From a virus, in IMG/VR virus record IMGVR_UViG_3300007038_000009, positions 1 through 28,286 of that record: DNA of 28,286 bases; one strand, 5' to 3'. The number at the start of each line of letters is the position of its first letter. The stretch's first letter is position 1. Positions 1-28,286 of the stretch are shown here, in pieces. The notes beneath the pieces were generated by a model. That model was not told where the DNA came from, did not search any database, and was given only the letters and a program-made list of their open reading frames with translations. The position numbers and the translations under genes were made by a program.

Positions 1-1236
1 CGACGTATCCACGTTGACTCGGGAAGATAGGTCGCGCAAGTCGCTCAGTTTGTCTTGAAGGCCCTGTATCACCGACTCTATGCCGTCAATGATACTGTTA
101 ACGATGTCTTCGCCCCACCCAAATGCATCGCTGGCAAGGTTACTACCCCAGTCGCTAAAGGCCGTCAGCACATCGGATAGCCCTTCAGCAATGCTTTCGG
201 AGAGTGAGACAGCGCCGTCAACGATGCCCCCGGTAATGTTCTTGCCCCACTGATAGGCGTCGTCTGCCATGCCGCTTGCCCACTCTGTCATGTCGCTCCC
301 GAGCGCCGTCAACTCGCTAAAGACTGTCCCGGCCGCCGATGCGACCCCCGAGACAATCCGGTCAAAGGTGCGCGAGAAGGCCCCGCCGAAGATACCCAAC
401 ACGGCCACGACGTTCTCTTTGGCCTGGCGGAATCCCTCAACAAGCCCGCCTTGAAGCGTCCCTTGGACGAACCCAACGATAGCCGCGCCGATAGTCGCAA
501 GAATACCTGTAAATATCGCTCCAATAGCGACCATGCCGTCACGGACAGATGCCGGCAGCGCGTTCCCGATAAACCGCCCAAGGGCACGCACGGCGTCAAG
601 CACACCCGTCACTTCGAGCACACCGACGGCAAGCACGCCCAACAGTGCGCCGACGGCAGCAGCGGCCGCAAGCGAACCTGTCACGAACCCGGCGATGGTA
701 GAGCCTAATGACGACAGCGCCGACCCGATGCCGGACAGTATCAACTTGATGCCGGCGAACGTCGACGACCACTTCCCCATGATAGCGCCGATTTTCGCAA
801 CAGCCGGGATAACAATGGCGGCAACCGACCCCAGTGTAGCGAGCAAGCCGATGATGTCACCGGCCGCGCCTTCGGCTTCAAAGATACCACCCGCCAGTTT
901 ATAGAATAGGTCTGTCAAAGGAGATATGACGGGCCTCAAAACTTGGTCAATTTGGAAAATGACGGCATCAACAATCGCCCCGAGGCCGGCAAATACCTCT
1001 CCAAGCACCGGGACTTGTGCCAGCAACCCGGCAGCGCCGATAACGAGCGCCCCAACGGCCGCGCTCATGGCCCCGGCGAACGACTCGCTAAAGCCCTGAA
1101 GCTCTTCGGCACTATCGCCGGCACTGTCGGCCGTGTCTTCCATCGCCCGCTCTACGCCCTCTAAGTCCTGTTGTGTCTCTCCGACACCTTCGGACTTGAT
1201 AGCAACCGTTAGCTCTTCTGCTGTGACGATGATTAC
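1..1236 (-). CDS. Tail tape measure protein, N-terminal part (runs off left edge)
   Basis: This frame is open for 412 codons from just after a TGA at 1237-1239 to the window edge, so the C terminus is missing. The protein would set tail length and line the tail lumen. The N terminus is a helical, Gln/Glu-rich stretch (EELTVAIKSEG, then QQDLEGVERAMEDTADSAG). Long hydrophobic Ala/Gly/Val/Ile segments follow, then repeated amphipathic units such as WGKNITGGIVDGAVSL and WGEDIVNSIIDGIES, typical of tape measure proteins. It lies after the tail tube and chaperone genes, as in siphoviruses. No ATG, GTG or TTG occurs in frame before ATG 1143, yet the codons between 1236 and 1143 read like a normal N terminus. 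The start is therefore unresolved. Confidence 0.85.
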
Positions 1237-1448
1237 TCACCCCGATTACGTAGCCACTCAACGGCCATGACGATGCCCCACATGAGCACGGTCGGGACGG
1301 ACCATGCAGCGGCCGATGCAAACGCCCCGGCGGACCCCCACCACATGAGCGCCTGTCCCCACAGGTACAACGTGCCGATGGTCATGAGTCCGGCCACGGC
1401 AGTCACGCCCCAGTCGGCGTATCGGAGCGTTCGGTTGAAGACTGTCAT
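1233..1448 (-). CDS. Small membrane protein between tail chaperone and tape measure
   Basis: The gene encodes 71 aa with two or three hydrophobic segments (VTAVAGLMTIGTLYLWGQAL, then AGAFASAAAWSVPTVLMWGI) and a charged tail ending LRNRGE. I do not recognise a family. Its ATG lies exactly 23 nt after a TTTAGG box at 1472-1477, which suggests a leaderless transcript. Its TAA overlaps the first codons of the open tape measure frame, so the two are probably translationally linked. A holin-like or tail-associated membrane role is possible but cannot be told from the sequence. Confidence 0.75.
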   Translation of the reverse strand: MTVFNRTLRYADWGVTAVAGLMTIGTLYLWGQALMWWGSAGAFASAAAWSVPTVLMWGIVMAVEWLRNRGE

Positions 1449-1471
1449 AGAACCACCTTACCCGGCCACGT

Positions 1472-1477
1472 CCTAAA
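1472..1477 (-). promoter_or_regulatory. Promoter box TTTAGG, 23 nt before ATG 1448
   Basis: TTTAGG on the minus strand is separated from ATG 1448 by exactly 23 nt. This suits an archaeal TATA box with transcription starting at or next to the start codon. The same hexamer at the same spacing occurs before 2608 and 16624. Confidence 0.6.
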
Positions 1478-1488
1478 GTAATGTCCCA

Positions 1489-1698
1489 CTACGGGCCGTG
1501 TGTGCCCGACGTGTCGTTGCGCTCTTGATACAGTCGTGCTCGAAGTAGCGCCGTCGTATAGCGGTCGGCCTCGGGCATTTCGTGGATCTCGGCGGCTGTC
1601 TTGCCCGTCGCGTCTTGGACAAGCGCATACTCCAAACCGAGGCTACTCTGTCGGGCGAAACCCGTCCGCCGCTCCCTTGCGACGTTCTTTTTCCTTCT
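1489..1698 (-). CDS. Frameshifted C-terminal extension of the tail assembly chaperone (GT-like)
   Basis: This frame is open between a TAA (1699-1701) and a TAG (1489-1491), and overlaps the last codons of the upstream chaperone gene in another frame. It has no ATG near its 5' end; the first ATG is mid-domain, and the only early alternative is a TTG. It reads as protein-like sequence: EYALVQDATGKTAAEIHEMP, then ADRYTTALLRARLYQERND. The arrangement matches the gpG/gpGT scheme of tailed phages, where a programmed frameshift appends the T domain that recruits tail tube subunits. A -2 slip on the A5 run at 1688-1692 would join 147 residues of the first frame to 66 residues here, about 213 aa. A +1 event is the alternative. 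Confidence 0.65.
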   Translation of the reverse strand, partial: RRKKNVARERRTGFARQSSLGLEYALVQDATGKTAAEIHEMPEADRYTTALLRARLYQERNDTSGTHGP

Positions 1699-2128
1699 TT
1701 AGGGATTCAAACACCTCCTGCAAGATAACGCCGAGTGGGTCAATGCCGTGTTTTTCGTACTCCCGGTAAAAGGCGTCCTTGTGGAGTTGACTTTCGTCTA
1801 TGACGGTATCCAGCATATCGGCCACTTCTTCGGCCGTCTGGCTGATTTCGTAGGCCCGCGCCTCTTGGTTGCCGATGCGCTCTAACCGGTCGTCCACCCG
1901 ACCCATTGCGTCCATGAGCGCGCCGTTGAGCTTGGCACTCACGTCAACCGTGTGGCCGTAGATGTCGCATTTCGTTTCGAGTCCTTCCGCGCCTTCCTCT
2001 TCGGCAACAGTATCAAGAAATTCCTGTTGCTCTTGGCGGTTCTGTTCGTGTTGCTCTTTCGTTTCCTCTATCAACTCGGCGGCTTCGGCCGCCAGTTCGT
2101 CGTTGACGGGTTCCTGTTGCTCACTCAT
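1643..2128 (-). CDS. Tail assembly chaperone (G-like)
   Basis: A 161-aa acidic, helix-rich protein. The N-terminal third is Glu/Gln-rich (EETKEQHEQNRQEQQEF). The middle carries a short beta-like segment (CDIYGHTVDVSAKLNGALMD), and a second helical part ends KKEKERRKGAADGFRPTE. It lies just after the tail tube gene and shortly before the tape measure gene, the usual site of tail chaperones. The Lys/Glu-rich 3' end holds the A5 run where frameshifting into the next frame could occur. The call rests on position, composition and the overlapping frame, not on a recognised motif. Confidence 0.7.
   Translation of the reverse strand: MSEQQEPVNDELAAEAAELIEETKEQHEQNRQEQQEFLDTVAEEEGAEGLETKCDIYGHTVDVSAKLNGALMDAMGRVDDRLERIGNQEARAYEISQTAEEVADMLDTVIDESQLHKDAFYREYEKHGIDPLGVILQEVFESLKKEKERRKGAADGFRPTE
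1687..1693 (-). other. Putative programmed frameshift site GAAAAAG
   Basis: In the chaperone frame this reads GAA AAA G. A tRNA-Lys on AAA (codon 147) can slip back two bases onto another perfect AAA within the A5 run. Reading then continues AAG AAC GTC, the frame open to 1489. The in-frame TAA at 1699-1701 and the TAG at 1643-1645 restrict any shift to this interval. Confidence 0.5.
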
Positions 2129-2131
2129 GCG

Positions 2132-2608
2132 TTAGACTCCGCTGGTGTCTGCGAGGTTGCCGATAGTCCGACCCGACCCGGTGAGCGAGTATTCTTCAAA
2201 CTCGCCATACGTGCCCGATTCAATCGGGATTTCGGGGAAGACAACATCGGTCACTTCGGTGGTTCGCTCAAAGCCGCCACTTTCGCTTTCTGTGACGTTC
2301 TGAAAGTCAAACTTCATGGGGTCGCTTGTGTCCTGGGAAGCCGTCGCCGTTGAACCCTCCCCGCCGAGCCATTCCTGTGCGAACTCCACGGAGAATTTCG
2401 CATACGTAATCTCGACGTTGACGTTATGTTCATACCGCTTCACGGCGTCACGGAAAGACGAGTCTATCGTATAGAGTTCCGTGTGTTCGTAAGCGGGCGT
2501 GATTGTCACTTCACGAACTCCGGCAAACAGGATTTCGCTGTCATCGGCCGGGTCCGTTGCCGTGAGAACGCCGTCGTTAAACCACATCCCTTCAGGGGTT
2601 GCGCTCAT
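2132..2608 (-). CDS. Major tail tube protein
   Basis: A 158-aa acidic, beta-rich protein with alternating hydrophobic strands (EILFAGVREVTITPAYEHTE, NVNVEITYAKFSVEFAQEWL) and a C-terminal half rich in Thr, Gly and Glu. Size, composition and position between the tail terminator and tail chaperone genes fit a tail tube subunit. A TTTAGG box lies exactly 23 nt upstream of the ATG, so this abundant structural protein probably has its own leaderless promoter. The family call is by context; I see no diagnostic motif. Confidence 0.7.
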   Translation of the reverse strand: MSATPEGMWFNDGVLTATDPADDSEILFAGVREVTITPAYEHTELYTIDSSFRDAVKRYEHNVNVEITYAKFSVEFAQEWLGGEGSTATASQDTSDPMKFDFQNVTESESGGFERTTEVTDVVFPEIPIESGTYGEFEEYSLTGSGRTIGNLADTSGV

Positions 2609-2631
2609 GGCCGTGTGTACCGTAGGCCCGG

Positions 2632-2637
2632 CCTAAA
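2632..2637 (-). promoter_or_regulatory. Promoter box TTTAGG, 23 nt before tail tube ATG
   Basis: TTTAGG on the minus strand with exactly 23 nt to ATG 2608. It lies in the short spacer after the stop of the membrane protein gene at 2646. Same box and spacing as at 1472 and 16648. Confidence 0.6.
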
Positions 2638-2645
2638 CTGTTGCC

Positions 2646-2879
2646 CTACTCGCGCCTATCTCGCTTCTCTGTCGTTTCCGAAAAGTCGATTTCTATGTAG
2701 TCCCCGATTGACACCGTATCTATCTCTATGCCGAAGATAAGCGTCAGTGTAAGGAGGCTCATGCCGACCACGCCAAGGATAACATAGGGACCGTTCCCTT
2801 GTTCTAGCGCCCACAGTGCAATCAGCATGACGCCAATGCCGTATATCAGGGACAGTAGTTGTCTATACCACGGTATCAT
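2646..2879 (-). CDS. Two-segment membrane protein
   Basis: Starting at ATG 2879 gives 77 aa, MIPWYRQLLSLIY onward, with two hydrophobic helices (IYGIGVMLIALWAL and YVILGVVGMSLLTLTLIFGI) and a charged tail ending EKRDRRE. A GGAGG motif seven bases before this ATG supports it over an upstream GTG/ATG frame extension with an Arg-rich, implausible N terminus. Function is unknown. It interrupts the tail gene block between the terminator and tube genes. Confidence 0.7.
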   Translation of the reverse strand: MIPWYRQLLSLIYGIGVMLIALWALEQGNGPYVILGVVGMSLLTLTLIFGIEIDTVSIGDYIEIDFSETTEKRDRRE

Positions 2880-3003
2880 ATGCAGCCTCCACCTATAGCG
2901 AACCGTGCAAAGGCGTGTTCGTGCAACACTCATTGCTCACTACCTGTATGCATGAGTTGTCTGGTCTTAGTGATTCGGCAATATGTTGGCACGTAAGCGT
3001 AGG

Positions 3004-3477
3004 TCATGCGTTCTTTTCCGTATCAGATAGCCCGTCCGTTTCTATCTCGACGCTCATGACGTAGTGGTCCGTCGTTCTGGCCGGCTTTTGCTCCCGAAAG
3101 TCCTCTTGGGCCACCGGAGCAACGTCGGTGTAGGGCGTGGCGGTCTTGTTGTCGTCAAGATACTGGCTCAGTATGTCCGTTACGTCAGTCTGAAGCTGTC
3201 GGGATTCGGTAGCATCAAGCGACCACGCTTGGACTTCTATAGAGTCCTGTTTTCGGAAGTCGTCGCCGTCGGCAGAGAACCGTTCAAGTGACGTTCCGGT
3301 TGGGGACCAGACGTACAAAATGGCCGGTTGGTCCGAGCCAGGGCCGCGTTCGGCTTGGGCGTCGTCCCAGTACCGCCGGACGTTCGGCGTGTTCGTGGGC
3401 GTCCACTCGCTATCTGTGGCGGCTTCCAGCAGGTCGATGATTGCTTGGACGTGGTGACTCGCGTTCGTGACGCTCAT
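3004..3477 (-). CDS. Putative tail terminator / tail completion protein
   Basis: A 157-aa protein that begins with an amphipathic helix (HHVQAIIDLLEAATDSEW), continues with strands (AILYVWSPTGTSLERF, DSIEVQAWSLD) and ends with a strand containing DHYVMSVEIETDG. This layout, the size and the position between neck genes and the tail tube gene resemble tail terminator proteins that cap the tube at the head end. The call is inferred from fold-like pattern and order; no catalytic motif is expected. Confidence 0.55.
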   Translation of the reverse strand: MSVTNASHHVQAIIDLLEAATDSEWTPTNTPNVRRYWDDAQAERGPGSDQPAILYVWSPTGTSLERFSADGDDFRKQDSIEVQAWSLDATESRQLQTDVTDILSQYLDDNKTATPYTDVAPVAQEDFREQKPARTTDHYVMSVEIETDGLSDTEKNA

Positions 3478-3513
3478 ACGCGAGACAGAACAGCGGGGAG
3501 GTTAGGCGTTCGG

Positions 3514-3762
3514 CTAGTCGGTGCCTTCAAGCGCGTCCCTAATCCGATGTAACTCTACTTCGGAGGGGTCGGCAGCGCCGACAGTCACGTGCATCGGGCG
3601 GAGTTGGCGGGCTACATCTTGCGCCTTCTCTTTCTCCCCCATACGGTAGTAGAGGTCAACATCGACGTGGCGGTAGTCTGGCGAGAGGTCCACATCATCT
3701 ACGTGTTGCCACACGTCCCAGTCGGGTTGGTCCGATTCCGGGCTATTGAACGGCCAAATCAT
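3514..3762 (-). CDS. Unknown acidic small protein
   Basis: An 82-aa acidic protein (MIWPFNSPESDQPDWDVWQH) with an apparent strand-helix layout: DYRHVDVDLYYRMGEKEKA followed by QDVARQLRPMHVTVGA. I do not recognise a family. It overlaps the upstream gene by four bases (ATGA), so it is translated with the 3759-4542 mini-gene set. It may be a neck or tail accessory protein. Confidence 0.65.
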   Translation of the reverse strand: MIWPFNSPESDQPDWDVWQHVDDVDLSPDYRHVDVDLYYRMGEKEKAQDVARQLRPMHVTVGAADPSEVELHRIRDALEGTD

Positions 3763-3953
3763 GAGTTTACCTGTTCAACCATCAACGACGCGAGCAAATC
3801 GCCCACGTCGTCCGTGGCGATGTGACAGTCTTCCGCGTTTATTTGAACCTTGCCCACGTCCTCGGGGTCGCGTAGGTTTTCCGGTTCTATGTTAATCGTT
3901 ATCTCTCGCGTCGGCACTTCCACACCGTTGATTGTTAGTTCGTATTTCGTCAT
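3759..3953 (-). CDS. Unknown small beta-rich protein
   Basis: A 64-aa protein with three likely strands (KYELTINGVEVPTREITINI, KVQINAEDCHIATD) and a short C-terminal helix (VGDLLASLMVEQV). It overlaps both neighbours by four bases. Family not recognised. Confidence 0.65.
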   Translation of the reverse strand: MTKYELTINGVEVPTREITINIEPENLRDPEDVGKVQINAEDCHIATDDVGDLLASLMVEQVNS

Positions 3954-4210
3954 TCGACCACCTCAAACATATCCCCGACTATATCCGCCGGGGCCTTGTG
4001 CGCACTGTAGGCGTGTGTCTTCCTCTCGGCCGCTGTGACCGTCGCGCCGCAATGCGTACACTCGTAAGTGTCCGCGCTGTCGCCGTCGTCTGACGGCCGT
4101 GTGTCACCCTCAGAAAGCAACAGGCGAATCTGTTGCAGTTCGCTCATGATTTGGGCCAGTATCACTTTCTCCGACACGTCGTCCCACTCGTCTTCATAGT
4201 CGTCAGTCAT
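3950..4210 (-). CDS. C2H2 zinc-finger small protein
   Basis: An 86-aa protein. The N-terminal half has an acidic start and a helix (EKVILAQIMSELQQIRLLLS). The C-terminal half carries a C2H2-type finger, with C-x2-C in YECTHCGATV and paired histidines in KTHAYSAHK. It could bind DNA or mediate protein contacts. It overlaps the genes on either side by four bases. It is one of many small zinc-binding proteins in the window. Confidence 0.7.
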   Translation of the reverse strand: MTDDYEDEWDDVSEKVILAQIMSELQQIRLLLSEGDTRPSDDGDSADTYECTHCGATVTAAERKTHAYSAHKAPADIVGDMFEVVE

Positions 4211-4542
4211 AGGACTGCCCCCACGACAACCGACAGCGACAGGGCGATGAACCCGAGAAACAGGACTTGTAGGAACGGGCCAAGTTGCGCGAACCAGCCG
4301 CGTTTCGTTCGTTGTGGATACGCCACCGGGCCGGACTCTCGGCAGTATTCACACGCCCACCCCATCGTGTAGTCTCGAAACTCCAGTTCGTCGCCTTTGT
4401 GGGTCCACGTATCTGTTCGGACGTAATCGCCGATAACGAACCGCTTTGCTTCGGATTTCAAGATTTCACTGTCGCAACTGTCACACGTAACCGTCTCATA
4501 CTCCACTTCTCCGTGTGCCGTCGCCGCTTTGTTCTTACTCAT
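4207..4542 (-). CDS. Zinc-ribbon membrane protein
   Basis: A 111-aa protein with two CxxC pairs (TCDSCDSEI near residue 20 and WACEYCRESG near residue 65) forming a likely zinc ribbon, then one C-terminal transmembrane helix (LQVLFLGFIALSLSVVVGAV). This predicts a membrane-tethered zinc domain facing the cytoplasm or outside. Its ATG lies inside the last codons of the 40-aa gene upstream, and its end overlaps the next gene by four bases. Function unknown. Confidence 0.7.
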   Translation of the reverse strand: MSKNKAATAHGEVEYETVTCDSCDSEILKSEAKRFVIGDYVRTDTWTHKGDELEFRDYTMGWACEYCRESGPVAYPQRTKRGWFAQLGPFLQVLFLGFIALSLSVVVGAVL

Positions 4543-4657
4543 GGTCTAACACCACCACTTCAACCTGTGCGTTTGCGTACTCCGTGCCGAGATACACCCG
4601 GCCGCGTTCATCTGCCGGCCGTTTCTGTACGTCGTCGGGGTCAATTTCGACTTTCAC
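4535..4657 (-). CDS. 40-aa protein with GTG start
   Basis: The frame from GTG 4657 encodes 40 aa beginning VKVEIDPDDVQKRPADERG and ending VEVVVLDHE, acidic and typical of the neighbourhood. The next gene starts inside its last codons. A TTATAA box lies exactly 23 nt before the GTG, supporting a leaderless start. The frame has no ATG. Function unknown. Confidence 0.5.
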   Translation of the reverse strand: MKVEIDPDDVQKRPADERGRVYLGTEYANAQVEVVVLDHE

Positions 4658-4680
4658 ACACGCTTGTTTGTGGGCGCGGG

Positions 4681-4689
4681 TTATAAAAA
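4681..4689 (-). promoter_or_regulatory. TATA box TTTTTATAA before GTG 4657
   Basis: A strong A/T-only nonamer on the minus strand in an otherwise GC-rich spacer. Its TTATAA core (4681-4686) is exactly 23 nt from GTG 4657. The T5 run may also end transcripts of the 4721-5140 gene just upstream. Confidence 0.6.
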
Positions 4690-4720
4690 CTGTGGGCGAA
4701 AGTTCGGGCCTTTGCCCACG

Positions 4721-5140
4721 TCAGAGGTCCAGTCCGTGATTGTTGAGCCACGGCCCCATTCGTTCGGCCGCCGGCTTGAGAAACGGCTGAGCGTCCACAC
4801 CTTCGGCCGGTATCTTCTGTGTAGCAACCCACACACCAAAGCCGGGGTCTTTCCCGATACGTTCCGCCCATCGCTTGAGCGGTTCAATCGGCGGTGTGTG
4901 TCCTGGCTTCGTCCCCTCTTCCATCGGCCGCGCCTGTCGCGCTTGATACCCAAACACCACGTCTTCCCCTCGGAACTCCGGCGGAAACCCGGACTGTTGC
5001 AGCGTGCCCGTGTCAACAGGGACGTGCTCTTGTGACACCGAGAAGCCCAACTTCGCGGCGTCTTTCACCCGGTCCCGATGAGCCTGTAACACGTCGTCGG
5101 CCGATACGTCAATCCGGGCGTTCACTTCGGCACTGAGCAT
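4721..5140 (-). CDS. HK97 gp10-like head-tail joining / tail completion protein
   Basis: A 139-aa protein with the layout of the HK97 gp10 family: an N-terminal helix, the motif VPVDTGTLQQSGF, a strand with VVFGYQA, then PMEEGTKPGHTPPIEPLKRW and a C-terminal QPFLKPAAERM. These match the common pattern VDTGxL, YAxxxExGT and PFLxPA. The protein would sit at the neck between connector and tail tube. The neighbouring gene upstream is a connector candidate, in agreement. Confidence 0.8.
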   Translation of the reverse strand: MLSAEVNARIDVSADDVLQAHRDRVKDAAKLGFSVSQEHVPVDTGTLQQSGFPPEFRGEDVVFGYQARQARPMEEGTKPGHTPPIEPLKRWAERIGKDPGFGVWVATQKIPAEGVDAQPFLKPAAERMGPWLNNHGLDL

Positions 5141-5143
5141 GGC

Positions 5144-5566
5144 TCAGTAGGTTCTCACCGCACTAATTGAGGAATCTTCCCAGACATATCGGAGTGCCGT
5201 CTTGCCGTAGCGAGTGAGCGATAGGTAGTCCTCGACACCGCCGGACTGATAGGACACACTGCCACCTTCGCCGCTTTCAGACTGTGCTTCTCCACCTTCG
5301 GCAAGCTCCATTTTGTGCGCCGATAAGTTGAGAGTGAAATACTCGGCGTCCCCGTCCAGCGTCGGCAGTCGGCTCATGCGGTCACTATACAGGGTGTCCC
5401 GTTCCGATATGGCCGACCGGATCGCTTCGGACTTACGCCCACGAGAGAGTTGCGTCCAGCCCGTCGACGAGAGGTTTTCAACTTGTGCGATTATGTCGTC
5501 TTGCTCTTGGGTACTCGCCGCGTCCCACTCGCTCTTTGAGAGTTCGTCTATGGATGGGTCCGGCAT
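5144..5566 (-). CDS. Putative head-tail connector / adaptor protein
   Basis: A 140-aa protein: helical N-terminal half (LSKSEWDAASTQEQDDIIAQ), a low-complexity Gly/Ser/Glu segment around residues 90-110, and a C-terminal strand-rich part ending RYVWEDSSISAVRTY. It lies just before the gp10-like gene and after small genes that follow the capsid gene, where adaptor proteins are found. The assignment is by position and size only. Confidence 0.5.
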   Translation of the reverse strand: MPDPSIDELSKSEWDAASTQEQDDIIAQVENLSSTGWTQLSRGRKSEAIRSAISERDTLYSDRMSRLPTLDGDAEYFTLNLSAHKMELAEGGEAQSESGEGGSVSYQSGGVEDYLSLTRYGKTALRYVWEDSSISAVRTY

Positions 5567-5568
5567 AG

Positions 5569-5805
5569 TTACATATCAGCGTAGTCCGACAAACTTCTTT
5601 GCCTGCAAAAATACGATTTTATCTCCAGCATGATACTACGTCCCGTGATTTCGTCTGTGTCGGCCGCGCCCGCCAGTCTGCGTTTGAAGTGCTGGTCAAA
5701 CCTAGAGAACTGTTCATGCGTGAAAATCATCTGTTCGGACTCGCCGCGTTCTATGGCCGTCTCTTGGACCAACTGAAGGGACGGCGGGGCACCTTGGGCG
5801 CTCAT
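5569..5805 (-). CDS. Unknown small helical protein
   Basis: A 78-aa, mainly helical protein (MSAQGAPPSLQLVQETAIER; FSRFDQHFKRRLAGAADTDE). Its start overlaps the end of the upstream gene by four bases. No family recognised. Confidence 0.65.
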   Translation of the reverse strand: MSAQGAPPSLQLVQETAIERGESEQMIFTHEQFSRFDQHFKRRLAGAADTDEITGRSIMLEIKSYFCRQRSLSDYADM

Positions 5806-6050
5806 GCGGTTAGCACCTCATATGTCTCATAGAAAATACCGGCATCGCACGGGTAGAGTTCGCCCTCTACGCCCTCTATGAGTATGTCGCCTTGGTCCCC
5901 CCGCATGGTCCCCTCAAGCGTCTCAACTTCAAACGGCGCGGGCATCGGGGTAGCGTTCACAACTACTGGCTTCTTTCTCGCGTCGTGCCACGCCAAGTTT
6001 TCGGGGTCAATCTCTTGCCCGTCCATCCTCACCGTTCTCCCGTCGCTCAT
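5802..6050 (-). CDS. Phage protein with GDxLIxGVxGELYPCxxxxF motif
   Basis: An 82-aa protein. The core KKPVVVNATPMP, VETLEGTMRGDQGDILIEGV, then GELYPCDAGIFYETYEVL matches a small family common in bacterial tailed phages, where it reads roughly KKPVxVEA...EGTM...GDWIIxGVxGExYPCKPDIFExTYE. Its function there is not known. It overlaps a 29-aa membrane peptide gene upstream by four bases. Confidence 0.75.
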   Translation of the reverse strand: MSDGRTVRMDGQEIDPENLAWHDARKKPVVVNATPMPAPFEVETLEGTMRGDQGDILIEGVEGELYPCDAGIFYETYEVLTA

Positions 6051-6136
6051 GAGTCACCACCCGTAATGAGGTCATGGGCGCTTTTGAGATAGATTCCTAC
6101 TCCAACTATAACGACGAACCATTCAAGCCCGCTCAT
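6047..6136 (-). CDS. 29-aa single-span membrane peptide
   Basis: The reading frame encodes MSGLEWFVVIVGVGIYLKSA followed by HDLITGGDS, one hydrophobic helix with a short polar tail. Both ends overlap neighbouring genes in ATGA junctions, which supports real translation. Its role is unknown. Confidence 0.6.
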   Translation of the reverse strand: MSGLEWFVVIVGVGIYLKSAHDLITGGDS

Positions 6137-6348
6137 ACGTCAACCCGTTCCTTCCCTTCCAGAGACTCGCGGATGTCCTCGGCCTTGCTCTTGCCGTTAA
6201 CCTCATCGGTGGGATGTGCGGCCGCGAGTGACTGCAACTCTCGGCCGTCCAGTCGCTCAAGTTCTTGGGCCGAATAGGAGTCGTCAACAAACTCGTCGTC
6301 ACTGTCGGGGATTAGTGCGCGGGACCATGTGGGTGGGTTGGCCGACAT
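6133..6348 (-). CDS. Small protein with SAP/HeH-like helix-extended-helix motif
   Basis: A 71-aa acidic protein whose C-terminal half (LERLDGRELQSLAAAHPTDE, then NGKSKAEDIRESLEG) resembles the short helix-extended-loop-helix motifs of the SAP, HeH and Rho-N groups, often nucleic-acid binding. In the head-neck cluster it may be a structural accessory protein. The motif similarity is by eye. Confidence 0.65.
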   Translation of the reverse strand: MSANPPTWSRALIPDSDDEFVDDSYSAQELERLDGRELQSLAAAHPTDEVNGKSKAEDIRESLEGKERVDV

Positions 6349-6350
6349 GA

Positions 6351-6596
6351 TTAGCGGTCCTTCAGATTGCGCACGTCCGTCCCGTTAATCCCGAATAGGT
6401 CAAGCGGCCGGTCCCACGTGTACGTCCGGGGATTGTCCGATCCATCAATCTGTGCCGTGCCCAAGTCGTACTTCGTTATCTCCGTATCGGAGAATAGGGA
6501 CAGGCTACTGTCAAAGGCTTGTTCTCTCGCCCGTTGCCTCTCGCGGTGCCACTCGGCGTCAACGGCCCGCGCTCCGGGGGAACGACGAAACTGCAT
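6351..6596 (-). CDS. Unknown small protein in neck cluster
   Basis: An 81-aa protein, Arg-rich at the start (MQFRRSPGARAVDAEWHRER) and acidic after that. It ends RPLDLFGINGTDVRNLKDR. A TATATA-like stretch and an inverted TTTG/CAAA pair lie in the 69-bp spacer upstream. No family recognised. Confidence 0.6.
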   Translation of the reverse strand: MQFRRSPGARAVDAEWHRERQRAREQAFDSSLSLFSDTEITKYDLGTAQIDGSDNPRTYTWDRPLDLFGINGTDVRNLKDR

Positions 6597-6647
6597 ATGC
6601 GGCTATATGTTCGCTTTGAACAAAGGCTTATGGGTCTGTAGAAGGTG

Positions 6648-6665
6648 GCCCTTACTCCTACGGGC
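6648..6665 (-). terminator. Hairpin right after the 390-aa gene stop
   Basis: The minus strand reads GCCC, GTAGGAGTAA, GGGC directly after the TAG stop of the upstream gene. It is a 4-bp stem with a 10-nt loop. A related sequence follows the TAG stops of the portal and GIY-YIG genes. Confidence 0.35.
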
Positions 6666-7838
6666 CTACCAACTTTCCTCCCAATTGAACGCGAGTGCCG
6701 AGATATTGCCGCCCGTCGCCGATGTGGTCCGGGCGAACATGGTAAAGGGCTTTGTCCGCTTCAACTCTAAGTCAATGTCGTCAAAGCCGCCAAGAGTGGT
6801 TTTTGACCCCGTGCCGCCCTCTATGAGTGTCTGATACCTGTGATACCCATCGCCGATTGCGCCAGTCGGCGTTTTGTCTATCTCTATGGCCGTCTCTCCG
6901 GCGTCAATGTTGGCTGGGGTGGCATAATCGCCGTCGGTTGTGCTCCCAGCGTCACTTCGGAACTGGATAAACAGGTCAGTGTCGGCTTTTAAGTTCAGTG
7001 AGAACACGCCCACGTCGATACTTTCAAACGCCGCTTTCTGGCGAATGGTGACAACCGGAACCCACGTCGTGCCCGACAGCGCTACGCTTGTGAGTGTGTC
7101 GCCCTTAACCCGCCGGGACTCGGTGAAGTTCCCCCGGACAGTTGCTTGCCGGTCGGCCACAAACACGTCTAAGTCACTGGCGTCGGGATTGTCCACCTCA
7201 ACACGCAGCGGGAGGTTCTGTTGCGAGAGGGTTGTTGAACCGTCCACAGACAGGTTATGCACCTGTTTGTTGACTAACTCCCGGCTGCCTTCGTCCCGGT
7301 CAAACAACTCAAAGCCGACAGAGCCAAAGTTGTATAGCGCCAGTATCTCTCGCGTGATAGCGCCGTTTTTCAATGCCTGTTCAGCATCAATATTGGCTTG
7401 TTCGTTCCAGCCGTCCTCGTAGATTTTTCCCTGTCGGTTTCCGTTTCGGATTGCCTCAACGAACACGCCGGTAGCGTCCCAGCCAAAATACGCCCCATTA
7501 GTTCCGTTCCAATAACCCCACCTGATTTCTTGACTTCCCGTTGGGGCCGTGGGTATCTGTAGGGCAATCCCGATTTCGCCGATATATCCCGGCGTATATT
7601 GGAGTTGCTCAACCGTCTCCAGAGACTCGGTGCTTGCGTTGGCCCGGATTCGGAACACACTGTCGGCGTCAATGCGCGTCACGCCCGCCGTTGCATTGTC
7701 GACCTGTTCTGAGAGTGGATACTCGGCAGATACGTCTATCCGGTTATCACGGTCAACCGTTGTGAGGTCCCCGTAGGGCGTTCCGCTGTTTTCAAGCGTC
7801 TTTGTCTGTCGGTATTCAAGGTCGTTGTTGGTCGTCAT
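6666..7838 (-). CDS. Putative virion surface protein (390 aa)
   Basis: Starting at ATG 7838 gives 390 aa beginning MTTNNDLEYRQTKTLENSG. The frame continues upstream to 7934, but 7838 overlaps the preceding gene's stop (TAATG) and avoids an implausible Arg/His-rich extension. The protein is strand-rich with many Thr, Asp and Gly. A central region (YIGEIGIALQIPTAPTGSQE, WGYWNGTNGAYFGWDATGVF) resembles the lectin-like or beta-sandwich parts of phage fibre and surface proteins. Position right after the capsid genes suggests a head-exposed or adsorption protein. Not firmly assigned. Confidence 0.6.
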   Translation of the reverse strand: MTTNNDLEYRQTKTLENSGTPYGDLTTVDRDNRIDVSAEYPLSEQVDNATAGVTRIDADSVFRIRANASTESLETVEQLQYTPGYIGEIGIALQIPTAPTGSQEIRWGYWNGTNGAYFGWDATGVFVEAIRNGNRQGKIYEDGWNEQANIDAEQALKNGAITREILALYNFGSVGFELFDRDEGSRELVNKQVHNLSVDGSTTLSQQNLPLRVEVDNPDASDLDVFVADRQATVRGNFTESRRVKGDTLTSVALSGTTWVPVVTIRQKAAFESIDVGVFSLNLKADTDLFIQFRSDAGSTTDGDYATPANIDAGETAIEIDKTPTGAIGDGYHRYQTLIEGGTGSKTTLGGFDDIDLELKRTKPFTMFARTTSATGGNISALAFNWEESW

Positions 7839-8203
7839 TACTCGCCACCGAACCGGCGGCGTTGAGTCGTCACGGTGAGCGTCCCACTCGTTGGGTCCCC
7901 GCCGGGGGAAAGTGTGAACCGAACACACGACCACGGCACGTTATCGGCGTCTGAAAAGAACTCGCTGGCCCCCGATGCAACCCCAACAGCGTCGGCAATC
8001 CCCGCGCCGGAGATTGACTTGTTAAAGTTGGGGTCGTCGGCCGTTGTCACTTCGGCCGTGACGGTCACACTCACGTCAAAGCCGTTATTGACGGCCGTCA
8101 CCCATTTGACCAGCTTGGTAATGTCTTCGTCTATGGCGAAGGGTTCCGTGGTGATGTCTTCGCCCGCGTTCTCCGTGTTATCAACAGTCTCGACAGTAGG
8201 CAT
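7838..8203 (-). CDS. Putative head-associated protein (121 aa)
   Basis: A 121-aa strand-rich protein. It has DVSVTVTAEVTTADDPNFN in the middle and the C-terminal pattern WSCVRFTLSPGGDPTSGTLT, like beta-sandwich domains of virion proteins. Its stop overlaps the start of the 390-aa gene, so the two likely act together on the capsid or neck. A T6 run 24 nt upstream of the ATG could act as the promoter box. Exact role unknown. Confidence 0.6.
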   Translation of the reverse strand: MPTVETVDNTENAGEDITTEPFAIDEDITKLVKWVTAVNNGFDVSVTVTAEVTTADDPNFNKSISGAGIADAVGVASGASEFFSDADNVPWSCVRFTLSPGGDPTSGTLTVTTQRRRFGGE

Positions 8204-8227
8204 ACGCGAGGCTATGCGACAGGGTGC

Positions 8228-8233
8228 AAAAAA
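8228..8233 (-). terminator. T6 tract after the capsid gene
   Basis: The minus strand has CTTCTTTTTTGC about 25 nt after the capsid gene's TAA. Oligo-T tracts terminate archaeal transcription. The run also sits at promoter-like distance from ATG 8203, so it may serve as the promoter of the next gene instead. Confidence 0.5.
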
Positions 8234-8257
8234 GAAGTGCTTACTGCCGGTGTTCGG

Positions 8258-9544
8258 TTACGTCGGCTGGTCAATGACCCCAGCAGAACGGGCTTGACTG
8301 TAGTCTTGGTCAACCCACAGCCTGGCATTGACGCCAGTGAGGTCACGAATCGGGTCGTCGTAGTCCTTGACTTCGATGTCCTGCCCGTTCGTCGCGTAGA
8401 GGAACAGGTGGTTATGCTCCGTGTTAAGCTGGAGGCACCCGATACCGTCCGAGACGGCCGCCCCGTTCTCGTCGGTGAACTCCCACGTGTTCGCACCGCC
8501 GGAACCACCGACGTTGCGGCCGTCGGAGTCGTAGGAACTGAGCGAACCGGCCACGTGCTCCATGTCCAGCAGCGGGTCAAACGCCCGTTCTCGGACAATC
8601 TCGTCAGAACCGGAACGGTTGGCGAACCGGAGTGCGTCGTTGCCGAACACTTCGGTTCGGAAGCCCGGCGTCGTGACGAACGTGTTGGGCAGGAAGTCGT
8701 CGCGGTCAATCTGCCCGTAGAGCTTGTTGAGCGAGTCGTAGCCCGGATTGTCCGTGGTGCTGTCGAACTCCACGGTCTTGCCGTTGGCAACAGCGCCGTC
8801 AACGGCGTTCGTAAGCCACACCTCATTAATCGAGTTCTCGACGCGACGGCCCACGTCCTGAATCATCCGCTCTATCATGTCAACCATGGAGTGGTCAACC
8901 ATTTCCTCAGTGACGCGCGAACCGGCACTGACCTTGGTGGTGTCCCACTCAACAGTCGTGAACTGTTCGCCGTCGTCACGGATTTCGGCACCTTCGGCGG
9001 TGCGTTGGCCCGAACGGTCGTCTTCGGCAATCGGCACGTCGCCCTTCTTGGTGTCCGTGTTGATGACGTTGGACACGTCGCGGGCAATCTGCCGACGGCG
9101 CGAACCCTCCATGACCGTTTCAAGAAGTTGCTCACGGAACAACACGTCAACTTCTTCGTTCGTGGAAGAGGCAAACAGCATCCGCTTGATAGAGTCGTCA
9201 AGCGGAGCGCCGAGTGCCTTCCCGCCGTCAATCTCTTCGGGCTTGGCGGCCGCGAGCGTCTTGCTGTTGGCGTCGTTGCTGGCCGCGTAGTCCGACAGGA
9301 AACGGTGGCGTTCACTGCCCTTCTCGGCTACGACGGTGCGCTGTTTTTCGTTCTCGGCGTCACGTTGGGGGTGACGCGAGAGGATACGGTACGACGAACT
9401 GTCCTTGCTGGACGGCCATGCACGGGCAAAGTCCTCCCGAGAGGCACCGGCTTCCATCCCGGCGAGAAGTAGGCCCTTGAGCCGCCAGTTGCCGCCCTGT
9501 GAGTGCTGACTGAGTGTCCGCCGTGCGTCAAGTGAGGTAGTCAT
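8258..9544 (-). CDS. Major capsid protein (HK97 fold)
   Basis: A 428-aa acidic protein. It has an N-terminal helical arm, a central region with DSIKRMLFASSTNEEVDVLF and SRRRQIARDVSNVINT, a spine-helix-like stretch (VDHSMVDMIERMIQDVGRRV), then FVTTPGFRTEVFG and a C-terminal QDIEVKDYDDPIRDLTGVNA. The pattern of assembly helix, VTTP segment and late strand region suits HK97-type capsid proteins. The gene follows protease-scaffold and decoration genes, the classical order. No separate signal or delta domain is needed, as the scaffold is fused to the protease. Its ATG overlaps the decoration gene stop (TAATG). Confidence 0.85.
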   Translation of the reverse strand: MTTSLDARRTLSQHSQGGNWRLKGLLLAGMEAGASREDFARAWPSSKDSSSYRILSRHPQRDAENEKQRTVVAEKGSERHRFLSDYAASNDANSKTLAAAKPEEIDGGKALGAPLDDSIKRMLFASSTNEEVDVLFREQLLETVMEGSRRRQIARDVSNVINTDTKKGDVPIAEDDRSGQRTAEGAEIRDDGEQFTTVEWDTTKVSAGSRVTEEMVDHSMVDMIERMIQDVGRRVENSINEVWLTNAVDGAVANGKTVEFDSTTDNPGYDSLNKLYGQIDRDDFLPNTFVTTPGFRTEVFGNDALRFANRSGSDEIVRERAFDPLLDMEHVAGSLSSYDSDGRNVGGSGGANTWEFTDENGAAVSDGIGCLQLNTEHNHLFLYATNGQDIEVKDYDDPIRDLTGVNARLWVDQDYSQARSAGVIDQPT

Positions 9545-9957
9545 TATGCAGTGGCCCCCTGGACCGTGAAGATGTATCCTTCAGCAACTTCGCCCGAAGC
9601 CGCGCCGTCCTGAACGAGGATGACGCCCGCGCTTCCGGTGCTCGTTGCAACCGTCTCGAACGTGCCGAGTCCGTCGGGTAGGAGTTCTTCGTTGGCCGTG
9701 ACGGCTTCGGACACTTCAACCCGAACCTCACAGTCGTCCCCGGCAATCGCAACCTCTTCTCCGCTCGCAACGTCGTAGAGGTTGACACCAAGGAACTCGC
9801 CCTCTCCGGCCGAGCTTGCCGATACTTCGTAATCCCCGCTAAGGTAGACGGGTTCGCCGGCCGAAAGCGCCTCGGCCGCCGTATAGCCCCGGATTTCCTC
9901 GCCGGAAATCAGGACTTCAACGTCAAAGGTGTGTTCACCCTGAGTTTCTGTAGCCAT
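9544..9957 (-). CDS. Capsid decoration protein (DUF2190-like)
   Basis: A 137-aa, acidic, strand-only protein: AAEALSAGEPVYLSGDYEVS, FLGVNLYDVASGEEVAIAG, then a Val/Glu-rich segment and ATSTGSAGVILVQDGAASG. The repeated pattern of turn, AGEPV and GxAxxD is that of small head decoration proteins (DUF2190 or gpD-like) that often precede the capsid gene. It is stop-start coupled to the capsid gene. A CTTAAA box lies about 30 nt upstream. Confidence 0.75.
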   Translation of the reverse strand: MATETQGEHTFDVEVLISGEEIRGYTAAEALSAGEPVYLSGDYEVSASSAGEGEFLGVNLYDVASGEEVAIAGDDCEVRVEVSEAVTANEELLPDGLGTFETVATSTGSAGVILVQDGAASGEVAEGYIFTVQGATA

Positions 9958-9987
9958 GCTTCTGACACAGACTTACCCTCAAGCCCA

Positions 9988-9993
9988 CTTTAA
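9988..9993 (-). promoter_or_regulatory. Promoter box TTAAAG before decoration/capsid genes
   Basis: The minus strand reads GGAAACTCTTAAAGTGGG, with an A-rich element like a BRE just upstream of TTAAAG. The distance to ATG 9957 is 30 nt, so the transcript would have a leader of only a few bases. This is a likely late promoter for the two most abundant head proteins. Confidence 0.5.
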
Positions 9994-10012
9994 GAGTTTC
10001 CTACTGCCGGGT

Positions 10013-10017
10013 AAAAA
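10013..10017 (-). terminator. T5 tract after the 61-aa membrane protein gene
   Basis: The minus strand has CCTGTTTTTACCC ten nt after the TAA of the 10027-10212 gene, just upstream of the decoration promoter. It could end upstream transcripts. Confidence 0.35.
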
Positions 10018-10026
10018 CAGGCTACG

Positions 10027-10212
10027 TTATGCGAGTTTTAGGCCCGGACCGTACCGGTCCCACGCGAACGGCACACATATTAAGACGATTGCAGTGAGCC
10101 AACAGGCAACGGCGGCCGGGCTATTGAACGCCCATCCGTTAACTGTGGGAAGCCACACCGGTACGAAAGCGGCCACCGTCATGGCTTGCGCAGCCCGATA
10201 TGTGAACTTCAT
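10027..10212 (-). CDS. Small two-span membrane protein
   Basis: A 61-aa protein with two hydrophobic segments (AAQAMTVAAFVPVWLPTV and AAVACWLTAIVLICVPFAW) and a short charged end (DRYGPGLKLA). It is linked by a four-base overlap to the 148-aa gene upstream. A holin-like role is possible for a protein of this size, but nothing specific shows it. Confidence 0.65.
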   Translation of the reverse strand: MKFTYRAAQAMTVAAFVPVWLPTVNGWAFNSPAAVACWLTAIVLICVPFAWDRYGPGLKLA

Positions 10213-10655
10213 TGTTGAGACACAACCCCCAACTCTTCCAGTTGCTCACGCGAGTATTCGGGATAACTCCCGTCGTCGATGCACTTCCGGCATGAGAACC
10301 CGTCTACCTCGAGCGGGTTGCAGATGTGCGCTCGGTGGCCGCACGGGAAGAGCGTCAGGCCGTCGTAGTACTCTTGCAGGTGTGCCTTTGCCCCGTCGTT
10401 CCATTCCCACTGGTTGATTACGTCTCTGTCGGGCGCGTCTCTATACTCCCGATCCCGTGTGAGTACCGTCTCCCCACACCGACGGATTGCCCCGTTCTTG
10501 CGTAGGAGTTTCACGGCGTCAATCACGTCGGCGTCTACGTCCCGAACGGTCCACTGGCCCGACAGTGTGAGCAAGGGCGCTATGTCTTCTATTCGGGCTT
10601 GCAGCTTAACGCGCTGGTTGTTGTTGAGTCGGGACTGTTCGGCTTCGCTACTCAT
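10209..10655 (-). CDS. Zinc-binding protein with helical N terminus
   Basis: A 148-aa protein. The N-terminal 90 residues look like a winged-helix or other helical domain (TVRDVDADVIDAVKLLRKNG, AIRRCGETVLTRDREY). The C-terminal part holds a Cys/His cluster (LFPCGHRAHICNP, then GFSCRKCIDDG) that would bind one or two zinc ions. It could be a DNA-binding regulator. It overlaps the neighbouring genes by four bases on both sides. No family name is justified. Confidence 0.65.
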   Translation of the reverse strand: MSSEAEQSRLNNNQRVKLQARIEDIAPLLTLSGQWTVRDVDADVIDAVKLLRKNGAIRRCGETVLTRDREYRDAPDRDVINQWEWNDGAKAHLQEYYDGLTLFPCGHRAHICNPLEVDGFSCRKCIDDGSYPEYSREQLEELGVVSQQ

Positions 10656-10822
10656 GGGTCACGCTTGCGCACTGTGTTGATTGTCTTGCACTCTTTACAG
10701 CGGAGGTGCTTGCCGTTGCCGTCGCTCACCTGTTGGGTGGTCATGGGGATATGCACCTCTATGTCTCGGCCACAGTCTCGACAGACGCCCGCGTATCGGA
10801 CGGTGGTCATGGCTTTAGCCAT
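10652..10822 (-). CDS. 56-aa zinc-ribbon protein
   Basis: From ATG 10822 the protein reads MAKAMTTVRYAGVCRDCGRD, with C-x2-C there and a second pair in HLRCKECKT, a complete four-Cys zinc ribbon. This start overlaps the stop of the 52-aa gene upstream, which favours it over an in-frame ATG at 10840. Probably a nucleic-acid or protein-binding ribbon. Confidence 0.65.
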   Translation of the reverse strand: MAKAMTTVRYAGVCRDCGRDIEVHIPMTTQQVSDGNGKHLRCKECKTINTVRKRDP

Positions 10823-10973
10823 TGTTTCGCCCCGTGTCAAGTTCGTCTGAGCACTCGTCGCACACGAATATCCACCCGACCGACTGCCCGCCGAGTTTGA
10901 CCGCTATCTTCGTGGTTGCGTCCGTCTCTTCGCAGTTCTGGCACTCGTCGGCGTCTTCAACACTATAGGGCAT
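10815..10973 (-). CDS. 52-aa zinc-ribbon protein
   Basis: The reading frame from ATG 10973 encodes MPYSVEDADECQNCEETDAT and later GWIFVCDECSDELDTG, with two CxxC pairs about 24 residues apart. It starts within the stop of the upstream gene (TAATG) and its own stop overlaps the next start. Below 60 residues, it is easily missed. Function unknown. Confidence 0.6.
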   Translation of the reverse strand: MPYSVEDADECQNCEETDATTKIAVKLGGQSVGWIFVCDECSDELDTGRNNG

Positions 10974-11191
10974 TACTCAGAACCCTCTTGCACCTTGATG
11001 ATGATTTCAACCAGTTCGTCCTTCTTGAACGTCGGTTCTCCCCGCAAGTCCTGCCCCGTGATTTCTCGCAGGTGGTCGGCTATCTGTGTGCGGTCCATCG
11101 CTCCGGCCAGATAATTCACGCGAGCGTTAATGTCCCACTCGTCAAACCCATCCGGCACGTCCACGTCACGGTATGTCTGTGGCTTTGCCAT
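10973..11191 (-). CDS. Small acidic helical protein (72 aa)
   Basis: From ATG 11191 the protein is MAKPQTYRDVDVPDGFDEWD followed by helices (NARVNYLAGAMDRTQIADHL, KDELVEIIIKVQEG). An upstream GTG at 11206 is possible. The TTTATT box 27 nt upstream supports 11191. It lies between the protease-scaffold gene and the mini-zinc genes. Family unknown. Confidence 0.65.
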   Translation of the reverse strand: MAKPQTYRDVDVPDGFDEWDINARVNYLAGAMDRTQIADHLREITGQDLRGEPTFKKDELVEIIIKVQEGSE

Positions 11192-11218
11192 TGCGAGCGT
11201 AACCACTACCTAACGGCT

Positions 11219-11224
11219 AATAAA
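11219..11224 (-). promoter_or_regulatory. TATA box TTTATT before the 72-aa gene
   Basis: TTTATTAGCC on the minus strand lies 27 nt before ATG 11191. A near-identical CTTATTAGCC precedes the gene starting at 17371. It sits in the short spacer after the protease-scaffold gene. Confidence 0.5.
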
Positions 11225-11252
11225 GACTTTGGAAAGTGGCGTTAAGGTTCCG

Positions 11253-12503
11253 TTATCGGCTCATAGAGCCAGTGGCGGGATCGTATGAGACACCGCTATC
11301 GGCGTCCGAATAGTCTACGTCGGTGTTACCCTCTGCGAGCGTCTTGGGTTCCTTGCCCGCGTTTTCGAGTTCGGACAGTCGCCGGTCCAGTTCCTCTTTG
11401 GCGTCTTCAAGCTCTTCGACAGTCTCGGCGGCCGCGAGTTCCTGGCCCTTGGCGTCGGACAGTTCGGCGTCCACGTCGTCGGCGGTCATGGCTTGGGCAA
11501 CAGCGTCCTCAAGGTCCTCCAGTCGGCTGGAGAGGTTCGCCATTTGCTCCCGCATGGCGTCCATGTCGTCGCCGTCCCCATCTTCGCCGTCTTCCATCTC
11601 TGTCTCGTCCTCTTCGTCGTCTTCGTCGTCTTCGTAATCGCCCATCTCCGTTTCCTCGCCCTCACCCTCACCGTCGCCACCGTCGCCCTCAAGGTCGCTC
11701 ATGAGGTCTTCGTGTAGGTCTTCGGCCATGTCCATGACTTCGCCGTCGTCCAGCTCGCCAACGTCGAAGCCGAACATTTCGAGTGTTTCGCGCACTTCGT
11801 CGGCGTCTTCCAGCGTTAGGTTCTCCGCAACACCTTCGAGTAGCTTGTTACGCATACTGTCGGCTTTGCGGGTCAGAACCTTAGCCTTGGGGCTACTGCC
11901 GTCCGACATGGCGATAGGTCGGCGGGCGGCTTCTTTCGCAAAGTTCACAGATTTTGAAGCGGGGTCCATGACCATAGCCACGCCCGTCAGTAGCCCGCCG
12001 TCCACGCGGGGCATATCTCGGTCTGGATCGTGCGATTGCTGCAAGCCACGGGCCGGGATTTCTACGGACGGGCCACCGAACCCGACCGCGCCCTGATTCT
12101 CTAGCGTGCTCTTCAAGTTCTCGTCTGCGAACTGCCCCGCGCCCTTCGACGTATCAAACACGATGTCCCCGAATAGGTTGCCGTCGTCGTCAGTGTCCAT
12201 CGTCTTCGGGTCGACGTGGCCCGCAACACTCGGCTCATGAGCCTCCCACGCCTCTACGTCCAAGTCGTGCATGATGTTGACCGGCGGGCCGTCGTGTTCG
12301 GACTCGTCATAGTCGGCCTGGAGTGAGGCAATCCCGTCCGGTGGGTAATACGTGGCCGTTTCACTGCCCGCGTCGGCCCACACGCCCGGACTGAGCAACT
12401 TGAGCGATTTGTACCGAACCGTGTCGCCCCCTTCGTCCACGCGCTCTATAGGCTCCGTCTCAAGGCTCTTGAGCGTCAGATGCATCGGCGTCTGGTCGTC
12501 CAT
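11253..12503 (-). CDS. Prohead protease fused to acidic scaffold
   Basis: A 416-aa protein in two parts. Residues 1-190 look like a prohead protease: a histidine in VNIMHDLDVEAWE, strands around GNLFGDIVFD, and a serine in GFGGPSVEIPARG, the order seen in U35/S78-type capsid proteases. It continues GVAMVMDPAS. After a linker, the region from about 225 is a scaffold: very acidic (long Asp/Glu runs around 275-325) then coiled coil (QMANLSSRLEDLEDAVAQAM, ETVEELEDAKEELDRRLSEL). The protein would build the procapsid and then digest its own scaffold. Position between portal and capsid genes agrees. Confidence 0.8.
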   Translation of the reverse strand: MDDQTPMHLTLKSLETEPIERVDEGGDTVRYKSLKLLSPGVWADAGSETATYYPPDGIASLQADYDESEHDGPPVNIMHDLDVEAWEAHEPSVAGHVDPKTMDTDDDGNLFGDIVFDTSKGAGQFADENLKSTLENQGAVGFGGPSVEIPARGLQQSHDPDRDMPRVDGGLLTGVAMVMDPASKSVNFAKEAARRPIAMSDGSSPKAKVLTRKADSMRNKLLEGVAENLTLEDADEVRETLEMFGFDVGELDDGEVMDMAEDLHEDLMSDLEGDGGDGEGEGEETEMGDYEDDEDDEEDETEMEDGEDGDGDDMDAMREQMANLSSRLEDLEDAVAQAMTADDVDAELSDAKGQELAAAETVEELEDAKEELDRRLSELENAGKEPKTLAEGNTDVDYSDADSGVSYDPATGSMSR

Positions 12504-12576
12504 GTGCCAGAGAAGAGTCTACGGCGTGGTTAGTGTTTGGCTACGTCAGAAGGGCAAGCAATCCCCGACCGTTCTC

Positions 12577-12706
12577 AGGTTGCCGGGGCCTGTGTTTTCG
12601 CCAGCGTGGAAAGAGGCAACCTTGCTTCCGCGCCTATTAGACACCGGTATCCATCCGGCCACGGAGGATTGACTACCTTCGGCGGGGTGTGCAGTTACGC
12701 GCTGGC
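12577..12706 (-). other. Structured spacer downstream of the tRNA-like gene (possible RNA)
   Basis: This 207-bp spacer (12504-12710) holds no plausible protein gene. It contains paired elements: AGGTTGCC (12577-12584) with GGCAACCT (12615-12622), GCCAGCG (12600-12606) with CGCTGGC (12700-12706), and a CCGG-loop-CCGG hairpin near 12646-12660. The last partner lies four bases from the tRNA 3' end. It may be a structured RNA cotranscribed with the tRNA, or a leftover of a second RNA gene. No Rfam-like family recognised. Confidence 0.3.
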
Positions 12707-12709
12707 AAA

Positions 12710-12817
12710 TAGCAGGGGCGGGAATCGAACCCGCAAGTTGCTTCTTTGAACGGGTGGCCACCCATACGAGCGTCACTCCTAATGAGGGAGCCGACTCACC
12801 AACTGGTCTGCCCTGCC
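12710..12817 (-). tRNA. tRNA-like gene, anticodon CAT, with 40-nt insert before the T arm
   Basis: Minus strand. The acceptor stem is GGCAGGG/CCCTGCT (G-U closing pair, A73, no encoded CCA). The D arm has a 3-bp stem and the loop CAGTTGGTGA with the conserved A14, GG and A21. The anticodon arm is GCTCC/GGAGT with loop CTCATTA, anticodon at 12782-12784. The T arm GCGGG-TTCGATT-CCCGC is perfect. Between anticodon stem and T stem lie 40 nt (12735-12774) with the palindrome ATGGGTGGCCACCCGT, too long for a normal variable loop. It is either an intron-like insert or a giant class-II arm; the 3-bp D stem is class-II-like. Position 8 is C instead of U. Charging identity (Met, Ile2 or other) is uncertain. 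Confidence 0.75.
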
Positions 12818-12845
12818 TGTATGCTACATGGCGGGCTATTGCATC

Positions 12846-12851
12846 TTATAA
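12846..12851 (-). promoter_or_regulatory. TATA box TTATAA before the tRNA-like gene
   Basis: TTATAA on the minus strand, 28 nt before the tRNA 5' end. This is the spacing expected for archaeal tRNA transcription starting at or just before the mature end. It indicates that the tRNA is independently expressed. Confidence 0.6.
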
Positions 12852-12869
12852 CTACTTGTTGAAGGGAAA

Positions 12870-12894
12870 CAGACGACGTGAAAAGCGCCGTCTG
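12870..12894 (-). terminator. Hairpin CAGACG/CGTCTG upstream of the tRNA promoter
   Basis: A 6-bp stem with a 13-nt loop, extended by inner CG pairs after one mismatch, followed on the minus strand by TTTCCCTTC. It may end transcripts coming from 13037-14103. The rest of 12895-13036 shows only short GC repeats (two ACCGGGC copies) and no gene. Confidence 0.35.
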
Positions 12895-13036
12895 ACACAC
12901 GGTTGGCAGTGGTCACACACGCACGCACCGGCCTTTCACGCCCGTATTATGAGGCGTGTTGAACTCATCACGCCCGGTCGCTTATGCCCGGTCCTATGCG
13001 GGTGTACCTCACAGTAAGGACCGCCTACACTTTACA

Positions 13037-13219
13037 CTACTGTTGCGAGCGTTGGAGGAAGATAGCCGCCTGCCGGTCGTCCCCGGCCTCGGCCGCGTCT
13101 ATGGCCTTCTTGACGAGTGGGGGCTGGTCAAACTCGTGTTCGTTGATGATTGACAGCAGTTCGTCGGCCGTTGCATCGCCCACACCGTCTACGTCTTTGA
13201 ACTTGTCTTCAAGACTCAT
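13037..13219 (-). CDS. Small helix-hairpin-helix-like protein
   Basis: A 60-aa protein. FKDVDGVGDATADELLSII resembles a helix-hairpin-helix DNA-binding motif (hydrophobic-x-GVGxxTAxxL), followed by an acidic helical tail ending AAIFLQRSQQ. It overlaps the upstream zinc-protein gene by four bases. Perhaps an accessory DNA-binding protein. Confidence 0.6.
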   Translation of the reverse strand: MSLEDKFKDVDGVGDATADELLSIINEHEFDQPPLVKKAIDAAEAGDDRQAAIFLQRSQQ

Positions 13220-13368
13220 ACAGACGAATACACCTCATCAAACAAGTCGTCTTCGCAACCTAAGTGATGCACCTGCCCGGCTTCGGGGCCGTACACCGGG
13301 GCCTTTGGGTCAAACTTTCCGTACTCGTCGGGGGTAGGTTCGCCACACACGCGGCATTTGTCGGTCAT
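13216..13368 (-). CDS. 50-aa zinc-binding protein
   Basis: From ATG 13368 it reads MTDKCRVCGEPTPDEYGKFD, then HHLGCEDDLFDEVYSSV. The CxxC, the HH pair and a later Cys can complete one zinc site. An in-frame upstream ATG at 13419 adds Arg-rich residues antisense-like to the next gene; 13368 sits right after that gene's stop and is preferred. Function unknown. Confidence 0.6.
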   Translation of the reverse strand: MTDKCRVCGEPTPDEYGKFDPKAPVYGPEAGQVHHLGCEDDLFDEVYSSV

Positions 13369-13370
13369 GG

Positions 13371-13556
13371 TTACAGTGGGTGGCCGTCGGGCTTCCCGTT
13401 TTCCCAATATTGAACCCACTCCGAATCTGAGCGTTCGGGATTGTACACAACAGTTGAGTCACTGAGCTTGGTCAGTTTGATAGTCTCTTGCCCGGTCATG
13501 GTTGCGAGTCGGTGGGCGGACTTGGCCGCTCGGATTAGTGGCTCTTCGTCCAGCAT
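13371..13556 (-). CDS. Unknown 61-aa protein
   Basis: MLDEEPLIRAAKSAHRLATM then strands (TIKLTKLSDSTVVYNP) and SEWVQYWENGKPDGHPL at the end. No motif recognised. It lies between the interrupted methyltransferase gene and a 50-aa zinc protein gene. Confidence 0.55.
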   Translation of the reverse strand: MLDEEPLIRAAKSAHRLATMTGQETIKLTKLSDSTVVYNPERSDSEWVQYWENGKPDGHPL

Positions 13557-13593
13557 GACAGACAGTGACTCGCCCTGAGTGATAGTGGTATGG

Positions 13594-14103
13594 CTACAAC
13601 GTGGCTTGCGTGGTTGTCGAGTCCGGCCGCGTCAGTATGCCCTTTCGGTCCAACACGCTTAGGAGCGCGTCGTTGCACTCTCCGAAGATACCGACGGCCG
13701 TATTGAACGACGGACTGCCGCTTGCCACGTACCAATCTCGCCCCTCAAGCCAGCAGATGTATTCAGCCTGTCCAAACCAGTTCTGAAACCACTGTGTGCT
13801 TGTGTCCACCGGGGCGAGTGCAACCACCGTATCAGCGTTGCCCGCGTTTACCTCATTGACGGCCTTGCGATACCACTCCGTTTTGTTGCTAAACGGTGGG
13901 TTGAGCCACACAGTGCCGGGCCAGTCGTGTGATAGGCCGTCGTCGTCTTTCGTGTAAACCGTCTCTGCGATATGTTCGGACTACGCCCCACTCGCGGGGT
14001 CAAGGTCAAAGCCACCGAGTGCGTCAGATAGCGGCCGCCACAGTTCGGGCTTTGTGGCGTAACTGTCCTCCGTGTCACTCATGTCCGTTTCATACAGCGT
14101 CAT
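13594..14103 (-). pseudogene. DNA N6-adenine methyltransferase (phage Dam-like), interrupted by TAG
   Basis: Read from ATG 14103 (or 14082), the frame gives SYATKPELWRPLSDALGG, then FDLDPASGA, then TAG at 13981-13983, then SEHIAETVYTKDDDGLSHDW and VWLNPPFSNKTEWY to a second TAG at 13594. FDLDP, DDGL and NPPF are the signature blocks of phage-type adenine methyltransferases (Pfam Dam, PF05869). The TAG falls where relatives usually carry Glu, so one base (GAG to TAG) explains it. A GTG just before WLNPPF (13911) would give a 105-aa fragment without the SAM-site FDLDP block. A CTTACA box is exactly 23 nt before ATG 14103. Decay, readthrough or a sequencing error are all possible. Confidence 0.7.
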
Positions 14104-14126
14104 GAGAATAGGTCACACCATCGGGA

Positions 14127-14132
14127 TGTAAG
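14127..14132 (-). promoter_or_regulatory. Promoter box CTTACA, 23 nt before ATG 14103
   Basis: CTTACA on the minus strand, with exactly 23 nt to ATG 14103 of the interrupted methyltransferase. Weaker match to a TATA box than the others, but the spacing is identical. Confidence 0.4.
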
Positions 14133-14146
14133 CCTGTCCCTACGGC
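14132..14146 (-). other. GCCGTAGGGACAGGC element after the portal stop
   Basis: Directly after the portal TAG stop. It resembles the elements after the TAG stops at 6666 and 19707 (core CCGTAGG). It ends in the CTTACA box for the next gene, so it may be a 3' processing or termination element next to a promoter. Confidence 0.3.
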
Positions 14147-16504
14147 CTACAAGTCCTGCCAGTTCGGGGGCGCTTGAGCAAACGTGGAGCGTTCGTTAAT
14201 GTGAACGACCCAACTATCCGGCCGGGCCATGTTCTTGCTCATGTCGTCGTCGTGTTGCCACGCTTCATTCACCATGTCCCGTAACTCTTCCGTCGGGACA
14301 GGTTCGCCGCCGTGGAAGGGGTTAGTCTGTTCTATCAACCACTCGCAAGCGTCTGTCTGTCGCTCACTGCCGGGTTCCGCGCCGGTCCAGTAGAACAGGC
14401 CGTCGGCGTCCCCGCGCTCTTCGTAGCCCATTTCTCGGGCCTTGTTGAGAACCGCACTACTTTCAGTCCGCGCTATCCGTTCGGCCGCGTCACGGTCTAA
14501 GTCAGACTCGAACTCTAACAGGCCGTCGGTGATACTGTCAAGCGTGAAATCATCGTTGCCGAGTTCGTCCGCGAAGGTCTGTCGGAGGTTCTGTAGTTTG
14601 CTACTCGGCACGTCGTCGAACTCGGAGAACATCGACCCCGACATGATGGACCGGCGAATGCGCTCTAAGACGAACTCCGGCGTGCCACTCGACGAGAACG
14701 ACACTAACGTTCGGGAGGGGTCGCTGTCCGGGTTAGTGACGCCACGGTACATTTCCAAGAGCGGTTGGTCCCACTCCGGGGCGTGTTGCAGTTCCTGGTC
14801 CGTGACGCCCTCCCCAAGACAGCGGTGGCTATTTCCCTTACCGTGCCTCCCGTCGGAGAGTTCGGCCGCCGCGAGTGTTCGCACTTCGCTTTGGGCCACC
14901 TTTTGCGCGTCGTCTATCGTGGCGTAATCGGACACGTGCGGGCCGTCGAGCCGTTCCTCTTCGGGCCATGCGTCAATATTCCAGTCAACGTAAACGCCGC
15001 TGTTGGGGAACTCCACGCCGACACCAAGGCGCTCACCCGTCGCAAAGTCGTCTTGCTCTTCTGTAGCGACCAACTCGAATAGTTCGGCGTCAAAGTCTTC
15101 TTGCAGTGTCCGGGCGCGGGATTCGGACAGGCCACGGTTGTCGAGTTCTTGCTTGAGCGAGTCTGAGAACATCCCACCAAACGGCCCGTCGTCGCTACTG
15201 CCCTCTTCCTCCGCTTTCTCTATGTCGGCCGGCGAGCGGTAGGAGTCGGCCACCTCATCGTCTTCCGGCGCGGGCATATCCAGTCGTTTGGCCACCTGTT
15301 CGTTCGTCATGTACTCCCCGATTTGCGTAATCACGTCGGCCATGTCCCCGATGTCTTCGAGCGGGTCCCTGATTTCTACCCGAACGTCGGCGGTGTGGTC
15401 AAACGGCGAGTAGTCCTTAATCACCGGCCGCATGACCTTCAAGACGAACTGGTTGCTAAAGGACCGCTGGTTAGCCTTGATTGCGAGCTTCAACAGACTA
15501 AAGCGGAGTTCGGCCGGCTTCCCACTCCCCAGGCCGTCGGCCCCGACGTTCCCGGCTTCGAGGGGCAAGCCAAGAGCCGTCGTCAAGTTCCGCATATCCA
15601 TTTCGTGAATCGCCTGATAGTCAAACTGGTGGGCTTCCAGCGTCTCTACGTCAACATCTTGCCCGGTGAAATACGCCGTGTTGGCGTCTGATGTCCGTGG
15701 GTCGAAGATGGTCCGAACCCGGCGAAGGTCGTTATCCCGAACGGGAGCGCCGTCCTCCTTGCCAACCTTCACGTGTCTCTGCGGGAAGCCGTGGAGTTCT
15801 ATCGCCTGGTTGATAGCCGCCTCATTGTTCTTGAACGCCTGTATCTCGTCTTTGTTGCGGAGTACTTCGCTAATCCCGGTCTTGTCCCGTGCGCTGGCCT
15901 TGTTGATAACTATGTGCCACAAGTCCTCGGCGGGCGACGTCTGTTCGGCATACCCACCACTTGGTTGTTTGGTCCGTTGGTGCCATGCGACCACTTCGCC
16001 TTTCTTGTTTTCCTGGGGTAGGAGCGTCCAGGGTTCGGCCGGCAAGGCTTCTTTGAACTCGCCCGTGACTGTCTCTTGCAGCTCACCCACGGCGTAGGGA
16101 TACCACAGTGCATCGCCGCCAAGGTCCAAGACGAGAAGGTCAAGGTGTGGGAACTGGTTTTCAAGCCATTCGGAGAGGGTCATTGGTTCGCCGTCGACGA
16201 CTTGCTCGGTGTCTTCGTCGTCTTCAACGTGTATCTCTGCCCCCTCTCCGAAATTCAGCAGGGCTTTGTAGTCCATGAGTTGCGCAACCTGCCCGCCACT
16301 GTCGCGCATATCCTTGATGTTCCGCAGGTCTTCGTAGGACAGGTCTTGGCCGCCGAAAGAGTGCTTGTGACCACCGCCGCGACTGTCGACGTTCGTCTCT
16401 GGCGTGCTACTGGCGAGTCGCTTCCCGAGTGCCTCGGATACGGGTGTGTCGGTGCTCGCTATGCGGACCTTCCGGTTGCCGAGTCGGAGGGAATAGTCCG
16501 GCAT
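14147..16504 (-). CDS. Portal protein fused to MuF-type head morphogenesis domain
   Basis: A 785-aa protein. Residues 1 to about 430 are portal-like: LDLLVLDLGGDALWYPYAVG, PWTLLPQENKKGEVVAWHQR, DLWHIVINKASARDKTGISE, FFN-like helices and GNVGADGLGSGKPAELRFSL, all in the order of dodecameric phage portals. Residues about 670-785 match the SPP1 gp7/MuF type: RIARTESSAVLNKAREMGY, FYWTGAEPGSERQTDACEWL, and a late WVVHINERSTFA. Between them, near 493-540, is an extra module (GVYVDWNIDAWPEEERLDGP). A GGAGG in the 39-aa gene upstream lies 8 nt before the ATG. Typical portals are 400-550 aa, so the fusion explains the length. Confidence 0.85.
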   Translation of the reverse strand: MPDYSLRLGNRKVRIASTDTPVSEALGKRLASSTPETNVDSRGGGHKHSFGGQDLSYEDLRNIKDMRDSGGQVAQLMDYKALLNFGEGAEIHVEDDEDTEQVVDGEPMTLSEWLENQFPHLDLLVLDLGGDALWYPYAVGELQETVTGEFKEALPAEPWTLLPQENKKGEVVAWHQRTKQPSGGYAEQTSPAEDLWHIVINKASARDKTGISEVLRNKDEIQAFKNNEAAINQAIELHGFPQRHVKVGKEDGAPVRDNDLRRVRTIFDPRTSDANTAYFTGQDVDVETLEAHQFDYQAIHEMDMRNLTTALGLPLEAGNVGADGLGSGKPAELRFSLLKLAIKANQRSFSNQFVLKVMRPVIKDYSPFDHTADVRVEIRDPLEDIGDMADVITQIGEYMTNEQVAKRLDMPAPEDDEVADSYRSPADIEKAEEEGSSDDGPFGGMFSDSLKQELDNRGLSESRARTLQEDFDAELFELVATEEQDDFATGERLGVGVEFPNSGVYVDWNIDAWPEEERLDGPHVSDYATIDDAQKVAQSEVRTLAAAELSDGRHGKGNSHRCLGEGVTDQELQHAPEWDQPLLEMYRGVTNPDSDPSRTLVSFSSSGTPEFVLERIRRSIMSGSMFSEFDDVPSSKLQNLRQTFADELGNDDFTLDSITDGLLEFESDLDRDAAERIARTESSAVLNKAREMGYEERGDADGLFYWTGAEPGSERQTDACEWLIEQTNPFHGGEPVPTEELRDMVNEAWQHDDDMSKNMARPDSWVVHINERSTFAQAPPNWQDL

Positions 16505-16624
16505 TTAGTCGTCCTCCGACGGCGTGATTTCCAGGCCGACGGGCCACTCTTCGCGGGCGATTCGGTATAGGACTGCGAGCGCGGTAACGACGAGTAAGAG
16601 GCGTTCGGCAGGTGAGACGTTCAT
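16505..16624 (-). CDS. 39-aa membrane-like peptide upstream of portal
   Basis: MNVSPAERLLLVVTALAVLY then RIAREEWPVGLEITPSEDD: one hydrophobic helix and a charged tail. The stop abuts the portal ATG (TAAATG), and the portal's GGAGG lies inside this gene, so translation is coupled. A TTTAGG box lies exactly 23 nt before its ATG. Role unknown. Confidence 0.6.
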   Translation of the reverse strand: MNVSPAERLLLVVTALAVLYRIAREEWPVGLEITPSEDD

Positions 16625-16647
16625 ACACCCACGTAAAATAGGCAGAA

Positions 16648-16653
16648 CCTAAA
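16648..16653 (-). promoter_or_regulatory. Promoter box TTTAGG for the portal unit
   Basis: TTTAGG on the minus strand, exactly 23 nt before ATG 16624. Third identical hexamer and spacing in the window. It would give a leaderless transcript for the 39-aa gene and portal. Confidence 0.6.
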
Positions 16654-16661
16654 GCGTAGGG

Positions 16662-16826
16662 CTATCCTACGATGTCCCAATTCCCACACTCGGGACAGGA
16701 CTGTTTGACGCTACCCGACGGCATGGTCATGTTTCGGAACTCGGCACCACAACACGGCGTCCCGCTGTCGTGTGTCTCTTTGAATCGGCCCTGTCCATCT
16801 CTCGGCATGAAAGCGGATGGGTTCAT
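16662..16826 (-). CDS. 54-aa zinc-binding protein
   Basis: MNPSAFMPRDGQGRFKETHD, then a CC pair in GTPCCGAEF and CPEC in KQSCPECGNWDIVG, giving four cysteines for one zinc. Its ATG overlaps the stop of a 13-codon frame upstream. Function unknown. Confidence 0.55.
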   Translation of the reverse strand: MNPSAFMPRDGQGRFKETHDSGTPCCGAEFRNMTMPSGSVKQSCPECGNWDIVG

Positions 16827-16864
16827 GTTGTAGGATACGGACGTTTATCCGTGTTGGTGTTCAT
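16823..16864 (-). CDS. 13-aa micro-frame joined by ATGA at both ends
   Basis: MNTNTDKRPYPTT between two ATGA junctions. It may be only a coupling device that passes ribosomes from the 45-aa gene to the 54-aa gene, or chance. Very short, so low confidence. Confidence 0.25.
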   Translation of the reverse strand: MNTNTDKRPYPTT

Positions 16865-16998
16865 CGTTCGCACCTCGTACACTCGTCGCAGAACCACAGT
16901 TCTACGTCGCCGTCGTAGCCCGTCACCGTTTCACTACTGGCCGGTGGTCCCTGCTGTTGTTCGCCGCATTCCTCGCAGTGCCACGGTTCGCCGCTCAT
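16861..16998 (-). CDS. 45-aa zinc-ribbon protein
   Basis: MSGEPWHCEECGEQQQGPPA then VELWFCDECTRCER, with two CxxC pairs plus one extra Cys. A GGAGG lies 7 nt before the ATG, inside the upstream gene whose stop overlaps it. Probably binds one zinc; partner unknown. Confidence 0.6.
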   Translation of the reverse strand: MSGEPWHCEECGEQQQGPPASSETVTGYDGDVELWFCDECTRCER

Positions 16999-17150
16999 CG
17001 ACGAACCTCCACGGGATTTTTACAGTGAATCGTCGCGCCCGTCTCCCGCTCCGTGACGACGATCCCGTAGTACCCACTGCCGTCTTTGACGTAAGTGTCC
17101 AACCGTGGGGCGTGGCCCGACGGGACCGGGATGTGTTCTTGCTCGCTCAT
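16995..17150 (-). CDS. Unknown 51-aa protein
   Basis: MSEQEHIPVPSGHAPRLDTY then strands (GYYGIVVTERETGATIHC) and KNPVEVRR. The pattern looks like a small beta-barrel or SH3-like fold. GGAGG lies 10 nt before the ATG, and both ends overlap neighbours by four bases. Not recognised. Confidence 0.6.
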   Translation of the reverse strand: MSEQEHIPVPSGHAPRLDTYVKDGSGYYGIVVTERETGATIHCKNPVEVRR

Positions 17151-17371
17151 CGCTGTAGTTCCTCCAGCGTGCGTTTCATGGACTGGATAGACTCAGTGTT
17201 CTCTTTGACGGCCATGCTCAAGCCGTCGAGCCGGTCGGCCACGTCGGCGGGGCGGTCGCCGTCGTGCAAACACTGTTGCTCAAGATAGTGCGGCCAACTC
17301 TGTTGGTCGTCTTTGTCGTCGTCCATCGCCAGAAAGAGGTTTTCTGGCACTTTCAGGTTCTTTCTTGCCAT
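17147..17371 (-). CDS. Small helical protein (74 aa)
   Basis: MARKNLKVPENLFLAMDDDK, with a start like a ribbon-helix-helix strand, then a C-terminal coiled-coil (LDGLSMAVKENTESIQSMKR). A CTTATT box lies 26 nt upstream of the ATG. It heads a run of at least four overlapping mini-genes. Possible regulator or scaffold-like protein, unproven. Confidence 0.6.
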   Translation of the reverse strand: MARKNLKVPENLFLAMDDDKDDQQSWPHYLEQQCLHDGDRPADVADRLDGLSMAVKENTESIQSMKRTLEELQR

Positions 17372-17397
17372 GCGTACTACGTTTGTACCCCTTGGCT

Positions 17398-17403
17398 AAT
17401 AAG
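17398..17403 (-). promoter_or_regulatory. TATA-like box CTTATT for the mini-gene run
   Basis: CTTATTAGCC on the minus strand, 26 nt before ATG 17371. Shares TTATTAGCC with the box at 11219. A likely promoter for 16662-17371. Confidence 0.45.
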
Positions 17404-17429
17404 CGTATCCCTTCCGTCTTACACTGCCC

Positions 17430-17702
17430 CTATTCCCGGCCGTAGAGGTCCAGCGTGTGCGAGTCGTCCGATACCTCACGGACGTAATGACTCTCGCACC
17501 CACTACAGAACCACGATGGGGACGAACCGCCGTCAAACGCCGCCCTCTCTGGGTCATGCGTAGCCGACTCCACACAGGCCGCGTTACACTCGGGACAGAC
17601 GTGTGCCTCTCTCTCGACGCCCAGGAACTGTGTGAACTCGCGGACTGTCTCGCGGCCGGACTCCACGGCGTCGGATAGCCACCCGCCCTCGCTATCGCTC
17701 AT
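17430..17702 (-). CDS. Zinc-ribbon protein (90 aa)
   Basis: Helical N terminus (WLSDAVESGRETVREFTQFL), then CPECNAAC and, about 30 residues on, WFCSGCESHYV: two Cys pairs forming a zinc ribbon. GGAGG lies 5 nt before the ATG, and the upstream gene's stop overlaps the ATG. Unknown partner. Confidence 0.65.
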   Translation of the reverse strand: MSDSEGGWLSDAVESGRETVREFTQFLGVEREAHVCPECNAACVESATHDPERAAFDGGSSPSWFCSGCESHYVREVSDDSHTLDLYGRE

Positions 17703-17827
17703 GCGTGCCTCCGTTCGTCATGAACAGCAAGCTCGCTTAGGCCCGTGGCTTCATAGCCACACTCGCAGATAAACACCTGCTGGCCGTCGCGTAGGACTGC
17801 CGAGTAATCCGCGTCCCAGTCGCTCAT
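17699..17827 (-). CDS. 42-aa C2H2-type zinc finger
   Basis: MSDWDADYSAVLRDGQQVFI, then CECGYEATGLSELAVHDERR-H: C-x-C, 12 residues, H, 5 residues, H, a near-classical single finger. It starts two bases after the terminase stop and overlaps the next gene by four bases. Might bind DNA or the packaging motor. Confidence 0.65.
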   Translation of the reverse strand: MSDWDADYSAVLRDGQQVFICECGYEATGLSELAVHDERRHA

Positions 17828-17829
17828 GG

Positions 17830-19161
17830 CTACATATCCCGCCCGTAGATGTCTAAGCCTTCGCCCTTCCCGTTCGTCCCGAACGTCACGTCGTCCAGGG
17901 CTTGAGCCACTGCGTCAAGCTGGTCCACCTTCCCGCCGGGAAAGCCCGCCCACTCCGTTCGGAAGTCCGACCAGTCCATGTCTCGCGGCAGGTCCGACCA
18001 GCCGAGTAGTTTTACCTGCCCGTTGGAGAAGGGCACAGACAGCCCGATGATACGGTCCTCCTTGGACGCTTGGGGCGTGTGGGGGACCGGCGTCAGTCCT
18101 TCGTCCTGTAAGTTGGCTTCGAACCACTGCTGGGCCTGAACGCGCTCATATTTGACACGATTAGTAGGCACCCAGTCAATCACGTCCTTAATCCACTGTG
18201 CGGCCTGTGACGGCGCTTGTCCACGTCGGCGGCGAACCTCACACAGATAGGCCAGCGGTTGGCGTGGGTGCTCTGCAACGACGCATAGCGCCCAATAGTC
18301 CGTATCGTTCTCGCGGGCCTTCGCGGCCGACATTTCCACGCCCAGGTCAACAGAGACGTGCCAGTTCCAGTATCCAGCGTCCCGTTCGTCCAAGACACTC
18401 GCCGGCTCACTACTAAGCATATCCAGCGTTAGGAGTGTCCCACCGCTCGCGGGGTCGGCCAGATACTCCTGCCGAAAGACGGATTCGGGCGTCGTCTCTT
18501 TGATACTGTCTAGCTCGCTATCGGGAATAAACGGCGAGTCGTAGCCCGTCGCGTGGAAACTCTGCCACTCGTCACGGCGTGGTTGGCCGTCGCCGTGTAT
18601 CTGGTCGGCGTCGGCACCCATCACATACTGGTCGTAGAAGTGATTTTCACCGAGTGGTTTGCTGATTAGGACCGCGCCCCCGCCCGTGTCCAAGAGCATC
18701 GGCCGAAGGTCCTTGTCCCATATCTCTGGGTCGCTATAGGCCCACTCGTCGCCAACAATCAGGTCCACACCCTCCCCCTGCAAGCCCTTCGGATTGCCGT
18801 AGGAGAGAAATTCAAGTTCAAAGCCCGTAACGAGTGTAATCTTTGACGGGGACCACTCGCTACCTCGCGTGTTGTCCTCGTCGATTAGTCCCTCCGGCAA
18901 CTTCTCTATAACCTTGTTATAGCCGTGCCTATAGGCCTGTCTGTAGGTCGGGGCGATGTGCCAGATTAGCCCGCCGTCGGGGTCGTCCGTCCCGAACGTG
19001 GATTGCAAGGGGCGAGTGGCATAATCCACCTCAATGGCCGTCGAGACTTCGTTTTTGCCGAACCGCCGGCCCATCATGCCCACACAAAAGCGGGCGTCAG
19101 ACTCGAAGAGTTCCCGCTGTTTTTCGGACAGTTGCCACGTGAATTTGTACCGCTGGCTCAT
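17830..19161 (-). CDS. terL: Terminase large subunit
   Basis: 443 aa, the packaging motor ATPase and nuclease. The Walker A-like segment is GMMGRRFGKNEVS near residue 30. Walker B is VDLIVGDEWAYSD near 135, followed by a coupling stretch (GGGAVLISKPLGENHF). The C-terminal RNase H-like nuclease starts with VSVDLGVEMSAAKA (first Asp) and ends with KVDQLDAVAQALDDV, a late Asp. Length is normal for the family. The ATG overlaps the small subunit stop. The first Asp and later acidic residues suggest an active nuclease. Confidence 0.9.
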   Translation of the reverse strand: MSQRYKFTWQLSEKQRELFESDARFCVGMMGRRFGKNEVSTAIEVDYATRPLQSTFGTDDPDGGLIWHIAPTYRQAYRHGYNKVIEKLPEGLIDEDNTRGSEWSPSKITLVTGFELEFLSYGNPKGLQGEGVDLIVGDEWAYSDPEIWDKDLRPMLLDTGGGAVLISKPLGENHFYDQYVMGADADQIHGDGQPRRDEWQSFHATGYDSPFIPDSELDSIKETTPESVFRQEYLADPASGGTLLTLDMLSSEPASVLDERDAGYWNWHVSVDLGVEMSAAKARENDTDYWALCVVAEHPRQPLAYLCEVRRRRGQAPSQAAQWIKDVIDWVPTNRVKYERVQAQQWFEANLQDEGLTPVPHTPQASKEDRIIGLSVPFSNGQVKLLGWSDLPRDMDWSDFRTEWAGFPGGKVDQLDAVAQALDDVTFGTNGKGEGLDIYGRDM

Positions 19162-19667
19162 TCGTCCGGGGCTTCCGTGACTGTCACCACGTCGCTATCA
19201 ACCTCTATGGCCCCGCCGTCTTCCCCGGTGAGTTCCTTGCGCTCGGTCTTCTTGTAGTCAAACGACGTGGACAGCAGAAACCGGGCGTGCTGGCCGTCCA
19301 TCTCCCGGTGTGGCTCTTTGACGTTTTTCTGTTGGTGCAACGCCCCTTTGACAAGTTTCTGTTCGCCCTGAAACCTCGCACGCATGAAGGCTTCGCGGAA
19401 ATCAGGGTGTGCGTCCACGTACCGCCGGAGTTCGTCAGGCCCGACACCGGCCGCCCGACCACACCCGGACTTACTCAGGCCCATGCGAGCGGCTTTGAGG
19501 ATGTCCGCATGGTCCTCTTCAGAAATGGAGAAGTCCCGGCCGACAGACACGCCCTTACCGTCGGGGTTGTGTGCGTCTATGTGACAGCGGCCGTTATCCC
19601 CGGCCGGGTGTTGGCACGGTGTGTCGGCGGCCGTTGGATAGCCGCACTGGTCGGCGTCGTCTTCCAT
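19158..19667 (-). CDS. terS: Terminase small subunit with N-terminal Cys/His segment
   Basis: 169 aa. The N-terminal 35 residues hold a Cys/His-rich knuckle (CGYPTAADTPCQHPAG, GRCHIDAHNPDG). The middle is a helix-turn-helix with DHADILKAARMGLSKSGCGR and GVGPDELRRYVDAHPDFREA, the usual DNA-recognition part. A helical oligomer part with KLVKGALHQQKNVKE and FLLSTSFDYKKTERKE follows. Overlap with the large subunit confirms the role. The zinc knuckle is not typical of the bacterial phage proteins I know. Confidence 0.8.
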   Translation of the reverse strand: MEDDADQCGYPTAADTPCQHPAGDNGRCHIDAHNPDGKGVSVGRDFSISEEDHADILKAARMGLSKSGCGRAAGVGPDELRRYVDAHPDFREAFMRARFQGEQKLVKGALHQQKNVKEPHREMDGQHARFLLSTSFDYKKTERKELTGEDGGAIEVDSDVVTVTEAPDE

Positions 19668-19688
19668 GACCCCACGTAGGGCGTCCCT

Positions 19689-19706
19689 ACCCGTAAGCCT
19701 ACGGGT
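19689..19706 (-). terminator. Perfect hairpin after the GIY-YIG gene
   Basis: ACCCGTA, 4-nt loop, TACGGGT: a 7-bp perfect stem starting right after the TAG stop at 19707. It may end or trim the upstream transcript, or act as an operator before the terminase genes. Confidence 0.5.
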
Positions 19707-20120
19707 CTAAATGACTGTGCCGTCCGACCAGCAAACCCACCCATCACGGGACAGGGCCGTTGCCCTGTTAAACTCATCTTGAAACGGGTGCTCCGACGGC
19801 CACACACCAACCAGAGACACCGGCTTGAACGCTCGCAAGAACAGGGATTGCCGAACGACGCCCTCGGCGTGGTCTTGCAGTCGGTCGTACACCTGTCCCG
19901 AAGCGCCGACGTAACACACACTGGAAGCATCTGCGAGTCGGGCCATGTACTCCGACGGCGGGAGTTCGTCGACGTGCTCGCGGAACGCTCGGGCCACACT
20001 CCCCGACGTGTCCGGTGTCTCTACCTGCAACGCATAGGTGCCCGGTCCTTGCGAGTTGTCGAGTAGCCCGCGCTGGTCTAACGATTCGTGTAAGCGTGTC
20101 GGTGATAGTTTCTTGCTCAT
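19707..20120 (-). CDS. GIY-YIG-like nuclease domain protein
   Basis: 137 aa. GTYALQVETPD could be the first strand, and VCYVGASGQVYDRLQDHAEG matches the YxG...xxxRxxxH block of GIY-YIG nucleases; a later Glu in FQDEFNRATAL could be the metal ligand. It may be a homing-type or processing nuclease; GIY-YIG genes are often mobile next to packaging genes. The GIY triad is imperfect, so activity is uncertain. Confidence 0.6.
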   Translation of the reverse strand: MSKKLSPTRLHESLDQRGLLDNSQGPGTYALQVETPDTSGSVARAFREHVDELPPSEYMARLADASSVCYVGASGQVYDRLQDHAEGVVRQSLFLRAFKPVSLVGVWPSEHPFQDEFNRATALSRDGWVCWSDGTVI

Positions 20121-20123
20121 GGG

Positions 20124-20195
20124 TTAGTGGGTGAGTGGCCGCCGATGTCCTCCCGTGGAGCTGTACACGTCGGCCGTCATCGGCCCCGAGTCCAT
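20124..20195 (-). CDS. Possible 23-aa peptide
   Basis: MDSGPMTADVYSSTGGHRRP then LTH, with GGAG nine bases upstream. It fills the spacer before the GIY-YIG gene. Too short to judge. Confidence 0.2.
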   Translation of the reverse strand: MDSGPMTADVYSSTGGHRRPLTH

Positions 20196-20232
20196 ACCGC
20201 CAACTCCACGGTGTAAGGTCGGCGCTGGCTTG

Positions 20233-20322
20233 TTAGGGCCAGTAACGCCAGACTAACAATAAGCCTAAGCACGACACCAACATGACTCCGTAGCCCGACA
20301 GGACCAGTGCCGCCGTGGTCAT
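20233..20322 (-). CDS. 29-aa single-span membrane peptide
   Basis: MTTAALVLSGYGVMLVSCLG then LLLVWRYWP: one hydrophobic helix ending in aromatic residues. Its ATG overlaps the stop of the 42-aa zinc gene. A longer frame upstream is antisense-like and rejected. Role unknown. Confidence 0.55.
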   Translation of the reverse strand: MTTAALVLSGYGVMLVSCLGLLLVWRYWP

Positions 20323-20447
20323 GACCGTGCCTCTCGTCGCCGGAGTTCCTGATTGCAGTCCTCGCAGTAGCGTGGCCGTGTGCCGTAGGTGTGAGTAACG
20401 GCCGTCCCGCATCGTTGGCAGGTGGTTCGGTGTCGGTGTTGGGTCAC
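20319..20447 (-). CDS. 42-aa zinc-ribbon protein (GTG start)
   Basis: VTQHRHRTTCQRCGTAVTHT then RPRYCEDCNQELRRREARS: CxxC, 15 residues, CxxC, Arg-rich. The GTG overlaps the methyltransferase stop (GTGA) and its stop overlaps the next ATG. Arg-rich ribbon, possibly nucleic-acid binding. Confidence 0.6.
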   Translation of the reverse strand: MTQHRHRTTCQRCGTAVTHTYGTRPRYCEDCNQELRRREARS

Positions 20448-21127
20448 GGTTGCACCTCACCAAGCGACAACTGCTGTCCGCCGCTATCGGAACGCGCATA
20501 CTCGTCATTGTGATGGGCCAGATAGACGGCGCGGGCGAACCCTTGGGGCGTCTCTGCCCGTTTGTCTGACCTATCCTCTCCGGGCGGCATCTTGTGTATG
20601 CGGTCGTCGGCCTGGTCAACGGCCACGCCGTCGGACACGGGCATACGGAACCCGCCGCCAGTCCACAGGCAGGTTTTCTTGGTGTATCGTTCGTCCCGCT
20701 CGGTGTAACTATCGTACTGATACGGGTCAAACGTATAGTCCGGCTTCCGCCAGTGAGTCGAAAGAACCGACACCGGGTTTTCTATCATCCACGGAGAACC
20801 GAGTTCGGCCAGTATCTCTCGGGTAGCGCCCACCTTGTCGATAGCGTCGGCCAAGACTCGAAGGCCCTTATCTTGGAAGTGTCTCGCGCCACTGACGGCG
20901 AGGTCCGTACACGGCGGGAATCCGAACCCGGCCGCGTAGTCGACGGCCGGCGGTTCGTACCCCCGAACGTCGGCCGGAACGTAGATGATTGCGCCGTTGC
21001 CCACGTTCTCGACAGATACGCCCCTGTGTTGCAGGTCAACAGCGTGGCAGATGTAGCCAGCCCGTTCCCAGGGCCGGACCATGTTGCCCGTGCGGTCACA
21101 CAGGCTCAAGACGTGCGTGCCGTTCAT
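20444..21127 (-). CDS. DNA cytosine-5 methyltransferase-like protein (second copy)
   Basis: 227 aa. The motif IV-like site is GFPPCTDLAVSGARHF (catalytic Cys), and the motif VI-like site is SPWMIENPVSVLSTHW. The N terminus (HVLSLCDRTGNMVRPWERAG) is a weaker SAM site than in the neighbour. The C terminus has TPQGFARAVYLAHHN, like the end of many phage methylases. It may methylate viral cytosines or help make a modified base. Coupled to a 31-aa zinc finger gene upstream. Confidence 0.75.
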   Translation of the reverse strand: MNGTHVLSLCDRTGNMVRPWERAGYICHAVDLQHRGVSVENVGNGAIIYVPADVRGYEPPAVDYAAGFGFPPCTDLAVSGARHFQDKGLRVLADAIDKVGATREILAELGSPWMIENPVSVLSTHWRKPDYTFDPYQYDSYTERDERYTKKTCLWTGGGFRMPVSDGVAVDQADDRIHKMPPGEDRSDKRAETPQGFARAVYLAHHNDEYARSDSGGQQLSLGEVQP

Positions 21128-21219
21128 ACCACGCCCACCTTGCCGGGGTGATAGTTGCGGATATGCTCACGGAGTGCGTGGCCGTCTTTGCAGTGGGTCA
21201 AACAGACGGGACAGGTCAC
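21124..21219 (-). CDS. 31-aa C2H2 zinc finger (GTG start)
   Basis: VTCPVCLTHCKDGHALREHI then RNYHPGKVGVV: C-x2-C and H-x4-H at finger spacing. GTGA overlap with the upstream methyltransferase, ATGA overlap with the downstream one. The placement between two methyltransferases suggests a joint role, such as target binding. Confidence 0.6.
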   Translation of the reverse strand: MTCPVCLTHCKDGHALREHIRNYHPGKVGVV

Positions 21220-21914
21220 GGGGAACCACCCGCTTCTAACCACTGGTCGGCCGTGGTCTGGACCGGCGCGTTTCCGTCAAGCGCCCGTTCGCAAGCGTCA
21301 CGAATTGCCTTTGACAGTTCGTAGGGAACCAGTGAACGCTTGGAGTGGTCGGCGTCCATTGAGGCAACGGCGGATATGCCGTCGTCTTCCCCGTTTGCTT
21401 TGTGGCAATTCCGAGCGTATCCACAGTTCTTGTAGGTCATGGGCGGGTGTTCTCCCCACAGGTCGGTCGGCTTCATGTAGTCCCGGCCGTATTGACAATA
21501 CGTGACGGTGGCTTCTGGATGTCCAAGCACCCACCGCATACGGCCGCGCGGGTTCTCGACGAACCAATAGTCCGGCGCGAGTGCTTGGATTAGGCCCCAT
21601 GTGTGGTGAGCGAGTGCGACGTGTGCCCGTGACTTTGGGGCCGTTGGCTCTTTGGCGTCCATGTCCCACAGGTCATGATTGCCCGCCGGAGAGAACACCG
21701 TACACGGCGGGCTTGCGACCACGACGAGATAGTCGTACTTCCCGAGAAGGTCCAGCAGGTCCGCCGGCCGAAGGTCCATTACGTCGGCCACTAAGTCCGG
21801 GTTGAACTGGGGGTCTATCTCTACAGTGGTAACGTCCCACCGCTTCCCGGCACGGAACGCAGACGAGAAACCGCCGAGTCCGGCGAACAGGTCGAGCACG
21901 GCGTAGTTGCTCAT
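21216..21914 (-). CDS. DNA cytosine-5 methyltransferase
   Basis: 232 aa with clear motifs: I (VLDLFAGLGGFSSAF, SAM site), the acidic VEIDP, IV (VVASPPCTVFSPAG, catalytic Cys), VI (YWFVENPRGRMRW). After that KPTDLWGEHPPMTYKNCGYA and a Lys/Arg-rich end. It is shorter than host enzymes (300-400 aa) and seems to lack a large target-recognition domain. It would act on viral DNA, likely against host restriction. Confidence 0.85.
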   Translation of the reverse strand: MSNYAVLDLFAGLGGFSSAFRAGKRWDVTTVEIDPQFNPDLVADVMDLRPADLLDLLGKYDYLVVVASPPCTVFSPAGNHDLWDMDAKEPTAPKSRAHVALAHHTWGLIQALAPDYWFVENPRGRMRWVLGHPEATVTYCQYGRDYMKPTDLWGEHPPMTYKNCGYARNCHKANGEDDGISAVASMDADHSKRSLVPYELSKAIRDACERALDGNAPVQTTADQWLEAGGSP

Positions 21915-22273
21915 TTGACCGGCCCTCCGTACTCGCGCCTGTTATACGACTGGACGTTAGCCTGTAACCGGTTTTCCTTGGTCGCTATCTCGTCTTGCAC
22001 ACTCTCCACCCACTCTTTGAGTTCCTGTTTATCTGTAATAAGGAAGTACCCATCCGCGCACTGCCCGATGGGTGGGCCTTTGGGATCGTCACGGAGTTCT
22101 GCGATGATGTCACGGACAGTCGTGGGCTTCAGTGGGACGTGTCCGGCCAAGGCCGCGCCCGATAGTGCCGAGTCCCGACCGACGGCGTGGCGCTCTAAGG
22201 CTTGCCTCACCCGACGGCGTGAGTCTCGAACCGTGCGAGCGTCACTGTCGGCGTAGCGTTCTGAGCGAGTCAT
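21911..22273 (-). CDS. Winged-helix-like DNA-binding protein
   Basis: 120 aa. The N-terminal half holds an HTH (LSGAALAGHVPLKPTTVRDI, IAELRDDPKGPPIGQCADGY) with wing-like GYFLITDKQELKEW, and the end is helical. The segment resembles small phage winged-helix proteins near replication genes. ATGA-type overlaps on both sides place it in the MCM operon. Confidence 0.65.
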   Translation of the reverse strand: MTRSERYADSDARTVRDSRRRVRQALERHAVGRDSALSGAALAGHVPLKPTTVRDIIAELRDDPKGPPIGQCADGYFLITDKQELKEWVESVQDEIATKENRLQANVQSYNRREYGGPVK

Positions 22274-22635
22274 TCGCGCACCTCGCTCAGTCGCCGGTTA
22301 CACCAACCGATAAAATCCCCGTCGGGGTTCTCCCGGTCGGCTTCCGTCTTGATGCACTGCTTGAACGCCGCCGTGTCCTCGGGACCGTAGGGACTGCCGG
22401 CCGTCACGCTGTCGAGTCCGGCGTCGGTGAGTCCGTAGCGAACCTGTCCGTCGCCGTCAGTCCACCGGAACACGTCGCCCGACTCTATGGCGTCGTCCAT
22501 CGCTTGCGTGCCCGCGCTCACCGACAGCGGGCCGTTGGCACAGACAACCGTGAACAGTGCCCCGGATTCTATCAACGGCGGTTGGGGGTCGCCCACGTTC
22601 TCGCGGATTGCGCTGCATATCTTTCTGACAGTCAT
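22270..22635 (-). CDS. Unknown protein, possible winged helix
   Basis: 121 aa. SGDVFRWTDGDGQVRYGLTD looks like the wing and third helix of a winged-helix fold, and KQCIKTEADRENPDGDFIGW follows. Cotranscribed with MCM (four-base overlap). Replication accessory or regulator, unproven. Confidence 0.55.
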   Translation of the reverse strand: MTVRKICSAIRENVGDPQPPLIESGALFTVVCANGPLSVSAGTQAMDDAIESGDVFRWTDGDGQVRYGLTDAGLDSVTAGSPYGPEDTAAFKQCIKTEADRENPDGDFIGWCNRRLSEVRE

Positions 22636-24707
22636 GGCGTTTCGTACCTCCCCTGTCGCTCTATGACCGCACCACGCTCTTTGTAGTGGTCCAACGCATC
22701 CCGAATCCGTTGCTCATCAACGGACAGCATACGCGAGAGTTCGTCGGGGAGTAGCGGGCCGTCCCTGTTGAGTGTGTCAATCACTTCGGGCTTGAGTTGG
22801 TCGTACTTCCCACCCGAACCGTTGCTTTGGCGGGCGTCGAAGTTGTCCCCGTTCCAGTTTTGTTTGACCACCGCCCGGGCCAGTGCCTTCGCTCGCTCTA
22901 CGTCTTCGTCAGTGACTTCCTCTCGAAGATGCACGCGGGCGAACGCTATGGAAAGTTTGGCGGCCGTCCCGAGTTCTCGGACAGTCGCCGGGACTGGCAT
23001 ATCCGCGCCTCCCTCCCCGTCCACGCCTTGCGTATGATTCAGTTGGCGAACTTCCGTTGCGTACCACTCTTTCAGCGTCTCGAATTGTTCGTATTTGAGA
23101 ATCGGGTTCACTTCCTCCCGTGCGTACTGAATCCACGCCTGCCCCACGTCAATCGGGACCGGGCGGTCAAGCGTGTCAAAGTCTTCTCGCTCGCCGTACT
23201 CCGCCTGTTGTGCCTCAGTGTAGGACTGGCCGTAAGTCTCGGCTATCTTCGCGTCTTGCTCAGTGTCGGCCGTGTCCTGCATGGTGACTATCCCGTCAAA
23301 GCGGGACAGCAGGCTATCGGAGATGTCCAACTGGCTGGCGATTGAGTCGTTCGGGTTGAACCGGCCGTCTACCGGGTTCCCCATCGCCATGACTGCCGTG
23401 CGGGATTCGTAGGTGGCCGACTGTCCGGCCTTCTCCATGTCGACGACTTGCTCACCTTCGAGCGCGTCGTTCATGTCCGTGAGTTGGTCCGGTCCTTTGT
23501 CTATCTCGTCAAGCAACAGGTGGCCGCCGTTGGCCCGAACCAACAGACCGGGTTTGATTGTCCACTGGCCCTCTCCGAAGTCGTCTTTCACGGCCGCCGA
23601 CGTGAGTCCCACACCCGAAGATAGCGCCGTCGTGGACTTGCTGATACACTTTGGGGAGTAGGCTTCAACGTCTTCCTTGAACGTCGATTTACCCATCCCG
23701 TAGTCACTGATAAGCAACAGGTGGAGGTCGCCCCGGTACGTCGGTCCCTGTTGCACGTCTATCCGGGGAGCGCCGAACAGATAGGCAACAGCGAACTCCA
23801 TTGCCGCATCCCACGCCCCCGTGGTGTGGAGTTGTGGGGCGATACTCTCTGCGAACAGGTCAACCGCGTCGTCACGTTCGGCCAGTTCCGTGAACGTGTC
23901 CTTGTGCTCTGCGATGTCAACCGTTTCGTTATCCCGGTCAAACTCTATGGCCTTCGCTTGAAGTTGGTGGTCAAACAGCAGTTCGTTTTCTCCCCGGCCC
24001 GTCTTCTGGACTCGCTTGACGACACCGTACACCGTGACGGGTTCGCCCGCCCGGCCGACTAAGCCCGAGTCACCGCCCCAGTCTATCAAGTCGTTGAGTG
24101 CGTAGCCCGATAGTTTTCCCTCGGCGTTCTCTGCCGTGTCCGGCCGTGACTGGATTCGGAGCTTGGCGTAGTCCGACCACTGCGAATCATCGTGCGTGCT
24201 CAGTGTGGTAAACGGCCCTTGACGCTCACACCCACCGCATTCGTGTGGCTCTTGGAGTTCCCCGGCCGACGGGTCTTGTGGGATTATGGCCGGTGTCCCA
24301 CACCGCTGGCACTCATAGACGAGCGTTTCAGGAAGGTCCGACGTGGTAGTGACACGCTCAAGCGTCCCCGTAACACCGATGTACTCCCCCGCTTGCTCTT
24401 TGCGAACTTCGCCGGGCGCGTAGCAGTGTTCGTCAATCATCCCGGTCAGACGAACCGTGACGCCCACAAGAGACACGTCAAGCGGGATGTCCACCATAGT
24501 AACCGCTTCCTCCATGAGCGGCAAGAGTTGGTCCGGGTTCTCCCGAACGTCGTCGGCAAGATTCGGGTCGTAACTCCAGAGGTCGGAGAAGTCCACCACC
24601 AGCGACGTGGTATCTCCGAACACCTGGGCCAACTGCGCGATTTCCTCACGATACCGCTCCGACAAGAACCGGACGAACAGGTCCCGTAGTTCCGTGTTTT
24701 GAGTCAT
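22632..24707 (-). CDS. mcm: MCM replicative helicase
   Basis: 691 aa, near full length for archaeal MCM. The N-terminal zinc site is YECQRCGTPAII with HECGGCERQG (residues about 126-158). The AAA+ domain has Walker A ISDYGMGKSTF (near 335), Walker B HLLLDEIDKGP, sensor 1 VMAMGNPVDGRFNP and arginine finger SLLSRFDGIV. The C-terminal winged helix is near 630-690 (PLLPDELSRMLSVDEQRIRD). Walker A is GMGKS rather than the usual GxAKS of cellular MCM. It would unwind the viral origin and load PCNA-linked replication. The 24708-24775 spacer upstream is repeat-rich. Confidence 0.9.
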   Translation of the reverse strand: MTQNTELRDLFVRFLSERYREEIAQLAQVFGDTTSLVVDFSDLWSYDPNLADDVRENPDQLLPLMEEAVTMVDIPLDVSLVGVTVRLTGMIDEHCYAPGEVRKEQAGEYIGVTGTLERVTTTSDLPETLVYECQRCGTPAIIPQDPSAGELQEPHECGGCERQGPFTTLSTHDDSQWSDYAKLRIQSRPDTAENAEGKLSGYALNDLIDWGGDSGLVGRAGEPVTVYGVVKRVQKTGRGENELLFDHQLQAKAIEFDRDNETVDIAEHKDTFTELAERDDAVDLFAESIAPQLHTTGAWDAAMEFAVAYLFGAPRIDVQQGPTYRGDLHLLLISDYGMGKSTFKEDVEAYSPKCISKSTTALSSGVGLTSAAVKDDFGEGQWTIKPGLLVRANGGHLLLDEIDKGPDQLTDMNDALEGEQVVDMEKAGQSATYESRTAVMAMGNPVDGRFNPNDSIASQLDISDSLLSRFDGIVTMQDTADTEQDAKIAETYGQSYTEAQQAEYGEREDFDTLDRPVPIDVGQAWIQYAREEVNPILKYEQFETLKEWYATEVRQLNHTQGVDGEGGADMPVPATVRELGTAAKLSIAFARVHLREEVTDEDVERAKALARAVVKQNWNGDNFDARQSNGSGGKYDQLKPEVIDTLNRDGPLLPDELSRMLSVDEQRIRDALDHYKERGAVIERQGRYETP

Positions 24708-24709
24708 TG

Positions 24710-24779
24710 AGTTAGTGTAGTGTGTAGTGTATAGTGTATGTATTACGCACTGTGTATGTACTATGTACTACTGTACTAT
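24710..24779 (-). repeat. Degenerate short tandem repeats upstream of MCM
   Basis: The spacer is made of repeats such as TACACTA and TAGTACA on the minus strand, unlike the GC-rich rest. A CACTATA-like box sits about 23 nt before the MCM ATG. It could combine promoter, operator and origin functions. Confidence 0.5.
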
Positions 24780-25300
24780 CGGGCGTCCCCGTCCACATCT
24801 CGCCAGTCGTTTGGTTCGTGTGGCGCGGATAGTTTGAAAGCGTAATCTGGCACGTCGGGGTTTCTATCCTTCAGTTCCGCAATCACGGCAGTCGCGTCTA
24901 AGTCGTCGTCAACTCGGTTGGGGAATATCCGCCCACCGTCTAGTAAGACACCTTCAAGCGTGTCCGCGACAGTTTCAAACCTGTCGGACTGTTCCTCAAG
25001 CGACGAAATGCGTTCCTCCAGCCGGGCCGCCCGCGTCTCTTGGCTTTCTACCTCCGCGTCTATCTTGCGCCGTTCTCGACGGAGGTCGTCAAGTCGGTCC
25101 CGAACGGCCTCTAGTTCGGTCTTGGCGCGTTCAAGCTCCGAGTGTTCTTGCTTGGCGGCCGCGCCATACGCAATCTGTCGGTAAAGGTCCCGAACTTCCT
25201 CAGAGAGTTCGCCGCGCTCAGTGTTTCGTTTCGCGTCTTCGCGGAGTTGCCGCCGCATCTTGACACTGATACGCACTTCGTCGTCTTTGTCGCCAGTCAC
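24776..25300 (-). CDS. Coiled-coil protein upstream of MCM
   Basis: From GTG 25300 about 174 aa: VTGDKDDEVRISVKMRRQLR, then a long coiled coil (LERAKTELEAVRDRLDDLRR, ETRAARLEERISSLEEQSD), then a folded end (NRVDDDLDATAVIAELKD). The N terminus resembles a ribbon-helix-helix strand (VRISVKMRRQLREDAK). It may be a DNA-binding or scaffolding protein. GTG 25300 overlaps the upstream stop and is preferred over GTG 25309. Confidence 0.65.
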   Translation of the reverse strand: MTGDKDDEVRISVKMRRQLREDAKRNTERGELSEEVRDLYRQIAYGAAAKQEHSELERAKTELEAVRDRLDDLRRERRKIDAEVESQETRAARLEERISSLEEQSDRFETVADTLEGVLLDGGRIFPNRVDDDLDATAVIAELKDRNPDVPDYAFKLSAPHEPNDWRDVDGDAR

Positions 25301-25446
25301 GCCGACCACTCTCCGGGGAGTGCCACGGCCGTCTTGATGGAAAACGTCCGGTCGTCACACCCACAGGTCATGAGTAGCCCGATACGGGTTTTCTTTTCCA
25401 CTCGGATCGCCTCGTTGCACTCGCCGCAATGTAGGTTGTTCGTCAT
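25297..25446 (-). CDS. 49-aa zinc-ribbon protein
   Basis: MTNNLHCGECNEAIRVEKKT then LLMTCGCDDRTFSIKTAVAL: CxxC and CxC. The ATG follows the upstream stop closely and the stop overlaps the coiled-coil gene's GTG. Probably a zinc ribbon. Confidence 0.6.
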   Translation of the reverse strand: MTNNLHCGECNEAIRVEKKTRIGLLMTCGCDDRTFSIKTAVALPGEWSA

Positions 25447-25448
25447 GG

Positions 25449-25712
25449 TCAGAACTCTCCCAGCGTAGCGTTCTCTTGCTGTTTCTGGTTAACTCGCAGC
25501 TCGGTCCAACAGTCCTCACAGAAAAACTGCCCATCGCCGGGGTCGCTCTCAGTGTAGAGTTCGTACTCGGTTCCCGAAGCGTCCCACACCGGGCCGTAAA
25601 AACTGCTGTTTATGCTATACGTCGTTTCGCAGTGAGGGCACTGTTCTAAACCAGCGTCCTCGTCAAATCCGTCGTCTATGTCGTAGTCGTCGGGTGTTGG
25701 TTCGTTAGTCAT
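25449..25712 (-). CDS. Zinc-ribbon acidic protein (87 aa)
   Basis: From ATG 25712: MTNEPTPDDYDIDDGFDEDA, then QCPHCETTYSIN and, 35 residues later, FFCEDCWTELRVN, a four-Cys zinc ribbon. An in-frame upstream ATG (25745) is less likely. Very acidic start. Function unknown. Confidence 0.65.
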   Translation of the reverse strand: MTNEPTPDDYDIDDGFDEDAGLEQCPHCETTYSINSSFYGPVWDASGTEYELYTESDPGDGQFFCEDCWTELRVNQKQQENATLGEF

Positions 25713-25764
25713 GGTTCGGTTCGCAGTTCCGCCAATACCCAACACTCAAGGTGTGGGGCGGCGT

Positions 25765-25793
25765 AGAAAGACCACGTCCCACGCGGTCTTTCT
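25765..25793 (-). terminator. 9-bp hairpin AGAAAGACC/GGTCTTTCT
   Basis: Perfect 9-bp stem with an 11-nt loop, about 50 nt upstream of the zinc-ribbon gene. It may be an attenuator, operator or terminator in the leader. Confidence 0.45.
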
Positions 25794-26001
25794 GCCGGGC
25801 GAACAACTGCGTAGATTCATCTAACGCTCTGTGTAGTAAATAACTTCCCCTCCAGCGTAGCACCCGCTTTCTCGCTCGTAAAGACATCCTACGCCAGAGA
25901 AGTGCGACTTAACTTGTGCTTATGGCTTAGATAGGCCTCCAATAATTAAGTGGTAAACGCGGGGCCGCTTCTGCCCATGATAGATGAGCTACCCCGCCGG
26001 A
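25794..26001. other. Non-coding regulatory spacer
   Basis: No convincing gene. It holds A/T-rich TATA-like stretches (AAGTTATTTAC near 25835-25845, CTTAATTATTGG near 25940-25951), a CTTA repeat, and a long stem GCGGGG/CCCCGC with a tRNA D-arm-like sequence (TAGCTCATC) inside (about 25959-25997). A 60-aa frame at 25705-25887 is Arg-rich and unlikely to be real. Probably the promoter region for the zinc-ribbon-MCM operon. Confidence 0.5.
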
Positions 26002-26024
26002 CGAGAGCAACGTCTTTACTCTCG
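26002..26024 (-). terminator. Hairpin CGAGAG/CTCTCG at the Hjc stop
   Basis: 6-bp perfect stem across the end of the resolvase gene (TAA inside). Likely terminates the upstream operon. Confidence 0.45.
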
Positions 26025-26510
26025 ACTGCGATGGGTCGCTACTGACTGAGCGTTACTTTTGCTGTCAATGTCTGACGCCATGAGCGCACTCATGACCGAC
26101 TCGGTTAGCCACTCGGGGGTTGGTACATCGCCCTCTTCCACGACGGCCACGCGGCGTGTGTGGTTGTCCTGTGCCCCTCTGTATGTTCCGCTGTCCGTGC
26201 GCTCCATTCGTTCTGGAACCCAAAAGTGCCACTCGCGGGTTCGCTTCCACCGGCCAGCGATGAGCGGGATTTGCCCGTAGGCATCGGCGTAGCGCTGGAG
26301 CGCCCGCACTTCGTCTTCGTTGACGTAGATGTATGTCTCGTCTTTGGCAACCGTCTTCGCTTCGATAGCGAAGCCCTTGCCGTTCTTGGCAATCGTCACG
26401 TCGGGTAAGTCGGCCGTCGTCCCACCGCCGGAACTCCCGGCCCGTTGTGCGTGCCACCCCGCCCCACGGAAGAGGTTGCATAACTCGCGTTCGTATGTGT
26501 CTCCGGTCAT
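26016..26510 (-). CDS. hjc: Hjc-like Holliday junction resolvase / restriction-fold nuclease
   Basis: 164 aa. YERELCNLFRGAGWHAQRAG (E, R), then GSSGGGTTADLPDVTIAK (Ser/Gly loop and catalytic Asp) and FAIEAKTVAKDETYIYVN (E-x-K). This is the E...PD...ExK core of archaeal Hjc nucleases. After it come YADAYGQIPLIAGRWKRTRE and WHFWVPERM. It would resolve recombination or replication intermediates before packaging. Coupled to the 42-aa gene upstream (ATGA). Confidence 0.8.
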   Translation of the reverse strand: MTGDTYERELCNLFRGAGWHAQRAGSSGGGTTADLPDVTIAKNGKGFAIEAKTVAKDETYIYVNEDEVRALQRYADAYGQIPLIAGRWKRTREWHFWVPERMERTDSGTYRGAQDNHTRRVAVVEEGDVPTPEWLTESVMSALMASDIDSKSNAQSVATHRSRE

Positions 26511-26635
26511 TGTTTTGCCGCTTCTATCCTATAGCGTTGGTAGAACTCGTAAGCCATTCCAGATGCGACAATAACACTGCCGAGCATTGACGCCCCGGCT
26601 AGCCCAACGCTGTGCGCGGCTGTTGAGCCTATCAT
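26507..26635 (-). CDS. 42-aa membrane-like protein
   Basis: MIGSTAAHSVGLAGASMLGS then VIVASGMAYEFYQRYRIEAA: a long small-residue hydrophobic helix and a basic tail. The stop overlaps the Hjc ATG. It overlaps another frame (26529-26705); this one has the better junction. Confidence 0.5.
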   Translation of the reverse strand: MIGSTAAHSVGLAGASMLGSVIVASGMAYEFYQRYRIEAAKQ

Positions 26636-26705
26636 AATAAGCCCCTCCCGCGAACAACATCCCAACGCCCTCACGGTCCATTTTGTCCTTGTCTTGACTG
26701 TCCAT
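26529..26705 (-). CDS. Possible 58-aa protein overlapping the 42-aa gene
   Basis: MDSQDKDKMDREGVGMLFAG, plausible at first, then Arg/Cys-rich and unlike a viral protein here. The first 25 codons may be a real short gene whose end is broken or shifted. Low confidence in the second half. Confidence 0.3.
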   Translation of the reverse strand: MDSQDKDKMDREGVGMLFAGGAYYDRLNSRAQRWASRGVNARQCYCRIWNGLRVLPTL

Positions 26706-26707
26706 GA

Positions 26708-27010
26708 TTATTCGTGTTCGTCCATACTCACGGCAAGGTCCATTACCTCGCTTCCGGTGTCTGTGAGTGCGTAGATGCGTCCCTTTCGTCGCGCTTCGGG
26801 CACCAGCAACTCAACAACTCCCTTCTCTTTGAGTTCCTGTAACGCCCGCGAAACGTGCGGGACCTTCTCGTCAACCGAGTCGGCAATTCCGGTCGGCGTG
26901 CCCGGCCCGTTCTCTAGCAAGTGCTCGCCCACAGCCACACGGTATTTGCTGGTGATTACTTCAGAAACGGTGCTAATCGTTTGTTCGTCTGCGGAATCTA
27001 ATGATGCCAC
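26708..27010 (-). CDS. Winged-helix transcription regulator (GTG start)
   Basis: 100 aa from GTG 27010. ITSKYRVAVGEHLLENGPGT, PTGIADSVDEKVPHVSRALQ and ELKEKGVVELLVPEARRKGR form a winged helix of ArsR/MarR-like type, with wing RIYALTDTGSEVMD. A TTTATT box lies exactly 23 nt before the GTG, a good leaderless start. It may regulate early and late promoters. Confidence 0.75.
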   Translation of the reverse strand: MASLDSADEQTISTVSEVITSKYRVAVGEHLLENGPGTPTGIADSVDEKVPHVSRALQELKEKGVVELLVPEARRKGRIYALTDTGSEVMDLAVSMDEHE

Positions 27011-27033
27011 GACAGTACATTAGGCCGTCACTA

Positions 27034-27039
27034 AATAAA
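27034..27039 (-). promoter_or_regulatory. TATA box TTTATT, 23 nt before GTG 27010
   Basis: GGCTTTATTTAG on the minus strand; TTTATT to GTG 27010 is exactly 23 nt. Supports the GTG start of the regulator. Confidence 0.6.
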
Positions 27040-27070
27040 GCCATCGGACGGGTAAGCGGCCGATACGTGG

Positions 27071-27595
27071 TTAGTAACTGGCCGGCAGCACGCCGTACTT
27101 ATCGCCGTCTTCCTGGCGCTCGGTCAGATGGGGTATCGGGTCGTCTGTCGAGGCTTCCGTATGAGCGTACACGTCCGTTGAACCGTCTGAGTTCTGGAAT
27201 AGGTAGGCTTCGACTTGGTGGCCGTCGTCCATCGTCCAGACGACGTGAGCGGCCGTCAGTGGGTCGCCGTGCGTATCGGGCCGTCGCTTGATACTGTTGA
27301 GTAGGTGGAGTGACGCCCCGGCCGCCCGAAGGTCACGGACAACATCCCGGACGGGTTTGTCAACCGTGCGGATATACTCGGCGTCATCTCTCCCGTCCTT
27401 GTCGTTAATCAGGTGGAGCTTGCCCTTTGTGGCGAGATACACGACGGGGAACACACCGCGTTTGAAGCGGTGAATTGTGCGATACTCCGACCATGAGAGC
27501 CGGTCTTGATACATCCGAATCGCTTGCACGACGGCCGTGACGACGACCAGTAACTCGGAATTGTCGGTCAGTACCGTTACGATGTCTGGAAGCAT
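27071..27595 (-). CDS. Membrane-anchored unknown protein
   Basis: 174 aa. N-terminal transmembrane helix (NSELLVVVTAVVQAIRMYQD), then a soluble part with RTIHRFKRGVFPVVYLATKG and VWTMDDGHQVEAYLFQNSDG. It ends HLTERQEDGDKYGVLPASY. It sits between PCNA and the regulator. Family not recognised; could act on host membrane or signalling. Confidence 0.6.
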   Translation of the reverse strand: MLPDIVTVLTDNSELLVVVTAVVQAIRMYQDRLSWSEYRTIHRFKRGVFPVVYLATKGKLHLINDKDGRDDAEYIRTVDKPVRDVVRDLRAAGASLHLLNSIKRRPDTHGDPLTAAHVVWTMDDGHQVEAYLFQNSDGSTDVYAHTEASTDDPIPHLTERQEDGDKYGVLPASY

Positions 27596-27646
27596 AGACG
27601 GGCAGCGATACGCCCGACAGTCGCAAAAGAGTCCGGTAAGTGGTGG

Positions 27647-28286
27647 CTACTCGTCGTGTATTCGAGGTGCTACGCAATACTCCCCGTGCGCTCCCGTTTC
27701 GGTTTTGAAGTGGACAGACATAGGCACGCCGTCCCCAAGCATCAGCGTCGTTGACTCGGCGTAGCCCGCTTTCAGTCCCTTGACGATTGCCTCCACGTAG
27801 CCCATACTGAAGACAGTCGGTTCTACGGTCCCCACACCGTCGCCAAGCTCCAGGTCAACAGCCCGCGCTTGGGTGTCCGTGTTGCTCTTGAACGAAACGG
27901 TGTCTTTGCCCACCGAGATTTCCATGTTCTTGTTTGAACCGAACGACTGTATGATGTCTATGAGCGCCTGTGGCGGAACGTCGATAGCCACACGGTCAAT
28001 GTCGAACTCGGGCCGCTCGCCCCGGATTGCATCGGGGTCAATCAGCTCCATTCGGCCGGTGACAGTCGCGCCCACGTCGGCATAGTCGCGCTCTACGGTC
28101 GTCTCTAGCGTGGCGTCGTCGGCGGTGAGCGTCACGGGGTCGTCCGTGCGTTTGCCATAGCGGGCGTCCGACAGTGCCCCACCGAACAGACTGCTGTTCA
28201 TGCCGATGATTGTCTCGTCGCCTTGCACCGACAGGCTATCCAGTGAGTCGGCCGGTTGCGTCACGTCGATAAACATGACCTTGGCC
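27647..28286 (-). CDS. pcn: PCNA sliding clamp (N terminus beyond the right edge)
   Basis: 209 aa from the first ATG (28276), but the frame stays open to the edge (AKV before MFIDV). This aligns with the cellular pattern PANVGMVDLxL near residue 45, so about 40 residues are missing here. RMELIDPDAIRGERPEFDID matches the LIDPDSIRxEP...DLD loop, FSMGYVEAIVKGLKAG the FSLDYL helix, and HGEYCVAPRIHDE the C terminus (APRI). It clamps the viral polymerase or host PolB/PolD to DNA. Confidence 0.9.
   Translation of the reverse strand, partial: AKVMFIDVTQPADSLDSLSVQGDETIIGMNSSLFGGALSDARYGKRTDDPVTLTADDATLETTVERDYADVGATVTGRMELIDPDAIRGERPEFDIDRVAIDVPPQALIDIIQSFGSNKNMEISVGKDTVSFKSNTDTQARAVDLELGDGVGTVEPTVFSMGYVEAIVKGLKAGYAESTTLMLGDGVPMSVHFKTETGAHGEYCVAPRIHDE

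Follow-up and report, generated by a model that had tools for sequence, protein, structure and literature searches.

Tail chaperones made in two frames are known from phage lambda, in which G binds the tape measure protein and T binds the tail tube (PMC5009743). For haloarchaeal viruses, a +1 shift has been suggested for HSTV-2 and a -1 shift for the HVTV-1/HCTV viruses (reviews PMC5009743, PMC8211752), a -1 site, G_GGA_AAT, has been given for Hardycor1 (PMC7911831), and in 2020 TTT-CGC was put forward as the +1 site of the chaperones of HF1-group haloviruses (PMC7230728). Influenza PA-X and the plant amalgaviruses likewise use UUU_CGN for a +1 shift, tRNA-Phe moving from UUU to UUC (PMC5052127). 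No published proposal of a TTT_CGC site for the Haloferuviridae was found in our literature search, and no experimental demonstration of archaeal +1 programmed shifting is contained in the reviews examined.

The locus described here lies in a window of 28,286 bases, which is an entire IMG/VR virus record. Among named viruses, HFTV1, HRTV-4 and HRTV-29 come closest to this one; these three belong to the Haloferuviridae, and their major capsid proteins are 48-50% identical to the window's counterpart. Two overlapping frames, on the minus strand like the other features named below, sit between a tail tube gene (2132-2608), identified by aligning its DNA match to the annotated tail tubes of HRTV-29, HFTV1 and HRTV-4 and by a weak PHROG tail match, and a tape measure gene (1-1143, truncated by the window end) that matches phrog_15478 (E 1.5e-31). 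The zero frame, G (1643-2128), was recognized as an open reading frame with homologues and by its gene position; it encodes 161 amino acids, and its translated C-terminus reads GAADGFRPTE before the stop. The second frame is open from 1698, right after a TAA, to a TAG at 1491-1489, and its portion from 1656 to 1489, the T extension, comprises 55 amino acids and the stop in the +1 register. G and T overlap for 56 nt from stop to stop (1643-1698), and any shift must fall inside this overlap, the same stretch singled out by a preliminary description of the window. The placement upstream of the tape measure gene, which that description had likened to phage G/GT loci, is also borne out, with one small open reading frame (1233-1448) in between; it encodes a hydrophobic product of 71 amino acids, possibly a small membrane protein. 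Elsewhere in the window, we note that 22632-24707 encodes an MCM replicative helicase (Pfam MCM, E 4e-44) and that 21216-21914 matches part of the profile of a C5 cytosine methylase (E 1e-5).

G has homologues in HFTV1, HRTV-4, HRTV-29 and IMG/VR contigs, and the HRTV-29 homologue was named 'tail assembly chaperone' in GenBank by its depositors. Neither G nor T matched a family in Pfam or PHROG, and an AF2 model of G, in which a helix and a beta-hairpin are followed by helices (pLDDT 68), gave no PDB match by Foldseek, so we assign the role from gene order and the annotation of relatives, which together suggest that G is a tail assembly chaperone.

IMG/VR was scanned with alignments of G and of T, and with GenBank included this gave 12 distinct relatives, namely the isolates HFTV1, HRTV-4 and HRTV-29 and nine metagenomic sequences. 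All 12 have the same two-frame layout, and with the window included T lies +1 relative to G in 13/13 sequences spanning the junction; these sequences are mutually related, and this and the other 13/13 counts given below overstate their independence. The T protein shares 36-70% identity with the product of the corresponding register in the 12 homologues, and a search of IMG/VR with T only retrieved contigs that had been recovered with G, the two sets overlapping. Substitutions in T number 1499, 1396 and 2406 at codon positions 1, 2 and 3, and this third-position excess is the pattern of a protein-coding sequence under purifying selection. Judged on these comparisons, the second frame (1698-1489) is a real coding sequence and not a chance opening. 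The preliminary description had read it as protein lacking an ATG at its 5' end, and this too holds: within the overlap, the second frame of the window has no ATG, GTG or TTG. No provirus relatives were found in scans of genome contigs with G and with T. A classical -1 mechanism was considered and rejected, the -1 frame across the T span having stops in 10/13 sequences and the last 40 codons of G having no in-frame heptamer of the form X_XXY_YYZ.

Shortly before the chaperone stop, GGR_TTT_CGC is invariant (1663-1655), and we place the probable +1 site at its TTT_CGC (1655-1660). Among the invariant residues of G with degenerate codons, only the Phe (TTT in 13/13) and the Arg (CGC in 13/13) of this site are without synonymous variation, and every other such residue shows synonymous changes among the 13 sequences. 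T opens with a GCN codon and so partly restricts the final base of CGC; the final base of TTT comes ahead of the shift, where T imposes no constraint. Phe codons elsewhere in the G genes are TTT in 20 cases and TTC in 16 (TTT 56%), and those in the window's genes are TTT in 67 and TTC in 121 (TTT 36%). In two relatives (L008/L009) a zero-frame TAA directly follows TTT_CGC, and the two frames overlap for 26 nt in all. An in-frame TTT_CG is rare, occurring nine times in approximately 14,000 codons of the examined genomes, three of these being the shift sites, and we estimate at about 0.4% the chance that any one gene has it among its nine final codons. BLv36 was read after the site rule had been formed and agrees with it out of sample: the open reading frame in the corresponding position ends GAT GGG TTT CGC TCA AAG TGA with the +1 frame open. 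BLv36 was reached via its capsid protein only, and its G is missed by tblastn with the window's G.

Other features that might accompany such a site were also sought. CGC, which accounts for 82 of the virus's 335 Arg codons, is not rare, and given this usage a hungry A-site codon is not evident at the site. A search for conserved RNA structure around it was negative, RNAalifold giving only four invariant pairs, no covariation and -0.76 kcal/mol, and on these grounds downstream RNA structure was rejected as a stimulator. A Shine-Dalgarno-like GGAGGTGAT was likewise set aside, as it lies about 50 nt upstream, which is too far, and is present in only part of the family.

An in-frame UUU followed by CGN with the downstream frame in +1 is the arrangement seen at UUU_CGN sites, and it is what the sequence of this locus presents. 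We consider it highly likely that a +1 slip of tRNA-Phe at UUU_CGC yields G plus a G-T fusion, and that the virus very probably makes two versions of its tail-assembly protein from one gene. Under this model, most ribosomes would read G to its TAG and produce the 161-residue chaperone. In a minority, tRNA-Phe in the P site on UUU, with CGC in the A site, would move +1 onto UUC, with which it pairs better, the anticodon of tRNA-Phe being GAA. The skipped base would be the C at 1657, and reading in +1 through the 55 residues of T would give a fusion of G(1-157) and T of 212 amino acids. The predicted junction peptide is AADGF-ARQSS; more fully, a +1 junction would read EKERRKGAADGF and then ARQSS, the zero frame being kept beyond the run of A residues as far as Phe157. 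On the model of lambda gpG/gpGT, the task of G would be to coat the tape measure protein and that of T to bring in subunits of the tail tube, and the frequency of the slip would set the ratio of G to GT.

Alternatively, T might be a separate gene, expressed by re-initiation or from its own start with no frameshift. The annotations treat HFTV1 gp37 and HRTV-4 gp65 as open reading frames of their own; a GTG or ATG occurs close to the overlap in several homologues, and in the window a TTG follows TTT at a distance of 25 nt. The position of the start codon is not conserved, however, and ahead of the site none occurs in the window or in one relative (L014); furthermore, the ATG of HFTV1 and HRTV-4 belongs to the site's own GAT_GGG and reads ACG in relatives bearing GAC. 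Since a separate start would also leave the frozen TTT_CGC codons unexplained, we regard this explanation as unlikely, although it survives better than those that follow.

The preliminary description had proposed a programmed frameshift in a haloarchaeal G/GT chaperone, with a -2 slip of tRNA-Lys on GAAAAAG (1693-1687) as its mechanism. The G-T fusion is strongly supported by the comparisons above; the proposed site and the -2 direction are not. The heptamer is present in the window and inside the overlap, the frame was called correctly in that -2 and +1 lead to the identical frame, and several Hafunaviridae chaperones carry '-2' in their GenBank notes. Alignment of homologues, the check that had been suggested, shows both frames to be kept, but the A5 run is missing at the place of GAAAAAG in 12/12 homologues, and we judge the heptamer (1687-1693) irrelevant. 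In L008/L009 the 26-nt overlap, the only possible window for a shift, is without an A-run, so that a -2 slip on such a run is impossible there, and the AAAAA in the HFTV1 overlap sits after TTT_CGC and not at the GAAAAAG place. A -2 event at this heptamer is accordingly very improbable. The direction favored by the evidence is +1, which the preliminary description had mentioned as an alternative without naming its site, TTT_CGC (1660-1655).

Still less probable in our estimation is the reading in which the overlap persists as a conserved C-terminal DGFR motif needed by the protein, T being a relic in decay. ADGFR is indeed invariant at the protein level, but protein selection does not freeze the choice of TTT over TTC, T is under purifying selection, and in two Hafunaviridae-like contigs (L082/L083) the Arg is lost (TTT CCG) while TTT_C is retained. 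Finally, the splitting of a single gene by an error in sequencing or assembly, which is conceivable as a general matter and nothing more, can be dismissed because none of the 12 homologues has one continuous frame and all show both, in three isolates as well as in nine further distinct metagenomic sequences.

A +1 slip at TTT_CGC also bears on how these loci have been annotated. HRTV-29 gp63 (L002:2855-3534) carries a '-1 frameshift' in GenBank that joins it to a frame ending elsewhere, and that frame is not conserved in close relatives; the conserved T of HRTV-29 lies instead in +1 after TTT_CGC. HFTV1 gp37 (L003:3473-3625) and HRTV-4 gp65 (L004:2266-2439) are annotated as genes starting in or near the site, at the ATG of GAT_GGG or just upstream, and are probably the T extension and not independent genes. 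Term searches of the 2025 cryo-EM and infection-cycle papers on HFTV1 turned up neither a frameshift nor these gene products. The records of HRTV-14, HRTV-25, HRTV-27 and HJTV-2 (L041, L042, L043, L044) carry a 'putative programmed translational -2 frameshift'; in each, a TTT_CGY stands in frame shortly ahead of the stop of G, which fits a +1 shift to the same frame. A single rule may thus replace conflicting annotations as -1, as -2 and as separate genes.

The motif is also found in other families of haloarchaeal viruses. In Hafunaviridae and relatives (HSTV-2, HRTV-14, HJTV-2, HRTV-25, HRTV-27 and IMG/VR contigs), an in-frame TTT_C lies a short distance before the stop at 25/25 loci, followed by CGY in 23/25 and by CCG in the two mentioned above (L082/L083), with T in +1 at 25/25; these loci include many close relatives and are not 25 independent cases. 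In HSTV-2, TTT makes up 37 of 249 Phe codons. The G and T of this family are not detectably related to those of the window, and for G common ancestry is unsupported by hhalign, which gave a probability of 0.3. In HRTV-28, the one genome of Suolaviridae, G ends TTT CGT TGA with the +1 frame open, and a search for relatives found none; we note here an unannotated +1 extension at the end of gp33, ahead of the tape measure gene (L049:13093-13300). Two Madisaviridae, HHTV-1 (L051, ~24606) and L058 (~2017), have TTT CCA at the end of G with T in +1, and here T has an ATG soon after TTT CCA, so that a separate start is possible.

This leads us to propose that UUU_C(GN) is a recurrent +1 site in at least three chaperone families without detectable sequence relationship (Haloferuviridae, Hafunaviridae and Suolaviridae), with a UUU_CCN variant in Madisaviridae and L082/L083, a generalization that we hold to be somewhat better than even. 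If it is true, the tRNA-Phe slip of eukaryotic RNA viruses is also exploited on archaeal ribosomes.

Other haloarchaeal viruses have a two-frame chaperone layout like that of the window but have -1 sites with classical heptamers: Hardycor1, HATV-3 (G_GGA_AAC), HATV-2 (A_AAA_AAC), BJ1 (G_GGA_AAC) and phiCh1 (G_GGA_AAT). As separate observations, BJ1 has an unannotated -1 extension past G (ORF61; L053:33177-33281), its G_GGA_AAC lying some 76 nt ahead of the stop, and HGTV-1 (L054:16843-17058) and HHTV-2 (L052:1568-2053) have a T-like frame in -1, the end of G lacking a classical heptamer in both.

With this locus the TTT_CGC +1 rule, a kind of site previously proposed for Hafunaviridae, would extend to the Haloferuviridae. 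For the family that includes HFTV1, whose virion structure has been solved, the comparisons presented here settle the site and direction of the predicted shift, and an archaeal +1 shift becomes directly testable. The HF1 group (Hafunaviridae: HF1, HF2, Serpecor1, HSTV-2) resembles the window in its +1 placement of T, in a TTT_CGC shortly ahead of the stop of G, and in having G/T between the tail tube and the tape measure genes; it differs in its contractile tails, in belonging to another order of viruses, in a G not detectably related to the window's, and in the context of the site, which is TCC, AAG or GAA before TTT_CGY as compared to GGR_TTT_CGC here. Lambda gpG/gpGT occupies the same place in the tail operon and has the same layout of products, a short G and a longer G-T fusion, but lambda shifts -1 whereas the window would shift +1 and has no classical in-frame heptamer near the junction. 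Influenza PA-X and the amalgaviruses follow the scheme predicted for the window, in which tRNA-Phe leaves UUU for UUC while a CGN codon occupies the A site, and differ in using a eukaryotic ribosome and other genes, the influenza shift reaching approximately 1-2% in lysate. The likeness suggests that the UUU_CGN slip may operate on archaeal as well as on eukaryotic ribosomes.
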